Shown: positions 1 through 64,000 of the stretch, piece after piece
How positions within the stretch are numbered: position 1 is the first letter of the stretch
Layout of the letters: each line of letters starts with the position of its first letter
Source of the DNA: Aneurinibacillus thermoaerophilus
Lineage (GTDB): Bacteria > Bacillota > Bacilli > Aneurinibacillales > Aneurinibacillaceae
Length of the DNA stretch: 64,000 nt
Assembly (NCBI RefSeq): GCF_900099925.1
Contig: NZ_FNDE01000017.1
Coordinates: 1 to 64,000 of the forward strand
Direction: 5' to 3'
Translations under genes and position numbers: made by a program
The notes under the pieces: model-generated
What the model was told of the DNA's origin: nothing
Seen by the model: only the letters and a program-made list of their open reading frames with translations
Database searches by the model: none

Positions 1-192
1 CCGTCGGTCTTGTGAATGGCAGCTTTCACGATGGATATCGGTTAACGTTCCAGAAAAACCTCTGGTCATCACACCATCGAGAAAATGAACCATATGGTTC
101 ATTACCGGCTTAGAAAAATAAAGTGGGAAACGCCAGGTACGTAAAATATTGTTGATTTCCTGTTGATGTGCTACCCTATACGTAAGAGGCAT
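1..192 (-). CDS. Transposase N-terminus (partial, runs off the window)
   Basis: The minus strand is open for 64 codons from an ATG at 192 to the window edge, with a Shine-Dalgarno (AAAGGAG) 7-8 bases upstream. The peptide begins MPLTYRVAHQQEI and contains YFSKPVMNHMVHFLDG and DIHRESCHSQDR. This resembles the N-terminal region of IS4/IS701-type DDE transposases, which go on to a segment about stopping or starting at a site. The catalytic DDE residues would lie beyond base 1, so the family call is by resemblance of the leader only. The left end of the insertion sequence should fall between 193 and about 300, but I could not identify the terminal repeat. Confidence 0.6.
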   Translation of the reverse strand, partial: MPLTYRVAHQQEINNILRTWRFPLYFSKPVMNHMVHFLDGVMTRGFSGTLTDIHRESCHSQDRR

Positions 193-311
193 ATAGTCTT
201 CTCCTTTGCGTAAAAGTGGTTGGTGGTACTTCTATTTTTACACAGGGTGAAGAGATATGTCTCTTTTTTATTCAATTGTAAATTTGTGTAAGTGTTTTTG
301 GGCAACTACAG

Positions 312-824
312 TTAAAACATATTTTTCAGCATGGACTGTACCATTGGATTTTGTAAAAGTTTGGTGATTTCGGCAAAATCAATTCCGCTTAGCGTATCAG
401 AAAGGCCTTCTTTTCTATTTGGCTTTTTGTTGTTTGTTTTTCCTAGCTTTGTCACTACACCGCTGTTGAGGCCCTTTTTTATTAATGTTTGTACCGCAGG
501 GTTTTGCAGTATTTCTATTAGTGCGGCGGCATCTAACCCTTTGCTATCGTTTCTTTTTGTACGGGTTCTTCCGCTTTCTGAAGTTTGGTTCTTACGACGG
601 AGAAACGGAAAGAGGTTAATACGGCGGCGTTGTCGCGGCTTGCTTCTCGTTGTTCGCGTTCTCCGGGCTACCGACTTTGTTTGATTTAATGCTTTTTCGA
701 TTTTACTTGCAGATTCTTTTGTCTCATTCACCTGGCTTGCTATTTCATACAGTGACTGTTTGAATCCTGTAAGCCGTTTGCTTACTGCGGTTGCCGGCTT
801 TTTCTTCTTTCTTTTTTTTGTCAA
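312..824 (-). CDS. Basic hypothetical protein with a duplicated LLQNPxVQ motif
   Basis: Protein of about 170 residues, not recognised. The N-terminus is very basic (KKRKKKK) and is followed by a helical stretch (about 20-50), an Arg/Lys-rich stretch (RRTRTTRSKPRQRRR) and a hydrophobic LFPFL. Two related motifs occur near the C-terminus, LIEILQNPAVQTLIKKG and ITKLLQNPMVQSMLKN, separated by a basic linker. The motif resembles short helical repeats seen in spore-former proteins of unknown function; a spore or nucleic-acid-associated role is only a guess. I chose TTG at 824 because AAGGAGG ends eight bases upstream; a GTG at 833 overlaps that ribosome binding site. It is transcribed away from the alr group. 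Confidence 0.6.
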   Translation of the reverse strand: MTKKRKKKKPATAVSKRLTGFKQSLYEIASQVNETKESASKIEKALNQTKSVARRTRTTRSKPRQRRRINLFPFLRRKNQTSESGRTRTKRNDSKGLDAAALIEILQNPAVQTLIKKGLNSGVVTKLGKTNNKKPNRKEGLSDTLSGIDFAEITKLLQNPMVQSMLKNMF

Positions 825-844
825 ACCGGTCACCTCCTTAGTTA

Positions 845-1177
845 TATAAATTTGTGCACTCTATATAAACAGTGTATGTGTCATTCCTATCGTGAGAAAT
901 AAGGTATGTACTCAGAGTGGAATTACGGGCGGGAATCCTTAGCCTTTTCCTTTCACCAGACTTCACTTTGTTTAAAAGTGGGAGTCTTCTCAGTTGCTAT
1001 GATAAAATAAAAATAAAATGTACTTTTTTACAGAAGATGCTGTCTGAAAGCTCACTGGCTTTAACTGTGGGATGAAAGACGGCGTTGCTCGGTATCCTAT
1101 TCGTGGAGATGCTTAGAGCAACAATTTTTATGTTTGCAAATGACGTTGCAGAATTTAGTGTGGAGTGGAGGACTGCT
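845..1177. other. Intergenic region with one stem-loop
   Basis: No gene is evident in these 333 bases between divergent genes. An imperfect stem-loop lies at about 957-993 (AGACTTCACTTT, loop, AAAGTGGGAGTCT) without a T-run, so it does not look like an ordinary terminator. AT-rich sequence at 1000-1025 (TATGATAAAATAAAAATAAAATG) could hold a promoter for the downstream gene, but no convincing -35/-10 pair stands out. Confidence 0.35.
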
Positions 1178-1615
1178 ATGAAGAAATATCGTCAGGGAAA
1201 CGTATTGCGACATGAAGAGGCAAGCGCTAAAGATATTTATTTAAGGCGCCCGTTCAAGTACAAGTTCATTGAAACCATTCTTTATGTTTTTGTGATGTTT
1301 GGCATATTGAGTTTGCTGCCGAAAAGCAGCGTAGCTGTGTTTATTGTCGCTATGGTAGCTGCTATTGTTATCGTTGGTTTTGCCCCGTTTATTTATAAAG
1401 TATTGCTCCATCCAGCATATAAGCTTTCCCGCACCCATTTACTAATTCGTATAGGTAAGACTGAAGAAAGTGTGCCGCTGCATGAACTACAGCGCACAAG
1501 CACATGGAATTCGACGTACCGGGCCAACGGGAAGAAATATCACATTATGGCTTCGAAAGAGTTTCTTGAAGAGTTGGACAATCAAATCGCACGTGTACAG
1601 AAAAGAGGGAAATAG
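1178..1615 (+). CDS. Small membrane protein of unknown function, upstream of alr
   Basis: Protein of 145 residues starting MKKYRQGNVLRHEEA. ATG 1178 follows a GGAGTGGAGGA ribosome site; longer versions upstream lack one. Two adjacent hydrophobic segments (about residues 32-50 and 53-75) form a hairpin in the membrane, followed by a soluble tail (HPAYKLSRTHLLIRIGKTEESVPLHEL) that resembles a PH-like (YdbS/YcxB-type) membrane-associated domain. It ends three bases before alr, so the two are probably co-transcribed. I do not recognise a named family. Confidence 0.65.
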   Translation: MKKYRQGNVLRHEEASAKDIYLRRPFKYKFIETILYVFVMFGILSLLPKSSVAVFIVAMVAAIVIVGFAPFIYKVLLHPAYKLSRTHLLIRIGKTEESVPLHELQRTSTWNSTYRANGKKYHIMASKEFLEELDNQIARVQKRGK

Positions 1616-1618
1616 ACG

Positions 1619-2803
1619 ATGGAAGCATTCTATCGGGATGTCTGGGCTGAAATCGACCTAGACGCCATTGGAAGAAATATTAAAACATTTCGTAAGCACA
1701 TTCCTTCAGAAACAAAAATTATGGCGGTTGTTAAGGCGGATGGTTATGGTCATGGTGCTTTTCAAATAGCGAGGCGGGCGCTTAAGGAAGGCGCTGATTG
1801 GCTGGGGGTCGCGTTGTTGGATGAAGCGTTGGAACTTCGTCACCAAGGAATTGAAGCGCCAATTCTTGTTCTCAGTTCATTTCCTACCCGGGGAATCAGG
1901 CTGGCCATCGAACATGACATCACTATGACAGTATATCAATTGGAGATGTTGCGGAAAATTTCTCAGGAAGCTGAAAAGCAAAAAAAGCGGACAAAAATTC
2001 ACATAAAAGTGGATACAGGCATGGGACGTATCGGTATGCGGAGCGAGGAAGAATTAGGAGCATTCATGGAAACGGTGCGCGATTGTCCGTGGGTAGAAGT
2101 CGAAGGGATGTTTACTCACTTTGCAACAGCTGATGAGGAGGACGGCACCTACACAAAAGAGCAGTTTCAGATGTTCCAACGCTTTGTGGATAGTCTGGAG
2201 GAAAGAGGAATGAAGGTTCCACTCCTGTATACAAATAACAGCGCAGCGGCCATGTTCTACCCGGAGCAAAGCCGTCATATGATCCGTTTGGGTATTAGTT
2301 TGTATGGCCAGTATCCTTCTAGGTACTCGAAAACGACAGGTATCCCGCTAGCGCCTGCGTTTCAATGGAAGGCGCGGATTAGTCATGTTAAACAAGTGCC
2401 GGCCGGGGCAAAAATCGGCTATGGTGCGACTTATGAAGCGAAACGAGATGCGGTTATTGCCACCGTTCCGGCAGGGTATGCGGATGGATACAATCGTTTG
2501 CTGTCGAATAAGGGGTATGTGCTTGTTAAAGGTTATCGAGCGCCGATCGCTGGACGTGTCTGCATGGATCAGTTCATGATTGATGTTACGCACATTCCGA
2601 ATGTAGCTGCGGGAGAGGAAGTAGTTTTGATCGGGCGACAGGGCAACGAAGAGATTTCGGTAGATGAGATGGCGGAATGGCTGACGACGATTAACTATGA
2701 GGTTACATGCATGGTTAGCAAACGGGTTCCACGCGTATATTACGAAAATGGCCGCATTGTTGCTGTAAACAATCACATATTACCAGACTTCTGTAAGGAG
2801 TAG
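1619..2803 (+). CDS. alr: Alanine racemase
   Basis: PLP enzyme of 394 residues that interconverts L- and D-alanine for peptidoglycan; cytoplasmic. The PLP lysine is K39 in AVVKADGYGHG at the start of the TIM barrel. The second catalytic base, tyrosine, lies in the GYGATYEA segment near residue 265, and the active-site VCMDQFMIDV motif follows near 315. Length is typical (380-395). ATG at 1619 follows AGAGGGAAATAGACG. The order alr - antitoxin - toxin is conserved in Bacillus and relatives, which supports the call. Confidence 0.97.
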   Translation: MEAFYRDVWAEIDLDAIGRNIKTFRKHIPSETKIMAVVKADGYGHGAFQIARRALKEGADWLGVALLDEALELRHQGIEAPILVLSSFPTRGIRLAIEHDITMTVYQLEMLRKISQEAEKQKKRTKIHIKVDTGMGRIGMRSEEELGAFMETVRDCPWVEVEGMFTHFATADEEDGTYTKEQFQMFQRFVDSLEERGMKVPLLYTNNSAAAMFYPEQSRHMIRLGISLYGQYPSRYSKTTGIPLAPAFQWKARISHVKQVPAGAKIGYGATYEAKRDAVIATVPAGYADGYNRLLSNKGYVLVKGYRAPIAGRVCMDQFMIDVTHIPNVAAGEEVVLIGRQGNEEISVDEMAEWLTTINYEVTCMVSKRVPRVYYENGRIVAVNNHILPDFCKE

Positions 2804-3065
2804 GGAGTTCATGCGTCGATTCCTACTGTTGTGACGCAGAAAGAATCATGATACAATCAGTAAGAATCAAAATCTCTTCTAAAAATGGCGAAGAGATGCA
2901 GGAATTTGCTATTATAACTCGAATACTAAGAAGGGAAGTCGAATCTTCCCGCTAAAAAACCGTGCAAAGTATAATTCTGTACCCATTACGACATACTGGT
3001 AATGAGACGTACGCGCGGTCTTTCATCTTAGAAAAAAGTTGTACAGTGTTGGTGTTGGAGGTGCG
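2804..3065. other. alr-ndoAI intergenic region
   Basis: No gene seen. A short stem-loop (GGGAAGTCGAATCTTCCC, about 2933-2951) precedes a run of As and may act as a weak terminator for alr. AT-rich stretches near 2905-2925 and 2968-2980 could hold the promoter of the toxin-antitoxin pair; neither gives a clean consensus. Confidence 0.3.
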
Positions 3066-3350
3066 ATGGTCTTGTCTAAAATGGACACGAAGCGAATTAT
3101 GATTAGCTTGCCGGGGCATCTATTGCAGGAAGTCGATGGATTGGTGGAGAAAGAAAAATCTAATCGCAGCGAGTTTATCCGTCAGGCAATGAGATTATAT
3201 TTGAAAGAGCGGAAGAAGCGGCATATTCGTGAAATGATGCAGCGTGGATATATGGAAATGGCCAATATTAATCTAGACATCGCGAGCGAGGCTTTTCAGG
3301 CTGAGGAAGAAGCGGATTTGACATTGGGTCGTTTAGTGAGCGGGGTGTAG
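3066..3350 (+). CDS. ndoAI: EndoAI-type antitoxin, ribbon-helix-helix
   Basis: Antitoxin of 94 residues. The N-terminal half is a CopG/MetJ-type ribbon-helix-helix (KRIMISLPGHLLQEVDGLVEKEK, then NRSEFIRQAMRLYL) expected to bind its own promoter. The acidic C-terminus would wrap around EndoA and block its RNA-binding groove. ATG 3066 is preceded by GGAGGTGCG; an ORF start at 3039 has no ribosome site. It lies three bases before the toxin gene in the standard EndoAI-EndoA arrangement. Confidence 0.93.
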   Translation: MVLSKMDTKRIMISLPGHLLQEVDGLVEKEKSNRSEFIRQAMRLYLKERKKRHIREMMQRGYMEMANINLDIASEAFQAEEEADLTLGRLVSGV

Positions 3351-3353
3351 TGT

Positions 3354-3704
3354 GTGATCGTGAAGCGTGGCGACGTATATTTTGCGGATTTATCCCCTGT
3401 TGTCGGATCGGAGCAGGGCGGAGTCCGGCCTGTGCTGGTTATACAGAATGATATAGGAAACCGCTTCAGTCCGACAGTAATCGTCGCAGCCATTACGGCC
3501 CAAATCCAAAAAGCTAAGTTGCCTACCCATGTAGAAATTGATGCAAAGACATACGCATTTGACCGTGATTCTGTTATCCTGCTTGAGCAGATACGGACGA
3601 TTGATAAACAGAGATTAACGGATAAGATCACACACCTTGATGAAGAGATGATGGAGCGAGTAAATGAAGCTCTTCAGATTAGTTTGGGACTTATTGACTT
3701 TTAA
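3354..3704 (+). CDS. ndoA: EndoA (MazF-type) mRNA interferase toxin
   Basis: Toxin of 116 residues, the usual PemK/MazF length. It starts at GTG 3354 ([23 protein letters not shown]). In B. subtilis the family cuts single-stranded mRNA at UACAU; that specificity is carried over here by homology only. The conserved [11 protein letters not shown] loop, the [14 protein letters not shown] strand and the [15 protein letters not shown] segment with the catalytic Arg and Thr are all intact, so the toxin looks active. Translation is probably coupled to the antitoxin. Confidence 0.95.
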
Positions 3705-3795
3705 ACAAGATTCGTTTTTTATAATTTCTCGAAAGGCTGCTGTGAAATACGGTAGCTTTTTTTCATTATAAAAAAGTCGCGGAAGGATTGTTACT

Positions 3796-5958
3796 ATGGA
3801 AATAAAACAGATGGCTTCGGTTATTGCGGATGAGTTACAAATTACTTCCGGACAGGTGGAGCGGACCATTGCGTTGCTTGATGAAGGTAGTACGGTTCCG
3901 TTTATCGCCCGTTACAGGAAAGAAGCTACAGGAATGCTGGATGAAAATCAAATTCGTTTCATTCAGGAACAGGTTCAGTACTTGCGTCAACTTGCGGAAA
4001 GAAAAGGGGAAGTCATTCGCCTGATTGCTGAACAGGACAAGTTGACAGAAGAACTGGAAAAACAAATTCGGGACGCGACAAAATTACAACAAGTAGAAGA
4101 CTTATACCGTCCCTTTAGACAAAAGCGGCGGACGCGGGCGACGGTGGCGAAAGAGAAGGGGCTTGTGCCGCTCGCAAATTTCATGTTAATGGCTTGTACA
4201 GGTGACTTGCAGGAAGAAGCAGCAAAATATATTAGCCAGGAAAAAGGGGTTGCTTCAGCGGAAGAAGCGATACAGGGCGCATCTGATATCATTGCGGAGC
4301 AGGTAGCCGACGACCCGGATGTGCGCAGTTGGGTACGGGAGTATACGATGAAGCATGCGACGCTTATCACATCCAAGAAGGAAGATGAACCATCCGGAAA
4401 AAAAGTGTATGAAATGTACTACGAGTATAGCGAGCCGGTCAGCCGGATGGCACCCCATCGAGTTCTTGCTGTAAACCGGGCGGAACGGGAAGGGATTCTG
4501 CGCGTAAAGCTTGCGCTTGATTCTGCTCCGATATTGCAACATTTGGAACGAAATTGGATTCGCAAAAATAGTATTGCAGCCGAGCAACTAAAATCCGCGC
4601 TAGAAGATGGCTACAAGCGGCTGATTGCGCCTGCGGTTGAGCGGGAAGTGCGTGGCCTATTGACAGAGAAAGCTGAAGAACAGGCGATTCATATCTTTGC
4701 GGAAAATCTCCGTCAGCTATTGTTGCAGGCGCCGTTAAAAAATCGTGTTGTATTGGCACTTGATCCAGCTTACCGTACCGGATGCAAGACGGCGGTTCTG
4801 GATGAGACGGGCAAATTGCTGGAAGTAGCTGTTGTCTATCCGACGCCGCCACAGAACAAAACCGATGAAGCGAAGCGTGTGCTTACAGAACTCATCGAAA
4901 AGTATGGGGTGCAGGTCATCGCTATCGGTAATGGTACCGCTTCTCGAGAAACGGAGCAATTCGTCGCTAACATGCTAAAAGAAATTGATCGTGATATTTC
5001 TTATATTATCGTGAACGAAGCAGGCGCGAGTGTTTATTCCGCGTCCAAATTAGCAGGGGAAGAGTTCCCGGATCTAGATGTGGCGGAGCGAAGCGCTGTA
5101 TCTATCGGTCGTCGTTTGCAGGACCCTCTTGCAGAACTCGTAAAAATTGACCCGAAATCCATCGGCGTCGGCCAGTATCAGCATGATGTGTCACAAAGCA
5201 GGCTGGCAGATAGCCTGCAATTTGTTGTGGAATCAGCGGTGAATTATGTGGGCGTGGACGTCAACACCGCTTCACCTTCGCTTCTGCAATACGTGTCGGG
5301 CATTACCAAACAGGTGGCCAAAAATATTGTGTCTCGCCGCGAACAACTAGGGAAATATGTATCGCGTGCCCAGCTCAAAGAGGTGCCCCGCCTTGGTGCC
5401 AAAACATACGAGCAATGCATAGGGTTTCTGCGCATTCCGGATGGCGAAAATCCGCTTGATAATACTCCTATTCATCCCGAATCTTATCCGGCTGTAGCTG
5501 TTCTCTTGCAAGAGCTCGGAATTCGGACGGACGAGATTGCGAGCGAGGCGGCAAAAGCAAAGCTAAAGGAAGTCAATGTAAAGGATATGGCGCAGAAGCT
5601 GAGCATTGGCGAACCGACGCTCACCGATATTATCGAAAGTCTTCTGCGGCCAGGACGAGATCCGCGAGAAGAATTGCATGCACCGCTTTTGAAAAAAGAT
5701 GTATTAGATATTACAGATTTGTCGAAGGGGATGGAACTGCAAGGTACAGTACGCAACGTAGTCGATTTTGGCGTATTTGTGGATATCGGTTTGAAAAATG
5801 ATGGACTTGTCCATATTTCTCAATTGAGCCGTCGCTTTGTTAGACATCCGCTGGACGTCGTATCCGTTGGCGAAATTGTTACCGTCTGGGTAAAGGACAT
5901 TGATGTGGAAAAGGGACGGGTCGGCCTCACGATGCTAGGACCGGAAGCCGTGCAATAG
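3796..5958 (+). CDS. tex: Tex-family RNA-binding protein (YdcI-like)
   Basis: Protein of 720 residues, close to the usual Tex length. In order: N-terminal HTH-like helical region with STVPFIARYRKEATG, a YqgF/RNase H-like domain (VVLALDPAYRTGCKTAV, about 320 onward), helix-hairpin-helix motifs (SPSLLQYVSGITKQVAKNIV and QLKEVPRLGAKTYEQCIG) and a C-terminal S1 domain (GTVRNVVDFGVFVDIG) that binds RNA. Tex is proposed to act in transcription or RNA metabolism. It follows ndoA by 91 bases and faces cmpA, with a shared terminator hairpin between them. Confidence 0.95.
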   Translation: MEIKQMASVIADELQITSGQVERTIALLDEGSTVPFIARYRKEATGMLDENQIRFIQEQVQYLRQLAERKGEVIRLIAEQDKLTEELEKQIRDATKLQQVEDLYRPFRQKRRTRATVAKEKGLVPLANFMLMACTGDLQEEAAKYISQEKGVASAEEAIQGASDIIAEQVADDPDVRSWVREYTMKHATLITSKKEDEPSGKKVYEMYYEYSEPVSRMAPHRVLAVNRAEREGILRVKLALDSAPILQHLERNWIRKNSIAAEQLKSALEDGYKRLIAPAVEREVRGLLTEKAEEQAIHIFAENLRQLLLQAPLKNRVVLALDPAYRTGCKTAVLDETGKLLEVAVVYPTPPQNKTDEAKRVLTELIEKYGVQVIAIGNGTASRETEQFVANMLKEIDRDISYIIVNEAGASVYSASKLAGEEFPDLDVAERSAVSIGRRLQDPLAELVKIDPKSIGVGQYQHDVSQSRLADSLQFVVESAVNYVGVDVNTASPSLLQYVSGITKQVAKNIVSRREQLGKYVSRAQLKEVPRLGAKTYEQCIGFLRIPDGENPLDNTPIHPESYPAVAVLLQELGIRTDEIASEAAKAKLKEVNVKDMAQKLSIGEPTLTDIIESLLRPGRDPREELHAPLLKKDVLDITDLSKGMELQGTVRNVVDFGVFVDIGLKNDGLVHISQLSRRFVRHPLDVVSVGEIVTVWVKDIDVEKGRVGLTMLGPEAVQ

Positions 5959-5965
5959 TCGAGGT

Positions 5966-6009
5966 TAACAGGGAGGCCGTAAAAGCTTCAGTTGCGGCCC
6001 CCCTGTTTG
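5966..6009 (+). terminator. Probable terminator between tex and cmpA
   Basis: Inverted repeat AACAGGGAGGCCG ... CGGCCCCCCTGTT with a 15-base loop, then TTGTC. It has few Ts, so termination efficiency is uncertain. The end of the minus-strand cmpA coding region lies inside it. Confidence 0.5.
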
Positions 6010-6107
6010 TCATTGTATAAGAACCAGCAATCGTTCAGCAGTAGAATTTGCTTCCGGTTTTTTGTTTGAAAAGCTTTCATCAGTTGACGTTTTAACCATT
6101 GAGGCAT
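5988..6107 (-). CDS. cmpA: Cortex morphogenetic protein CmpA
   Basis: Peptide of 39 residues on the minus strand, starting MPQWLKRQLMKAFQTKNR and ending in LLNDCWFLYNDKQGGRN. It matches the CmpA pattern of Bacillus (MPxWLKKQxxKAF, then LLNxCWxxY). CmpA couples coat and cortex assembly during sporulation by promoting turnover of SpoIVA through ClpXP. The ATG at 6107 has a strong AGGAGGAATAAGG site. Its position between tex and the SprT-like gene is as in B. subtilis. The gene is shorter than most ORF cut-offs and its 3' end overlaps the tex terminator. Confidence 0.85.
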   Translation of the reverse strand: MPQWLKRQLMKAFQTKNRKQILLLNDCWFLYNDKQGGRN

Positions 6108-6122
6108 CCTTATTCCTCCTGT

Positions 6123-6183
6123 TGACATATAGTAAGGCCAAAAAGCGGAATACGGTACGCGCGTCTTTTACTACTATATGTCA
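6123..6183. repeat. Perfect 12-bp inverted repeat upstream of cmpA
   Basis: TGACATATAGTA (6123-6134) and its exact complement TACTATATGTCA (6172-6183) flank 37 bases. It sits upstream of cmpA and just past the stop of the next minus-strand gene. It could be a weak transcript-end hairpin or part of the cmpA promoter; AT-rich CATATA resembles a mother-cell sigma -10, but I see no clear partner. Confidence 0.5.
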
Positions 6184-6197
6184 CTGGAGCTTGGATG

Positions 6198-6542
6198 TTA
6201 CTCGTATTCATTTTCTTCTGCCAGATATTCGAGTTGCGCGTGGAGGGCACGAATTTCAGTCAGCAGCGAGATGAGAGGATAATGTTCCTCCTTTAGTGAG
6301 GCGAATTGCTTTTCTAGGTTGGTTAGGTAATCGATGCCCTGGATAATGCGGGCATTTGTATCATGCAATTCGATATCACTGCATTCGGCAATAATGTGCG
6401 GCAGAACGGGGCGTTCTGCGACCGTTAGTTTGTCGATTTCTTTATGCAATCGGCGTAAAAGGGCAATAAGCTGATACATATAGCCGGAAGGCATGGCGAC
6501 AAATTGGAGTTTATTTTCCACTGATAAAATACAATAGCGCAT
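6198..6542 (-). CDS. Hypothetical helical protein
   Basis: Protein of 114 residues, not recognised. Starts MRYCILSVENKLQFVAMPSGYMYQL at ATG 6542, preceded by AAGGGGGA; the longer open frame upstream is antisense to the next gene and lacks a ribosome site. Mostly amphipathic helix with heptad-like Leu/Ile spacing (LIALLRRLHKEIDKL and ISLLTEIRALHAQLEYL), so probably a coiled-coil or helical bundle. It is oriented like cmpA and divergent from the SprT-like gene. Confidence 0.6.
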   Translation of the reverse strand: MRYCILSVENKLQFVAMPSGYMYQLIALLRRLHKEIDKLTVAERPVLPHIIAECSDIELHDTNARIIQGIDYLTNLEKQFASLKEEHYPLISLLTEIRALHAQLEYLAEENEYE

Positions 6543-6632
6543 AACACGGCTCCCCCTTGCTTTGTATATGTCGTATGTACGTTCACAGTGTAGCGTATGT
6601 TTCGTCCCGGCGCAAGAATGGGAGGAGAAGAA

Positions 6633-7124
6633 ATGGAAAAACTGACGGATGGACAATTGCAGAAATTGGTGGAGCGAATCTCTACGAAATTTTTTCGGCG
6701 CCCGTTTGCGCACAGGGCGTACTTTAACCCGCGTTTGAGAACAACAGGGGGGCGCTATGTACTTGGGACGCACAACATTGAGCTAAACCCCAAGCATTAT
6801 GAAATGTTCGGAATGAATGAGCTTATCGGTATTATTAAACATGAACTCTGCCATTATCATTTGCATCTGACTGGCCGGGGATACAAGCACAAAGACGCGG
6901 ATTTTCGACGGTTGTTGAAAGAGGTTGGTGGAAGTCGATACTGCCGTTCGGTAGCGCCTGAGCGGAAGCGGGAGACGTACCGCTATGAATTGATATGCAG
7001 GGATTGCGGAACACGCTATTTGCGCAGGCGGAGAATGAATACCTGCAGGTACGTTTGTGGAAAGTGCAGGGGACGCCTGCTGTTGCGTGAATGGAGGGAA
7101 TACAATGACGGAAAAACGCCGTGA
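6633..7124 (+). CDS. SprT-like zinc metalloprotease-family protein
   Basis: Protein of 163 residues with the zinc metalloprotease motif HELCHYHLH (near residue 82) and a C-terminal zinc ribbon (CRDCG ... CGKCRG), the SprT-like (YdcK) layout. ATG 6633 follows GGGAGGAGAAGAA. It overlaps thiL by 20 bases, which suggests co-transcription. The same gene follows tex in B. subtilis. The substrate of the bacterial family is not known. Confidence 0.85.
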
Positions 7125-8127
7125 TGAATTCGGGTTAATTTCGTATTTAACTGGCGGGCAAACCATACCGCAGGCGCTCAAAGGGCGGATTGCCGTCGGA
7201 AATGGGGATGACGCCGCCGTCGTCGCCGGAAGAAGTGGATATGATTGGGTTGTTTGCTGTGATTCAATGATCGAGGATGTGCATTTCAAACGGCAGACGA
7301 TGCTGCCGTCTGACATTGGCCATAAAGCGCTGGCGTCAAACATTAGCGATATTGCGGCGATGGGTGGAATGCCGCTGTTTTATCTTGTTTCTCTTGGATT
7401 GCCGCGCACATGGACGGAAGAAGAGGTTGCAGAAATATACAAAGGAATGACGGAATTAGCCATGCGTTACGATATGGCGCTTATTGGCGGAGACACAGTG
7501 GCCATGCCGGGCCCCCTGACTATCACAGTTATGGTGCTTGGAGAAATGGAACAGGGGAGAGCGCTCCGCCGTTCTGGTGCCCAGCCGGGTGATCTCGTAT
7601 TTGTCACCGGAACAGTGGGAAATTCAGGAGCCGGGTTGGATGTACTTTTGCAAGAGAGGTGGGGAGTGCATAACATTCCAAATGAGTGGGAATTTCTTGC
7701 TTCTTGTCACCGCCGCCCGGAACCAAGAGTAGACGCCGGACGAATGCTTGCGCAAAGCGAAATACGCATTGCGTTAAACGATATCAGCGACGGGCTGGCG
7801 AGCGAAGCGTGGGAAATCGCTGAAGCAAGCGATGTGGTGTTAGTGCTGGACGAAGCAAACATCCCGCTCGGTGATTGTATTCAGCGCTACGCTAAAGTTA
7901 GCAGAAAGGATCCTTTACAATGGGCCTTTTACGGGGGCGAAGATTATCAGCTGATCGGATGTGCGCCTGCGGCGGCCAAAGAAAAGCTTTCTGAAATGTT
8001 CGAGAAGGCTGCCCTTCCGCTTTACTGGATCGGCGAAGTACAGGAAGGAAAGGCACAGGTATGGTTGCGGAAATGGAATGGAAAGCTAACGCAGCTTGAG
8101 AAAAAAGGATATAATCATTTTACATGA
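7105..8127 (+). CDS. thiL: Thiamine-monophosphate kinase
   Basis: Enzyme of 340 residues that phosphorylates thiamine monophosphate to thiamine diphosphate with ATP. N-terminal GNGDDAAVV binds Mg-ATP, and the family motifs [11 protein letters not shown]-like (residues 93-103 region), ALIGGDTV and GGEDYQLIG are present. The fold is of the PurM/ThiL type with an N-terminal ATP-binding and a C-terminal domain. ATG 7105 follows GGAGGGAATACA and lies inside the end of the SprT-like gene. Confidence 0.95.
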
Positions 8128-8156
8128 ACGGTAAGTTTGTATAGGAAGTGATAAAA

Positions 8157-8636
8157 ATGGAAAAAAGGCAAACGTATACATTTTACACCCGTTCCGTAGA
8201 AGAAACGCAGGCGCTGGCTGAGAAGCTGGGAAAACGGGTAGAACCAGGAGATGTATTTACTTTGTCCGGAGACTTGGGAGCCGGAAAAACGAGTTTTACG
8301 CAAGGATTGGCCCGCGGCATGGGAATAGAGGGCGTCGTGAATAGCCCGACGTTTACGATTATTAAAGAATATATAGGACGTTTGCCTCTTTATCATATGG
8401 ATGTATACCGTATAGAAGATGAGGCGGAAGATCTTGGGCTTGATGAATATTTCTACGGCGATGGCGTTACGGTTATAGAATGGCCGCAAATGATTGCTGA
8501 GCAGCTTCCTGAAGAACGCTGTGAAATCGTAATCAAGCGCGGCGCTGAGGATGAGAGGACACTTATTTTTACCCCGATAGGGAGCCGATACCAAATATTA
8601 TGTGAGGCGATAAAACATGATGATTCTGGCGATTGA
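8157..8636 (+). CDS. tsaE: tRNA t6A synthesis ATPase TsaE
   Basis: ATPase of 159 residues with Walker A GDLGAGKTSFTQG and VNSPTFTIIKEY. It works with TsaB and TsaD in making N6-threonylcarbamoyladenosine at position 37 of ANN-decoding tRNAs. ATG 8157 is preferred over GTG 8148 by its spacing from AGGAAGTG. It overlaps tsaB by 20 bases. Confidence 0.95.
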   Translation: MEKRQTYTFYTRSVEETQALAEKLGKRVEPGDVFTLSGDLGAGKTSFTQGLARGMGIEGVVNSPTFTIIKEYIGRLPLYHMDVYRIEDEAEDLGLDEYFYGDGVTVIEWPQMIAEQLPEERCEIVIKRGAEDERTLIFTPIGSRYQILCEAIKHDDSGD

Positions 8637-9330
8637 TACATCCAACTTTAGCCTGGGCGTCGCTATTTGTTCCAAGGAAAAAGTTCTTGGGGAATGCACG
8701 ACAAATTTAAAGAAAAACCATAGTGTTCGCTTGATGCCAATGATAGACCAGCTGTTGAAGGAAGTGGAAGTCGATCCGGCGGAACTTTCCGCAATTGCTG
8801 TTGCACGCGGGCCGGGCTCTTATACAGGGGTTCGCATTGGGGTGGCTACCGCCAAAAGTATGGCCTGGTCGCTTAATATTCCGCTTATCGGTATATCAAG
8901 CCTCGAGGTGCTGGCCTGGAATGGTGCATATTTTCCAGGCATGATTGTGCCGTTGTTTGACGCGCGCAGAGGACAAGTGTATACAGGCGTCTATCGTTCT
9001 GTTCCCGAGGGAGGCGTACAGCTTGCGGAACCAGAGAGAATTGTGTTGTTCCGCCAAGCTTTAGAAGAATGGAAGACGATCGCAACGGAAGAGCCTGTCC
9101 TCTTTTTAGGTGATGACGTGGCGCTTCATAAAGAGACCATCCAGGAAATACTTGGTACGAGGGCTGTATTTGCGCCGCTGTCGTATCAAATACCGCGTGC
9201 CGCTCATCTTGGCGCGGCGGGATGGAAAGCGCTGCGTGAAGGGCGAGTGGAGAATACGCAAACCTTTGCTCCGGTCTATCTTCAATTGGCGGAAGCGGAA
9301 GCGAAGTGGCTCGCCAGTCAGAAGAAGTAG
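8617..9330 (+). CDS. tsaB: t6A synthesis protein TsaB
   Basis: Protein of 237 residues with the ASKHA fold (MILAIDTSNFSLGVA, ARGPGSYTGVRIGVATAK). It is the non-catalytic partner of TsaD and serves as the scaffold for TsaD and TsaE. It sits between tsaE (overlapping) and rimI. Two adjacent ATG codons (8617, 8620) are both possible starts. Confidence 0.95.
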   Translation: MMILAIDTSNFSLGVAICSKEKVLGECTTNLKKNHSVRLMPMIDQLLKEVEVDPAELSAIAVARGPGSYTGVRIGVATAKSMAWSLNIPLIGISSLEVLAWNGAYFPGMIVPLFDARRGQVYTGVYRSVPEGGVQLAEPERIVLFRQALEEWKTIATEEPVLFLGDDVALHKETIQEILGTRAVFAPLSYQIPRAAHLGAAGWKALREGRVENTQTFAPVYLQLAEAEAKWLASQKK

Positions 9331-9346
9331 GGGGACGGACGGTACG

Positions 9347-9832
9347 ATGGAACAAGAATTTATGATTCGCCGTATGGAGATGAAAGACCTTGACGATATT
9401 GAAGAAGTAGAACAACTTTCGTTTCCTACCCCGTGGTCGCGCGAGTCTTTCATCAATGAGCTGAAAAATAACGTATTCGCCCGTTACTTCGTAATTGAAA
9501 AAGACAAGCGAGTTATCGGGTATGGCGGAATGTGGCTTGTACTGGACGAAGCTCATATTACGAATATTGCCATTCATCCCGATTATCGCGGTTTGCGTCT
9601 CGGGGAACGTCTGATGCGACGATTAATGGGCTTGGCCATCCGTTCCGGCGCCGCTAGCATGACGCTGGAAGTGCGCAAAAGCAATGAAGTGGCGCAGCGG
9701 TTGTACAGGAAGCTTGGATTTGTCGAAGAAGGGGTGCGTCCCGGTTATTACACGGACAATGGAGAAGACGCGATTATTATGTGGGCAACATTAAAAGAGA
9801 ATATTTGCGAGACAGAAACCTTTGATTTATAA
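9347..9832 (+). CDS. rimI: Ribosomal-protein-alanine N-acetyltransferase RimI
   Basis: GNAT acetyltransferase of 161 residues. The acetyl-CoA motif is IHPDYRGLRLGERLMRRLM, and RLYRKLGFVEEGVRPGYY is the C-terminal part. In its family it acetylates the N-terminus of ribosomal protein S18; specificity here is by homology. ATG 9347 has GGGGGA upstream. A 79-codon in-frame extension upstream is antisense-like noise over tsaB. A terminator overlaps its stop. Confidence 0.93.
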   Translation: MEQEFMIRRMEMKDLDDIEEVEQLSFPTPWSRESFINELKNNVFARYFVIEKDKRVIGYGGMWLVLDEAHITNIAIHPDYRGLRLGERLMRRLMGLAIRSGAASMTLEVRKSNEVAQRLYRKLGFVEEGVRPGYYTDNGEDAIIMWATLKENICETETFDL

Positions 9833-9847
9833 GGGTTTCTTTTTTTG
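9814..9847 (+). terminator. Terminator after rimI
   Basis: AGAAACCTTTGATTTATAAGGGTTTCT hairpin followed by eight Ts; the stem starts inside the last rimI codons. Confidence 0.85.
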
Positions 9848-10004
9848 TCTTTAATGATAAGAATGAGGTTATCGGTTTTTATGTTACCACTAATAGTTTC
9901 TTGAAAGATATGGAGCTTTTGCAATAATATAACCATTATGTTGTGTATAATTGTATACAAGCACGTTTATTCCAAGGTATTCGAAAATGCAGGTGAAATA
10001 AAAA

Positions 10005-11063
10005 ATGAACAATTGGAAACACAAAGTTTACAAGCGCCGTGAAGAAGCGCTGGCATCCGGGAAGCCGATCCGTATTCTTGGCATTGAGACGAGCTGCGAT
10101 GAAACGTCGGCCGCCGTTATCGAGAACGGGAATACGATTCGTTCTAATGTGATTTCTTCTCAGATCGAAAGCCATAAACGTTTCGGCGGTGTAGTACCGG
10201 AAGTTGCTTCGCGGCACCATGTTGAAAATATTACGTTAATTATTGATCAAGCGCTGCGGGAAGCGAACCTTACGTTGGATGATATTGATGCGATTGCGGT
10301 TACATACGGTCCGGGACTTGTAGGGGCGCTTTTGGTCGGTGTGGCAGCAGCTAAAGCGATTTCGTTTGCACGCGGGATTCCGCTTGTAGGCGTGCATCAT
10401 ATCGCAGGCCACATTTACGCCAATCGTTTTGTCAAGGAATTGGAATTTCCATTGCTTGCGCTGGTTGTTTCCGGCGGGCATACGGAACTGGTTTATATGA
10501 AAGAGCATGGTGCTTATGAAATTATTGGACAAACGCGTGATGACGCGGTAGGCGAAGCATACGATAAAGTGGCCCGCTCGCTTGGCCTTCCGTATCCGGG
10601 TGGCCCGCATATTGATCAGCTGGCGCATGAGGGCGAACCGTCCATTCCGTTGCCGCGCGCCTGGTTGGAAGGAACGTATGACTTTAGTTTTAGTGGCTTA
10701 AAATCGGCGGTTTTGAATACTTTACACAATGCGGCGCAACGGGGAGAGTCCATCGAACCGAAGAATCTGGCCGCCAGTTTTCAGGAGTCAGTCATTGAAG
10801 TGCTTGTAGATAAAACATTTAGGCTAATTAATGAGCGCCCGGTAAAACAGCTTTTGCTGGCCGGCGGTGTGGCCGCTAACAAAGGTTTGCGCCGCGCGTT
10901 GTCCGAGCGGGCGGCGCGGGAAGGCGTGGAACTTATCATTCCGCCACTTTCGCTTTGCACCGACAATGCAGCGATGATTGCTGGAGCTGGCTATATTGAA
11001 TATAAAAAGGGAAACCTAGCTAGTATGACGTTGAACGGTGTTCCCGGTTTACCTCTCGCTTGA
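10005..11063 (+). CDS. tsaD: tRNA threonylcarbamoyltransferase TsaD
   Basis: ASKHA-fold enzyme of 352 residues that transfers threonylcarbamoyl from TC-AMP to A37 of t[15 protein letters not shown] begins the domain, the metal-binding histidines are in [12 protein letters not shown], and [17 protein letters not shown]-type and [14 protein letters not shown] motifs complete the site. It has its own AT-rich upstream region after the rimI terminator, with a possible -10 TATAAT near 9949, so it may form a separate unit. Confidence 0.96.
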
Positions 11064-11096
11064 AAAGGCAATCCTATGTACAGGGTTGCCTTTTTT
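11064..11096 (+). terminator. Terminator after tsaD
   Basis: AAAGGCAATCCTATGTACAGGGTTGCCTTTTTT: stem of about nine pairs followed by six Ts. Confidence 0.9.
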
Positions 11097-11121
11097 CTAC
11101 GTGTAGCTTTTTGTCAAAACT

Positions 11122-11248
11122 TGTGGACATATGCTGAATAACATTATCCATAGATTTGTGGATAATGTGGATAAATTAGTGGATAACCTATTTTACCAAC
11201 CTTTATTTGTGTTAAGAGGTGTGGATAAAGCTGTGTGTATGTGGAAAA
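11122..11248. other. DnaA-box cluster downstream of tsaD
   Basis: Within 127 bases there are three perfect copies of the DnaA box on the minus strand (TGTGGATAA at 11157, 11166 and 11220) and four near matches: TTATCCATA at 11144 (plus orientation), AGTGGATAA at 11178, TGTGGACAT at 11122 and TGTGGAAAA at 11240. Bacillus subtilis has DnaA-box clusters outside oriC that restrain initiation, one of them at gcp (the older name of tsaD). From memory, the same locus is therefore conserved. The tail of the cluster overlaps the start region of the next gene. Confidence 0.8.
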
Positions 11249-11261
11249 GGAGAGAAGCGGG

Positions 11262-13478
11262 TTGGGAAAAAAGACGATTCTTGTTGTTGGGTTTTGTAGT
11301 TTTTTTCTCGCTTCTTGTTTATGTTTTGCCACAAATGTTCTTTCCCAAAACCGATCTTCCGTTATGTTGTTTCTCGTGCCGGAGCTTACCCGGGAAGATG
11401 TTCGCGAGGCATATGATTCGCAGCGTTTTCCTTTCTTAAAACAGGCGGCGCTGGGGGAGTTAAATATAAGAAGTGCCCTATCTCTTAAAGATATTCACAA
11501 TGTATTGACGATAAGCGCGGGAACGCGCGCGGCAGGCTCAGAATGGGGAAGGCACGCATACGGAATTCACGGACGCAATGGAGAAGGAATTGCCTTATAC
11601 CGTCAATATACGGGAGAAATACCTCCCACGTTGCGGAACGGCTCAGTTCTGTTTCCTTATATGGCCGTTTTGCGGAGAAGCAATGAACAAAAAAATACAG
11701 GGGCGGTGCCGGGGTTAGTAGGAGAAACACTGGAAAGGCATGGAATTTCCAGAGCCGTTATTGGTAACAGCGATACAAATAGCCAAATCAGCCGCTTGGC
11801 AGCATTGATTACGATGAATCAAAAGGGGATCACCCCTGAAGGATGGGTTGGGGAGGAAACGCTGATCCGCCATGCTTTTTTTCCAGGAGAAAGAAAAACA
11901 GATTACTCTTTCATGTACTATCATATGGCGCGATGGAAAGCCAGAGGTGTTGGCCTAATTGTAGCGGAACTGGGCGATTTGCGGCGATTAGGGAAATATG
12001 AAAGCGTGCTGGATACCGAGCGATATGCTCTCCTGCGCAAACAGATCGTGCATGAGATGATAGGGTTTGTGGGAAAACTGGTTGCGGAAGCCGAACCCCG
12101 GCAGCGCCTACTGCTTGTTTCTGCCTCGCTTCCTGACAGCGAAATCGTCGCCAAAAAAAGAATGGCGTCTGTACTTTTGTGGGAAGCCGGAAGGTACGGT
12201 GGGGTGATCACGTCTGGTACGACAAGGCAACCGGGAATTGCGGCCAACATTGACATCGCCCCGTCCGTTCTGTCCTGGCTTGGAATACAGCTCCCTCCCG
12301 AAATGAAAGGACTGCCGCTTAGAGTTGATCGTTCGCGTTCGGTATCCCATGATTCATTTTGGCGTACAGCGGAACTGGTGGATGCTATTTACGCTACAAG
12401 ACCGTTTGTTTTATATCCGTATATAGTTTTTTCTATCATTGTGATTTTAGTTGTACCCGCTTCTTTATTTTTGCGCGGGAAAGCAGAAGAAATAAAAAGA
12501 AAAGCCACACCGGCGCTCCAATGTTGTTTGTTATTCGTTTTGCTGATGCCTTGTCTGCTTCTGTTTCTTTCTGCCTTGCCGTATTTGCCATCACCTTTAC
12601 TCACAGTGCTTTTGCTGGGCGGCGTGGGAAGTTGTCTGGCATATATACTACGAAAAACGTCGTTTGGTCTTTGTTTTTTATGCGTTGGCCTTGCAGGGTG
12701 GCTTCCTGTTCTGGCGGACGGTTTGTTGGGAGGCGAGCTGATCCGGCGTTCTTATCTGGGATATGACCCGGTTATTGGCGCTCGTTATTATGGAATTGGT
12801 AATGAATATATGGGCGTTATGCTGGGCAGTGTTGTACTAAGTTTGGCAATGTGGGGAGAACTGCGGGGGAAACAGAGAAGAGGGTTTCTCATTGCGACTA
12901 TGCTTGTTTTATTCGCCATACTCATTTTGTATATGGCTTGGCCAGCAGGGGGAAGCAAAGCAGGGGGAATTCTCGTTTTTCTGGCTGCTCTTGTATATGG
13001 CGTGTTCGCTTTTTCCGGGTGCTCCATGCGAATATGGCGTGTGGTACTGGTTGTAACTATCGGCTTAGCAGCGGCCTGTTTGGTGTTCTGGCTGAATTAT
13101 CAATTCGCCGCGCAAGAACAGTCACACATTGGTCGGGCGGTCGGAGAACTGCTGGGTGGAAACTGGGCGGAAATCGGGAGAATTATAGAGCGAAAGGTAA
13201 CGATGAACTGGCGCTTAATTCTGACTTCCATATGGAGTAAATTGTTTATTGCTGGTTTGACCGTCAGCCTGCTGCTTTTGTATTGGAAGAGGGAAAAAGT
13301 AAAACAATTAGCTTCACCTTCTTCTTTTTTTATCGCCGGAGTAAAGACGATCGCGTTTGGTTCGTTTGTTGCCTTGTTCACCAATGATTCGGGTATTATT
13401 GCTGCCGCGTTGGCCATGCTGTACGCGCTCGTCCCCATTTTGTACGTTTTGTTGCGGAATGAAAATACGGTTGACTAG
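11262..13478 (+). CDS. Large membrane protein with an alkaline-phosphatase-like outer domain
   Basis: Protein of about 738 residues, not a named family I know. After an N-terminal membrane anchor (about 5-25) comes an external domain of about 350 residues whose end, GVITSGTTRQPGIAANIDIAPSVLSWLGI region, resembles the closing part of the alkaline phosphatase/sulfatase fold. Then follow about nine to ten membrane segments with a conserved-looking GARYYGIGNEYMG loop. I see no clear metal-binding Asp/Thr set in the outer domain, so activity is uncertain. TTG 11262 is chosen because AAAGGAGAG lies nine bases before it. Its promoter region coincides with the DnaA-box cluster, so DnaA may affect its expression. 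Confidence 0.65.
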   Translation: MGKKTILVVGFCSFFLASCLCFATNVLSQNRSSVMLFLVPELTREDVREAYDSQRFPFLKQAALGELNIRSALSLKDIHNVLTISAGTRAAGSEWGRHAYGIHGRNGEGIALYRQYTGEIPPTLRNGSVLFPYMAVLRRSNEQKNTGAVPGLVGETLERHGISRAVIGNSDTNSQISRLAALITMNQKGITPEGWVGEETLIRHAFFPGERKTDYSFMYYHMARWKARGVGLIVAELGDLRRLGKYESVLDTERYALLRKQIVHEMIGFVGKLVAEAEPRQRLLLVSASLPDSEIVAKKRMASVLLWEAGRYGGVITSGTTRQPGIAANIDIAPSVLSWLGIQLPPEMKGLPLRVDRSRSVSHDSFWRTAELVDAIYATRPFVLYPYIVFSIIVILVVPASLFLRGKAEEIKRKATPALQCCLLFVLLMPCLLLFLSALPYLPSPLLTVLLLGGVGSCLAYILRKTSFGLCFLCVGLAGWLPVLADGLLGGELIRRSYLGYDPVIGARYYGIGNEYMGVMLGSVVLSLAMWGELRGKQRRGFLIATMLVLFAILILYMAWPAGGSKAGGILVFLAALVYGVFAFSGCSMRIWRVVLVVTIGLAAACLVFWLNYQFAAQEQSHIGRAVGELLGGNWAEIGRIIERKVTMNWRLILTSIWSKLFIAGLTVSLLLLYWKREKVKQLASPSSFFIAGVKTIAFGSFVALFTNDSGIIAAALAMLYALVPILYVLLRNENTVD

Positions 13479-13540
13479 CGCTATCATAACAAAAGCAGAG
13501 GCTAAACTTTGTGTTTCATCTTTTTGCCGTTTACATACGA

Positions 13541-13601
13541 AAAAACGGCCGCAATTTTTTTCCCGCGGTGAATAAGCCGGGAGGTTTTGCGGCCGCTGTA
13601 G
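13541..13601 (-). terminator. Terminator of the ABC-F gene
   Basis: On the minus strand CGGCCGCAA pairs with TTGCGGCCG, enclosing a second short stem (CCCGGC ... GCGGG), and is followed by six Ts. It lies between two convergent genes. Confidence 0.75.
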
Positions 13602-15539
13602 TTATTCCTGTAATTCCGCCCACTCTTCCAGACAGGCATCCAGTTCCACTTTTTTTGCTTCCATTTGCTCATGAAGTTCCCGCGCTTTTTCGTGATCCTG
13701 AAATACTTCTGGTTTGCATAATGCTTCTTCCAGCGAGGCGATCGTTTCTTCCAGCTGTCCGATCGTACTTTCCAGTTCTTCGATGCGGCGCTGACGTTGA
13801 CGTTCCGCCCGTTTTGCTTCTTTGTTTTGCAGGAACTTTTCTTTATTGGAGGAGGGAGCAGGATGCTGTTCTTGTTTCTGAACCGCTTTCGCTGGAGCAA
13901 GGGCAGCTGACTGTAATTCCTCCAGTTCTTGCTTTTTCTCCATATAATAATCGTAGTTCCCGAGGTAAGAAATAACGCCGTTCGGAGTCAGTTCAAGCAC
14001 CCGGGTCGCGATTTTGTTAAGGAAATACCGGTCGTGTGATACGAAAAAGATGGTACCAGGATAATCTTCTAGCGCTTCTTCGAGAATTTCTTTACTGAAT
14101 AGATCAAGATGGTTTGTTGGCTCGTCCAGAATCAGGAAATTCGCCTTTTGCAGCATTAATTTGGCCAGCGAGACACGGGCCCGCTCTCCGCCGCTCAATT
14201 CACTAATTTTCTTAAGCACGTCATCGCCGCTGAACAGGAAGTTGCCCAGCACGGTGCGAACGTCTTTTTCCTGCATGGTCGGGTATTCGTCCCACAGTTC
14301 GTGCAACACTTGCTTCGCATGATTTAAATCTTCCTGTTCCTGATCATAAAAGCCAAGCATGACATTGCTTCCGTACTGAATTGATCCGGCGAGCGGCGGC
14401 ATTCGTTTAACGATTGTTTTCAGCAAGGTGGATTTGCCAAGGCCGTTTGGGCCGAGCAGTGCTACACGTTCCCCGCGTTTGATGTCAAACGACAGGTTCT
14501 GAGCGAGCAGCGTATTTCCGTATCCGATCGCAACATCTTGTACAGTCAGCACTTGGTTACCGCTTACTTTCTCGATATCGAAGGAGAAATGTGCTTTTTT
14601 CAATTCGCTGATTGGTTTTTCGATCGGTTCCATCCGTTCCAGCATTTTGCGCCGGCTTTGCGCGCGTTTGGTCGTAGAAGCGCGGGCGATATTGCGCTGT
14701 ATAAATTCCTCAATGCGCGAAATTTCTGCCTGTTGTTTTTCGTACTGCTTCATTTGCTGCTGTACCCGCTCGCCTTTCTGGATAAGATAATCAGTGTAAT
14801 TGCCGACATAGCGCGTAACCTGGGTTCGTTCCAGTTCGTAAATAATATTGACAAGCGAATCGAGGAAGAAGCGATCGTGCGATACGACCAGCAGGGCGCC
14901 CGGATAGTTTGACAGGTATTTTTCAAGCCAGCCGAGCGTTTCAATGTCGAGATAGTTAGTCGGTTCGTCCAGAACTAGGACATCTGGTTCCATCAGGAGT
15001 AGTTTGGCCAGCGCGAGGCGCGTCTTTTGCCCGCCGCTTAATTGATGAATCGGCGTATCATAATCTTCCGGAAAAAAGCGCATGCCGTGCAGAACAGAAC
15101 GGGTTTTTGCTTCGTATTGATAGCCGCCTTTCGATTTAAACTCCTCGGCTAATTGGGAGTAAGCGTTCAACAGCCGTTCGTGCTGGGATGCATCGGCAAT
15201 AATGTTGGGATCAGCAATTTTCTGTTCAAGGCGGCGTAATTCTGTTTCCTGTTCCTTAAAATGTTCAAATACGGTCATCATCTCTTTCCAGATAGTATGT
15301 TCCGTATCTAGACCGCTATCCTGGGCCAGGTAACCGAGCGTCGTATCTTTTGCCTTCTGGATCTCTCCCTCGTCCGGCAGGATTTGGCCCGTAATAATTT
15401 TAAGCAGCGTCGATTTTCCAGCGCCGTTCACGCCGACCAGCCCAATCCGTTCGCCTGTCTGCAGTACCATATTAATATTGGAAAGCACCGGAGTGGCGCC
15501 GAATGATTTGCTTATGTTCAATGTTTGCAATAAGATCAT
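13602..15539 (-). CDS. ABC-F family ATPase (YdiF-like)
   Basis: Soluble ATPase of 645 residues with two ABC cassettes and no membrane part. Walker A motifs are GVNGAGKST and GPNGLGKST; signatures are LSGGQKTR and LSGGERAR; Walker B segments are VLVLDEPTNYLD and FLILDEPTNHLD. The ABC-F linker lies between them (about residues 240-320), and a coiled-coil tail closes the protein. ABC-F proteins act on the ribosome; some give antibiotic resistance, others are housekeeping. Position next to tsaD matches ydiF of B. subtilis, which favours a housekeeping role. Confidence 0.92.
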   Translation of the reverse strand: MILLQTLNISKSFGATPVLSNINMVLQTGERIGLVGVNGAGKSTLLKIITGQILPDEGEIQKAKDTTLGYLAQDSGLDTEHTIWKEMMTVFEHFKEQETELRRLEQKIADPNIIADASQHERLLNAYSQLAEEFKSKGGYQYEAKTRSVLHGMRFFPEDYDTPIHQLSGGQKTRLALAKLLLMEPDVLVLDEPTNYLDIETLGWLEKYLSNYPGALLVVSHDRFFLDSLVNIIYELERTQVTRYVGNYTDYLIQKGERVQQQMKQYEKQQAEISRIEEFIQRNIARASTTKRAQSRRKMLERMEPIEKPISELKKAHFSFDIEKVSGNQVLTVQDVAIGYGNTLLAQNLSFDIKRGERVALLGPNGLGKSTLLKTIVKRMPPLAGSIQYGSNVMLGFYDQEQEDLNHAKQVLHELWDEYPTMQEKDVRTVLGNFLFSGDDVLKKISELSGGERARVSLAKLMLQKANFLILDEPTNHLDLFSKEILEEALEDYPGTIFFVSHDRYFLNKIATRVLELTPNGVISYLGNYDYYMEKKQELEELQSAALAPAKAVQKQEQHPAPSSNKEKFLQNKEAKRAERQRQRRIEELESTIGQLEETIASLEEALCKPEVFQDHEKARELHEQMEAKKVELDACLEEWAELQE

Positions 15540-15621
15540 TACTTAATTCACCTCTATTTTTGTCCATTGTTAGTTTATCGTAAAATACGGGCAAGGGAAA
15601 ACCGGGGAAGGGAGAAAAGTG

Positions 15622-16215
15622 ATGAATAAGGAAGAAAAAAAAGATATCAAGCGTCTTGTGCGCCGTGAGATGTTAAAGCGGAGGGCGGCGCTATCCGCGA
15701 AAGAGCATATCTGTAAATCAGAGGCGGTGGTGAAGCGGTTGTTTGCCGTCCCGGAAGTTCGTGCAGCCCAGAGGTTGTTTACTTTTCTTCCTTTTAGAGA
15801 TGAAGTCAGGATTGACGCGTTTCTGGAAGCGTGCCGCGATGAAGCCAAGAATATATACATACCGAAAACGATTGTTGCTGATAAACAAATGATCCCTTAT
15901 CTTTTTGTAGGATGGGATTCGCTTGTGGAAGGCCCGTATGGCATTCGTGAGCCGGATACGGACAGAAGCGAGCTGTGGAGCGGTGAAGCATTTGATATTA
16001 TTATTGTCCCCGGAGTAGCTTTCACCGAGCGGGGAGAACGTCTTGGATATGGCGGAGGCTTCTATGATCGTTTCTTTGCTCAGCTAAAGGGGCCCCCTCC
16101 TTTGCTTATCGCTCCTTGTTTTGAAGTGCAGATCACGACTTTTCTTCCGGTGGAGTCTCACGATAAAAAAGTGGATATAATTGTAACAGAGTGCCGCACT
16201 ATCGTTTGTTCATGA
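15622..16215 (+). CDS. 5-formyltetrahydrofolate cyclo-ligase
   Basis: Enzyme of 197 residues (YqgN/MTHFS family) converting 5-formyl-THF to 5,10-methenyl-THF with ATP. The folate-binding/ATP motif VPGVAFTERGERLGYGGGFYDRF is present (positions about 131-153), with the basic N-terminal motif LVRREMLKRR. ATG 15622 follows GGGAAGGGAGAAAAGTG. It is divergent from the ABC-F gene. By supplying one-carbon units it also connects to the purine genes later in the window. Confidence 0.93.
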   Translation: MNKEEKKDIKRLVRREMLKRRAALSAKEHICKSEAVVKRLFAVPEVRAAQRLFTFLPFRDEVRIDAFLEACRDEAKNIYIPKTIVADKQMIPYLFVGWDSLVEGPYGIREPDTDRSELWSGEAFDIIIVPGVAFTERGERLGYGGGFYDRFFAQLKGPPPLLIAPCFEVQITTFLPVESHDKKVDIIVTECRTIVCS

Positions 16216-16313
16216 TTTTGCCACTGTATATATGCGCAAAAATCGACACAACTTGGACAGGTTGTAGTACAATATAATTGAATTTTTATGTATAATAACG
16301 GAGGGTTACCTGA

Positions 16314-16805
16314 ATGTGGAAAATTGGGGTTGTCACATCTAGCAACTCGGTGTATCGCGGGGAACGGGAGAATGATTGTTTTCTGAGACTGGAAATGTTG
16401 CTGAAAAGCAATTTTGACGTTGATGTTACCCACCATCGCGTGTCGCCTGACAATATAGAGATGCTTAAAGAAAATATGATTGAACTTGTCGACCGGGAAA
16501 GAGTCGATTTATTGATTACAATTGGCGGCACAGGACTGAGCCCGGAAGATGTGACTCCAGAAGCGACGGAACTTGTTATTGATCGCCATGTTCCGGGGTT
16601 GGCTGAAGAAATGCGCCGCTCTGCTATGCAAAATTCGCGCAAGGCATTGTTGACGCGCGCCGCCGTAGGTACGCGTGGAAATGCGCTGGTAATTAATCTT
16701 CCAGGAAGCCTCCCGGCAATGGAATGGTGTTTTCTGGCGATCGCAGACCAAATTTCGTCAGCGCTGGCTATTATTCAAGGAAAAAATGAAAACGTAAATA
16801 TTTAA
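16314..16805 (+). CDS. MoaB/MogA-family molybdopterin-binding protein
   Basis: Protein of 163 residues with the MoCF-biosynthesis fold: LLITIGGTGLSPEDVTPEAT holds the molybdopterin-binding GGTG and the conserved Asp; PGLAEEMRR and NLPGSLPAMEW follow. Members adenylylate molybdopterin (Mog) or act as MoaB. In B. subtilis moaC lies near the same place. No other molybdenum-cofactor gene is within the window. ATG 16314 follows CGGAGGG. Confidence 0.88.
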   Translation: MWKIGVVTSSNSVYRGERENDCFLRLEMLLKSNFDVDVTHHRVSPDNIEMLKENMIELVDRERVDLLITIGGTGLSPEDVTPEATELVIDRHVPGLAEEMRRSAMQNSRKALLTRAAVGTRGNALVINLPGSLPAMEWCFLAIADQISSALAIIQGKNENVNI

Positions 16806-16863
16806 AGGTACAAACAACACTATATTTTGCAAGCTGTTTGTTAAGAGAGGGTTTGAACAGCAT

Positions 16864-17655
16864 ATGAGCAATGAAGACCGAGATATGCGGGTGGTGGAAC
16901 ACTTAAGCGAGTTGCGGAGACGTGTAATCTGGGTGTTGATTATTTTCATGGTGGCGTTTATCGGCGCGTTTGTCTACGCTGATCCGGTTGTCCGCTATTT
17001 TCAGAAAAACGCCGATATTCAGTGGAATGTTTTCGCTCTTGGCGACGGATTACGCGTGTACATGCAATTTTCATTTGTTATCGCGCTGGTGGTTACCCTT
17101 CCCTTTATGTTGTATCACATCTGGCGATTTGTTTCTCCGGGGCTTCGCCCGCATGAACGAAAAGCGGCTGGCGCTTTTATCGTTCCAGCATTCTTGCTTT
17201 TTATAACAGGGCTGGCTGTAGGATATTATTTAGTATTTCCGATGCTCGTAAGCTTCATGAAGAAGTTTTCCGAGAAACTCGGTACCGTAGAAACGTTTGG
17301 AATCTCTCAGTATTTTGGTTTCATGTTCAATATTGTGATCCCGCTGGCCTTGTTGTTTGAATTGCCGATCATTGTTATGTTTTTAACACGGTTACGCGTG
17401 TTGAACCCAATGCGGATGAAGAAGATGCGAGGTTATTCATATTTAGTTTTGGTCATTATAGCCTCGCTCATTTCACCACCAGATTTTATTAGCCATTTAA
17501 GCGTTTTTGTCCCACTGGTCATTTTATATGAAGTAAGTGTTGTGCTATCACGTATTGTGTACCGGAAACAACTGAAAGAAGAAGCCGAATGGGAACGCGA
17601 GTTTTATGGAGAGAGACAGGAAAAAGACGCTGTGCTAACGGTTGATAGAGAATAA
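16864..17655 (+). CDS. tatC: Twin-arginine translocase subunit TatC
   Basis: Membrane protein of 263 residues with six predicted segments; the N-terminal HLSELRRRVIW is the TatC signature and is involved in recognising twin-arginine signal peptides. A second characteristic stretch is FVSPGLRPHERK. ATG 16864 has GAGAGGG upstream. Unlike tatAy-tatCy of B. subtilis, no tatA precedes it: only 58 non-coding bases separate it from the upstream gene. TatA must be encoded elsewhere. Confidence 0.95.
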   Translation: MSNEDRDMRVVEHLSELRRRVIWVLIIFMVAFIGAFVYADPVVRYFQKNADIQWNVFALGDGLRVYMQFSFVIALVVTLPFMLYHIWRFVSPGLRPHERKAAGAFIVPAFLLFITGLAVGYYLVFPMLVSFMKKFSEKLGTVETFGISQYFGFMFNIVIPLALLFELPIIVMFLTRLRVLNPMRMKKMRGYSYLVLVIIASLISPPDFISHLSVFVPLVILYEVSVVLSRIVYRKQLKEEAEWEREFYGERQEKDAVLTVDRE

Positions 17656-17674
17656 TAAGTATAATAGGGATAAG

Positions 17675-17701
17675 AGAGCCGAACCCTCCGGCTCTTTTTT
17701 T
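17675..17701 (+). terminator. Terminator after tatC
   Basis: AGAGCCG, seven-base loop, CGGCTCT, then seven Ts. Confidence 0.92.
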
Positions 17702-17873
17702 ATCGTTTAAGAAACGTGGCTATTTGATGAATCAATACTTACCACAAGGAAAAGAGGAGTGAAGAATACGCGTATTTTCTACTCTAAATTCTGGAAAATC
17801 AACAGCCGTATTTTAGAATAAAGCTTATACGAAACGTACAAAATGAGAAAGAAAAATTTTTGTAACGCGGGGC

Positions 17874-17902
17874 TTGCAAAATGGAAATAAAGTATATATT
17901 AT
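17874..17902 (+). promoter_or_regulatory. groESL promoter
   Basis: TTGCAA (17874-17879) and TATTAT (17897-17902) with a 17-base spacer form a SigA-type promoter directly upstream of the CIRCE element. An alternative -10 (TATAAT, 17900) would give a 20-base spacer. Confidence 0.65.
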
Positions 17903-17912
17903 AATAATTGTG

Positions 17913-17939
17913 TTAGCACTCATTTGTAACGAGTGCTAA
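17913..17939. promoter_or_regulatory. CIRCE operator (HrcA)
   Basis: Perfect CIRCE: TTAGCACTC, nine bases, GAGTGCTAA. It is the operator for the heat-shock repressor HrcA and lies between the promoter and the groES start, so groESL should be induced when HrcA is titrated by unfolded protein. Confidence 0.97.
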
Positions 17940-17969
17940 CAACTATACTTAACAGGGAGGTTGTTTTCA

Positions 17970-18251
17970 GTGTTAAAGCCATTGGGTGACCGTGTGATTG
18001 TAGAACCTATCGCAAAAGAAGAAACAACTGCTAGCGGAATCGTGCTTCCGGAAACAGCGAAAGAGAAGCCGCAAGAAGGCAAAATTATTGCTGTAGGAAA
18101 CGGCCGTTATGAGAACGGTGAGCGCGTAGCTTTGGAAGTAAAAGAAGGCGATCGTGTTATCTACTCCAAATATGCTGGCACTGAAGTAAAATATGGCGAT
18201 AAAGAATTGTTAATCATGCGTGAAAGCGACATTCTCGCGATTGTTGAGTAA
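17970..18251 (+). CDS. groES: Co-chaperonin GroES
   Basis: Protein of 93 residues: [14 protein letters not shown]-terminus and the mobile loop near residues 18-32 ([17 protein letters not shown]). Forms the heptameric lid of GroEL. GTG 17970 is chosen because GGGAGG lies eight bases upstream; TTG 17961 abuts that site and is too close. Confidence 0.97.
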
Positions 18252-18322
18252 TCACTGAGAACGGCACTTTCATAAGTATCTGAGTTTTTCACCGTGCAGG
18301 TATCTATATAAAGACTACATAA

Positions 18323-19968
<1,646 letters not shown>

Positions 19969-19984
19969 ATCGTCACAAAACCTT

Positions 19985-20022
19985 GGAACACTGGGTTCTC
20001 CTGGTGTTCCTTTTCTTTTTTT
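19985..20022 (+). terminator. Prophage-borne terminator behind groEL
   Basis: GGAACAC, 12-base loop, GTGTTCC, then a T-rich run. It lies just inside attL and takes the place of the host groEL terminator, which now lies beyond attR at 37271. Confidence 0.8.
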
Positions 20023-20039
20023 GACCACATTTTGACCAC
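20021..20039. repeat. Direct repeats next to attL, probable integrase arm sites
   Basis: TTGACCAC occurs at 20021 and again at 20032, an 11-base period (one helical turn). Tyrosine integrases bind such arm-type repeats beside the core. No experimental support here. Confidence 0.5.
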
Positions 20040-20045
20040 GAAAAA

Positions 20046-21218
20046 TCATAAATTTGTTATAAAGCTTCTCATTAGTTCGCTGAACTTTTGAGAAGCTTTT
20101 TCCTCCAAATTTTTAGTCATATGAGCGTAAATATTCATAGTCGTTTCAATATCTGTATGGCCAAGACGTTGCTGAATTTCTTTGATACCGACTCCTGCTT
20201 CAATAAGTAAGCTTGTATGCGTATGTCGTAGAGAATGAGGTGTTACATGTTTATCGATTTTTGCGATTTTTAAAAGGCGTTCCATTCTAAGTTCCCCTTT
20301 TTTCATGACTTCGGGGTATCCATTTGGTTGAGCAAACACAAAATCATTATCATGGTACTTGTCCCTCGTTCTCAACTTTATTTCGTTTTGTTCAGCTTTG
20401 TGTTTCTTTAAAAGAGCCATGACATTTGGATCCATTTTGATTGTTCGAATGGAGCCACTTGTTTTAGGAGGTAACAGTTTATATTGACTTTCATTGTTTC
20501 TGGGGTTATGCAGGGTTTTGGTAATAGAAATTGTATGTTCTTTAAAATCAATATCTTTCCACTGTAATGCGAGCAACTCCCCGAGCCTCATTCCGCTATA
20601 TGCTAAGGTCGAAAAGATAACGTAATCCATATACAATCCATGTTCTTTAGCTGCTTTTAGAAATCTAGCCAATTCCTCTTTTTCCAGAAATTTTTGGCAT
20701 TCTCTATATCCTCTATAGTCTTTTTCTGCTTAGGAACTTTTGTGTATTCAGTAGGATTGGACTTAATCAACTCCAATTCCATCGCTTTTTTAAAAATCAT
20801 TCTGCCTGTTGTATGAATGCCGTCCAAGGTGTTGTCTGCGTACCCTTTTTTCTTTAAGTCTATAAGCATGTCTTGATACATTTTTCGCGTAATATCCTTT
20901 AGCTTCAAGTTTCCAAAGTACCGTAATAAGTGTCCCAGCTCATGTTTTCTCACGCGAATGGTGCTTATTTGGCGGTTTCACTGTACATGGCTAGCCATTC
21001 TTCCGCGAAGTCTTTAAAAAGTATATCAGCGTCTTTTATATAAGTACCACTATTTATTTCTTCATATAATTTGGCAGCAGCTATTGCGCCTCTTTTTTAG
21101 TTTTAAATCCTCTTCTTGTCGTTGTTTTTCTCTTTCCAGTCGCAGGATCGATTCCGACATCCATCTTAAACATCCATTTTTCGCCGTCTTTTGTTTTGTA
21201 TTTTTGGAATGAAGCCAT
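20046..21218 (-). pseudogene. Tyrosine integrase, three frameshifts
   Basis: A phage-type site-specific recombinase in four pieces. The N-terminal arm-binding domain starts at ATG 21218 (MASFQKYKTKDGEKWMFKMD) and ends at a frameshift near 21086 (KKEAQ stop, continuing as IAAAKLYEEI). A second frameshift lies near 20970 (SETAK stop, continuing as STIRVRKHELG). A third lies near 20690 in an A-run (IENAKN, continuing as LEKEELARFLKAAKEHG). The catalytic domain (20046-20672) still has the Arg in SGMRLGELLALQW, HSLRHTHTSLLIEAG and the Tyr near MNIYAHM. With three breaks it cannot be functional. Confidence 0.88.
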
Positions 21219-21288
21219 TCGTATTATTCCTTTCGAATTTTTTGTTATGAGCAAATACTATGCTGCTATCCAATAAGCAACACCTCCT

Positions 21289-21750
21289 TTAAATTAGGAA
21301 CGTACGTTCGATTTGATAGTTAAAATTTTTTAAATAAACCAATTCTTTTGGTATGCTATGTATTTCTGCTATGTCATATATGGTGACATCTGTGCCTCTT
21401 TACTGGTAAATAACTTCGTCTGGGAGTAACAATTCAACAGCAAAAGTATTTGCTTCTACTTCCAATTTTTCAACGGAAAATAAAGTGTTAGCTCTTAAAA
21501 AAGGGGTGTTAGATTTGGGATGTAGTACAGCATGTCCAAGTTCATGGGCACATACAAAACGTTGCATCATTTCATCGAGTTGATTATTAAGATGAATGAA
21601 TTGAATCCGTTTGTATGAACTATAAAATCCAAAGGTGGTTCCAAGCTCCGCGAATAAGATAATGATATTTTTTTCTTTTGCAATCTGAAAAGGATCGTTA
21701 GATTTATGTTTTTTAATCAGTTGCCTAACTATTTCTTTAATTCCTGTCAT
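21289..21750 (-). pseudogene. ImmA/IrrE-type metalloprotease with a premature stop
   Basis: Zinc protease of the ImmA family, which cleaves phage or ICE repressors. The first 116 residues are intact, with zinc motif HELGHAVLH and the downstream EVEANTFAVELLLP glutamate segment. A TAA at codon 117 (21400-21402) interrupts it. In the same frame translation would continue RGTDVTIYDIAEIHSIPKEL and more to a stop at 21289-21291, giving 153 codons, the usual ImmA length. The truncated form keeps the catalytic core, so residual activity cannot be excluded. Confidence 0.75.
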
Positions 21751-21772
21751 TCCCCTGACCCCCGTGTTTTAT

Positions 21773-22213
21773 TTATTTTCTATATTTTTTAGGGGTAAAT
21801 TTCTTCTTAGCAATTCGCTTAGCAAGCCTCATGGAGTTCTCCAAAGAAATTTTGATTAGCTCTTTAGTTTCCTCGTCCATTGGCTCGCCGTCATACATCA
21901 GTCCTTCTTGGCTTTCAAGACTATCCATTATTCTTTGTAAATCCTTTGCGATGTCTTTTTCATCTTTTTTTGTTAGTTCAGGTAGTTTTGAATCCCAATC
22001 CGATTTTTCATTAGGCTCATCTGTTCTACCCAATAAATAGTCTGTTGTAACCCCGAAAATCTCAGCAAGTCGAGCTGCCATTTCAGCACTTAGATTACGT
22101 TTTCCTTTTTCAATATCGTAATAATATTGAGCTGATATTCCTAACATTTCAGCTACTTTAGTTCCACTGATGTCTTTTTGTCTACGAATTGAGCGTATTC
22201 GAGATTTCTCCAC
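21773..22213 (-). CDS. Phage repressor, XRE-family HTH
   Basis: Protein of about 146 residues. N-terminal helix-turn-helix (MEKSRIRSIRRQKDISG, VAEMLGISAQYYYDIEKGKR, residues 1-60) and a charged helical C-terminal region that probably dimerises. It would hold the early promoter silent and be the target of the ImmA-type protease. GTG 22213 is preferred over GTG 22222 because AAAGGG lies eight bases before it. Divergent from the replication genes. Confidence 0.85.
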   Translation of the reverse strand: MEKSRIRSIRRQKDISGTKVAEMLGISAQYYYDIEKGKRNLSAEMAARLAEIFGVTTDYLLGRTDEPNEKSDWDSKLPELTKKDEKDIAKDLQRIMDSLESQEGLMYDGEPMDEETKELIKISLENSMRLAKRIAKKKFTPKKYRK

Positions 22214-22234
22214 AATTATCACCCTTTTTAAACT

Positions 22235-22344
22235 ATTTGCTGATTTAATTTTATTATTTTAAGCTTTATAATTCAATAAGCAAATAGCTTAAAAAATGAG
22301 TAAAGACAAGAAATATTAAGCAAATAAGAGAAAAAACAAGCAAT
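22235..22344. promoter_or_regulatory. Candidate operator region of the prophage repressor
   Basis: Between the divergent repressor and early genes the heptamer AGCAAAT occurs at 22279 and 22319, inverted (ATTTGCT) at 22235, with a variant AGCAATT at 22339. The spacing is about 40 bases between the first three. They lie in an AT-rich region where both promoters must be, so they are good candidates for repressor half-sites. Confidence 0.5.
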
Positions 22345-22370
22345 TTTGAACAGGAGACCTTTGATATCGA

Positions 22371-22532
22371 ATGATGGAATACCGCATCGCGATTCCGCAT
22401 TGCTATACGTGGATGGCTGCCGGGGACAAGAAGTTATACATCGAGTACATCAAGGGATATATCAAAAGCAGCCATCCCGGTCTAAAGCCGGTGAGAGTTG
22501 AGGGGAAATATGTTATTTGCATCAAGAAATAG
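22371..22532 (+). CDS. Small phage protein of 53 residues
   Basis: First rightward gene: ATG 22371 with CAGGAGACC upstream. Sequence begins MMEYRIAIPHCYTWMAAGDKK and ends RVEGKYVICIKK. No family recognised; position right after the repressor suggests a small early regulator or Cro/excisionase substitute, but there is no HTH visible. Confidence 0.55.
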   Translation: MMEYRIAIPHCYTWMAAGDKKLYIEYIKGYIKSSHPGLKPVRVEGKYVICIKK

Positions 22533-22556
22533 TTCATACAAAAAGGGGGTGAATTA

Positions 22557-23471
22557 TTGGCGAATCCTCAAATTGAAAACGGCTTTATCAAAATCGCCAA
22601 CGAGCTTTGGGACGAAATTTTACGACGGAATTTCACCAAACGCCAGCAAAACATCATCATGTTTATATGGCGGATGTCTTATGGGTGTGGCCAAAAAGAT
22701 TGTGTCATTGACAAATTCAATTATTTTGAGCTGGCCGGTTTGGATAAATCGGACATAAAAAAAGAGTTGAAATATTTGAAGATGTGCAACGTGATCCACT
22801 GGGACGAGGAAACAATGACTTTTGCAATCAATAAAAATTACGATTTTTGGCAAATAAACCCTAACAAAAATTGGGATGACGATAAATTTAAAAAGCTGAT
22901 TGCATCGAATTTGCAACGAAAAAAAGTTGGTGAAATACCAACGAATGAAGAGGATGGGGTTGGTAAAATACCAACACTTTATCACGATGAAGTTGGTAAA
23001 ACACCAACAATCGAGTTGGTAAAATACCAACCTCAAGAGGCCTCGATGCCTAGAGGGACAAGCGATTCGAGCTCCTTAAATACAATATTAAATACAAATA
23101 TAAATACTACTAGTACTACTACAATAGAGCCAGCTATTTTGTTTGAGCAATGTTTAACATGGTTATCTCCTATCCAAAGGGATCGGTTGAATAAATGGGT
23201 TGATGAATTTGGCGGAAATAAAGAAATCGTTAATTTAGCCATAAGGATAGCGGACGACAGTAACAAACGGAATTTTAACTTTGTGAACTTTTTGCTGAAC
23301 GAATGGCATAACAACAATTTGAAAACGGTCGAGCAGATTCAAACATACGAGCGACAAAAATTTAATCAGGCAAAAAAGAGAACTGGAAAAACAAAAGTAA
23401 CAGAAAAACACGGTCGCGATGTACCAGATGACTTTGTATTTGACATTAACGCAGGAGAGGATTGGCTATGA
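22557..23471 (+). CDS. Phage replication initiator (O-like)
   Basis: Protein of 304 residues. The N-terminal ~100 residues (NPQIENGFIKIANELWDEIL, FTKRQQNIIMFIWRMSYG) match the replication protein O N-terminal winged-helix domain that binds the origin. A variable middle region (about 120-160) is encoded by the four palindromic iterons, and the C-terminal part (WLSPIQRDRLNKWVDEFGG) resembles DnaD-like/primosomal regions that contact the helicase. TTG 22557 is used, with GGGGGTG upstream. It overlaps the helicase gene by ATGA. Confidence 0.82.
   Translation: MANPQIENGFIKIANELWDEILRRNFTKRQQNIIMFIWRMSYGCGQKDCVIDKFNYFELAGLDKSDIKKELKYLKMCNVIHWDEETMTFAINKNYDFWQINPNKNWDDDKFKKLIASNLQRKKVGEIPTNEEDGVGKIPTLYHDEVGKTPTIELVKYQPQEASMPRGTSDSSSLNTILNTNINTTSTTTIEPAILFEQCLTWLSPIQRDRLNKWVDEFGGNKEIVNLAIRIADDSNKRNFNFVNFLLNEWHNNNLKTVEQIQTYERQKFNQAKKRTGKTKVTEKHGRDVPDDFVFDINAGEDWL
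22926..23031. repeat. Four 17-bp palindromic iterons inside the initiator gene, candidate origin
   Basis: GTTGGTAAAATACCAAC or one-base variants occur at 22926, 22959, 22992 and 23015, start-to-start 33, 33 and 23 bases, i.e. about three, three and two helical turns. Each has a GTTGGT/(A)CCAAC dyad. The first three are read in one frame (VGEIPT, VGKIPT, VGKTPT) but the fourth in another (LVKYQP), so DNA rather than protein sequence is conserved. An AT-rich tract follows at 23076-23110. This resembles the lambda origin within gene O. Confidence 0.75.
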
Positions 23472-24721
23472 TTGCAGAAAAAGCACTGCTAGGGACGTTT
23501 CTAAGGCACAACTACTTGCTAAAGGACACAACACTAAAACCGGAACAATTTGAAGACACTCGTCATCAAAAGCTTTTCAAAACCATGCTGCAGCTCACAA
23601 GAAAAGGGAAGCCCGTCGATGTCGTCACGTTATCGACGGTCCCTTACCTCGAAGAGCTTGGCGGCATCTCATATATCAATGAACTGGCTTCCTTTGCCGA
23701 TGCTGAAAAAATCGAGGAATACGAGGAGCTTGTTTTAGAATCCTGGAAGGAACGGGAGAAAAACAATATCCTAACGCGGGCGATTCAGGAAGGATGGGAG
23801 ATCGGAAAAGTCATTGCGTCGTTAGACGCGATCAACGAAGCCGAAATGGATGACCATGCTTCCATAGCTGACCTATTGGCTGATATTTACGAAGCACCTT
23901 GGCAACCGCAGGAAACGAGAAGAGGCGTCCCGACTGGCATTGCTCAATTGGATAGAACAACGAACGGATTCCAGGACGGAGAAGTGACCGTTATCGCGGC
24001 CCGTCCTTCAATGGGAAAAACGGATGTCATGATTCACCTAGCAAAACAAGCCGGATGGCAAGGGTATTTGCCGATTGTGTTTTCACTTGAAATGCCGAGC
24101 AGAAGCATTACGGATCGTCTAATTGCTTCTACGGGCCGATTCAATCGAATGAAGATGCGGAACCTTTATAAGGGTCTAACGGATGAACAGAAAAAGATGT
24201 GGCTGACCATCATTGGCAGAGTGGCAGACACCAACATTCAGATTTTTGACGGTGCCGGCCAAACCATCATGGAAATGAGAGCGAAAACAAGGAAAATGGT
24301 TCATAGCTTTCCAGATAAAAAGCCTGTGATATTCATAGATTATTTGACTTTGATACGGCCAGCAAATTTTTACGGCGGCAGTGCACGTTTGCAGGTGACA
24401 GAGATATCAAAGAGCTTGAAAGCAATGGCCAAAGAATTCAATTGTCCGGTCATTACATTAGCGCAGCTGAATCGTTCGGTTGAACAACGAGCGGACAAGC
24501 GTCCAGTGATGTCCGATATCCGTGAATCGGGTTCGGTGGAACAAGACGCAGACCTCATCATCTTCCTGTACCGTGAAAAGTATTACAACAAGGAAACGGA
24601 CGACGACACGTTAGAGCTTATCATCGCTAAAAACCGAAACGGCCCGGTTGGAACGGTTCGCGTTAAGTACAACGAACATACAGGAGAGATTATCGATGAC
24701 TACGGTCAGAGAGCTGTATGA
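23468..24721 (+). CDS. DnaB-type replicative helicase of the prophage
   Basis: Protein of 417 residues: N-terminal DnaB domain (about 1-100, MIAEKALLGTFLRHNYLL) and RecA-like SF4 helicase domain with Walker A ARPSMGKTD, Walker B VIFIDYLTLI, and the LAQLNRSVEQR and DIRESGSVEQDADLI motifs. It unwinds DNA at the origin and recruits primase. ATG 23468 overlaps the stop of the initiator gene (ATGA), indicating coupled translation. Confidence 0.92.
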   Translation: MIAEKALLGTFLRHNYLLKDTTLKPEQFEDTRHQKLFKTMLQLTRKGKPVDVVTLSTVPYLEELGGISYINELASFADAEKIEEYEELVLESWKEREKNNILTRAIQEGWEIGKVIASLDAINEAEMDDHASIADLLADIYEAPWQPQETRRGVPTGIAQLDRTTNGFQDGEVTVIAARPSMGKTDVMIHLAKQAGWQGYLPIVFSLEMPSRSITDRLIASTGRFNRMKMRNLYKGLTDEQKKMWLTIIGRVADTNIQIFDGAGQTIMEMRAKTRKMVHSFPDKKPVIFIDYLTLIRPANFYGGSARLQVTEISKSLKAMAKEFNCPVITLAQLNRSVEQRADKRPVMSDIRESGSVEQDADLIIFLYREKYYNKETDDDTLELIIAKNRNGPVGTVRVKYNEHTGEIIDDYGQRAV

Positions 24722-25121
24722 AGAGAGCATCCGATACGAGGAAAAGACACTAGCCCACTACATACTGCACTTGCTTCAGGAAGGGAAAGTGTCACTCGAG
24801 GATGATGCCGACTCCCTCGATTTGACGCAAGCCGATCACGAGAAGGTTGCGGCAATGATTTTGCAAAATCAGCTAGGATTCAGCGATATAAGGATTTTCT
24901 CCCTCAAGTATGACAATAAACAGTTTGCTTTCATATTCGCAGCAAATGAGGAAGAAGCGATTGAGTTTTTCCAGAAGATATTCAAGCGTAATCCATATAA
25001 CTGTCACGAATATCCGTTAGATTTTCCGATGTCACGTGGAAATGAATTTCTCACGTTCCGGGATATGAAAAAAGAGTATAGCCGTTTCCCGGCACTGGCT
25101 GGATTTTATGAAAGGAGGTAA
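24696..25121 (+). CDS. Phage hypothetical protein
   Basis: Protein of 141 residues, start MTTVRELYEESIRYEEKTL at ATG 24696 (CAGGAGAG upstream); it overlaps the helicase gene by 26 bases. Acidic, mostly helical N-terminus, then a mixed region with KQFAFIFAANEEEAIEFF and RGNEFLTFRDMKKEYSRFP. No known family recognised; such genes are often found between helicase and dUTPase in Bacillus phages. Confidence 0.65.
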   Translation: MTTVRELYEESIRYEEKTLAHYILHLLQEGKVSLEDDADSLDLTQADHEKVAAMILQNQLGFSDIRIFSLKYDNKQFAFIFAANEEEAIEFFQKIFKRNPYNCHEYPLDFPMSRGNEFLTFRDMKKEYSRFPALAGFYERR

Positions 25122-25125
25122 GGCA

Positions 25126-25335
25126 ATGGGCATCCTCTACGAAAAAGTTCAGCTCACAAAGGAACTCAAACGTCAAATGATGATTCGACAATTAATCGAC
25201 ATGGGCATTACGGAATATAAAGGCCGATCCATCTATGACTTGGGCTATTACACATTGCGTTATGTGCTTGCTATGGAGAAGTTCATTAGAGAAATGGATG
25301 ATGTCAAAAGTTTATTAGATGAATCGCAAAACTAA
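25126..25335 (+). CDS. Small phage protein of 69 residues
   Basis: ATG 25126 has a full AAAGGAGG site. Sequence begins MGILYEKVQLTKELKRQMM and contains MGITEYKGRSIYDLGYYTLR. Predicted helical. Not recognised. Four bases after the preceding gene. Confidence 0.6.
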   Translation: MGILYEKVQLTKELKRQMMIRQLIDMGITEYKGRSIYDLGYYTLRYVLAMEKFIREMDDVKSLLDESQN

Positions 25336-25489
25336 CACGCTCGAAATCTCAAATTTTGGCTTCTGTGGCGTTTTTCTTGCGATGGTAATAGGAAAGTATC
25401 CGAAAGTGAAAAAACGCCGTGCAGGGCGAATATGGGCGTTTGATGAAATGGAGGTGAAAACGAATGGGCGGAACAGGAATCATGATTAA
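25319..25489 (+). CDS. Possible small overlapping phage ORF
   Basis: 56 codons from ATG 25319, overlapping its neighbours on both sides (MNRKTNTLEISNFGFCG, then KYPKVKKRRAGRIW). Basic, no ribosome site of note. It fills the gap between two accepted genes, but a chance open frame is equally possible. Confidence 0.22.
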   Translation: MNRKTNTLEISNFGFCGVFLAMVIGKYPKVKKRRAGRIWAFDEMEVKTNGRNRNHD

Positions 25490-25676
25490 ATACGTCGGTG
25501 CGGAATGTCCGATTTTCATTAAGGTGGCTGAACATGAAATAAAGGATATGGAGGACCGCTTTTTCGATTCGGCAGTAGTCGGTGTGGATAAAATTTTTCC
25601 TATCGTAACAGAAAAAGACGTTTGGTTTATCAACTTGGAACACGTGGAATATGTTCGGTTTATTCACGAGCAATAA
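25464..25676 (+). CDS. Small phage protein of 70 residues
   Basis: ATG 25464 follows ATGGAGGTG. Sequence MGGTGIMIKYVGAECPIFIK, then VDKIFPIVTEKDVWFINLEH. Looks like a small beta-rich domain. Function unknown. Confidence 0.55.
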   Translation: MGGTGIMIKYVGAECPIFIKVAEHEIKDMEDRFFDSAVVGVDKIFPIVTEKDVWFINLEHVEYVRFIHEQ

Positions 25677-25705
25677 CTAACTATAACTAAACGAGGTGAA
25701 AAGGG

Positions 25706-25930
25706 GTGGATAAAGTTATTGAAATCCCCAAAAATCCTTGTTTCATTTGCAAAAAGCGAGAAGCCACACGACTATGTGATTTCGTGATTGACTATATATG
25801 GACAACAATGAAAGACGAGAACGGAAGAATGATCGGCCATATGCACGACACATGTGACATGCCGTTATGTGAATTTTGCGCATACAAAACAGGTCATTTG
25901 ATTTTTGCCCACACCATGCAAATATGCTGA
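25706..25930 (+). CDS. Cysteine-rich small phage protein, probable zinc-binding
   Basis: 74 residues from GTG 25706. Cys pairs NPCFICKKRE and DMPLCEFCAYKTG plus intervening Cys and His (HMHDTCD) would give one or two zinc sites. Such treble-clef-like proteins are common in early regions of Bacillus phages; role unknown. Confidence 0.6.
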   Translation: MDKVIEIPKNPCFICKKREATRLCDFVIDYIWTTMKDENGRMIGHMHDTCDMPLCEFCAYKTGHLIFAHTMQIC

Positions 25931-25983
25931 ATGATTTAAAGCCGAAAGGTTGGCCTAAGTGGAAAAAACAATGGTTGAGGTGA
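25924..25983 (+). CDS. Possible 19-residue peptide
   Basis: ATG 25924 overlaps the previous stop; the peptide MLNDLKPKGWPKWKKQWLR is strongly basic and Trp-rich. Its stop overlaps the ribosome site of the dUTPase gene. It may only provide translational coupling. Confidence 0.25.
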   Translation: MLNDLKPKGWPKWKKQWLR

Positions 25984-25989
25984 GAACTA

Positions 25990-26556
25990 ATGGATTTAGC
26001 TAAACTTTTTCAGTTGCAACGCCAGCTAGACGAACACATCGAGCGAGAACATCCAAGACAAGAAGGCGAGGACAGGCTGGCAAAGAAAATCCTTGCTCTT
26101 CTCGTTGAGCTTGGCGAACTTGCGAACGAAGCTAGATTTTTCAAATATTGGAGCAATGACCAAGAGCCGAGAATAGGAATTCCATCAGTACATTATGACG
26201 AAAAATTAGGTCATGACGTTGTTGAGTATGTTGGACCAAATCCACTCCTTGAAGAATACGCAGACGGTCTTCACTTTGTTCTGTCGATTGGGGTGGAATT
26301 GAAATTGTATGAATACACCAACGTTGACAGTATCAGATCAACAAATCTAATCGAACAATTTATGTCTATCATCTATTGGCTACATCAATTGCATTGGTCG
26401 ATTGAATTCAAAGGCAACTGTATTTACGAATACAACGTTTTATGCGCTTACTTTTTTGGTCTCGGTGAAATGCTCGGCTTTTCTTGGCAGGAGATCGAAG
26501 AAGCGTATATGCAGAAAAACGCCGAAAACCATTCACGCCAAGAACGCGGATATTGA
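25990..26556 (+). CDS. Dimeric dUTPase-type pyrophosphatase
   Basis: Protein of 188 residues of the all-alpha NTP pyrophosphatase superfamily (dimeric dUTPase). The metal motif is split as in the family: LLVELGELANEARFFKYW near 38-55 and LEEYADGLHFVLSIGVEL near 84-101. It hydrolyses dUTP to dUMP and keeps uracil out of phage DNA. ATG 25990 follows GAGGTGAGAAC. Confidence 0.85.
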   Translation: MDLAKLFQLQRQLDEHIEREHPRQEGEDRLAKKILALLVELGELANEARFFKYWSNDQEPRIGIPSVHYDEKLGHDVVEYVGPNPLLEEYADGLHFVLSIGVELKLYEYTNVDSIRSTNLIEQFMSIIYWLHQLHWSIEFKGNCIYEYNVLCAYFFGLGEMLGFSWQEIEEAYMQKNAENHSRQERGY

Positions 26557-26569
26557 GGTGAAATGACGT

Positions 26570-26716
26570 ATGACCACTGTATTCAACAGGTGGATAACGG
26601 TTGTTTTAGGGTGGTTTATAGGAATGGCTTTGGGACTCGATATTGAGAAGTTACTTTTAACGATGATTTTAGGGTACTTAATTCTCTTGGAATTGAGGTT
26701 GGATGAGCGAAACTAA
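26570..26716 (+). CDS. Small membrane protein of 48 residues
   Basis: ATG 26570, GAGGTGAAATGACGT upstream. Two short hydrophobic stretches (WITVVLGWFIGMALGL and LLLTMILGYLILLEL) suggest a membrane hairpin. Unknown function; phage membrane peptides of this kind are common. Confidence 0.5.
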   Translation: MTTVFNRWITVVLGWFIGMALGLDIEKLLLTMILGYLILLELRLDERN

Positions 26717-26778
26717 CACACGGCGGTGTCGGCTCACCAACGACGCTTGTTGAATGATTGATGAAAGGATGGCAGTTT

Positions 26779-27267
26779 ATGAGATTCGTAGGCATTGACC
26801 CATCAACGAAAACGGGGCTCGTCATTCTCGAAGACAACAAGGTACATACAGCCATAGAAATCACATCAAAAGAGGAAAGGGACCCACACAGATTTATGGA
26901 TATTGCTCAAACCGTAAGGAAGTACATTACAGAACACGATGTTATTTGTATTGAAGGTTTTTCTTACAACTCCAAGGGATCTGCGGTTAGCGTTCAATAT
27001 GGCATTGGTTGGATACTTCGTTCAGAACTTATTAGAGCTGGATTTGATTATTATGATGTCTCTCCAACTGTAGTTAAGAAATTCGCTACAGGCAAGGGGA
27101 ATACCAAGAAAGAAGAAATGGTTTTGCCAATTTATAAACGCTGGGGATTTGAGCATAGTAGCGATAATGTCCGTGATGCGTTTGTGTTGGCGCAAATCAC
27201 CAGAGCTTTGAGTGGACAAGTTGAATTAACAAAGTTTCAAAAAGAAGCTTTGAGTAAAATCTCGTAA
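26779..27267 (+). CDS. RuvC-like Holliday junction resolvase
   Basis: Protein of 162 residues, RNase H fold: MRFVGIDPSTKTGLVIL carries the first catalytic Asp, VICIEGFSY the Glu, and DNVRDAFVLAQI the final acidic pair. It would resolve recombination or replication junctions before packaging. ATG 26779 is chosen with GAAAGGATGG upstream. It is the last of the early phage genes before the AT-rich cargo. Confidence 0.82.
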   Translation: MRFVGIDPSTKTGLVILEDNKVHTAIEITSKEERDPHRFMDIAQTVRKYITEHDVICIEGFSYNSKGSAVSVQYGIGWILRSELIRAGFDYYDVSPTVVKKFATGKGNTKKEEMVLPIYKRWGFEHSSDNVRDAFVLAQITRALSGQVELTKFQKEALSKIS

Positions 27268-27328
27268 AATTCAGATTTTTTATTTTTGATGTTGAGATTT
27301 AAAAAATTTGTAAATTCTTATTTTTTTG

Positions 27329-27358
27329 TTGACAGAAAAATGGATAATATAGTAATAT
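27329..27358 (+). promoter_or_regulatory. Promoter of the cargo operon
   Basis: TTGACA (27329-27334), 18-base spacer, TAATAT (27353-27358). It gives the cargo its own SigA-type promoter, independent of the phage early transcript. Confidence 0.65.
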
Positions 27359-27361
27359 TAT

Positions 27362-27391
27362 TTACGTAATTGCGTAATTACGAAATTATCA
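27362..27391. promoter_or_regulatory. Palindromic operator candidate in the cargo leader
   Basis: Overlapping repeats directly downstream of the -10: CGTAATTACG is a perfect palindrome (27373-27382), and CGTAATT is also repeated just before it (27365-27371). Position over the transcription start and dyad symmetry fit a repressor such as the ArsR-type protein at the end of the operon. Confidence 0.45.
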
Positions 27392-27442
27392 AATTAAGTA
27401 AATTAAAATTTTTTTAAATTTAGTAGTATGGGGGATTTACAG

Positions 27443-28503
27443 ATGATTGATTTAAGAAGTGATACATTGACTTTACCTACTGAAGAAATGCGCGAAATTA
27501 TTGCAAATGCAACTGTTGGTGATGATTGTTATGGCGAGGATATGAGTGTTAATGAATTAGAACAATATTGTAAACAAATATTTGGTGTGGAAGATGCGTT
27601 ATTTGTTCCAACAGGTACAATGGCTAATCAGTTGGCGATAAAGACGCAAGTAAGTGAAGGTAATGAAGTAATTACCGAAACAAATTATCATATAAACTTT
27701 TACGAAAGTGCCTCAGTTGCTATTTTGAGCAGTGTAGTTCTTAATACATACAGAACTGTCGATGGAATTCTAAAGGTGGAACATGTTGAGGAATTAATTC
27801 ATTCTAAACCGAGAGGTGCCTTCTATGCTCAGCCTCAGCTAGTTTCAATTGAAAACATATAAATTACCATCAGGGTAAAATATTTCCTATAGAGGCGCTT
27901 AAGCAACTGTATGAATTTACGAGAGAAAAGAATATGTCTTTACATATGGATGGTGCGCGATTGTTTAATGCTCATGTAGCAACTAATATTCCCTTAAGTT
28001 ATTACGCAAAGTTTGTGGATTCACTGAGTGTATGTTTTGCAAAGGGACTTGGGGCACCTTTTGGCTCGATGCTAATGGGGAAAAAAGAGGTGATAAATAA
28101 AGCTAGAATTTACCGAAAGCAACTTGGAGCTGGGTTTCATCAGATAGGTATGTATGCAGCTGCGGCACTTTATGCGTTAAAAAATCATATACCTCGTTTG
28201 CTTACAGATCACCTGTTAACTAAAAAATTAGCGATTATGTTGTCTAAAATAAAAGGTATAAATATTGATCCTAGTGCTGTTGAAACTAATATGATTTTCT
28301 TTAATGTAAGTAATTTCAATGTAAATTCATTTGAGTTTGTGGACAGATGCAAGGAAAAAGGGCTGCTATTATTTCCTTGGTTACCGGATACAGTAAGAAT
28401 CGTAGTAAGTAGGAATGTCAATGATAAAGATATATATGATGCGGCGGATATTATTGAGTCAGTGTGTAAGGAGCTAACTAGGGGGATAGTGTATGTTTCA
28501 TAA
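27443..28503 (+). pseudogene. Threonine-aldolase-like PLP enzyme, frameshifted
   Basis: Fold-type I PLP enzyme of the low-specificity threonine aldolase/beta-eliminating lyase family, about 353 residues if repaired. The first part (27443-27862) has IDLRSDTLTLPTEEMRE and PTGTMANQLAI; the frame then changes by one base near 27858 (IENI stop) and continues NYHQGKIFPIEALKQ, HMDGARLFNAHVA and CFAKGLGAPFGS with the PLP lysine (27934-28503). These enzymes cleave or form beta-hydroxy amino acids from glycine and an aldehyde. There is no long homopolymer at the break, so it may be a true mutation. ATG 27443 follows GGGGGA. Confidence 0.82.
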
Positions 28504-29692
28504 AGTTAGTGAGGGGATTTTAAGTTTTTATATAAGGATTTTTAACTCTATAGGTTTTTTTGTCTATGTACCATTACTTTCACTATGGTTAGTTAAGTTA
28601 AAAGGTTTAGATATTACAGAAGCAAGTGTAGTGATTGCTATTTTTACCTTCATATCTAAAGCAGGGAGTGCAGTGGTTGGTGGTATTATAAATAAACTAG
28701 GGGTAAAAAAAAGTTTGCTTATAGGGCTTTGGGGTTCTGCAGTTTTGTTAAGCATACTGGTCATAATTGATTATTATATTATTATTCTATTCATGGTTTT
28801 AATGTTAGGAATATTGATATCTATTTATAATGTGAGTTTGAAAACACATATCTCTTTATTAGAGGAAGATAAAAGGTTACATGCATTTGCCTTATTAAAT
28901 ATAGCTGTTAACATTGGAGCATCAATTGGACCTTTTCTAGGAGGATTAGCTTTAGACTGGAATCCGCTTGGTATATTAATAATAGCTATTATTTGTTACT
29001 TATTGGCGGGGGCTCTTACGTTATTATTGCCAAATATAAAAGTAGAGGAATTGGAACAGAATTTGAATATTCTACAGTTTATAAAAAATAGAAAATATAA
29101 TCGTCATTTTCTGATATTTTTAAAGTTCACAGTTTTTTCAGGGGTTTTTTGGTTTTTGTATTCACAAATATTTACTACTTTTCCTGTAGTTGTTTCGAAA
29201 GATTTCTCCGGAAAAACTATTGGTTTGTTTTTTACTATTAATGCTCTAACTGTAATTTTATTTCAAGGTATTTATCCAAAAATACAACCTAAATTTAAAA
29301 TTGAAAATTGGTATTTCTTTTCGTTGGTATTAATTGGAATATCTTATTTTTTAATATGGATTTCCCGTAATTTTTTAATAATTTCTATTAGTATTATTAT
29401 TTTTAGTATTGCTGAAATTATTTGGGTTCCTACAATTGATAGTCAGGTGGTTGCTAAGAAAGGAGATTTAAGTTCATCTTGGGCATTTGGTTTTTCAGGA
29501 GTATTTTGGGGAATATGGGAATCGATAGGTGGTTTGATTGGTCTGAATATATATAAGTACTTTGGTCAGCAAACATTTTTATGTTTTACAATAATATGCG
29601 GTGTAATTCTTGTTGTTTATATTTTTGGGATGACAAATTCGAGTGTAACTTTTTTTGTTAAAAAGCAAGGGGTTAAGAGAGAGGAGTTATGA
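28493..29692 (+). CDS. MFS transporter
   Basis: Membrane protein of 399 residues with about 11-12 segments and an MFS-type loop (GGIINKLGVKKSLLIGL) between segments 2 and 3. It overlaps the preceding and following genes by a few bases. Placed among ligases, it is most likely the exporter of the pathway product and so also its self-resistance, as BacE is for bacilysin. Substrate unknown. Codon use is AT-rich like the rest of this operon. Confidence 0.88.
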   Translation: MFHKVSEGILSFYIRIFNSIGFFVYVPLLSLWLVKLKGLDITEASVVIAIFTFISKAGSAVVGGIINKLGVKKSLLIGLWGSAVLLSILVIIDYYIIILFMVLMLGILISIYNVSLKTHISLLEEDKRLHAFALLNIAVNIGASIGPFLGGLALDWNPLGILIIAIICYLLAGALTLLLPNIKVEELEQNLNILQFIKNRKYNRHFLIFLKFTVFSGVFWFLYSQIFTTFPVVVSKDFSGKTIGLFFTINALTVILFQGIYPKIQPKFKIENWYFFSLVLIGISYFLIWISRNFLIISISIIIFSIAEIIWVPTIDSQVVAKKGDLSSSWAFGFSGVFWGIWESIGGLIGLNIYKYFGQQTFLCFTIICGVILVVYIFGMTNSSVTFFVKKQGVKREEL

Positions 29693-29694
29693 TG

Positions 29695-30924
29695 ATGAAG
29701 AATTTGTTGTTTATTGAATCAAATACGACTGGTACAGGTGCTAGGGCAATGAAAATTGCAAAGCAATTGGGCTATCAAATACATTTTTGGACGGTTAACC
29801 CGCAACAATATAAAGCAATTGTTGATGATAATCCATTAGAATTAGCGGATAAAGTAACAGTGATTGATACTTATAATATCGATTTAATGAAAGAAGAGTT
29901 AGAACGTTCCAATGTAAATTTTGATGGAATCCTTGCTTTTGATGATTATCATTTAATCCCAGCTGCTGAATTAACAAAATTTTTAGGATTAAAAGGTCAT
30001 AATATTGAATCATTGAATAGAGTACGTTATAAGCATTTAACAAGAAGCTATCTTGCAGAACATAATTTTAGAGATTTTTTACAACCCTCTTTTCATATAG
30101 TAAATTGTCTTGAAGATTTGATAGATTTGAAAATTCAATTCCCATGTGTAATAAAACCTGTGGATGATAGTGGAAGTAATGGAGTATCTATCTGCCAAAA
30201 CTATAATGATCTAGAATCATCTTTACTTGCTGAGTTACAGAGACAGCATAATGAACGTGGATATAAATTAACAAGGAAATGGTTAATTGAAGAATTTATT
30301 AAGGGACAAGAATTTTCAGCTGAAATGCTATATACTACTGGCGGTTGGAAATTGGTGTCTGTTACTAAAAAAGAAACTTATGGTTCTCATGCAGTTGAAT
30401 GTGGACATGTCACTGGACCGGAAATAAATCCTATTTACGATTTAGAGGAAAGATGTAAAAAACTTCTTGATATTTTAGGATTAAATTATGGTGCGGCACA
30501 TATTGAATTTTTCATAAGTGGTAAAGATTTATATTTAGTAGAAGTCAATCCTAGATTGGCTGGTGATTGTATACCTGAGTTAGTAGAAATATCTACAGGA
30601 GTTGATATGGTTAAACACATTGTTTTACAAGCAATTGGTGAATTAACAGATATTAACATTGTAAAACAAGGTTATGCGGCCATCAAGTTTATATTACCTT
30701 TTGAACGAGGTATTTATACAGATGTTAGAGGAATCGATGAAGCACAAAGTGTAAAAGGTGTGAAAAGAGTGAGTATAGTACAATTACCATTTAGAGCTGA
30801 GAGTATTAAAAGTAGCTATCAGAGATTAGGGTTTGTTATTGCAGAAGGTGATAGTATGGAAAAGGCTATACATTTTACACAAACAGCTATAAATATGCTA
30901 AAGTGGAGTGTTGTATATGAATGA
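29695..30924 (+). CDS. ATP-grasp ligase 1 of the cargo operon
   Basis: Protein of about 409 residues. An N-terminal Rossmann-like region (MKNLLFIESNTTGTGARAM) is followed by an ATP-grasp domain: ATP-lysine strand PCVIKPVDDSGSNGV, WLIEEFIKGQEFSAEM, and Mg-binding AAHIEFFISGKDLYLVEVNPR (about 260-282). A C-terminal region resembles that of L-amino-acid ligases (BacD/RizA type) and carboxylate-amine ligases. Such enzymes activate a carboxylate as acylphosphate and join it to an amine. The three ATGs at 29689-29697 are alternative starts; GAGGAG spacing favours 29695. Confidence 0.85.
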   Translation: MKNLLFIESNTTGTGARAMKIAKQLGYQIHFWTVNPQQYKAIVDDNPLELADKVTVIDTYNIDLMKEELERSNVNFDGILAFDDYHLIPAAELTKFLGLKGHNIESLNRVRYKHLTRSYLAEHNFRDFLQPSFHIVNCLEDLIDLKIQFPCVIKPVDDSGSNGVSICQNYNDLESSLLAELQRQHNERGYKLTRKWLIEEFIKGQEFSAEMLYTTGGWKLVSVTKKETYGSHAVECGHVTGPEINPIYDLEERCKKLLDILGLNYGAAHIEFFISGKDLYLVEVNPRLAGDCIPELVEISTGVDMVKHIVLQAIGELTDINIVKQGYAAIKFILPFERGIYTDVRGIDEAQSVKGVKRVSIVQLPFRAESIKSSYQRLGFVIAEGDSMEKAIHFTQTAINMLKWSVVYE

Positions 30925-32125
30925 ATACGTGGTTATTTTAGGGGCAAGCCGCTACGGAGTGGAAGCAGCATTCAAGTGTGGTTTTAAAACGGTTGTAGTG
31001 ACAGATAGAAATTCAAGTATTAGCACTGAAATTTCAAAAATAGCTGAGGCTGTGTTTTATGTTCAGGATATAGAAGATAAGGATCATGTACTGTTAACAG
31101 TAAAGAAGATAATTAATTTGTATGGGGATGTTGAGTTAGTGTTAAGTTTTACTGAATTAGGATTAGAAACAGCTGCTTATATTAGCGAGAAACTTAATTT
31201 AAAAACAAATTCTCTTGAAACAGTAGTAAAGACAAGAAATAAAGGTCTAATGCGTCAAGTTTTACAAACGGACCCTGAATTACGATTAGATGTAATAAGT
31301 GGCAAAGTATCTAGCTTTCCAAGAAAATTTCCATATTTAAGACCAGCAATAATAAAACCACTTGATGGATTTGGAAGTAAAGGAGTATGTTATATCTCTA
31401 ATCAAAATGATTGGGAACAATGGTTAGAGGCGAATCAAGATAGTTCTAATGAATGGATATTAGAGCCTTATATTAATGGTCCAGAATATAGTGTAGAAAC
31501 GGTATCATCTAATGGTAATCACTTAATTTTAGGAATAACTGAAAAACAAACAACCGGAAAGCCTAATTTTATTGAGATTGGTCATATTGTACCTACGCAA
31601 TTAGAAAATGATAAAGTAGAACAAATAGAACAACTAACAATTAAAGCCCTCAACTTGTTAAATATACAATATGGCCCTGGACATATTGAAATAAAGTGGG
31701 ATCTTGAGGAAAATAAGCCTGTTATTATTGAAATACATACTAGACCGGGAGGAGACTTTATTCCTTATTTACATCAATTGTCATCCGATTTAAATCAATA
31801 TGAATTAGGTATTTTATCTTATTTTGATGAAAAGAGTATAAATGTGAAGCCTATTTATAAAAGAGCTAGCTTAGTAAAATTTCTAACTTTTCCTGAAGGC
31901 ATTTTACAGCAAGTATCTATAGAAAAAGAAATTAATAAAGACTATATTAAAGATTGGGCAGTTTATTATAAATTAGGTGATTATATAAGAAAAACAACAG
32001 ATTCATATACACGATCTGGACATGTAATTGTTTCTTCATCAACAGTGGAAGAAAGCAAAAGATTATGTGACAATTTTATTAATAATCTAAAATACAAAAT
32101 TATCAAAAACAAGGAAAGTATGTGA
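30917..32125 (+). CDS. ATP-grasp ligase 2 of the cargo operon
   Basis: Protein of 402 residues, similar in plan to ligase 1 but clearly diverged: nucleotide-binding-like N-terminus (NEYVVILGASRYGVEAA), PAIIKPLDGFGSKGV, WILEPYINGPEYSVE, and the Mg site HIEIKWDLEENKPVIIEIHTRPGG. It overlaps ligase 1 by eight bases. Two different ligases in one operon suggest two successive couplings, for instance a tripeptide or an amino acid joined to two partners. The substrates cannot be read from sequence. Confidence 0.85.
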   Translation: MNEYVVILGASRYGVEAAFKCGFKTVVVTDRNSSISTEISKIAEAVFYVQDIEDKDHVLLTVKKIINLYGDVELVLSFTELGLETAAYISEKLNLKTNSLETVVKTRNKGLMRQVLQTDPELRLDVISGKVSSFPRKFPYLRPAIIKPLDGFGSKGVCYISNQNDWEQWLEANQDSSNEWILEPYINGPEYSVETVSSNGNHLILGITEKQTTGKPNFIEIGHIVPTQLENDKVEQIEQLTIKALNLLNIQYGPGHIEIKWDLEENKPVIIEIHTRPGGDFIPYLHQLSSDLNQYELGILSYFDEKSINVKPIYKRASLVKFLTFPEGILQQVSIEKEINKDYIKDWAVYYKLGDYIRKTTDSYTRSGHVIVSSSTVEESKRLCDNFINNLKYKIIKNKESM

Positions 32126-32131
32126 TATTAC

Positions 32132-33235
32132 ATGGCTGTATATACAATAGAGAGTGTAAATAGTAACTGTAAAGTGGAAATTGCAACATCTTCTTTATTT
32201 GAAATGATGGCATGCTTAAGGAAATGCTACATTTTGTCAGGTAGGATTGACTGTGAACCGTATCTTCCTACCGTTAGATTTGATGATTTTTTCAAAAAAA
32301 ATGAGAAGTTGATCAAAAAATTTTATGGTAGGTATGAGTATGGGGCGCAGTTAGCGGAGTTTTTAGTTGGAATATCTGCTCCACATACATTTAATAATTT
32401 GATGGAGTATATAAACAATGTATCAAAATACGAGTTTTTATACTATTTGTTTGGTCGGTATATATCTAGGGAAGAAGTAGAGTTTTTATTGAATAATTCA
32501 ACGTCTCCGCTTGATGATATTCGTAACAAGATAACATCCCTAGGGGGGCTAATTAATCCTGAGCAGCTTGAATTTGCTGAACATTATAATCAATTTTTTG
32601 CTGAACTAGTGTATCTTTGGAAAAGTTTTTACAAACACTGTTACTTTGATTTGGAATCAAAACTCGGATCTCTTTGGGATATAGCTAATAAACGATTAGC
32701 AAAAGATCTGAAACATTTAGGGATCGAAAAAGTGGTTAGAAAGTTGTTGTATGATTATAAAGTTCCAGAACAGTTTCCTAATAAGGAAACTAAGCTAATA
32801 AAATTTTACCCTTCTTATTTTGTATCACCAAAATTCATTTTGATTTGGGGATTTGGTGAGCTCCATATAATCTATGATTTAAAGCATTATATAAACGAAA
32901 ACGATATTTACTTTGAAGAAAATAAAGTCAATATATTGAATTATGATCAGAATAAAATTAATCATGTTTCAGATATTGCAAAGTCGTTATCTGAAGTTGT
33001 TAGAATTAAAATATTGTTATTTATAGCAAATGAAGAGAAAATAAAATCACAGGAAATTGCTGATAAATTAAATATTACCCCAGCAACTGTTTCAAGACAT
33101 TTAAGTCTTCTTAAACAATCGAATCTCATTTTTGAACATAAAGAAAATGGTTACAATATTTACGAAATAAATGAAAAGGAAATAGAGCGCTATTGTTCAA
33201 TATTAAAAGATATGTTAGGTATAAAAAATGATTAG
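32132..33235 (+). CDS. ArsR-type regulator with a long N-terminal domain
   Basis: Protein of 367 residues. The last ~85 residues form a winged helix (SEVVRIKILLFIANEEKIKS, then NITPATVSRHLSLLKQS) typical of ArsR. The first ~270 residues are a mostly helical domain of unknown type seen in some ArsR-family regulators; it could sense the product or a precursor. As the last gene of the operon it probably acts on the palindrome at 27373. No metal-binding Cys cluster is visible, so metal sensing is unlikely. Confidence 0.78.
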   Translation: MAVYTIESVNSNCKVEIATSSLFEMMACLRKCYILSGRIDCEPYLPTVRFDDFFKKNEKLIKKFYGRYEYGAQLAEFLVGISAPHTFNNLMEYINNVSKYEFLYYLFGRYISREEVEFLLNNSTSPLDDIRNKITSLGGLINPEQLEFAEHYNQFFAELVYLWKSFYKHCYFDLESKLGSLWDIANKRLAKDLKHLGIEKVVRKLLYDYKVPEQFPNKETKLIKFYPSYFVSPKFILIWGFGELHIIYDLKHYINENDIYFEENKVNILNYDQNKINHVSDIAKSLSEVVRIKILLFIANEEKIKSQEIADKLNITPATVSRHLSLLKQSNLIFEHKENGYNIYEINEKEIERYCSILKDMLGIKND

Positions 33236-33587
33236 AATTATTACAATTTTAGTCAAAATGCGGAGGAATAATATAACATAGTATTTCGATCTCTCAAACA
33301 GTGTATCCCATCGCTAAAGAAATTCATCTTTGTTATGTTTTATATCAGTAGCGTTGCATAAAATAAAATACATTATAACACCGTTTTCTCAATCATATTT
33401 TAGGTTTAGTGAAAATAGAAGATAACAGACTAAAGGTGGTCATCATTATTTGGTAATAAATGTATTTCTGCGGTTAAGTCCAGAGCTCTTACAATTAGAA
33501 CTGGAGCTCTGACAATAAAAAAACTAGGACTTCTCCCGGCTTGGAAACAATGGGTCAACTACATTATAACACACGGGAGGGGTCCGA
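33236..33587. other. Intergenic region between cargo and arpU
   Basis: No gene seen in 352 bases. An inverted repeat CAGAGCTC (33481-33488) / GAGCTCTG (33504-33511) followed by A/T-rich sequence may end the cargo transcript. The 13-mer TACATTATAACAC is present at both 33369 and 33560; the second copy lies just upstream of the arpU ribosome site. The direct repeat may mark the edge of a past insertion. Confidence 0.45.
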
Positions 33588-34049
33588 GTGGGCAAACGGT
33601 TTTATCAACTGTCTTTTTTGCGTGATACGGACGGAGAAAAAACAAAAGAAGCAGTCGAGGCAGCACTTGAAAAATATCGCATATATATGTTGACGGTTCC
33701 GGACGAATTCCTGCCACGCGTGACGCAAACGTACTCTCTCGTGCCGCCAAGCAACACGAATGCTTTTCATTCATCAACAGAAAGCGCGGCAATCAAAAAA
33801 GCAGACTTCGAACGAGAACGCGACGAGTACATGGAGAGAATACGCCGCGCGGTGAATAGATTGAACAAAACAGAAAGGGAATTGATTATCAAGCGATATA
33901 TGTCATTTGAGGAGAGTTATGATTACGAAGTTTACAATGAAATGGGAATTAGCGAATCAAAGTTTTATCGTATTCGTGAGAAGGCGTTTTATAAATTGGC
34001 TTTTGCTTTACGGATTGAAGTATACAAAGAAGAAGAGGCACCTGTTTAG
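33588..34049 (+). CDS. ArpU-family late phage regulator
   Basis: Protein of 153 residues. Start GTG 33588 with GGGAGGGG upstream. The C-terminal half (LNKTERELIIKRYMSFEESYDYEVYNEMGISESKFYRIREKAFYKL) is a sigma-region-4-like HTH typical of ArpU, which controls late packaging and lysis genes. Here the late genes are gone, so it has no obvious targets. A terminator hairpin follows its stop. Motif positions are about 88-132. Confidence 0.82.
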   Translation: MGKRFYQLSFLRDTDGEKTKEAVEAALEKYRIYMLTVPDEFLPRVTQTYSLVPPSNTNAFHSSTESAAIKKADFERERDEYMERIRRAVNRLNKTERELIIKRYMSFEESYDYEVYNEMGISESKFYRIREKAFYKLAFALRIEVYKEEEAPV

Positions 34050-34062
34050 GTGTCTTTTTTTG
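34035..34062 (+). terminator. Terminator after arpU
   Basis: AGGCACCTGTTTAGGTGTC hairpin followed by seven Ts; overlaps the last arpU codons. Confidence 0.7.
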
Positions 34063-34119
34063 TTGATTTTTGTCGTCGTTTTTTGGTGGAATTTGTCTAT
34101 GGTAATATATACGAATCAA

Positions 34120-35637
34120 TTTCATAACTCAAAGCCCTTGAACCGTAAGGTTCAATAGACATGAAAAAAAGGAGTACCTCCCAAAATCTCGAATAGAGTA
34201 GTTGCTCAGACAACTCAATGAGAAAGGTTGGTCTCCTCATGTACTCTATTCGCCAAGGACATTTATTTTCCCTGCAAGACTTATTAGATTTAGAACCTAC
34301 TGAGCGCTACACAGCAATTTTTGAAGGCATCAATATTATGCCTCTGCTTAAAATTGTGTCTAAAAAAGTATGCGAAGGTGCGCCTCAATCGCTTAATTAT
34401 CCAGCAATGATTTATTCCCTGTTTGCTCGTATTCTAGAAGGTATTCCAACCATTAAACTTCTTGTTCGTCGCTTGAAAACCGATGTTCTTTTTCGTTTGG
34501 ATTGCGGATTTTCTTTTTTTGATCGAGTACCATCTGAAGCTTCTTTTTCCCGTTTGATTCGAAGAATTAAATCCTCCAATGTGCTCGATGAAATAAATCA
34601 TGCCCTTGTTTTACAAGCTGTTGAAGAAGGCTTCATTGATGGCAACCACATTGCAATTGACGCTACCGATGTAGAAGCGCGAGACCAAGCTCCACAAAAA
34701 GAAGAAGTTGAAGTGCAACAACCCGTCAAAGAGCCGAAAAAACGGGGTCGTAAGAAAAAAGAAGCCTATGAAGCATGGAAAAAAGAACAAGAAGAAATCG
34801 AAAATCATCTTCCTCTTTTTGAACAGAAAATCGAAAAACAATTGGACTACACCTTCGGTGAACTCCAAAAAGAAATGCCAAACGCTCCTCGGTGGGGAAT
34901 TAAGAAGAACTCCGAAAATAAAAATGTTTTCTGGTATGGCTACAAACTCCATCTAGCTGTAGAAACCAAAAGCCAGTATCTTTTAGCTCACTTGCTTTCG
35001 TCAGGAAACATGAATGATGCTAAAGCTGCTATTCCCCTGTTAAAAGGAGTGGCTGAGCGTTTTCCTTTTCTCAATATCACGAAAGTGATGGCGGATGCTG
35101 GATATGACTACAATCCGATTTATGAACAGATTTATCGCATGAAAGCGGACGGTATCATTGCTTATAATAAGCGGAATGAAGCGCCACCTATCGGTGTCGA
35201 CAAGTATTTTGCACCGACATGTGTTCGTGAACACTCCTATCGATATGACAGTTATGATGCAAAATATGAAACACTCAAGTATACAAGACCAAAGGAATGC
35301 AAAGGTTGTCCGTTAGCTGACGACACGCTGTGCCAAAAGGTCATTAAAATCAAAAAGACAATAGACTTACGCCGTTATCCTGCTCCTGCACGCGGAAGTA
35401 AGACATGGAAAAAGCTTTATAAGGAACGCACTTCTGTGGAGCGAGTCAATGCCTACTTAAAAGAATATTTTCAGCTTAATAATGTCCGATACCGTTCTGG
35501 AGAGTTGGCAAAAGTTCATGTCGATTTGCTGTGTCTATTGTTTAATGCTTCTAAATTAGCTGTAGATCGTATCAATACCAAATTAAACGATAAAGCTGCT
35601 TAGTAGGACACGACCTCCGGTCGTTAAAAAAAATTAA
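34120..35637 (+). mobile_element. Insertion sequence inside the prophage late region
   Basis: Approximate extent from flanking coding sequence: terminase coding starts directly at about 35630 on the right; arpU terminator ends on the left. Short palindromes lie near both edges (TTGAACCGTAAGGTTCAA, 34138-34155; ACGACCTCCGGTCGT, 35608-35622). I could not prove terminal inverted repeats or a target duplication, so the ends are estimates. Confidence 0.55.
34239..35603 (+). CDS. DDE transposase
   Basis: Protein of 454 residues. The N-terminal part (FARILEGIPTIKLLVRRLK, LDCGF) resembles DUF772; the catalytic core has IAIDATDVEARD (first Asp), a lysine-rich insert, KVMADAGYDYN (second Asp) and a C-terminal ERTSVERVNAYLKEYF (Glu). 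A CKGCPL..DTLC cysteine group precedes the last motif. The plan fits IS4/IS5/IS1182-type elements; I do not assign a subfamily. Intact, so the element may be active. ATG 34239 is preferred over 34218 by GAAAGG upstream. Confidence 0.82.
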   Translation: MYSIRQGHLFSLQDLLDLEPTERYTAIFEGINIMPLLKIVSKKVCEGAPQSLNYPAMIYSLFARILEGIPTIKLLVRRLKTDVLFRLDCGFSFFDRVPSEASFSRLIRRIKSSNVLDEINHALVLQAVEEGFIDGNHIAIDATDVEARDQAPQKEEVEVQQPVKEPKKRGRKKKEAYEAWKKEQEEIENHLPLFEQKIEKQLDYTFGELQKEMPNAPRWGIKKNSENKNVFWYGYKLHLAVETKSQYLLAHLLSSGNMNDAKAAIPLLKGVAERFPFLNITKVMADAGYDYNPIYEQIYRMKADGIIAYNKRNEAPPIGVDKYFAPTCVREHSYRYDSYDAKYETLKYTRPKECKGCPLADDTLCQKVIKIKKTIDLRRYPAPARGSKTWKKLYKERTSVERVNAYLKEYFQLNNVRYRSGELAKVHVDLLCLLFNASKLAVDRINTKLNDKAA

Positions 35638-37035
35638 ATACGGAAATTCTGCAGGTATTGAAGTTTTTAGAAAGCAATTATGAAATTGATTCAATTGAAT
35701 ATCTCAGAAAATATGTTTTAAGCCGGGATGACTTGTATTTTGATGACGAAATGATTGAGAACTGTATTAAGTTCGGGGAAAAATGGTATTTTCCATTACA
35801 ACCGTTCCAAAAGTACAACCGTTCCAAAAGTTCTTAATCGCATTCGTCTTTTTATTTTATAAAAAAACCGACGTGTCTTTTACAGGAAACATTTGTGGAT
35901 GTTAGGCCGTGGTGGAGGTAAGAACGGTTTAATTTCCGTTCTCACTCACTTTCTAATAAGTGAGTTGCACGGGATTAAGGAATACAACATATCCGTTGTT
36001 GCGAATAGCGAAGAACAGGCAAAAACGTCTCCAGATGAGGTTCACAAAACAATAAAACGTCACGAAATACTCCAGAAGGCTTTTAAAACAACACTAACGC
36101 AAACCGTATCAATAAAGACAGGAAGTGTATTGAAGTTCCGTACTTCAAACGGTGAAACTAAAGACGGTTTGCGTGATGGTGCTGTTGTATTTGATGAAAT
36201 TCATCAATACGAAAGCAATAAAGATGTAAGGGTGCATATCTCGGGTCTCGGTAAGAAGCCAAATCCTCGTGAATTTTATATTGGCACTGATGGTTATGTC
36301 CGTGATGGATTTTTAGACAAACTAAAAGAAAAAGCTATGAAAGTGTTAACCGGTGAAGCAAGACCTAATGCTTTGTTCCCTTTCATTTGCAAGTTAGATG
36401 ACGAGAGTGAAGTCGATGATCCATCTAATTGGGAAAAAGCAAATCCGATGTTGAGTGAGCCGAGAAGCGAATATGCTCAAGGTTTGTTTGAAACAATTAA
36501 GGAAGAATATGAGGACCTTGAAGATGACCCAAGCAATCGTGAAGAATTCATGACTAAACGCATGAATTTGCCGGTCACGGACTTGGAACGCTCAGTAGCC
36601 AAATGGGAGGAAATCCTAGCGACTAATCAACCAATGCCAAACTTGTTAGGTCGAGAATGTATTGGTTGTTTAGACTTTGCGAGCATTCGAGATTTCGCGG
36701 CATGCGGTTTGGTATTTAAGTATGAAGGTAAATATCCTTTCATTACCCACTCTTTCGCGCGAAAAGAGTTTGTTGATAAGTATTACAGTTATTCTAAAAA
36801 ACATGATGCTGAAATGGCTGGTAAACGTAAATTCGCTCCGATAAGAGAGTGGGAAAAACAAGGATTGCTTACGGTTGTAGATGAACCCACTATAAATCCT
36901 CAACATATCGTGAATTGGTTTGTTGAAATGCGAAAATATTACAATATCAAGAAAATAGTTGGAGACAATTTCCGAATGGAAATATTGAGAACGTTACTTG
37001 AACAAGCAGGATTTGAAGTAGAAGTTAAAAGAAGT
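35630..37035 (+). pseudogene. Phage terminase large subunit, broken
   Basis: ATPase/nuclease that packages phage DNA, here truncated at both ends. The N-terminus begins at the IS boundary. A 17-base tandem duplication at about 35800-35833 (ACAACCGTTCCAAAAGT twice) shifts the frame, and one more base is missing near 35880. The main open part (35893-37038) has Walker A GRGGGKNG, Walker B VVFDEIHQYE and the nuclease start CIGCLDFASIRDFAACG. It ends at QAGFEVEVKRS, where a deletion joins it to the protease tail; a normal protein would run about 60-100 residues longer. Confidence 0.85.
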
Positions 37036-37225
37036 TGAACTTCTGACTAAGTTAGATGATTCTATAGTTGATATCTACATGACAAAAGCCAAAACAACAA
37101 GGGAAGACATAACACAAAAAGTCGAAGAAGAGACTTGGTTTACGGCAAGCGAAGCTGTAGAAATTGGTTTTGCGGATAAAATATCAGAATCTGAACCAAC
37201 AACACCAGCTACTAATTTGATATAA
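37025..37225 (+). pseudogene. C-terminal remnant of a ClpP-like head maturation protease
   Basis: 67 codons in a frame shifted relative to terminase, with KEVELLTKLDDSIVDIYM and ETWFTASEAVEIGFADKI, the C-terminal motif of phage ClpP-type prohead proteases. The N-terminal catalytic part and the portal gene that normally lie between terminase and protease are missing, so a deletion of roughly 1.5-2.5 kb (inferred from usual gene sizes) fused the two near 37025. Confidence 0.8.
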
Positions 37226-37236
37226 ATCAATAGATG

Positions 37237-37256
37237 ATGGGCGGTATGATGTAATC
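37237..37256 (+). repeat. Right attachment site (attR)
   Basis: ATGGGCGGTATGATGTAATC, 19/20 identical with the groEL tail at 19949-19968. It still encodes the Met-Gly-Gly tail and stop in the groEL frame, and is followed by a groEL-type terminator, as expected for the displaced 3' end of the host gene. Confidence 0.82.
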
Positions 37257-37270
37257 GCCTCTGGGAGAAA

Positions 37271-37299
37271 CCCCTTCGAAGAAGTTCGAAGGGGTTTTT
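37271..37299 (+). terminator. Original groEL terminator, displaced by the prophage
   Basis: CCCCTTCGAA, GAAG loop, TTCGAAGGGG and five Ts: a perfect 10-bp stem directly behind attR. Confidence 0.93.
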
Positions 37300-37465
37300 G
37301 CATGCATTTCGCCGGATTGAGAGAAGAAGCAACATCATCTACAGTTCTGATTTTTTTTAATAAATTTATGGTATGACGAATGAAAAAGCAAAAGAAAAAG
37401 AATTTATATGAGGAAAATCCGAACAATTAGATAGAAAAGAGGGTTAAATTTTCATATTTTAGTGC

Positions 37466-37493
37466 TTGACTTTTCGAATACCTCTGGTAAACT
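37466..37493 (+). promoter_or_regulatory. Promoter of guaA
   Basis: TTGACT (37466), 16-base spacer, TAAACT (37488) just ahead of the purine riboswitch. Confidence 0.7.
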
Positions 37494-37503
37494 AAATTCG
37501 TTA

Positions 37504-37578
37504 AAGCCTCATATAATCTCAGGGATACGGCCTGAAAGTTTCTACCGAACGACCGTAAATCGTTCGACTATGAGGACA
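37504..37578 (+). promoter_or_regulatory. Purine riboswitch, guanine type
   Basis: Complete purine aptamer: P1 CCTCAT/ATGAGG (37507-37512 and 37570-37575), conserved ATAATC, P2 with GTTTCTACC, P3 with CCGTAAAT, and CGACTATG at the 3' junction. The specificity nucleotide is C in GACTAT; adenine switches have T there. It should turn off guaA when guanine or hypoxanthine is plentiful. Confidence 0.95.
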
Positions 37579-37589
37579 GATAGCTGTGC

Positions 37590-37638
37590 ACCAGGTTTCT
37601 GTCTCTATACTTTTTTATAGAAAGCCTGGTTTTTGTTT
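37590..37638 (+). terminator. Riboswitch expression platform
   Basis: ACCAGGTTTCT (37590-37600) pairs with AGAAAGCCTGGT (37619-37630) and is followed by Ts. This is the off-state terminator of the guanine switch; the antiterminator would use the 3' strand of P1. Confidence 0.85.
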
Positions 37639-37720
37639 TTTTATAGGAAAAAATAAAAATGCTAAAATGTTTGTTATGCTTATAGATGCAGCGATTTATA
37701 CAGAGGAGGATTTTACAAAG

Positions 37721-39259
37721 ATGGACAAGCCGAAAGAGTTAGTTGTAGTTCTTGATTTCGGAGGACAGTATAATCAGTTGATTGCACGTCGTGTTCGTGA
37801 TCTTGGTGTATTTAGTGAACTTATACCTTATAACACTCCGGTTGAAGAATTGGAAAAGCTGAATCCAAAAGGGATTATCTTCTCCGGCGGTCCAGCGAGC
37901 GTATATGCCGAAGGAGCGCCACAGTGCGACACCCGCATTTATGACATGGGAGTGCCGATTCTGGGTATTTGCTATGGTATGCAGTTAATGTCTCACAATC
38001 TGAAAGGGAAAGTGGAACGCGCGGGCGTGCGTGAATACGGGCGTTCCGATATTTCCATTCATAATGATTCCCTGTTCTTTAAAGGGCTCGACAAAACGGA
38101 AACAGTATGGATGAGCCACTCAGACAAAGTAATCGAGGTGCCTGAAGGTTTCCAGATTGACGCTAGCAATGAAGCGTGTCCGGTAGCAGCTATCAGCCAT
38201 CCGGTGAAGAAGTTCTACGGTGTCCAATTTCACCCGGAAGTTCGTCATTCCGTACGCGGCAGCGAGATGCTGAAGAACTTCCTGTTCGAAATCTGCAAAT
38301 GCGAAGGCAATTGGTCGATGGAAAACTACATCGATATGATGGTAGAAGAGATTCGCCAAAAAGTCGGCAACAAAAAAGTGCTCTGCGCACTGAGCGGTGG
38401 CGTGGACTCTTCCGTAGTGGCCGTGCTTATTCATAAAGCGATTGGTGATCAGTTAACATGCATGTTTGTCGACCATGGTTTGTTGCGTAAGGGTGAAGCG
38501 GAAAGCGTAATGGAGACGTTCGCTGAGAAATTCCAGATGAACGTGATTAAAATCGATGCCCGCGAACGCTTCTTGAATAAGCTGAAAGGCGTATCTGATC
38601 CTGAGAAAAAACGTAAGATTATCGGTAACGAATTTATTTATGTGTTTGAAGAGGAAGCCAGCAAGCTGAAAGACATGGACTTCCTTGCCCAGGGTACGCT
38701 GTACACAGATATCATCGAGAGCGGTACGGCAACGGCACAGACAATTAAGTCACACCACAATGTAGGTGGCTTGCCGGAAGATATGAAGTTTGAGCTTATC
38801 GAACCATTAAACAAATTGTTTAAAGACGAAGTGCGCAAGGTGGGCGAAGAGCTTGGTCTGCCACGCGAAATCGTATGGCGCCAGCCATTCCCAGGCCCAG
38901 GTCTTGGAATTCGCGTGCTGGGTGAAGTTACGGAAGAGAAGTTAGAGATTGTACGCGAATCTGACTATATTTTGCGTGATGAAATCAAAAAAGCAGGTCT
39001 GGAGCAAGACATCTGGCAATACTTCACCGTGCTTCCGGATATTCGTAGCGTAGGTGTTATGGGAGATGGACGTACGTACGATTATACGGTTGGCATTCGT
39101 GCCGTTACATCAATTGACGGGATGACAGCTGACTGGGCGCGTATTCCGTATGAAGTGCTGGAGAAGATTTCAGTGCGCATTGTAAATGAAGTTCCGCATG
39201 TAAATCGTGTCGTTTATGACATTACGTCGAAACCGCCGGCAACGATTGAGTGGGAGTAA
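37721..39259 (+). CDS. guaA: GMP synthase (glutamine-hydrolysing)
   Basis: Enzyme of 512 residues, the standard length. N-terminal glutaminase with catalytic Cys in [11 protein letters not shown] and His/Glu in VQFHPEV; ATP pyrophosphatase P-loop [10 protein letters not shown]-terminal dimerisation domain. It converts XMP to GMP. ATG 37721 follows AGAGGAGG; the longer frame upstream runs through the riboswitch terminator and is not coding. Confidence 0.97.
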
Positions 39260-39294
39260 GTATAATTCGCGAGAGAAAAGGAAGAAAAGAGAAG

Positions 39295-40671
39295 ATGGAT
39301 AAGCTGTTCAGGTTGAAAGAGAATAACACGAATGTGCGTACGGAGCTTATCGCTGGTATTACCACGTTCATCACAATGGCATATATTCTAATCGTCAATC
39401 CGCTCACACTAACGGCCGGAGGGGCCACAGGCATGGATTTCAATGCTGTGTTTGTGGCTACCGCGCTTGGCGCGGGTCTTGTCACGATTATGATGGGATT
39501 GTTCGTGAACTATCCCATCGCGCTGGCACCTGGCATGGGTTTAAACGCATATTTCGCTACTGTCGTCATAAGTTCGGGGGGAGCCATTACCTGGCAAATC
39601 GCGCTCGCTTCTGTGTTTATTTCCGGTATTATCTTTTTTATTCTGACGATTACAAAAGTCCGGCAATTATTGCTGGACGCGGTTCCGGAATCTATCCGTG
39701 CGGCGATTACGGTAGGTATCGGTTTGTTTATTACGATTATCGGATTCAAGACAAGCGGCCTACTGACCGGTTTTTATATTGGAAAAGAGGGAGCAAAACC
39801 ATTTACGGAGATGTCGCCGAATGACTGGCTTCTCCAACTTGGCAACTTTGTTGGACATAAAGAGATTTTGCTGACGATTATTGGTTTGCTGCTTACAAGC
39901 ATTTTGATGGTCATGCGTGTACAGGCCGCGATTTTGTTAGGAATTGTTGTGACGACGATCATCGGTATTCCGATGGGGGTAACCAATCTATCCTCTTTGA
40001 CAACCGCTCAGTGGGTGCCTGATTTCAGTAATCTGGCCATTGGACAGATGGATTTGGCAGGTGCGCTGAATGCAGGATTGTTAACGATTGTATTTACGTT
40101 TACGTTTGTCGAATTGTTCGATACATTCGGTACGTTGACGGGTACGGCCGCCAAAGCGGGCTTGCTGGATAAACCGGATGCAAAAAAACGCATCGGGCGT
40201 GCAATGCTGGTGGATGCTGGCGGGGTAAGCCTTGGCGCGTTACTTGGCACAAGTACCATTACGGCATATGTAGAAAGTGCAGCAGGTGTAGGCCAGGGTG
40301 GACGTACGGGTCTTACTTCAGTTACAACGGGCATCTTGTTTTTGCTTGCTTTATTCCTCGCTCCGCTTGCGTTGGTTGTTCCGGCTCAGGCGACGGCTCC
40401 GGCGCTTATCATTGTAGGTGTGCTTATGATGGGCGCAGTACGCGGCGTTGAATGGGATAACATGGTATACGCTATCCCGTCGTTTTTTACCATTGTGATG
40501 ATGCCGCTGACATCTTCCATTGCTAACGGAATTTCGTTCGGTATCGTGTTCTACGTTATTCTCGCTACTGCGAACAATCTTGCTGGAGGCAGGAATAAGA
40601 TTCATTGGCTTATGTGGATTCTTGCGCTGCTTATCATTGCGAGGTTTTTATTCATTGACATTAACGCATAA
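39295..40671 (+). CDS. NCS2-family purine permease (AzgA/PbuG-like)
   Basis: Membrane protein of 458 residues with about 12-14 segments. It has ELIAGITTFITMAYIL at the N-terminus, GMGLNAYFA, the TFVELFDTFGTLTG motif and DAGGVSLGALLGTSTITAY, typical of hypoxanthine/guanine/adenine permeases. ATG 39295 has AAAGGAAG upstream. Being 35 bases after guaA with no terminator between, it is very likely under the same guanine riboswitch. Confidence 0.93.
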   Translation: MDKLFRLKENNTNVRTELIAGITTFITMAYILIVNPLTLTAGGATGMDFNAVFVATALGAGLVTIMMGLFVNYPIALAPGMGLNAYFATVVISSGGAITWQIALASVFISGIIFFILTITKVRQLLLDAVPESIRAAITVGIGLFITIIGFKTSGLLTGFYIGKEGAKPFTEMSPNDWLLQLGNFVGHKEILLTIIGLLLTSILMVMRVQAAILLGIVVTTIIGIPMGVTNLSSLTTAQWVPDFSNLAIGQMDLAGALNAGLLTIVFTFTFVELFDTFGTLTGTAAKAGLLDKPDAKKRIGRAMLVDAGGVSLGALLGTSTITAYVESAAGVGQGGRTGLTSVTTGILFLLALFLAPLALVVPAQATAPALIIVGVLMMGAVRGVEWDNMVYAIPSFFTIVMMPLTSSIANGISFGIVFYVILATANNLAGGRNKIHWLMWILALLIIARFLFIDINA

Positions 40672-40683
40672 CTCTATTGAAGT

Positions 40684-40722
40684 AAAAAAGCATCGGTTTT
40701 CACTTGAAGCCGATGCTTTTTT
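40684..40722 (+). terminator. Terminator after the purine permease
   Basis: GCATCGG, 13-base loop, CCGATGC, flanked by six As and six Ts; bidirectional in form. Confidence 0.92.
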
Positions 40723-41008
40723 CACTTCGGAAAGATACAAGCTCGAGTTTTGTCGAATTTTTTTCTTAAATTATTAGAAAAGTTAGATCAATCTGTTGTA
40801 CAATTTTAACATAAGTAGCGAGAAGTCTTCTTTCTCTTATAGATGGGAGATGAATCATTTTTTCTTTTGTATTTATTTCTGCAACTGGAGGGAGGTTCAT
40901 TAGGAATATTTAGTTCGACAGCGAAGCTTGTAAAGAATTGCGATTTGCCGTTTGCTTGAAAGGAGCCTTAAAGTAGGCGTATATAAACCGGGAGGAGATG
41001 GGGAGGCG
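40723..41008. other. Leader region of the HD-GYP gene
   Basis: No gene or known RNA motif recognised. Several AG-rich stretches (GGAGGGAGG near 40888, GGGAGGAG near 40990) look like ribosome sites but head no convincing reading frame except the downstream gene. Confidence 0.35.
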
Positions 41009-42139
41009 ATGGGCTTTTTCCCTTTTGCGACCGATAATATAAAAGAAAAAATGTGGATTGAAACATTTAGCGTGCTAATTGTTGATGACGAAGAATGCCA
41101 TTTAGATATTATCGAGCAATTTTTATCCGAAAGAAACTATCGTGTGTTTTCCGCTTGCACGGGCACGGAGGCGCTGTGCATTCTTGAGAATGAAGATATC
41201 GATTTGGTTCTGCTTGACATTGCGATGTCTAGCATGGACGGATACAGAGTGCTTCGTGAAATCAGAGCGATGAAAGAGCGGTATATTCCTGTCATTATGC
41301 TTACTTCGTTTGATAGTAAAGAAGATAAAATCAAAGCGCTGGAGGAAGGTAGCGACGATTTTTTGAACAAGCCTATTGATAAGTATGAGATGTATGCAAG
41401 GGTGCAAACGTTGCTACGCATGCGCCACTATTCTAAACAAATGGCTGTCGCCAAACAGCGCTTGGAAAACGAAGTGGCGCGTCAGACGGCCGAGTTGCAG
41501 CAAGCGCTTAACGAGCTGCAATTGTTGAATAGCAAATTGGCGGACAGTCATCGAGAGATCGTAGAACGTTTGTCGGCAGCTGCCGAGTTTAAAGATCCAG
41601 AAACAGCAGCCCACATTCAGCGCATTAGCCATTACTGTGGGGTAGTGGCCCGGGCAATGGGCATGGGTGAAGAAGAGGTTAATCTGATGATTCAAGCCAG
41701 TCCCATGCACGATATCGGGAAAATTGGCGTACCCGATCGTATTCTTCTTAAGCCGGGAAAGTTGACGAAAGAAGAATTTGAGAAGATGAAACAACATACC
41801 GTAATCGGACATAAAATTTTAAGTGGTTCCGATTCGCAGTTGCTTAAACTGGCGAGTGAAATCGCATTATCACACCATGAGAAATATGACGGAACCGGGT
41901 ATCCACGTGGTTTGTCTGGCGCCGATATTCCGCTGAGCGGAAGAATTGTGGCCGTTGTAGATGTGTTTGACGCTTTGACAAGCCGCAGGCCGTATAAAGC
42001 GCCATATCCAAATGAGAAAGCGTATGAAATCATTCGCCAGGGAAGCGGAACACATTTTGATCCCTTGATTGTGCGGCTATTTTTTGAAAATCTTTCTGAA
42101 ATTTTACGTATTCAACAGCAATATCAAGATGAACGGTAA
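41009..42139 (+). CDS. Response regulator with HD-GYP domain
   Basis: Protein of about 376 residues: receiver domain (VLIVDDEECHLD, phospho-acceptor Asp in VLLDIAMSSMDG, Lys in FLNKPIDKYE), coiled coil (about 150-195), then HD-GYP with MHDIGKIGVPDRIL and HHEKYDGTGYPRG. HD-GYP domains hydrolyse cyclic di-GMP, or related dinucleotides; residues look intact. No partner histidine kinase is adjacent. The start is uncertain: ATG 41009 or ATG 41051 (MWIETFSVLIVDD). Confidence 0.88.
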   Translation: MGFFPFATDNIKEKMWIETFSVLIVDDEECHLDIIEQFLSERNYRVFSACTGTEALCILENEDIDLVLLDIAMSSMDGYRVLREIRAMKERYIPVIMLTSFDSKEDKIKALEEGSDDFLNKPIDKYEMYARVQTLLRMRHYSKQMAVAKQRLENEVARQTAELQQALNELQLLNSKLADSHREIVERLSAAAEFKDPETAAHIQRISHYCGVVARAMGMGEEEVNLMIQASPMHDIGKIGVPDRILLKPGKLTKEEFEKMKQHTVIGHKILSGSDSQLLKLASEIALSHHEKYDGTGYPRGLSGADIPLSGRIVAVVDVFDALTSRRPYKAPYPNEKAYEIIRQGSGTHFDPLIVRLFFENLSEILRIQQQYQDER

Positions 42140-42144
42140 GAGCC

Positions 42145-42171
42145 AGAGCCTAGAATAGGCTCTTTTTTTTG
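42145..42171 (+). terminator. Terminator after the HD-GYP gene
   Basis: AGAGCCTA GAA TAGGCTCT with eight Ts. Confidence 0.93.
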
Positions 42172-42192
42172 GATAAAAATGGGCGGACGTCC

Positions 42193-42221
42193 AAACAGTC
42201 TGCCTGTTCAGGACATAGTAT
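42193..42221 (+). promoter_or_regulatory. SigK/SigE-like promoter of the first YjcZ-type gene
   Basis: AAAC (42193) and CATAGTAT (42214) are 17 bases apart, fitting the SigK pattern AC-N16/17-CATAnnnT. The same arrangement recurs at 42543-42571 before a paralog, which strengthens it. Confidence 0.5.
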
Positions 42222-42274
42222 GTAACATGCCAAGTGATTCAAGGGCCTTGCTGAAGGGAGGGTATCGACACAAC

Positions 42275-42361
42275 GTGAGTTGCTGAAATGGAGATAAAGT
42301 TGGGGTGATTTTAATCCTCTTTATTCTGCTGGTGGTAATCGCTTGCTCGTGTAATAGCTAA
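42275..42361 (+). pseudogene. YjcZ-type sporulation peptide with an in-frame stop
   Basis: A 28-codon reading frame from GTG 42275 aligned with its two paralogs: VSC, then TGA at codon 4, then NGDKVGVILILFILLVVIACSCNS. The paralogs have MSCSGGFGEEIGVILV and MSFFNGDDVIGVILV. The core hydrophobic segment and Cys-x-Cys end are conserved although the start is cut. Initiation at an internal GTG (GVILIL) cannot be excluded. Confidence 0.6.
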
Positions 42362-42390
42362 ATTCCTAATAAGAAGGAAGGGTGAGGCAA

Positions 42391-42483
42391 ATGAGTTGTT
42401 CTGGAGGATTTGGAGAAGAGATTGGCGTAATTCTGGTGTTGTTCATCTTGCTTGTAATTATTGCTTGCGCCTGTGACCGATGA
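42391..42483 (+). CDS. YjcZ-family sporulation membrane peptide
   Basis: 30 residues, MSCSGGFGEEIGVILVLFIL then LVIIACACDR. One membrane segment with the Gly-Val-Ile-Leu and Cys-Ala-Cys features of YjcZ-type proteins, which occur in endospore formers in multiple copies and are thought to be made late in sporulation. ATG 42391 has GAAGGAAGGGTGAGG upstream. Confidence 0.8.
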   Translation: MSCSGGFGEEIGVILVLFILLVIIACACDR

Positions 42484-42542
42484 AGAAAAAATAGGTATCC
42501 GCCGATTTTTCTGCCAGATAACAACGGGGTAGGCGGGTGTCC

Positions 42543-42571
42543 AAACCCTTACCGGTCAGGTGGCATACGTT
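42543..42571 (+). promoter_or_regulatory. SigK/SigE-like promoter of the third YjcZ-type gene
   Basis: AAAC (42543-42546), 17 bases, CATACGTT (42564-42571). Same layout and surrounding bases (CCAAAC ... CAGG) as at 42191. Confidence 0.5.
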
Positions 42572-42632
42572 GTAATACGGGTGATTGAACCCCCTGATGC
42601 TTTAGACAGCACGCTAGAAAGGGGTGAAATGA

Positions 42633-42722
42633 ATGAGCTTTTTCAATGGAGATGACGTAATCGGTGTGATTCTGGTGTTGTTTATCCTGCTTGTTATTAT
42701 CGCTTGCGCTTGCGATAGTTAA
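42633..42722 (+). CDS. YjcZ-family sporulation membrane peptide
   Basis: 29 residues, MSFFNGDDVIGVILVLFILL then VIIACACDS. Paralog of the two upstream peptides. ATG 42633 follows AAAGGGGTGAAATGA. A strong terminator follows. Confidence 0.82.
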   Translation: MSFFNGDDVIGVILVLFILLVIIACACDS

Positions 42723-42742
42723 TGCATAACATAACATGCAGG

Positions 42743-42770
42743 AAGACCGCCTTTCGGGCGGTCTTTTTTG
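42743..42770 (+). terminator. Terminator after the YjcZ-type genes
   Basis: AAGACCGCC TTTC GGGCGGTCTT with a run of Ts. Confidence 0.94.
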
Positions 42771-42838
42771 GTGGCTAAAAAAGAGTTAGAATAGGGCTTG
42801 GTATGCGTCATGTTTTCTTTACTAGAATTTTGTAATAG

Positions 42839-42873
42839 CGAATAATATTATTTAAAAAAACGTTAAATGTTCG
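42839..42873. promoter_or_regulatory. PurR operator (paired PurBoxes) of the pur operon
   Basis: CGAATAATA (42839-42847) and TAAATGTTCG (42864-42873) are inverted and separated by 16 bases, matching the Bacillus PurBox pair (CGAAYATTA-N16/17-TAATRTTCG), the second box being the better (complement CCGAACATTT). It ends ten bases before the -35. PurR repression is relieved by PRPP. Confidence 0.72.
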
Positions 42874-42882
42874 GTAATTTCC

Positions 42883-42911
42883 TTGACGAGCCTTGATTTG
42901 CTTGTTAAACT
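42883..42911 (+). promoter_or_regulatory. Promoter of the pur operon
   Basis: TTGACG, 17-base spacer, TAAACT: a SigA-type promoter directly before the ykkC-class RNA. Confidence 0.8.
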
Positions 42912-42924
42912 AAAAGTGAATTAA

Positions 42925-43027
42925 GCGGAAAGTGAATCTAGGGTTCCGCAGCCGAAGGCAGAGCTGTAGGTCCGAGCGATTCAGGCGTGCGATAGCACGC
43001 TACACCGTAGGGATAAAAGCCCAGGCG
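42925..43027 (+). promoter_or_regulatory. ykkC-class riboswitch, probably PRPP-sensing (subtype 2b)
   Basis: Conserved ykkC blocks in order: CTAGGGTTCCGC, GTAGGTCCGAGCGAT, a GCGTGCGATAGCACGC stem, then ACCGTAGGGATAAAAGCCC. The family has guanidine, ppGpp, PRPP and nucleotide subtypes with similar cores. Upstream of purE the PRPP subtype is the established one. The last stem overlaps the terminator's 5' strand. Ligand is inferred from gene context, not from the sequence alone. Confidence 0.85.
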
Positions 43028-43076
43028 GTAGGTTTCCCGTTATTTAAGGGGAAATCTACCGCCTGGGCTTTTTTTG
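43018..43076 (+). terminator. Terminator of the PRPP riboswitch
   Basis: AGCCCAGGCGGTAGGTTTCCC pairs with GGGGAAATCTACCGCCTGGGCT and is followed by seven Ts. Its 5' strand shares GCCC with the aptamer, so ligand binding would prevent termination. Confidence 0.92.
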
Positions 43077-43306
43077 TCGTATAAGAAGGTATATGTTGCT
43101 TTATAGTGATAAAGAAACATATACTTTCTTTCCATAAGTAAATGAGGAAAAACATGCGAGGCGTGTGGTACGGAAGGAGAGAAAGACCGGCAACGTCCGC
43201 GAGCTTTTCTTGTGAAAATCATGAAGTAAGAAGAAAAAGCTAGCAGTCTCTGAGGTTTTTCTGACAAAGGAAACATACTAAGGGAAATAAGGGGGATTGC
43301 ATATAG

Positions 43307-43795
43307 ATGAATCAGCCGCTTGTAGGTGTGATTATGGGGAGCACGTCAGATTGGGATACGATGCAAGAAGCATGTGCCATTCTGGAAAAATTGAAAATAC
43401 CTTACGAAAAAAAGGTGGTATCCGCTCATCGGACACCGGATTTGATGTTTGAATACGCCGAGAAAGCAGAGGAACGCGGATTGGAAGTTATCATTGCGGG
43501 AGCTGGCGGCGCGGCGCACTTGCCGGGCATGGTCGCTTCCAAAACGGCGCTTCCGGTTATCGGCGTACCCGTGAAATCTTCAACGTTGAATGGCCTTGAC
43601 TCACTGCTTTCGATCGTGCAGATGCCAGGCGGTGTTCCGGTCGCCACAGTCGCGATTGGAAAGGCCGGAGCGATCAATGCAGGGTTGCTTGCCGCACAAA
43701 TCCTAGGAAACAAATATCCGGAAATTCGTGATTGTTTTATGGCGCATCGGGAGGCCGTTAAACAAAAAGTGCTGGAGGCGGAATTGCCATTATGA
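43307..43795 (+). CDS. purE: N5-carboxyaminoimidazole ribonucleotide mutase
   Basis: Protein of 162 residues; [20 protein letters not shown] and [13 protein letters not shown] are the PurE class I motifs. Converts N5-CAIR to CAIR. First gene of the pur operon; overlaps purK by four bases (ATGA). Confidence 0.97.
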
Positions 43796-44928
43796 GTAAG
43801 AAAAAAATCATTACGCCTGGCGCCACGATTGGCGTACTCGGGGGAGGTCAACTGGGACGAATGATGGCGCTTGCTGGTCGCGCGCTCGGCTATCGTTTCG
43901 CTACGCTTGATCCGACAGAAGATTGCCCGTGTGCCCAGGTATCGGATAAGCACGTTGCGACCCGTTACGATGACGTCGAAGGAGCGATGGAACTGGCGCA
44001 GGCCAGCGATGTGATTACGTATGAATTTGAAAATGTGGATGCGGATGTAGCGGCGATTTTAGAGGAAAAATCATACGTGCCGCAAGGAAGCAGTCTTTTG
44101 CGTGTGACCCAGCACCGGATTCGGGAAAAATCAACGCTGGCTTCGTTCGGAATTCCGGTGGCTCCTTTCCGTGTCATAGAGAATGAGCAAGATGCGGATC
44201 ATGCGATTCGCGAATTGGGAGTGCCGGCGGTTATGAAAACGGCGACCGGCGGTTACGATGGAAAAGGTCAATACGTTATTCGCCAGGCGGAAGAAGCCGT
44301 ATCCGCCTACCGCGAGCTTTCCAAAGCCGGTACGGAAATTATTATCGAACAATTCGTGCCTTTTACGAAAGAAATCTCGGTTATTGCGGCACGCAGTGTT
44401 TCGGGTGAAATTAGGACGTTTCCGGTGGCCGAGAACATTCACCGAGAAAATATTTTGCATCTGTCCATTGTTCCGGCGCGTATTACGGAAAATGTGACGG
44501 CACGCGCGGAGGAATTGGCTAAAACAATTGCAGAGAAGCTAGGAGTGGTCGGGCTAATCGCGGTGGAGATGTTCGTCACGGCGAACGATAAAGTGCTGGT
44601 TAATGAACTGGCGCCGCGCCCGCATAATTCAGGGCATTATACGATGGATGCTTGCGTGACTTCGCAGTTTGAGCAGCATATCCGCGCGATTTGTGATCTG
44701 CCGCTTGGAGATCCGAAGCTTTTAACCCCGGTTGTCATGGTCAATATTCTCGGCGAGCATCTTGAACATGTTCTTGATAAAATAGAGACGCTTCCTCGCT
44801 CCGCAAAACTGCACCTATATGGCAAAAAAGACAGCAAGCCGAAGCGGAAGATGGGACATATGAATGTCTTGGCGGAGTCGGTTGAGGTTGCGTTACAGCA
44901 AATAGAAGAATTACAAATCTGGGAGTAA
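43792..44928 (+). CDS. purK: N5-carboxyaminoimidazole ribonucleotide synthase
   Basis: ATP-grasp enzyme of 378 residues: [17 protein letters not shown] at the N-terminus, ATP-binding [14 protein letters not shown], and [14 protein letters not shown] at the Mg site. Makes N5-CAIR from AIR, ATP and bicarbonate, feeding PurE. Confidence 0.97.
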
Positions 44929-44948
44929 ATCAAGGGAGGATACGTAAC

Positions 44949-46244
44949 ATGATTCCACGCTATACCCGCCCGGAGATGGCGGCGATTTGGACGGAAGAAA
45001 ACAAATTCAACGCATGGCTGAAAGTCGAAATTTTGGCCTGCGAAGCCTGGGCTGAACTGGGCGTTATTCCGAAAGAAGATGTTGAGAAGCTGTGGAAAAA
45101 CGCCCGCTTTGATATCCACCGCATTTATGAGATTGAACAGGAAACGCGCCATGATGTGGTGGCATTCACCCGGGCGGTATCGGAAACGATCGAAGGCGAT
45201 GAGAAAAAATGGATTCATTACGGCTTGACGTCTACCGATGTAGTGGACACCGCGCTTTCATACTTGCTTTTGCAGGCGAATGAAATTATCGAACGAGATC
45301 TTGTCCGCTTTATTGAAATTTTGAAGGAAAAAGCGCAAGAACACAAATATACCGTAATGATGGGACGTACGCACGGCGTACACGCAGAGCCGACTACGTT
45401 CGGTTTGAAAATGGCGCTCTGGTATGAGGAAATGAAGCGCAATCTTGAGCGGTTCCGCCGCGCGAAAGAAAACATTGCGGTTGGCAAAATTTCCGGCGCG
45501 GTCGGCACGTATGCCAACATCGACCCTTTTGTGGAAGCGTACGTGTGCAAAAAGCTCGGCTTGAAACCGGCACCGATTTCTACGCAAACGCTGCAGCGCG
45601 ACCGTCACGCCGAATACATGGCAGCGCTGGCGCTTATTGCGACATCGCTTGACAAGTTCGCAGTAGAAATTCGCGGTTTGCAGAAGAGCGAGACGCGGGA
45701 AGTGGAAGAAGCGTTCGCCAAGGGACAAAAAGGCTCTTCCGCGATGCCGCACAAGCGCAACCCGATTGGCAGCGAAAACATTTCCGGTCTGGCGCGTGTG
45801 ATTCGCGGACATATGCTGTCAGCTTACGAAAACGTTCCGCTCTGGCATGAGCGCGACATTTCCCATTCTTCTGTAGAACGCGTGATTTTACCGGACGCGA
45901 CGCAGTTGATCAACTACATGCTGAATCGCTTCGGCAACATCGTGAAAAACCTGACAGTATTCCCGGAAAATATGAAACGCAACATGGATCGTACCTTTGG
46001 CCTCATTTATTCGCAACGTGTTTTGCTCAAGTTGATTGATAAGGGCTTAAGCCGTGAGGAAGCGTACGATACGGTACAACCGCGCGCAATGCAAGCGTGG
46101 GAAGAACAACGTCCGTTTCGCGAGCTGATTGAAGCTGATGAGAAAGTAAAATCGTTGTTATCGAAAGAAGAAATCGACGATTGTTTTGATTATAGCTGGC
46201 ATCTGAAGCATGTAGACACGATTTTTGAGCGTCTCGGGTTATAA
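44949..46244 (+). CDS. purB: Adenylosuccinate lyase
   Basis: Protein of 431 residues of the fumarase/aspartase superfamily, with signature [11 protein letters not shown] and HGVHAEPTT. Acts twice: on SAICAR and on adenylosuccinate. ATG 44949 follows AAGGGAGGATACGTAAC. Confidence 0.97.
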
Positions 46245-46557
46245 AGTAAGGCTGACTGACATCTCTTCCTTTTCTTGGCCGGGTTTTTTTAGCGTGCCTA
46301 AGCGAATGTATGCGCTCCGTTCTTCTTCAAGCGATCCCGCAAAATATGCAGGTATCTCGAATAGGAGAACAATTGCAATATCGTTTCATTTTGTGAAACA
46401 CAGGGCTGAAGCTCGTCAGAAAAAAGTCTGTGAAAAGGAAGAATGTCAGTCCTTTCAAATTTATAAAAGTTAATAAATGAATTATATTTTCAATATTGGC
46501 AATAGATTGTAAAAACAAAGGGAATGATCGGGCCAGAAGCCTAGAAGGAGAAAAACG
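46245..46557. other. Gap between purB and purC
   Basis: 313 bases with no supported gene. There is no clear hairpin terminator; the only T-run is at 46283-46290 after CCGGG. AT-rich sequence at 46465-46515 could contain a secondary promoter for purC onward. No riboswitch motif recognised. Confidence 0.35.
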
Positions 46558-47277
46558 ATGGAAAAACTCGAAATGCTGTATGAAGGAAAAGCGAAACGGA
46601 TTTATCGCACAGATAAGCCAGGAGTTTTCTGGGTGCAATACAAGGACGATGCCACCGCTTTTAACGGAGAAAAGCGGGCTCAGATTATGGGAAAAGGCGA
46701 ACTGAACAACCGTATAACTTCAATTTTTTTCCGTATGTTAAAAAAGAAAGGCATTGATAATCACTTCATTGAAGAGCTATCGTCGACCGAACAACTGGTA
46801 AAGCAAGTAGACATTATCCCGTTGGAAGTTGTCGTACGAAATATTGCAGCGGGTTCTCTCGCCAAGCGTCTTGGTATGGAGGAAGGGACAGAACTTTCTC
46901 AACCGGTCGTTGAATTTTATTACAAGGATGACGAGCTTGGCGATCCGCTCGTTAATGATTCACATATTGATGTGCTCGGCATTGCAACGGAGGAAGAACG
47001 CCGATATTTGCGCGAGATGGGGCTCAGAATCAATGAAATACTCACCGCATATATGAGGGAGCGCAACATTATTTTGGTTGATTTCAAGTTGGAATTCGGT
47101 CGTACTGAAGATGGAAACATTCTGTTAGCGGATGAAATTTCGCCGGATACGTGCCGTTTCTGGGATGTAGATACGAAAGAAAAGCTGGACAAGGATCGTT
47201 TTCGCCGCGATCTGGGCAACGTGGAAGACGCTTATAAGGAAATTTTAAAACGTATTGGAGGAGAAGCACATGTTTAA
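46558..47277 (+). CDS. purC: SAICAR synthetase
   Basis: Protein of 239 residues: [26 protein letters not shown] and [11 protein letters not shown] motifs. Joins aspartate to CAIR with ATP. ATG 46558 follows GAAGGAG. Overlaps purS by eight bases. Confidence 0.97.
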
Positions 47278-47518
47278 AGCCGTTGTATATGTAACATTGA
47301 AAGAGTCCGTACTTGATCCGCAGGGAAATGCCGTAAAAGGCTCCTTGCATTCCTTGGGATTCGATGAAGTAAACGATGTTCGTATCGGTAAATACATGGA
47401 AGTTGAACTGAATGTAAACGATCGCGTAGCAGCGGAAGAACGCCTGAAAGAAATGTGCGAAAAACTGCTCGCGAACACGGTAATTGAAGACTATCGTTTC
47501 GAATTGGTGGAGGCGTAA
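47270..47518 (+). CDS. purS: FGAM synthase subunit PurS
   Basis: 82 residues, [19 protein letters not shown] and [17 protein letters not shown]. Small bridging subunit of the three-part FGAM synthase (PurS-PurQ-PurL). ATG 47270 has GGAGGAGAAG upstream, inside the end of purC. Confidence 0.95.
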
Positions 47519-47521
47519 GCG

Positions 47522-48214
47522 ATGAAGAGTGCAGTCCTCGTATTTCCCGGTTCGAACTGTGATATTGACATGTACAAGGCTGTGGAAGATTGTCTTGGGG
47601 AGCCGGTTGAATATGTATGGTATACCCGGAACAATCTCGATGAATTCGATTGCATTCTCCTCCCAGGCGGATTTTCTTATGGGGATTACTTACGCCCCGG
47701 AGCGATGGCCGGCATGGCACCTGTGTTGAACGCGGTACGCGAAGCGGCGGAGAAAGGCAAACTGATCATGGGCGTATGCAATGGGTTCCAGATACTGACG
47801 GAAGCACGCCTGCTACCAGGTGCGTTACGTCGCAATAAAAGTCTGAAATTCCGCTGCGAGATTGTGAACTTGCGCGTAGAGAACAACAAAACACCATTTA
47901 CTTCACAGTATGAAGAGGGTGAGATTATCCGTATTCCGATCGCGCATGGTGACGGTAATTATTACTGCGATGAAGAGACATTGCGAGAAATGAAAGCGAA
48001 TCATCAAGTCGTATTCCGTTATAACGGCGGCAATCCGAACGGTTCCATTGAGAACATTGCCGGGGTTATCAATAAAGCGGGCAATGTGCTGGGCATGATG
48101 CCGCATCCGGAGCGGGCTGTGCACGAATGGCTCGGTTCAGCGGACGGAAAGCGCATGTTTACTTCGATTTTACAGAGCTGGAGGGAGAAGAACGGTGTCA
48201 CATATAGAGCCTAA
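47522..48214 (+). CDS. purQ: FGAM synthase glutaminase subunit PurQ
   Basis: Class I glutamine amidotransferase of 230 residues: catalytic Cys in [13 protein letters not shown], His in [12 protein letters not shown]. Delivers ammonia to PurL. Overlaps purL by 20 bases. Confidence 0.97.
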
Positions 48215-50426
48215 TCCGCAACAGATCGCCGATAGAAAAATTTACCGTGAAATGGGTTTGACTGACGAAGAGTATGCTAAAGTCGTTGAAATTCTTGGCC
48301 GAAAACCGAATTACACGGAGACAGGCTTGTTCAGCGTCATGTGGTCCGAGCATTGCAGCTACAAGAATTCCAAACCGGTGCTCCGCCGCTTTCCGACATC
48401 CGGTTCGCGCGTATTGCAGGGACCGGGCGAAGGTGCAGGCATTGTTGACATCGGCGACGGTCAGGCGGTTGTATTTAAAGTGGAAAGTCATAACCATCCG
48501 TCTGCGATTGAACCGTATCAAGGAGCTGCGACCGGCGTGGGCGGTATTATTCGCGATGTGTTCTCAATGGGAGCACGTCCGGTTGCCCTGTTGAATTCCC
48601 TTCGATTCGGTGAACTGAATAAGCCGCGCACGAAATATCTGTTTGAAAACGTGGTGGCAGGAATCGCGGGTTACGGCAATTGCATGGGCATTCCGACAGT
48701 AGGTGGCGAAGTTGCTTTTGACCCGTGCTATGAAGGAAATCCGCTCGTAAATGCGATGTGCGTAGGTCTCATTGACCACGATAAAATCCAAAAAGGCGTG
48801 GCGGAAGGAATTGGCAACCCAGTTGTGTATGTAGGTGCTGCAACCGGACGCGACGGCATTCACGGCGCGACATTCGCTTCGGAGGAATTAAATGAAGAAT
48901 CAGAAGCGAAACGGCCGGCGGTGCAGGTTGGTGACCCGTTCATGGAAAAGTTGTTGCTTGAGGCCTGCCTCGAACTGCTGGAGACGGATGCGGTTGTCGG
49001 CATTCAGGATATGGGAGCCGCAGGTCTGACATGCTCAAGCGCAGAGATGGCTAGCAAAGCCGGAAACGGCATGGAACTAAACCTTGATCTGGTACCGCAG
49101 CGCGAAAAAGGCATGACACCGTACGAAATGATGCTATCCGAATCACAGGAGCGCATGCTTCTTGTCGTGAAAAAAGGCCGTGAATCCGAAGTGGAGAAAA
49201 TCTTCAAGAAATGGGGATTAAACTCTGCGGTTGTGGGCCGGGTGACGGACGATGGCATGCTGCGGCTTACGCACAAAGGGGAAGTCGTTGCTGAAGTTCC
49301 GGTGAAAAGTCTTGCTGATGACGCTCCGGTATACTGCAAGCCTTCACAGGAGCCGGTTTACTATAACGAATATCGGAACGTGGACACATTAAACTTGCCG
49401 GAGCCTGCCGATTATACGGAAGCGTTGAAAAAAGTGCTGTCCGCGCCAACGGTGGCAAGCAAAGAATGGGTGTATAATCAGTACGATTATATGGTGCGCA
49501 CCAGCACTGCTGTTGTACCAGGATCTGATGCGGCCGTCATTACCATCCGCGGCACGCGCAAAGCGCTGGCGATGAGCATTGATTGTAACGGGCGTTACGT
49601 ATACCTTGATCCGGAAACAGGCGGCGCGATTGCGGTCGCAGAAGCGGCGCGCAATGTTGTCTGCTCCGGTGCAGAGCCGATTGGCCTGACCGATTGTCTG
49701 AACTTCGGCAATCCAGAAAAACCGGAGATTTTCTGGCAATTTGAAAAAGCGGTCGACGGTATGAGTGAAGCGTGTCGCGTACTTGAAACTCCGGTTATCG
49801 GGGGTAACGTGAGCTTGTACAATGAAACGAACGGTGAAGCCGTCTATCCAACACCGGTTGTTGGTATGGTTGGTTTGATTCACGACGTGGATCATATCAC
49901 GACACAGGCGTTTAAAAATGAAGGGGACGTCCTGCTTTTGCTCGGCGAGACAAAAGCGGAAATCGGTGGTACAGAATATCAGAAACAGATGAATGGTTCG
50001 ATTATTGGACGGCCGCCGTCCATTGATCTGGAAACGGAGAAAAGATTGCAAAAAACCGTTCTTATGGCGATTCAGCAGGGACTGATCGCTTCCGCCCATG
50101 ATCTAGCAGAAGGCGGGCTTGCTATTGCTTTGGTGGAATCGGCGCAGCCTGGTCTCGGGGCGAGCGTTGATTGGAATATTGACCTTCGCCCGGATTTTGC
50201 GTTGTTTAGCGAATCACAATCCCGCGTACTGCTGAGCGTGAAACCGGAACACGTGGAAAAAGTGTGGGAATTGGCGGCGGCAAACGGCATACTGTGTACG
50301 CGGATCGGTACGGTAGGCACGGATGCAATTAAAGTAACGGTAAACGGACGCGAATTGATCAACACGCCGCTGGAAGAACTGAAAGCGGCTTGGAAGGGTG
50401 CGATTGCATGTCTGATGCATTCATGA
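48195..50426 (+). CDS. purL: FGAM synthase large subunit PurL
   Basis: Protein of 743 residues, the short Gram-positive form that needs PurS and PurQ. Motifs: [37 protein letters not shown] and the PurM-like repeat [12 protein letters not shown]. Start GTG 48195 lies in the end of purQ with GGAGGGAG upstream. It overlaps purF by 19 bases. Confidence 0.97.
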
Positions 50427-51838
50427 TGGAACATGATGAATTGTGGGATAAATTGAACGAAGAATGTGGCGTATTCGGGGTGTTTAACCACCCCGATGCG
50501 CCGCAATTGACATATTACGGACTTCATGCACTGCAGCACCGGGGTCAGGAAAGCGCCGGGATTTGCGCGTCCGATGGGGAGAAATTTACTTCTCACCGCG
50601 GCATGGGCCTGGTAACAGAGGCGTTCAGCGGCGGGGAGTTAGGCAGAATCCGCGGACGGATGGCAATTGGGCACGTGCGTTATACAACGGCGGGCGAAAG
50701 TAAGCTTGAAAACGCCCAGCCGCTTGTCTTCAAATACACAGGGGGCAATCTGGCGCTCGCGCACAACGGCAATCTGGTAAACGCCACGCAGGTGCGCCAT
50801 CAGTTGGAACGTCAGGGCTCCATCTTCCAGACAACAAGCGACACGGAAGTGATTGCCCATCTGATCGCGCGTTCCGGTTATGAGATTGAACAGGCGGTAA
50901 AAGAATCGCTGCGCATGATTAAAGGCGCGTACGCCCTGCTTGTTATGACGGAAAACAAAATGATTGTTGCGCTTGATCCGAACGGTCTGCGCCCGCTTGC
51001 GCTCGGAAAAATTGATGACGCATACGTTGTCGCTTCTGAGACCTGTGCGTTTGAAACGGTAGGAGCCGAGTATATTCGCGACGTAGAGCCGGGAGAGATG
51101 ATCATTATGGACGAAGAGGGCCTTCGTTCCGAACGGTTTGCCGGCCAGTCCCAACGCGCGATTTGTTCATTCGAATACATTTATTTTGCACGCCCGGACA
51201 GCGATATCGGCGGTATTAACGTACATCTGGCCCGTAAAGAGCTGGGACGCCAGCTGTACAAAGAAGCCCCGGTGGAAGCTGACGTTGTCACCGGGGTACC
51301 GGATTCCAGCATTTCCGCGGCGATCGGATACGCGGAAGCGGCAGGCATTTCGTACGAGCTTGGCCTGATTAAAAACCGTTATGTTGGGCGGACGTTTATC
51401 CAGCCGACACAGGAAATGCGAGCTCGCGGCGTGCGGATGAAGCTGAGCGCGGTGCGTAAAGTCGTGGAAGGCAAGCGCGTCGTCATGATTGACGATTCCA
51501 TTGTGCGCGGCACGACAAGCAGCCGAATTGTAAGAATGCTGCGCGAAGCGGGAGCAAAAGAAGTGCATGTACGTATCAGCTCCCCGCCGGTTACCAATCC
51601 GTGTTTTTATGGAATTGATACCTCCAGCCGGGAAGAGCTCATTGCAGCGAAGAAATCAATTGAAGAAATCCGGGAGTTTATCGGAGCTGACTCGCTGTAT
51701 TTTTTGTCTGAAGAGGGTATGGTAAAAGCGATTGGGCGCAACGATACGGCTCCGAACCGCGGGCATTGTCTGGCCTGCTTCACAGGTTATTACCCGACAG
51801 AAATTTACGAAGAAACGAAAAATTGCGTGGAAAAATAG
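50408..51838 (+). CDS. purF: Amidophosphoribosyltransferase
   Basis: Protein of 476 residues. A propeptide (about 19 residues) precedes the catalytic Cys in [10 protein letters not shown]. Phosphoribosyl site [14 protein letters not shown]. Fe-S cysteines in NPCFYGID and [11 protein letters not shown] are kept, as in the B. subtilis enzyme whose cluster controls stability. First step of the pathway, using PRPP. Confidence 0.97.
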
Positions 51839-51849
51839 GGGGAGAAAGC

Positions 51850-52890
51850 ATGAGTGAAGCTTACAAGCAGGCGGGAGTGGACATTGACGCCGGCAACGAA
51901 GCGGTTGAACGGATGAAAAAACATGTCAAGCGCACATTCCGCCCGGAGGTTTTGACTGACTTGGGTGGTTTTGGCGCGCTTTTCGGCCTTGATACAAGCA
52001 AATATAAAAAGCCGGTGCTCGTATCGGGCACGGATGGGGTAGGAACGAAATTGAAAATCGCATTTGCGATGGATAAGCATGATACGATTGGAATTGACGC
52101 GGTCGCCATGTGTGTCAACGACATTGTGGTACAGGGCGCTGAGCCGCTGTTTTTCCTTGATTACCTTGCCTGCGGCAAAGTTGTCCCGGAACGCATCGAA
52201 GCGATTGTCAAAGGAATTGCCGACGGATGCGAGCAATCCCGGTGCGCGCTTATCGGCGGCGAAACCGCGGAAATGCCAGGGATGTATGACGAATCGGAGT
52301 ATGATATTGCGGGCTTTAGCGTAGGTGTAGTGGATGCTGATGAGATCATCGACGGCAAAAACATCAAGCCTGGCGATGTGATCATCGGTATGGCTTCCAG
52401 CGGGGTTCATAGCAACGGATTTTCGCTTGTGCGCAAGGTTCTGCTGGACAACGTTGGAATGTCACTGACGGATAACGTGGCGGAACTTGGCGGTACGCTG
52501 GGGGAGACGCTCTTGACGCCGACGCGCATTTACGTGAAATCGTGCCTTGCTTTGCTGGAAAAAGTGCGGGTGAACGGCTTTGTGCACATTACCGGCGGTG
52601 GATTTTACGACAATATTCCGCGCATCTTGCCGGAAGGAACAGCGGCTCAAATCGAGTACGGCTCCTGGGATATTCCGCCGGTGTTTACGCTTGTGGAAGA
52701 GAAAGGGCGTATATCGAAAAAAGACATGTTTCGTACGTTTAATATGGGGATTGGCATGATTGCCATCGTTCGGGAAAATGAGGCGGCCGAAGCGCTCCGC
52801 GTATTGCAGGAAGCGGGAGAGAAGGCGCAGATAATTGGCCGGATTGTACAGGGAGAGCAAGATGTACGCTTTGGCGGGGGGAATTGGTAA
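51850..52890 (+). CDS. purM: AIR synthetase
   Basis: Protein of 346 residues; [19 protein letters not shown] at the start, [24 protein letters not shown]. Converts FGAM to AIR. ATG 51850 follows GGGGGAGAAAGC. Stop overlaps the purN start (TAATG). Confidence 0.97.
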
Positions 52891-53531
52891 TGAAAATCGC
52901 CGTCTTTGCTTCTGGAAGCGGCTCAAATTTCGCTGCTATTATGGAAGCTATTAGGAACAGGACGCTAACCGATGTGGAAGTAGCACTGCTTGTCTGTGAC
53001 AGGCCTGGCGCATATGTGCTTACGAGGGCGGATTCTTACCAAGTGCCGACGTTTGTGTTCTCCGCCAGAGATTATCCGGACAAGCCAAGCTTTGAAAGGG
53101 AAATTCTCAAACAGCTTGAAGAGTTTGGTATAGAGCTTATCGTACTTGCGGGTTACATGCGCTTGATCGGTGACACGCTTTTAAAAGTGTACGGTGGGCA
53201 CATTATCAATTTGCATCCGTCTCTCCTGCCTTCTTTTCCTGGAAAAGATGCTATTGGTCAGGCTTTACGCTATGGTGTGAAAGTTACAGGAATTACTGTC
53301 CATTTTGTGGATGAAGGCATGGATACGGGGCCGATTATCGCGCAGCGTTCTATTCCAGTGTACGGCAGCGATACGGAAGAAACGCTGGCGGCGCGCATTC
53401 ATCGGGAAGAGCACCATTTGCTTCCTCAGGTGATTCAGCTTCTGGTAGACGGCAAGGTTCATCTTGATGGACGACATGTACGTGTTGATGCGGAAGATTT
53501 TGAATACGGTAGAGGAGTGGAAAAACTGTGA
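52890..53531 (+). CDS. purN: GAR transformylase (10-formyl-THF dependent)
   Basis: Protein of 213 residues: [28 protein letters not shown] and [15 protein letters not shown] with catalytic Asn/His, and [17 protein letters not shown] 52890 overlaps the purM stop. Stop overlaps purH (GTGA). Confidence 0.97.
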
Positions 53532-55078
53532 GTGCAGTACAGGTAAAACGCGCATTGATTAGCGTATCGGATAAAACAGGCATCATAGAGTTCGCCAAAG
53601 AACTGGAGAAACTGGGTGTAGAAATTATCTCCACTGGCGGTACAGCTGCTCTGCTACAAAAAGAAGGAGTAAAGGTGATCGGCATTTCTGACGTAACCGG
53701 CTTTCCTGAAATTCTTGATGGGCGCTTAAAAACGTTGGATCCACATATTCATGGCGGATTGCTTGCTGTACGTGACAATGAAAAACATGTTCAGCAAATC
53801 GCCGAGCATAACATTACGCCGATTGATCTTGTGGTTGTTAACCTGTATCCGTTCAAACAAACGATCAGCAAGCCAAACGTAGCATTCGCCGAAGCGATTG
53901 AAAACATTGATATCGGTGGGCCGACGATGCTCCGTTCCGCGGCGAAAAACCATAAATATGTAACGGTGATTGTAGATGCGGACGATTATAGCAAAGTGCT
54001 TGAAGAAATCCAGACGAACGGAAGCGTATCGGATGAAACGAAGCGTAAATTAGCGGCCAAAGTATTCCGCCATACAGCCGCTTATGACGCACTTATTTCT
54101 CAATACTTAACTGAACAGGTTGGGGAGCAACTGCCGGAAAGCTATACGGTAACATATGAGAAAGTGCAGGATCTTCGTTACGGTGAGAATCCGCATCAGA
54201 CCGCAGCCTTTTATCGTGAACCGCTCGCAGGACAAGGCAATATTGCTACCGCCAAGCAATTGCACGGCAAAGAACTGTCTTACAATAATATCAATGACGG
54301 CAACGCCGCACTTGCGATCGTCAAGGAATTTAGCGAACCGGCTATTGTCGCAGTGAAACATACGAATCCCTGCGGTGTGGGCATAGGAGCAACGATTCTG
54401 GAAGCGTACCAGAAGGCGTACGAATCTGATCCGGTTTCAATTTTTGGAGGGATCATCGCAGCGAACCGTCCGATCGATAAAGAAACGGCCTTGCAAATGA
54501 AGGAAATCTTTCTTGAAATCATCATGGCACCTTCCTTTACCGAAGAAGCGCTCGAAATTTTGCAGGAGAAGAAAAATCTACGCTTGCTGGAACTCGGAGA
54601 TCTGACGGCAAAAGACAAAGCTGCGTGGAAGTTGACCAGCGTCGAAGGTGGCGCGCTGGTGCAGAGCGAAGATGCGAAACAAATTACAGAAGCTGACCTT
54701 GAAGTCGTGACGGATCGCAAGCCGACGAAGAAGGAAATCGAACAATTGCTGTTTGCGTGGAAAGTCGTAAAACACGTGAAATCGAATGCCATCGTTCTCG
54801 CCAAAGATAATATGACAATCGGCGTGGGCGCGGGACAAATGAACCGTGTGGGTGCAGCGCGTATCGCGATCGAGCAGGCGGGCGATAAAGCGTTTCGCAG
54901 CGTACTGGCGTCTGATGCGTTCTTCCCGATGCCGGATACGGTAGAAGAAGCCGCGAAAGCGGGTATTACCGCAGTGATTCAGCCGGGTGGTTCCATTCGC
55001 GATGAAGACTCCATCAAAGTGGCGAATGAGCACGGCATTGCGATGGTATTTACGAAGATCCGCCATTTCAAACACTAA
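53528..55078 (+). CDS. purH: Bifunctional AICAR transformylase/IMP cyclohydrolase
   Basis: Protein of 516 residues, GTG start. IMPCHase domain ([26 protein letters not shown]) and transformylase domain ([26 protein letters not shown]). Last two steps to IMP. Confidence 0.97.
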
Positions 55079-55101
55079 AGTAAAGAGAGGGAGTAAATTC
55101 A

Positions 55102-56385
55102 ATGAAAGTACTCGTTGTCGGCGGTGGCGGTCGCGAACACGCCCTTGTATGGAAGCTGGCGCAAAGCCCGAAAGTATCTCGCGTTTACTGCGCGCCGGGG
55201 AACGCTGGTATCGCGCAGGTGGCCGAGTGCGTGCCGATTGGTGTCAATGACTTTGCGGCTCTTGCGGAGTTTGCGAAAAAAGAAAGCATCGAGCTGACGG
55301 TAGTCGGTCCGGAAGACCCGCTGCTCGGCGGCATTGTGGATTATTTTGAGGAACAGGGGCTAAAAATTTTTGGACCCAAAAAAGAGGCGGCGCTGATTGA
55401 AGGCAGTAAAGCGTTCGCTAAAGAGCTAATGAAGAAGTATAACATTCCGACCGGCGCGTACTGTGCTTTTACTGATTATGAAGCGGCCCTTGCTTACGTA
55501 CGTGAGCAGGGCGCGCCGATCGTTATTAAAGCGGATGGTTTGGCAGCAGGTAAAGGCGTAACCGTGGCGTTTACGCTTGAGGAGGCGGAAGAAGCGTTGC
55601 GGGCGATGATGGTGGATGATGTGTTCTCAGGCGCTGGCGCCCGCGTTGTCATTGAAGAATATCTGGCCGGTGAGGAAATGACGCTGCTGTCGTTTGTAGA
55701 TGGCGAAACGGTTATTCCGATGGTGCCGTCGCAGGATCACAAGCCGGTGTTTAACGATGACAGAGGCCCGAACACAGGTGGTATGGGAACGTATTCTCCG
55801 GTACCGCATATGGACGAGTTGGTTGTTCGTCGGGCCATTGATGAAATCGTCATTCCGACGGCTAAAGCGATGGTGGCTGAAGGGCGTCCGTTCCGTGGCA
55901 TTTTGTATGCAGGATTGATGATTACGGACAAAGGACCAAAAGTCATTGAATTTAATGCGCGTTTTGGTGATCCGGAAACACAGGTTGTACTCCCGCGTCT
56001 CGCGAGCGATTTGGCCGATATTTTTCTCGCGACAGTGAATGGAAGGTTAGATGAGTGCCGTGTAGAATGGAAAAAAGACGCAACAGTTTGCGTCATTATG
56101 GCGTCTGAAGGTTATCCTGGTTCTTATTTGAAAGGCCGCGAAATTACCGGACTGCCGGAAAATACGGATGACGTGATCGTGTTTCACGCCGGAACGGCTG
56201 AGAAGGACGGTCGCATTGTGACAAGCGGCGGTCGCGTGCTTGGCGTGACCGCGATCGGAGAAGATTTGTCTGAAGCCCAGCGTAAAGCGTATGAAACAGT
56301 AAAGCGAATTTCGTTTGTAGGTGCGCATTACCGCACCGATATCGGGGCGAAAGCGTTGCGCCGAGCGGAAGAAAAAACAAAATAA
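55102..56385 (+). CDS. purD: GAR synthetase
   Basis: ATP-grasp enzyme of 427 residues: VLVVGGGGREHALVWKL, IKADGLAAGKGV, EFNARFGDPETQVVLPRL. ATG 55102 follows AGAGAGGGAG. Final gene of the pur operon; a hairpin follows. Confidence 0.97.
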   Translation: MKVLVVGGGGREHALVWKLAQSPKVSRVYCAPGNAGIAQVAECVPIGVNDFAALAEFAKKESIELTVVGPEDPLLGGIVDYFEEQGLKIFGPKKEAALIEGSKAFAKELMKKYNIPTGAYCAFTDYEAALAYVREQGAPIVIKADGLAAGKGVTVAFTLEEAEEALRAMMVDDVFSGAGARVVIEEYLAGEEMTLLSFVDGETVIPMVPSQDHKPVFNDDRGPNTGGMGTYSPVPHMDELVVRRAIDEIVIPTAKAMVAEGRPFRGILYAGLMITDKGPKVIEFNARFGDPETQVVLPRLASDLADIFLATVNGRLDECRVEWKKDATVCVIMASEGYPGSYLKGREITGLPENTDDVIVFHAGTAEKDGRIVTSGGRVLGVTAIGEDLSEAQRKAYETVKRISFVGAHYRTDIGAKALRRAEEKTK

Positions 56386-56401
56386 TCGGCAAAGGCGAAG
56401 C

Positions 56402-56435
56402 CACGCGGTTGCTATGATTTATAGCGACCGCGCGA
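56402..56435. terminator. Hairpin between purD and a convergent small gene
   Basis: CGCGGTTGCTAT, GATTT loop, ATAGCGACCGCG; near-perfect 12-bp stem, no long T-run. It overlaps the 3' end of the minus-strand gene. Confidence 0.6.
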
Positions 56436-56540
56436 CTTCCCATTTTTAGCCCACATTATAGCTACGACAATAACAGAAGCGACAATGGTTAGAATGACGT
56501 ATAAATTGTCGCTTACGACCTCCCACATAAGTCGATCCAT
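56412..56540 (-). CDS. Small single-pass membrane protein
   Basis: 42 residues, MDRLMWEVVSDNLYVILTIV, then ASVIVVAIMWAKNGKSRGRYKS: one membrane segment with a basic tail. The ATG at 56540 has a strong AAAGGAGG. Not recognised. Probably expressed with the neighbour on the same strand, or independently. Confidence 0.6.
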   Translation of the reverse strand: MDRLMWEVVSDNLYVILTIVASVIVVAIMWAKNGKSRGRYKS

Positions 56541-56572
56541 ATGTGCTTCCTCCTTTGTGCGTGTTTATTCGC

Positions 56573-56830
56573 TTATCGCCGGCAGCGTGGATAACTGCGG
56601 ATGCGATATGGACGTTTATTTTCGCCGTTTATTGTGCTGATGTCAAGCAGCGCGAGCAGCGGGCAGAAGCGGGTAATACCTTCAGCTACTTTCAGGGCGC
56701 TGAGCATAATCAACACACATGTAGAAGTCCGGTAAGGATAGCGGGCAAGACGGGCTATGCCGTAAGAAAGGCCCATGAGTCCGAACGTAATCCGGATGAG
56801 TGCGTCACATATACCTACATTTTGTTTCAT
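56573..56830 (-). CDS. DUF2892/YgaP-type small membrane protein
   Basis: 85 residues: MKQNVGICDALIRITFGLMG start, two hydrophobic segments (about 14-30 and 38-50), and CPLLALLDIST near the C-terminus. The MKxNVGxxDxxIRIxxG start is typical of DUF2892 membrane proteins. RBS AGGGGGACT. Function unknown. Confidence 0.75.
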   Translation of the reverse strand: MKQNVGICDALIRITFGLMGLSYGIARLARYPYRTSTCVLIMLSALKVAEGITRFCPLLALLDISTINGENKRPYRIRSYPRCRR

Positions 56831-57183
56831 TTTGCAGTCCCCCTATATCTGAAAACTGTACATTCTTTTCTTAGCATGTGGAAAGAAAAAGGGAATATGC
56901 ATAGGCTGTATGGCTTTTCCTTGGAAAAAGCGTAAGATTTTAATAGTACTATTAGAAGTATAGTAACAATAAAAAAATACTTATGCGAAAAGTTATACTT
57001 TTTTTAGATACAAAATACTATATTACTAGACGAAGACACAATAATGATGTACAATATTTTCAGAATAATAGGTTTTTTATTAATAAAAACAAATTTTATT
57101 TTCTGATTCAAAAATACAATATAGAGGGAGGGGATTTGTTTAGAAATAAGATATTTTTGCTTTTTTGAAAAAGGAGATTTTAT
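56831..57183. promoter_or_regulatory. livJ leader with two CodY-like sites
   Basis: AT-rich 353-base region without a gene. TATTTTCAGAATAAT (57055-57069) matches the CodY consensus AATTTTCWGAAAATT at 12 of 15 positions, and a second half-site ATTTTCTGA lies at 57098-57106. CodY represses branched-chain amino-acid uptake genes in Bacillus, which fits the genes that follow. The promoter itself is not clear. Confidence 0.45.
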
Positions 57184-58407
57184 TTGAAAAATAGGGGGCA
57201 CATGATGAAGAAAAGAAAAGTCACAGGTATTCTTTTATCTCTCATGCTATCTGCCGGAATAGCAGTTGGTTGCAGCGGCGGGACGAAAGATGCGAATACA
57301 TCCGCTTCAGGCGGACAGGGCGCAGCTGGGGATACGATTAAAATCGGAGCGAACCTTGAGCTTTCTGGGGGAACTGCATCGTATGGCCAATCTTCTGGTC
57401 AGGGGATCGAACTGGCTGTGGAGGAAATTAACAAGAATGGCGGGATCAACGGCAAAAAGCTGGAAGTGGTGAAAGTTGACAATAAGTCCGACCCGGCTGA
57501 GTCGACCAATGCCGCAATTAAGCTGATCAGTCAGGAGAAAGTAGCGGCGATTATCGGGCCGGCTACAAGCGGGGCTGTTTTGGCTGAGGTTGAGGTGGCT
57601 ACCAAGAATAAAACGCCAGTGATTACAACTGCCGGTACAAGCACAAAAATTACGGTAAATGATGACGGGTCAGTAAATGATTTTATGTTCCGCACCTGCT
57701 TTATTGATCCGTTTCAGGGAAAAGTGGCAGCAAATTTTGCAACGAAAGAGTTGAAAGTGAAGACAGCCGCTATTTTTTCCGATAGCTCCAGTGATTATGC
57801 GAAAGGTTTAGCGGACGCATTTGAGAAAAAGTTTACAGAAAATGGCGGGAAAGTGGTAGCGAAAGAAGCGTATGTGGCAAAGGATACTGACTTTCGTGCT
57901 ACGCTCACGCGCATTAAATCCGCAAACCCTGAGTTCATCTTTATTCCTGGATACTACGAAGAAGTAGGTCTAATTGTGAAACAGGCGCGTGAACTGGGAA
58001 TTAAAGCAGTATTGATGGGTGGAGATGGTTGGGATTCTCCGACGTTGGTTGAACTGGCTGGAAAAGATGCGCTGAACAATGCGTACACGATCGTCCACTA
58101 CTCATCCGATGATCCGGATCCGAAAATTCAAAACTTCGTCAAAGCTTTTAAGGAAAAGTACAACGGAAAATCTCCTAATGGATTTAACGCTTTAGGGTAT
58201 GATTCCGTTTATTTTCTAGCTGACGCGCTTAAGCGGGCTGGTGATTTAGACCCGATTAAGATTAAAGACGCTCTGGCGCAAACAAAAGATTTGCAGCTTG
58301 TATCAGGAAAATTCAGCGTGGATGAGCAGCATAACCCGATTAAGTCAGCTACAATCTTAGAGTACAAAGATGGGAAGCAAGTATTTAAAACAAAAATTAA
58401 TCCGTAA
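57184..58407 (+). CDS. livJ: Branched-chain amino-acid ABC transporter binding lipoprotein
   Basis: About 400 residues. Lipoprotein signal with lipobox AVGC (hydrophobic VTGILLSLMLSAGIAVGC). The mature part has a type I periplasmic-binding fold (IKIGANLELSGGTASYGQ, IGPATSGAVLAEVEVA, GGDGWDSPTLVELAG). Start either TTG 57184, which has AAAAGGAG at good spacing, or ATG 57202. First of five genes. Confidence 0.9.
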   Translation: MKNRGHMMKKRKVTGILLSLMLSAGIAVGCSGGTKDANTSASGGQGAAGDTIKIGANLELSGGTASYGQSSGQGIELAVEEINKNGGINGKKLEVVKVDNKSDPAESTNAAIKLISQEKVAAIIGPATSGAVLAEVEVATKNKTPVITTAGTSTKITVNDDGSVNDFMFRTCFIDPFQGKVAANFATKELKVKTAAIFSDSSSDYAKGLADAFEKKFTENGGKVVAKEAYVAKDTDFRATLTRIKSANPEFIFIPGYYEEVGLIVKQARELGIKAVLMGGDGWDSPTLVELAGKDALNNAYTIVHYSSDDPDPKIQNFVKAFKEKYNGKSPNGFNALGYDSVYFLADALKRAGDLDPIKIKDALAQTKDLQLVSGKFSVDEQHNPIKSATILEYKDGKQVFKTKINP

Positions 58408-58499
58408 GTATACGAATGGGGGGCTTGCCCCCCATTCGAAATGTAAGGGGCACATTGTCGCGTTGTCGCGCGAAAGCATTGCCTGGAAGGAGTGGGAAC

Positions 58500-59378
58500 A
58501 TGGAACTGGTACAGCAGCTTATAAACGGTATTTCACTAGGAAGTATTTATGCTTTAATTGCACTTGGTTATACGATGGTTTATGGAATTATTAAGCTCAT
58601 TAATTTTGCACATGGCGATGTTTTCATGGTGGGTGCTTTTGTTGGATTTTATGCGGTTACCGTCATGGGGCTGAGTTTTTTTCCTGCACTGTTGTTCGCG
58701 ATGGTCGTCTGCGCGATTTTCGGCGTGTTGATTGAGCGGATCGCATATAAGCCGCTGCGCAATGCGACAAGAATCGCCGCTCTGATTACAGCTATTGGCG
58801 TCTCGTTGTTCATTGAATATAGCACGGTTTATATAAGGGGAGCACAACCGGAAGCGTATCCGGCTGATGTGATTCCGAATAAAAGCTTTGAAATTTTTGG
58901 AGTGACCGTTAATAGTCAGTCGTTATTCATTCTCGGCGTTTCGCTTGCGTTGATGGTTATTCTGCAATTTATTGTGCACAAAACAAAAATAGGAAAAGCA
59001 ATGAGAGCGGTTTCATACGATGCAGAAGCTGCTCGTTTGATGGGAATTAATGTCGACAATACCATCTCGGCAACGTTTGCGATCGGATCGGCGTTGGCCG
59101 GCGCGGCTGGCGTTATTTTCGGAATTTATTATGTCAAAATTGACCCGCTAATGGGGATTATTCCAGGCCTTAAAGCGTTTGTTGCAGCGGTGCTGGGCGG
59201 TATCGGAATTATTCCAGGCGCGATGGTGGGCGGCTTGGTCCTTGGCGTGGTGGAATCTTTGGTCAGCGCTGTCGGATATTCGCTGTGGAGAGATGGGGTT
59301 GCTTTTGTCGTTTTGATTCTAATTCTGATTTTTAAGCCGTACGGATTGTTTGGCAAAAACGTCAGGGAGAAAGTGTAG
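58500..59378 (+). CDS. livH: Branched-chain amino-acid ABC permease LivH
   Basis: 292 residues, about eight membrane segments, MELVQQLINGISLGSIYAL then IALGYTMVYGIIKLINFAHG, the LivH N-terminal signature. ATG 58500 follows GGAAGGAG; the frame upstream is not coding. Confidence 0.95.
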   Translation: MELVQQLINGISLGSIYALIALGYTMVYGIIKLINFAHGDVFMVGAFVGFYAVTVMGLSFFPALLFAMVVCAIFGVLIERIAYKPLRNATRIAALITAIGVSLFIEYSTVYIRGAQPEAYPADVIPNKSFEIFGVTVNSQSLFILGVSLALMVILQFIVHKTKIGKAMRAVSYDAEAARLMGINVDNTISATFAIGSALAGAAGVIFGIYYVKIDPLMGIIPGLKAFVAAVLGGIGIIPGAMVGGLVLGVVESLVSAVGYSLWRDGVAFVVLILILIFKPYGLFGKNVREKV

Positions 59379-59392
59379 AGGGGGGGAGAAAA

Positions 59393-60364
59393 ATGCAACG
59401 GAAGAGAGTGAAAGGTTTCTGGTTATCCATTCTCCTTGCCATTGCTTTTTATGCAGTTATTCAATATCTTATATCTTTTTCTATGCTTAATACGTTTTAT
59501 GAGAATACGCTGTACTTTATATGTATCAATATTATCCTCGCTGTTAGTCTTCACTTGGTTATCGGTATCACGGGCCAGTTCTCCATCGGGCATGCTGGCT
59601 TTTTGGCTGTTGGTGCTTATATTTCGGCCATTTGTACAATGAAATTAGAGCTGCCATTTAGCGTAGCGTTAATTGCCGGGGGGATTGTAGCGGCTATAGC
59701 CGGATTGGTTGTCGGCATCCCCAGCTTACGGCTTAAAGGGGATTATTTGGCAATTGCAACATTAGGCTTTGGTGAAATTATTCGAATTACTTTTTTGAAC
59801 ATTGATTATGTAGGCGGAGCCAGTGGGATGCAAGTATCCCATATGACAGATTGGACCACGCTATTCGTTTGCCTGTTGATTACGATTATCGTAATTATCA
59901 ACTTTACGAATTCTACGCATGGGAGGGCGTGCATTTCGGTTAGAGAGGATGAAATTGCGGCCGATGCTATGGGAGTGAATACGACATACTACAAGGTCAT
60001 TGCCTTTGTCCTGGGTTCTTTCTTTGCGGGAATTGCCGGTGGATTGTATGCACATAACTTCTATATCATTCAGCCCACAAACTTTGGCTTTTTAAAATCG
60101 TTTGATATTTTGATTTTTGTTGTGTTAGGTGGCTTGGGAAGCATGTCGGGCGCGGTGATTTCCGCTATTTTATTAACGATTGTGTCTACCTTCTTGCAGG
60201 ATTATCCAGAAACGCGGATGATTATTTACAGTTTGGTTTTAATTATTGTGATGATTTATCGCCCGCAGGGATTGATGGGTACGAAGGAAATTACGGAACT
60301 CTTTAAGAAGAAACGCACAGGCATCGAAGGAGGAGAACCAGGTGGCAAACACACCGCTGCTTAA
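59393..60364 (+). CDS. livM: Branched-chain amino-acid ABC permease LivM
   Basis: 323 residues, about nine to ten membrane segments. GITGQFSIGHAGFLAVGAY is the LivM signature; SVREDEIAADAMGVN forms the cytoplasmic EAA-like loop. Start preceded by GGGGGGAG. Overlaps livG by 23 bases. Confidence 0.95.
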   Translation: MQRKRVKGFWLSILLAIAFYAVIQYLISFSMLNTFYENTLYFICINIILAVSLHLVIGITGQFSIGHAGFLAVGAYISAICTMKLELPFSVALIAGGIVAAIAGLVVGIPSLRLKGDYLAIATLGFGEIIRITFLNIDYVGGASGMQVSHMTDWTTLFVCLLITIIVIINFTNSTHGRACISVREDEIAADAMGVNTTYYKVIAFVLGSFFAGIAGGLYAHNFYIIQPTNFGFLKSFDILIFVVLGGLGSMSGAVISAILLTIVSTFLQDYPETRMIIYSLVLIIVMIYRPQGLMGTKEITELFKKKRTGIEGGEPGGKHTAA

Positions 60365-61118
60365 AGTAGACAGCGTCGGCATTCAATTTGGCGGGCTAAA
60401 GGCCGTCTCTGGTGTAAATGTGGAACTGTATCACGGGGAGCTTGTTGGACTTATCGGTCCGAATGGAGCTGGAAAAACAACATTTTTTAACCTTTTAACA
60501 GGCGTATATGTACCGACGGAAGGGCACATTTTTCTGAATGACGAAAAGTTGAACGGACTTGTACCATATCAAATCACCCGTAAGGGAATTAGCCGGACAT
60601 TTCAGAATATTCGTCTGTTTGGTGATCTGTCGGTGCTTGACAACGTCAAGGTCGCTTACCACTCGCTTGCGAAACATTCGATTGTCAGTTCGATTCTCCG
60701 TTTGCCTTCCCATTTTTCCGGGGAGCGGGAGATGGAGAAGAAAGCGATTGAGTTTCTCAAAATTTTTAAGCTTGATAAACTGAAAGACGAGATGGCGAAA
60801 AATTTGCCGTACGGACAGCAACGTCGTCTGGAAATTGCCCGCGCGCTTGCGGCTCATCCGAAACTGCTTTTGCTTGATGAACCGGCGGCGGGGATGAATC
60901 CACAAGAAACGAAAGAGCTGATGGAGCTGATTGCGTTTATCCGCAAAGAGTTTAATCTTACCATCTTGTTGATTGAACACGACATGCCGCTTGTGATGGG
61001 CGTGTGCGAACGGATTTATGTTCTCGATCATGGACAATTAATTGCGCATGGCTCGCCGGAGGAGATCCGAAATAACCCGAAGGTGATTGAAGCGTATCTC
61101 GGCGAGGAGGTTTTGTAA
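60342..61118 (+). CDS. livG: Branched-chain amino-acid ABC ATPase LivG
   Basis: 258 residues, GTG start. Walker A GPNGAGKTT, NLPYGQQRRLEIARAL signature and Walker B LLLLDEPAAGMN; long insertion after the Q-loop typical of LivG. GGAGGAG precedes it. Confidence 0.95.
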   Translation: MANTPLLKVDSVGIQFGGLKAVSGVNVELYHGELVGLIGPNGAGKTTFFNLLTGVYVPTEGHIFLNDEKLNGLVPYQITRKGISRTFQNIRLFGDLSVLDNVKVAYHSLAKHSIVSSILRLPSHFSGEREMEKKAIEFLKIFKLDKLKDEMAKNLPYGQQRRLEIARALAAHPKLLLLDEPAAGMNPQETKELMELIAFIRKEFNLTILLIEHDMPLVMGVCERIYVLDHGQLIAHGSPEEIRNNPKVIEAYLGEEVL

Positions 61119-61825
61119 TGTTAAAGGTAGACAATATTGACGTATATTATGGAAATATTCAAGCATTGAAAAGTGTGTCATTGGAAGTGAATCAGGGGGA
61201 AATTGTGACGCTTATCGGGGCGAACGGAGCGGGAAAAAGTACGTTGCTTAAAACGATTTCCGGACTTCTAAAGCCAAGGCAGGGCAATATTGTATATCTT
61301 GACCAATTCATTGCGGGCAAACAGGCGCAGGCGATTGTAAAGCAAGGAATATCCCACGTACCGGAAGGGCGCCGTGTGTTTGCCAATATGACAGTGGAAG
61401 AAAACTTGGAACTGGGCGCGTTTTTGCGCCGCGACAAAGATGGTATGCGCAAGGATTTTGAGAAAGTATACGATTTGTTTCCGCGTCTGCTGGAACGCCG
61501 CAAACAATTGGCGGGCACGCTTTCCGGCGGAGAACAGCAAATGTTGGCGATGGGCAGGGCGCTGATGGCGCGTCCGAAGCTGCTCTTGCTTGATGAGCCA
61601 TCTATGGGACTTGCGCCTCTGCTTGTAAAAACCATTTTTCGTATTATTCAGGAAATTAATGAAGCAGGCACAACCATTCTTCTGGTAGAGCAGAATGCGC
61701 ATATGGCCCTTTCCGTAGCCAATCGGGCATACGTTCTCGAAACGGGCCGTGTTGTTCTTTCAGGCACAGCAGCCGAACTGAATGCCAGCGATGAGGTGAA
61801 GATGGCGTATTTAGGCGGACATTAA
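61118..61825 (+). CDS. livF: Branched-chain amino-acid ABC ATPase LivF
   Basis: 235 residues. Walker A GANGAGKST, signature LSGGEQQMLAMGRAL, Walker B LLLLDEPSMGLAP. Start overlaps the livG stop (TAATG). Confidence 0.95.
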   Translation: MLKVDNIDVYYGNIQALKSVSLEVNQGEIVTLIGANGAGKSTLLKTISGLLKPRQGNIVYLDQFIAGKQAQAIVKQGISHVPEGRRVFANMTVEENLELGAFLRRDKDGMRKDFEKVYDLFPRLLERRKQLAGTLSGGEQQMLAMGRALMARPKLLLLDEPSMGLAPLLVKTIFRIIQEINEAGTTILLVEQNAHMALSVANRAYVLETGRVVLSGTAAELNASDEVKMAYLGGH

Positions 61826-61830
61826 TACAA

Positions 61831-61899
61831 CATGCGGATTCTTCCTTTATGATGAAAGTTGCACGAATTTTTAAATAGAGGAAGAAATCCGCATATTTT
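61831..61899 (+). terminator. Terminator after livF
   Basis: ATGCGGATTCTTCCT and AGGAAGAAATCCGCAT form a long stem with a large loop, then ATTTTCTTTC. Confidence 0.7.
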
Positions 61900-62010
61900 C
61901 TTTCTATATATTTTTGTAATTCTACGTACTTGGGCATAAATTTTAGAGGAAAGCTATACTAAAGAAGTATGGTAAGATATAGGAAAATGATAAAAAGAAG
62001 AGGGATTATT

Positions 62011-63051
62011 ATGAGAAAAAAAGTATGGGCGGCATCGTTGCTTGCTTTGAGCCTGTCTTTTACCAGCGCTTGCGGACTGCTTGATAAGCTGGAAAACAAG
62101 AGGCAGCAAAATATGCCGAACATCGAAACGGCTACCGGAGCGGTTCCTGAATCGGTGTCCAAGTACGTAGCTCCCTTAACCGGTCTTCCCGTCGAGAGTG
62201 AAAACAAGGATCGCGTTGTGATGGTCATGGTGAATAACCATTCCAAGGCGCGGCCGCAGTCCGGATTAGATCAGGCTGATATGGTGTATGAGATGTTGGA
62301 AGAAGGGCTTATCACCCGGTTTATGGCGTTTTACCAAAGCAAGTCACCGAAAGTAGTTGGGCCTGTGCGCAGTATCCGTCCGTATAATATTGAAATCGGA
62401 CAAGGGTTTGACGCCATTATGTCGCATGCCGGAGGCAGCGTCGCCGCACTCAGCATGCTTCGCAGTGGCGATTATGCTGATATGGATGAAATTTACACAT
62501 ATCCAAAAGCTTACTGGCGCGATAAATCACGCAAAGCGCCGCACAATTTATATACAAACATTGAAAAGCTGCGTAAAGGAGCAGAAGAAAAAGGCTACAA
62601 CCTCGGGGGAGATATTCCAGTTTTCTTATTTAAAAAGGAAGATGAATCGGTAGAGGGAGAGCCAGGAACGAAAATCAGCATTCGCTATTCCAAAAGGAAT
62701 ACAGCGGGGTACGAATACGATCCGGCCACAAAACAGTACAAGCGGTTTACCGCAGGCAAACCTCATCTGGATAAAGAGACAGGCAAGCAATTGCTTGCGA
62801 CCAATGTGCTGGTCATTGCGGCGCACCATCGTGTATTGGACGGCGAAGGTCGCCTGGAAATTGATACGGAAGGGCCAGGAGAAGGTTATCTGTTTCAGCG
62901 CGGCAAGGCGCTAAAAATTACCTGGGAGCGGAAAGATGGGGCGATTCGCGCCTATCAAAATGGTGTAGAAGTACCGCTGTATCCCGGTACGACCTGGGTC
63001 AATGTTGTACCAACAACCCCGTCCTTCTCTGAACATATGACGTTTGAATAA
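62011..63051 (+). CDS. YerB-type DUF3048 lipoprotein
   Basis: 346 residues. Signal with lipobox TSAC (MRKKVWAASLLALSLSFTSAC). Mature part has the DUF3048 pattern: PLTGLP, VVMVMVNNHSKARPQSGLDQ, ADMVYEMLEEGLITRF, PVRSIRPYNIE. Surface-anchored; biochemical role not established. ATG 62011 has AGAAGAGGG upstream. Confidence 0.9.
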   Translation: MRKKVWAASLLALSLSFTSACGLLDKLENKRQQNMPNIETATGAVPESVSKYVAPLTGLPVESENKDRVVMVMVNNHSKARPQSGLDQADMVYEMLEEGLITRFMAFYQSKSPKVVGPVRSIRPYNIEIGQGFDAIMSHAGGSVAALSMLRSGDYADMDEIYTYPKAYWRDKSRKAPHNLYTNIEKLRKGAEEKGYNLGGDIPVFLFKKEDESVEGEPGTKISIRYSKRNTAGYEYDPATKQYKRFTAGKPHLDKETGKQLLATNVLVIAAHHRVLDGEGRLEIDTEGPGEGYLFQRGKALKITWERKDGAIRAYQNGVEVPLYPGTTWVNVVPTTPSFSEHMTFE

Positions 63052-63057
63052 GAAAGT

Positions 63058-63101
63058 GAATAGATCCACCCGTTTGGTTAACGTGGTGGATCTATTCATG
63101 A
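63058..63101. terminator. Bidirectional hairpin between convergent genes
   Basis: TGAATAGATCCACC and GGTGGATCTATTCA form a perfect 14-bp stem with a 14-base loop; no T-run on either side. Confidence 0.65.
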
Positions 63102-63119
63102 CCAGAGGATTTCTATTGT

Positions 63120-64000
63120 TTACTTTTTCGTTATGATAAATTTGCTCATCTCTTTCTCCAGTGTTTCAGACATATGAGCTAACGAAGAAGAATTTGCCGC
63201 CACTTCTTCAACGGTCGCCGACTGCTCTTCCGCTGAAGAAGCTACTTCTTGAGCGGCTGCTGCTGACGCTTGAGCAATGGTGGCGATTTCTTGCAACGAT
63301 TGCAAAATCTCTTGTGTATTGCTTTCTAACCTGTGAAAGATCTGCTCGATTTTTTTAATATTGTTTTCTGTCGCTCCAACTTTGGAGACAATGATGTCCA
63401 ATGATTTTCCACCATATTTGATGATATCAACTTGCTTTTCTATAGCACTGAAATTACTTTCCATTGTACGAATGGTAATGGCTGTTTCCGCCTGAATATC
63501 GCGAATCATTTCGGTTATTTTTTTGGCAGCTATATTTGATTCCTCGGCAAGTTTATGTACTTCATCCGCTACTACCGCGAATCCTTTGCCATGTTCACCT
63601 GCCCGTGCTGCTTCAACCGCCGCATTTAACGCCAAAAGATTGGTTTGGCTGGAGATGTCGGTAATCGTTGTAATAATTCCTCCGATTTCTTCCGAACGAC
63701 GTTCTAACTTTTGAATGGATTCAGTCGCTGAAGAAATCGTATCGCATACAACGTTAAGATGATGAATCGCTTCATGAATAGAACGGTTTCCTTCGTGGGC
63801 GGCGTTTGTTGCTTCTAAGGCATGTTCCATTGTCTTTTTCACTTGCTCATGTCCTTCTTTTGTTTCCTCCATTGCCTGTTCCATTTTCTCAAGAATGATG
63901 GAAGCCGCGTCGGCTTGACGGTTTGTTCCATCCGCCACTTCGTTAATGATAGTGGCAATCCGTTGGGAAGCTTCACCGCTTTGATTTGCGGAAGCTGATA
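63120..64000 (-). CDS. Methyl-accepting chemotaxis protein (partial, 5' end beyond window)
   Basis: 293 codons remain open to the window edge. The signalling hairpin tip is [30 protein letters not shown] (positions about 63580-63670), followed by [10 protein letters not shown], and the C-terminal helices have an Ala/Glu-rich adaptation region ([31 protein letters not shown] segment). No membrane or sensor part is in view, so membrane or soluble type is not decided. It ends with KFIITKK and has no C-terminal CheR-docking pentapeptide. Confidence 0.93.

Follow-up and report, generated by a model that had tools for sequence, protein, structure and literature searches.

In phage lambda, the replication origin lies inside gene O and contains iterons together with an AT-rich tract, an arrangement that is well established (PMC7466680; PMC5043065). 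The oriL of Bacillus phage SPP1 is likewise contained in a gene, gene 38, whose product gp38 binds the oriL repeats (PMC6316719). The DnaD protein of B. subtilis binds TnnT, a single-strand motif, in pairs (PMC10201434). We analysed a window of 64,000 nt from Aneurinibacillus thermoaerophilus (assembly GCF_900099925.1, contig NZ_FNDE01000017.1, positions 1 to 64,000, forward strand), for which a preliminary description had proposed a probable phage origin inside an initiator gene. At the sequence level this proposal was supported by the dyads, by a layout recurring in 84 of 110 related genes, and by a conserved AT-rich tract; we regard a putative origin inside the initiator gene of the window as well supported. 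Taken as a whole, the locus is best explained (probability roughly 90%) as a lambda-O-type origin embedded in its own initiator gene within a defective-looking prophage, where initiator dimers would occupy the dyads, DNA would melt, a strand would be captured and handed over to DnaB, and residues 64–66 would provide specificity.

The element runs from an integrase (20046–20953) through a repressor-like gene, the initiator, the helicase, and dUTPase and RuvC-like genes to about 27.3 kb. The integrase, on the minus strand, is split between two overlapping frames, which suggests that it has been frameshifted and that the prophage is defective; because the prophage looks broken, the origin may not fire in this host. 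No phage structural genes were seen in the part of the window that was annotated by family, up to 35 kb. Inside or beside the prophage, a gene cluster at 27428–33235 contained a beta-eliminating lyase/threonine-aldolase-like gene in two pieces (27428–27862 and 27934–28503), an MFS transporter, two ATP-grasp genes with L-amino-acid ligase C-terminal domains, and an ArsR-like regulator; it is possibly a dipeptide-type biosynthetic cluster. We also observed a transposase at 34.2 kb and a purine riboswitch at 37489–37590 (87.6 bits).

The initiator gene and its neighbour are as follows.

22557–23471, plus strand: initiator gene, 304 aa, TTG start; Phage_rep_O domain at aa 5–98, DnaB_2/DnaD-type C-terminal domain at aa 202–264

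23462–24721, plus strand: DnaB-family replicative helicase gene, overlapping the end of the initiator gene

Judged by its domains and by its place upstream of the DnaB helicase gene, the host gene of the dyads is a lambda-O-type initiator. The Phage_rep_O match was strong (E 6.5e-28, 97.5 bits versus a cut-off of 28.7), as was the DnaB_2 match at the C-terminus (58.2 bits versus a cut-off of 22), and the C-terminal domain also matched the sequence of DnaD in PDB 8ojj (E 2.3e-7). Phage_rep_O was present in 60/60 scanned members of the family and DnaB_2 in 22, the remaining C-termini being diverse. An AlphaFold2 model of the N-terminal domain (mean pLDDT 87) had a winged-helix pattern in which helix 67–76 was preceded by a turn at 61–66, so that residues 64–66 fall where the likely recognition helix begins. 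A PDB fold search with this model gave weak winged-helix matches only (best E 0.011).

Four perfect 17-bp dyads of the form GTTGGT-N5-ACCAAC (6-5-6) lie within the initiator gene.

22926–22942, no strand assigned: iteron 1, GTTGGTGAAATACCAAC, peptide VGEIPT

22959–22975, no strand assigned: iteron 2, GTTGGTAAAATACCAAC, peptide VGKIPT

22992–23008, no strand assigned: iteron 3, GTTGGTAAAACACCAAC, peptide VGKTPT

23015–23031, no strand assigned: iteron 4, GTTGGTAAAATACCAAC in another frame, peptide ELVKYQP, 23 bp past iteron 3

The preliminary description had placed all four correctly; the 16-bp motif that it gave, GTTGGT-N5-CCAAC, has zero matches at these sites and must be replaced by the 17-bp form. 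Exact matches to the 17-bp motif in the 3.66-Mb genome were those four only, and the reversed control pattern had one match. The dyads are spaced by 33, 33 and 23 bp. An earlier suggestion that these distances are whole helical turns holds only roughly for the window gene (3.1, 3.1 and 2.2 turns at 10.5 bp), but in the family the gaps cluster near 23, 33, 43 and 54 bp, so that the iterons appear to be helically phased.

Iterons 1 to 3 have a common reading frame and the peptide pattern VG[EK][IT]PT. The dyads might therefore merely follow from selection of a repeated peptide, VGKIPT, as a protein linker while the DNA itself is inert, and the common frame and peptide of three of the four copies speak for this explanation. 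Copy 4 speaks against it, because the frame change reported earlier is real and this copy encodes ELVKYQP rather than VGEIPT, VGKIPT or VGKTPT. Resampling of synonymous codons also destroyed the dyads: with the peptide held fixed, 2000 redraws averaged 0.63 perfect 6-5-6 dyads per gene (maximum 4; observed 4), and for the homologous gene of Geobacillus phage GBK2 the expectation was 1.28 (maximum 5; observed 8). Codon shuffles downstream of the domain reached the observed dyad score in 0/60 cases.

The relatives of the initiator pointed the same way. Phages, GTDB genomes and IMG/VR supplied these relatives, and a single rule was applied to 110 distinct genes, by which a gene was dyad-positive if its dyad score was at least 5 and was unreached by any codon shuffle (0/60 each). 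In 84 of the 110 genes, 6-5-6 dyads were found at the same place; detectable dyads were missing in about a fifth of the relatives, some of which were merely below threshold. Among the 84 dyad-positive genes the spacer was strongly [AG]AAA[CT] (compare AAAAC in lambda), and half-site bases 2–3 were almost invariably TT, with the other bases variable (GTTGGT 11, GTTACT 11, GTTACG 8, GTTACC 7, CTTCTT 6, GTTAGT 5, plus others). The last gap was most commonly 23 bp (55/84), which is not a multiple of 3 and so accounts for the frame change of the last dyad. Dyads occupied two or three reading frames in 82/84 genes.

These frame data, in copy 4 and in 82 of 84 relatives, led us to reject the repeated peptide as the source of the dyads. 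That explanation is further weakened by half-sites that vary across relatives while the palindromic layout stays constant; it is largely refuted, and we give it next to no credence. The earlier conclusion that the DNA is selected rather than the peptide was upheld by the 82/84 count and by the AT-rich tract, which is likewise conserved as DNA in two frames. The iterons also persisted where the protein varied: GBK2 kept its dyads despite C-terminal divergence, and the layout was kept in 84/110 genes. We looked for the opposite outcome, amino acids conserved without dyads, and did not see it among close relatives. Brevibacillus phage Jimmer1 had other dyads, with half-site GTTACT, at the equivalent place. 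Five genes whose helix starts with Y-R-N-V (L047, L049, L140, L144, L145) had no clear 6-5-6 dyad array, and carried peptide repeats at that place (LLQNIE..LLQNI); these may be served by a different type of site.

Downstream of the iterons, three further features were found.

23032–23076, no strand assigned: GC-rich spacer (58% GC) from the iterons to the AT-rich tract, its length widely conserved in relatives

23077–23112, no strand assigned: AT-rich tract, three tandem 12-mers TAAATACAATAT / TAAATACAAATA / TAAATACTACTA

23105–23122, plus strand: triplet run TACTACTAGTACTACTAC, with T at every third nt of the coding strand, giving tandem TnnT

The AT-rich tract does not follow the iterons directly, as had been stated; the 45-bp GC-rich segment intervenes. 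The least stable of the 63,951 50-mers in the window starts at 23077, the first base of the tract. Base composition in the relatives followed the same plan, the 40 bp past the last dyad being GC-rich and the following 40 AT-rich. The family tract is a tandem 12-mer, TAAAGACANTAT, whose best match at up to 130 bp had a mean of 2.95 mismatches in 19, versus 7.61 in codon shuffles. A 12-mer match with 5 or fewer mismatches was present in 66/83 genes, typically 45–46 bp beyond the last dyad, and the tract was read in two frames (SKDSIKDS type in 51 genes, LKTLLKTL or LNTILNT type in 15). We also tested the GC-rich spacer for a conserved inverted repeat, but the signal was weak (0.28 of genes versus 0.20 in shuffles) and the idea was dropped.

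Triplet runs of at least 3 copies were concentrated beyond the spacer. In 83 relatives there were 1.41 runs per gene at +50 to +99 bp past the last iteron, versus at most 0.02 per gene in any upstream bin and at most 0.16 in any other bin. The triplets at +50 to +99 bp were AGT, ACT, GTT and AAT, and were almost absent from the rest of the gene. In 121 of 130 runs the coding-strand triplet contained a T, which yields tandem TnnT, and in the window the run at 23105–23122 has six T at period 3, so that at least two TnnT lie on one strand in the predicted unwinding region. The longest T runs averaged 4.3 versus 3.0 elsewhere in the gene, in a strand test that is only moderately strong; because A runs also exceeded the base-shuffle null, a strand preference for T is unproven. 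Binding of TnnT is so far the sole account of this concentration of triplets. Capture of a strand at the triplet run is plausible because the C-terminal domain is DnaD-like and tandem TnnT is the motif of DnaD; by analogy, we consider it a reasonable guess that the DnaD-like domain would act there.

The sequence itself shows the dyads with their spacing and reading frames, the conservation of dyads and 12-mers as DNA, the domain content, the order of the genes and the covariation described below. From these we propose a series of predicted steps, in which the initiator binds, the DNA melts, a strand is captured and the helicase is loaded. Initiator dimers would bind the four dyads through the N-terminal winged-helix domain, with one dimer per 17-bp dyad and one half-site per monomer, and the half-site specificity would come mainly from residues 64–66 at the start of the recognition helix. 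The bound dimers would wrap the DNA and put strain on the AT-rich 12-mer tract 45 bp downstream, which would open. The DnaD-like C-terminal domain would then hold the exposed strand, probably at the TnnT run, and the captured strand would pass to the DnaB helicase, the product of the next gene.

Alternatively, the dyads might be an operator for transcriptional autoregulation by the initiator, with the origin located elsewhere. Dyads inside a gene could serve as a roadblock, and one copy resembles a weak terminator on the minus strand. However, there were no promoter-like sites close to the dyads, and the region had fewer of these than its own shuffles. The 12-mer tract and the triplet run are conserved, as is their distance from the dyads, and this fits an origin instead; proven origins occupy this place in lambda and SPP1. 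We therefore judged the operator explanation to be very unlikely. The origin explanation draws on a Phage_rep_O domain, several dyads beyond chance, and an easily melted tract 45 bp from the last iteron, all of which belong to a lambda-O-type in-gene origin and all of which were found here. Counting against it are the relatives in which no dyads were detected, the broken look of the prophage, and the GC skew minimum of GBK2, which is near 20.6 kb, away from the dyads; this skew is weak evidence either way because all but one of the GBK2 genes are on one strand.

We asked how the half-sites relate to the residues that would read them.

22746–22754, plus strand: codons 64–66 (K-S-D), start of the likely recognition helix, which in relatives covary with bases 1, 4 and 5 of the half-site

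Covariation was counted over 97 genes, training plus held-out; L050, L131 and L136 were left out for unreliable half-site calls, and L006 was reset by hand to GTTACT. When residue 66 was D, base 5 was G in 25 genes and C in 11 (a single clade, I-Q-D); N went with T in 14 genes, H with C in 33 and A in 4, and K with C in 9. Residue 64 as K or R accompanied G at base 1 in 52/52 genes, and E, A, Y, Q or P at this position accompanied mostly C (29 C, 2 T, 1 G). The 11 genes of the I-Q-D clade, L029 and those closely related to it, had D66 with GTTACG or GTTACA, contrary to the base-5 rule. The base-5 pairings agree with ordinary base-contact chemistry on the opposite strand, where Asp would contact C, Asn would contact A, and His or Lys would contact G.

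Shared ancestry, in the absence of any recognition rule, might produce such covariation; this explanation bears on the added claim of a rule and not on the origin. Many of the rows are closely related, and when only the starred, well-supported branches were used, the independent pairs were too few for significance (D/G 2, N/T 2, base 1 5). Comparisons that allow for relatedness argued for a rule. In identity-matched pairs the top column was residue 66, with an excess of 0.58 (next, 0.31). Phylogenetically independent contrasts ranked residue 66 first among all columns for base 5 (6/7 differ versus 0.16 in matched same-base pairs) and residue 65 first among all columns for base 4 (11/13 differ versus 0.43), while for base 1 residue 64 came third (8/10 versus 0.40), after K69 and E58. 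In a tree built without the helix columns, K-S-D with GTTGGT occurred in two distant clades, and N-H with GTTCC in two. The rule, including the exceptions I-Q-D and A-T-H, was fixed in writing before new genes were fetched. The held-out genes were less than 90% identical to training genes, had clear dyads and had a prediction available (L184, Q-N-Y, was without one). Base 5 was correct in 12/12, where a constant guess of C would score 4/12, and base 1 in 10/12; these cases are not independent because 8 of the 12 are G cases from one host family, which again leaves something to shared ancestry. On this evidence we considered shared ancestry alone to be unlikely, though less so than either explanation set aside above.

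We lean slightly toward the view that, in O-type initiators of Bacillota phages, base 5 is set by residue 66 (D-G, N-T, H or K-C), with an influence of residue 65 on base 4 and of residue 64 on base 1, such that the initiator and its embedded origin switch specificity jointly, with the triplet run as a DnaD-type strand-capture site in the same gene. In open-licence papers we found no description of the residue-base rule or of the Bacillota family, and both the layout and the rule look new. An in-gene origin ties the initiator to its own site, and specificity therefore shifts only when both change together. A readable residue-to-base rule would let new phage replication specificities be predicted and tested by single substitutions, and bears on the emergence of mutually compatible replicons. 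The conserved arrangement of dyads, a last gap of 23 bp, a GC-rich spacer of 45 bp, 12-mers and triplets also offers a handle for locating origins in unannotated prophages. What should draw a specialist's attention is the layout shared across Bacillota, together with the residue-base rule.

The closest record is gp45 of phage GBK2, which is 55% identical to the window initiator. The GBK2 gene has seven copies of the window's dyad, the last out of frame, with final gaps of 33 and 23 bp; it differs in a divergent C-terminal part and in the separate helicase-loader gene that comes next, ahead of the helicase gene, and that is missing in the window. GBK2 is mosaic with SPP1, the order gp45-46-47 corresponding to SPP1 38-39-40, and the helicases are 58% identical. 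Our comparison with SPP1 itself was based on its 8.5-kb replication record. SPP1 also has repeats and an AT-rich tract in the initiator gene of a Bacillota phage, and consecutive genes for initiator, loader and helicase (38-39-40). In contrast, gp38 has no Phage_rep_O match in Pfam and scored 4.6 bits against the family profile, and its repeats, judged by eye, are not 6-5-6 dyads; on the domain and profile results we rejected assignment of the window protein to a gp38-type initiator with a homologous N-terminal domain. The oriC of Bacillus subtilis likewise has initiator sites followed by an unwinding region with T at every third base on one strand, the DnaD Recognition Element (PMC10201434), but its initiator is DnaA and not an O protein, so this parallel is by resemblance only.

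The comparison with lambda made in the preliminary description was right in layout. Lambda has a Phage_rep_O-type N-terminal domain, four 6-5-6 dyads inside the gene with an AAAAC-type spacer, and an AT-rich tract downstream, and the last two of its annotated iterons are also 23 bp apart. The half-site is TCCCTC in lambda versus GTTGGT in the window, and the C-terminus of the window initiator differs in being DnaD-like. The best 12-mer match in lambda lies 4 bp past the last iteron, versus 45 in the window, and is weak, with 5 mismatches and a p of about 0.04 for a pattern picked afterwards, so we do not claim the lambda tract as kin of the 12-mers. In-gene origins are thus already known from lambda and SPP1, and because gp38 lacks Phage_rep_O, the O-type form in Bacillota represents a variant that uses another initiator.
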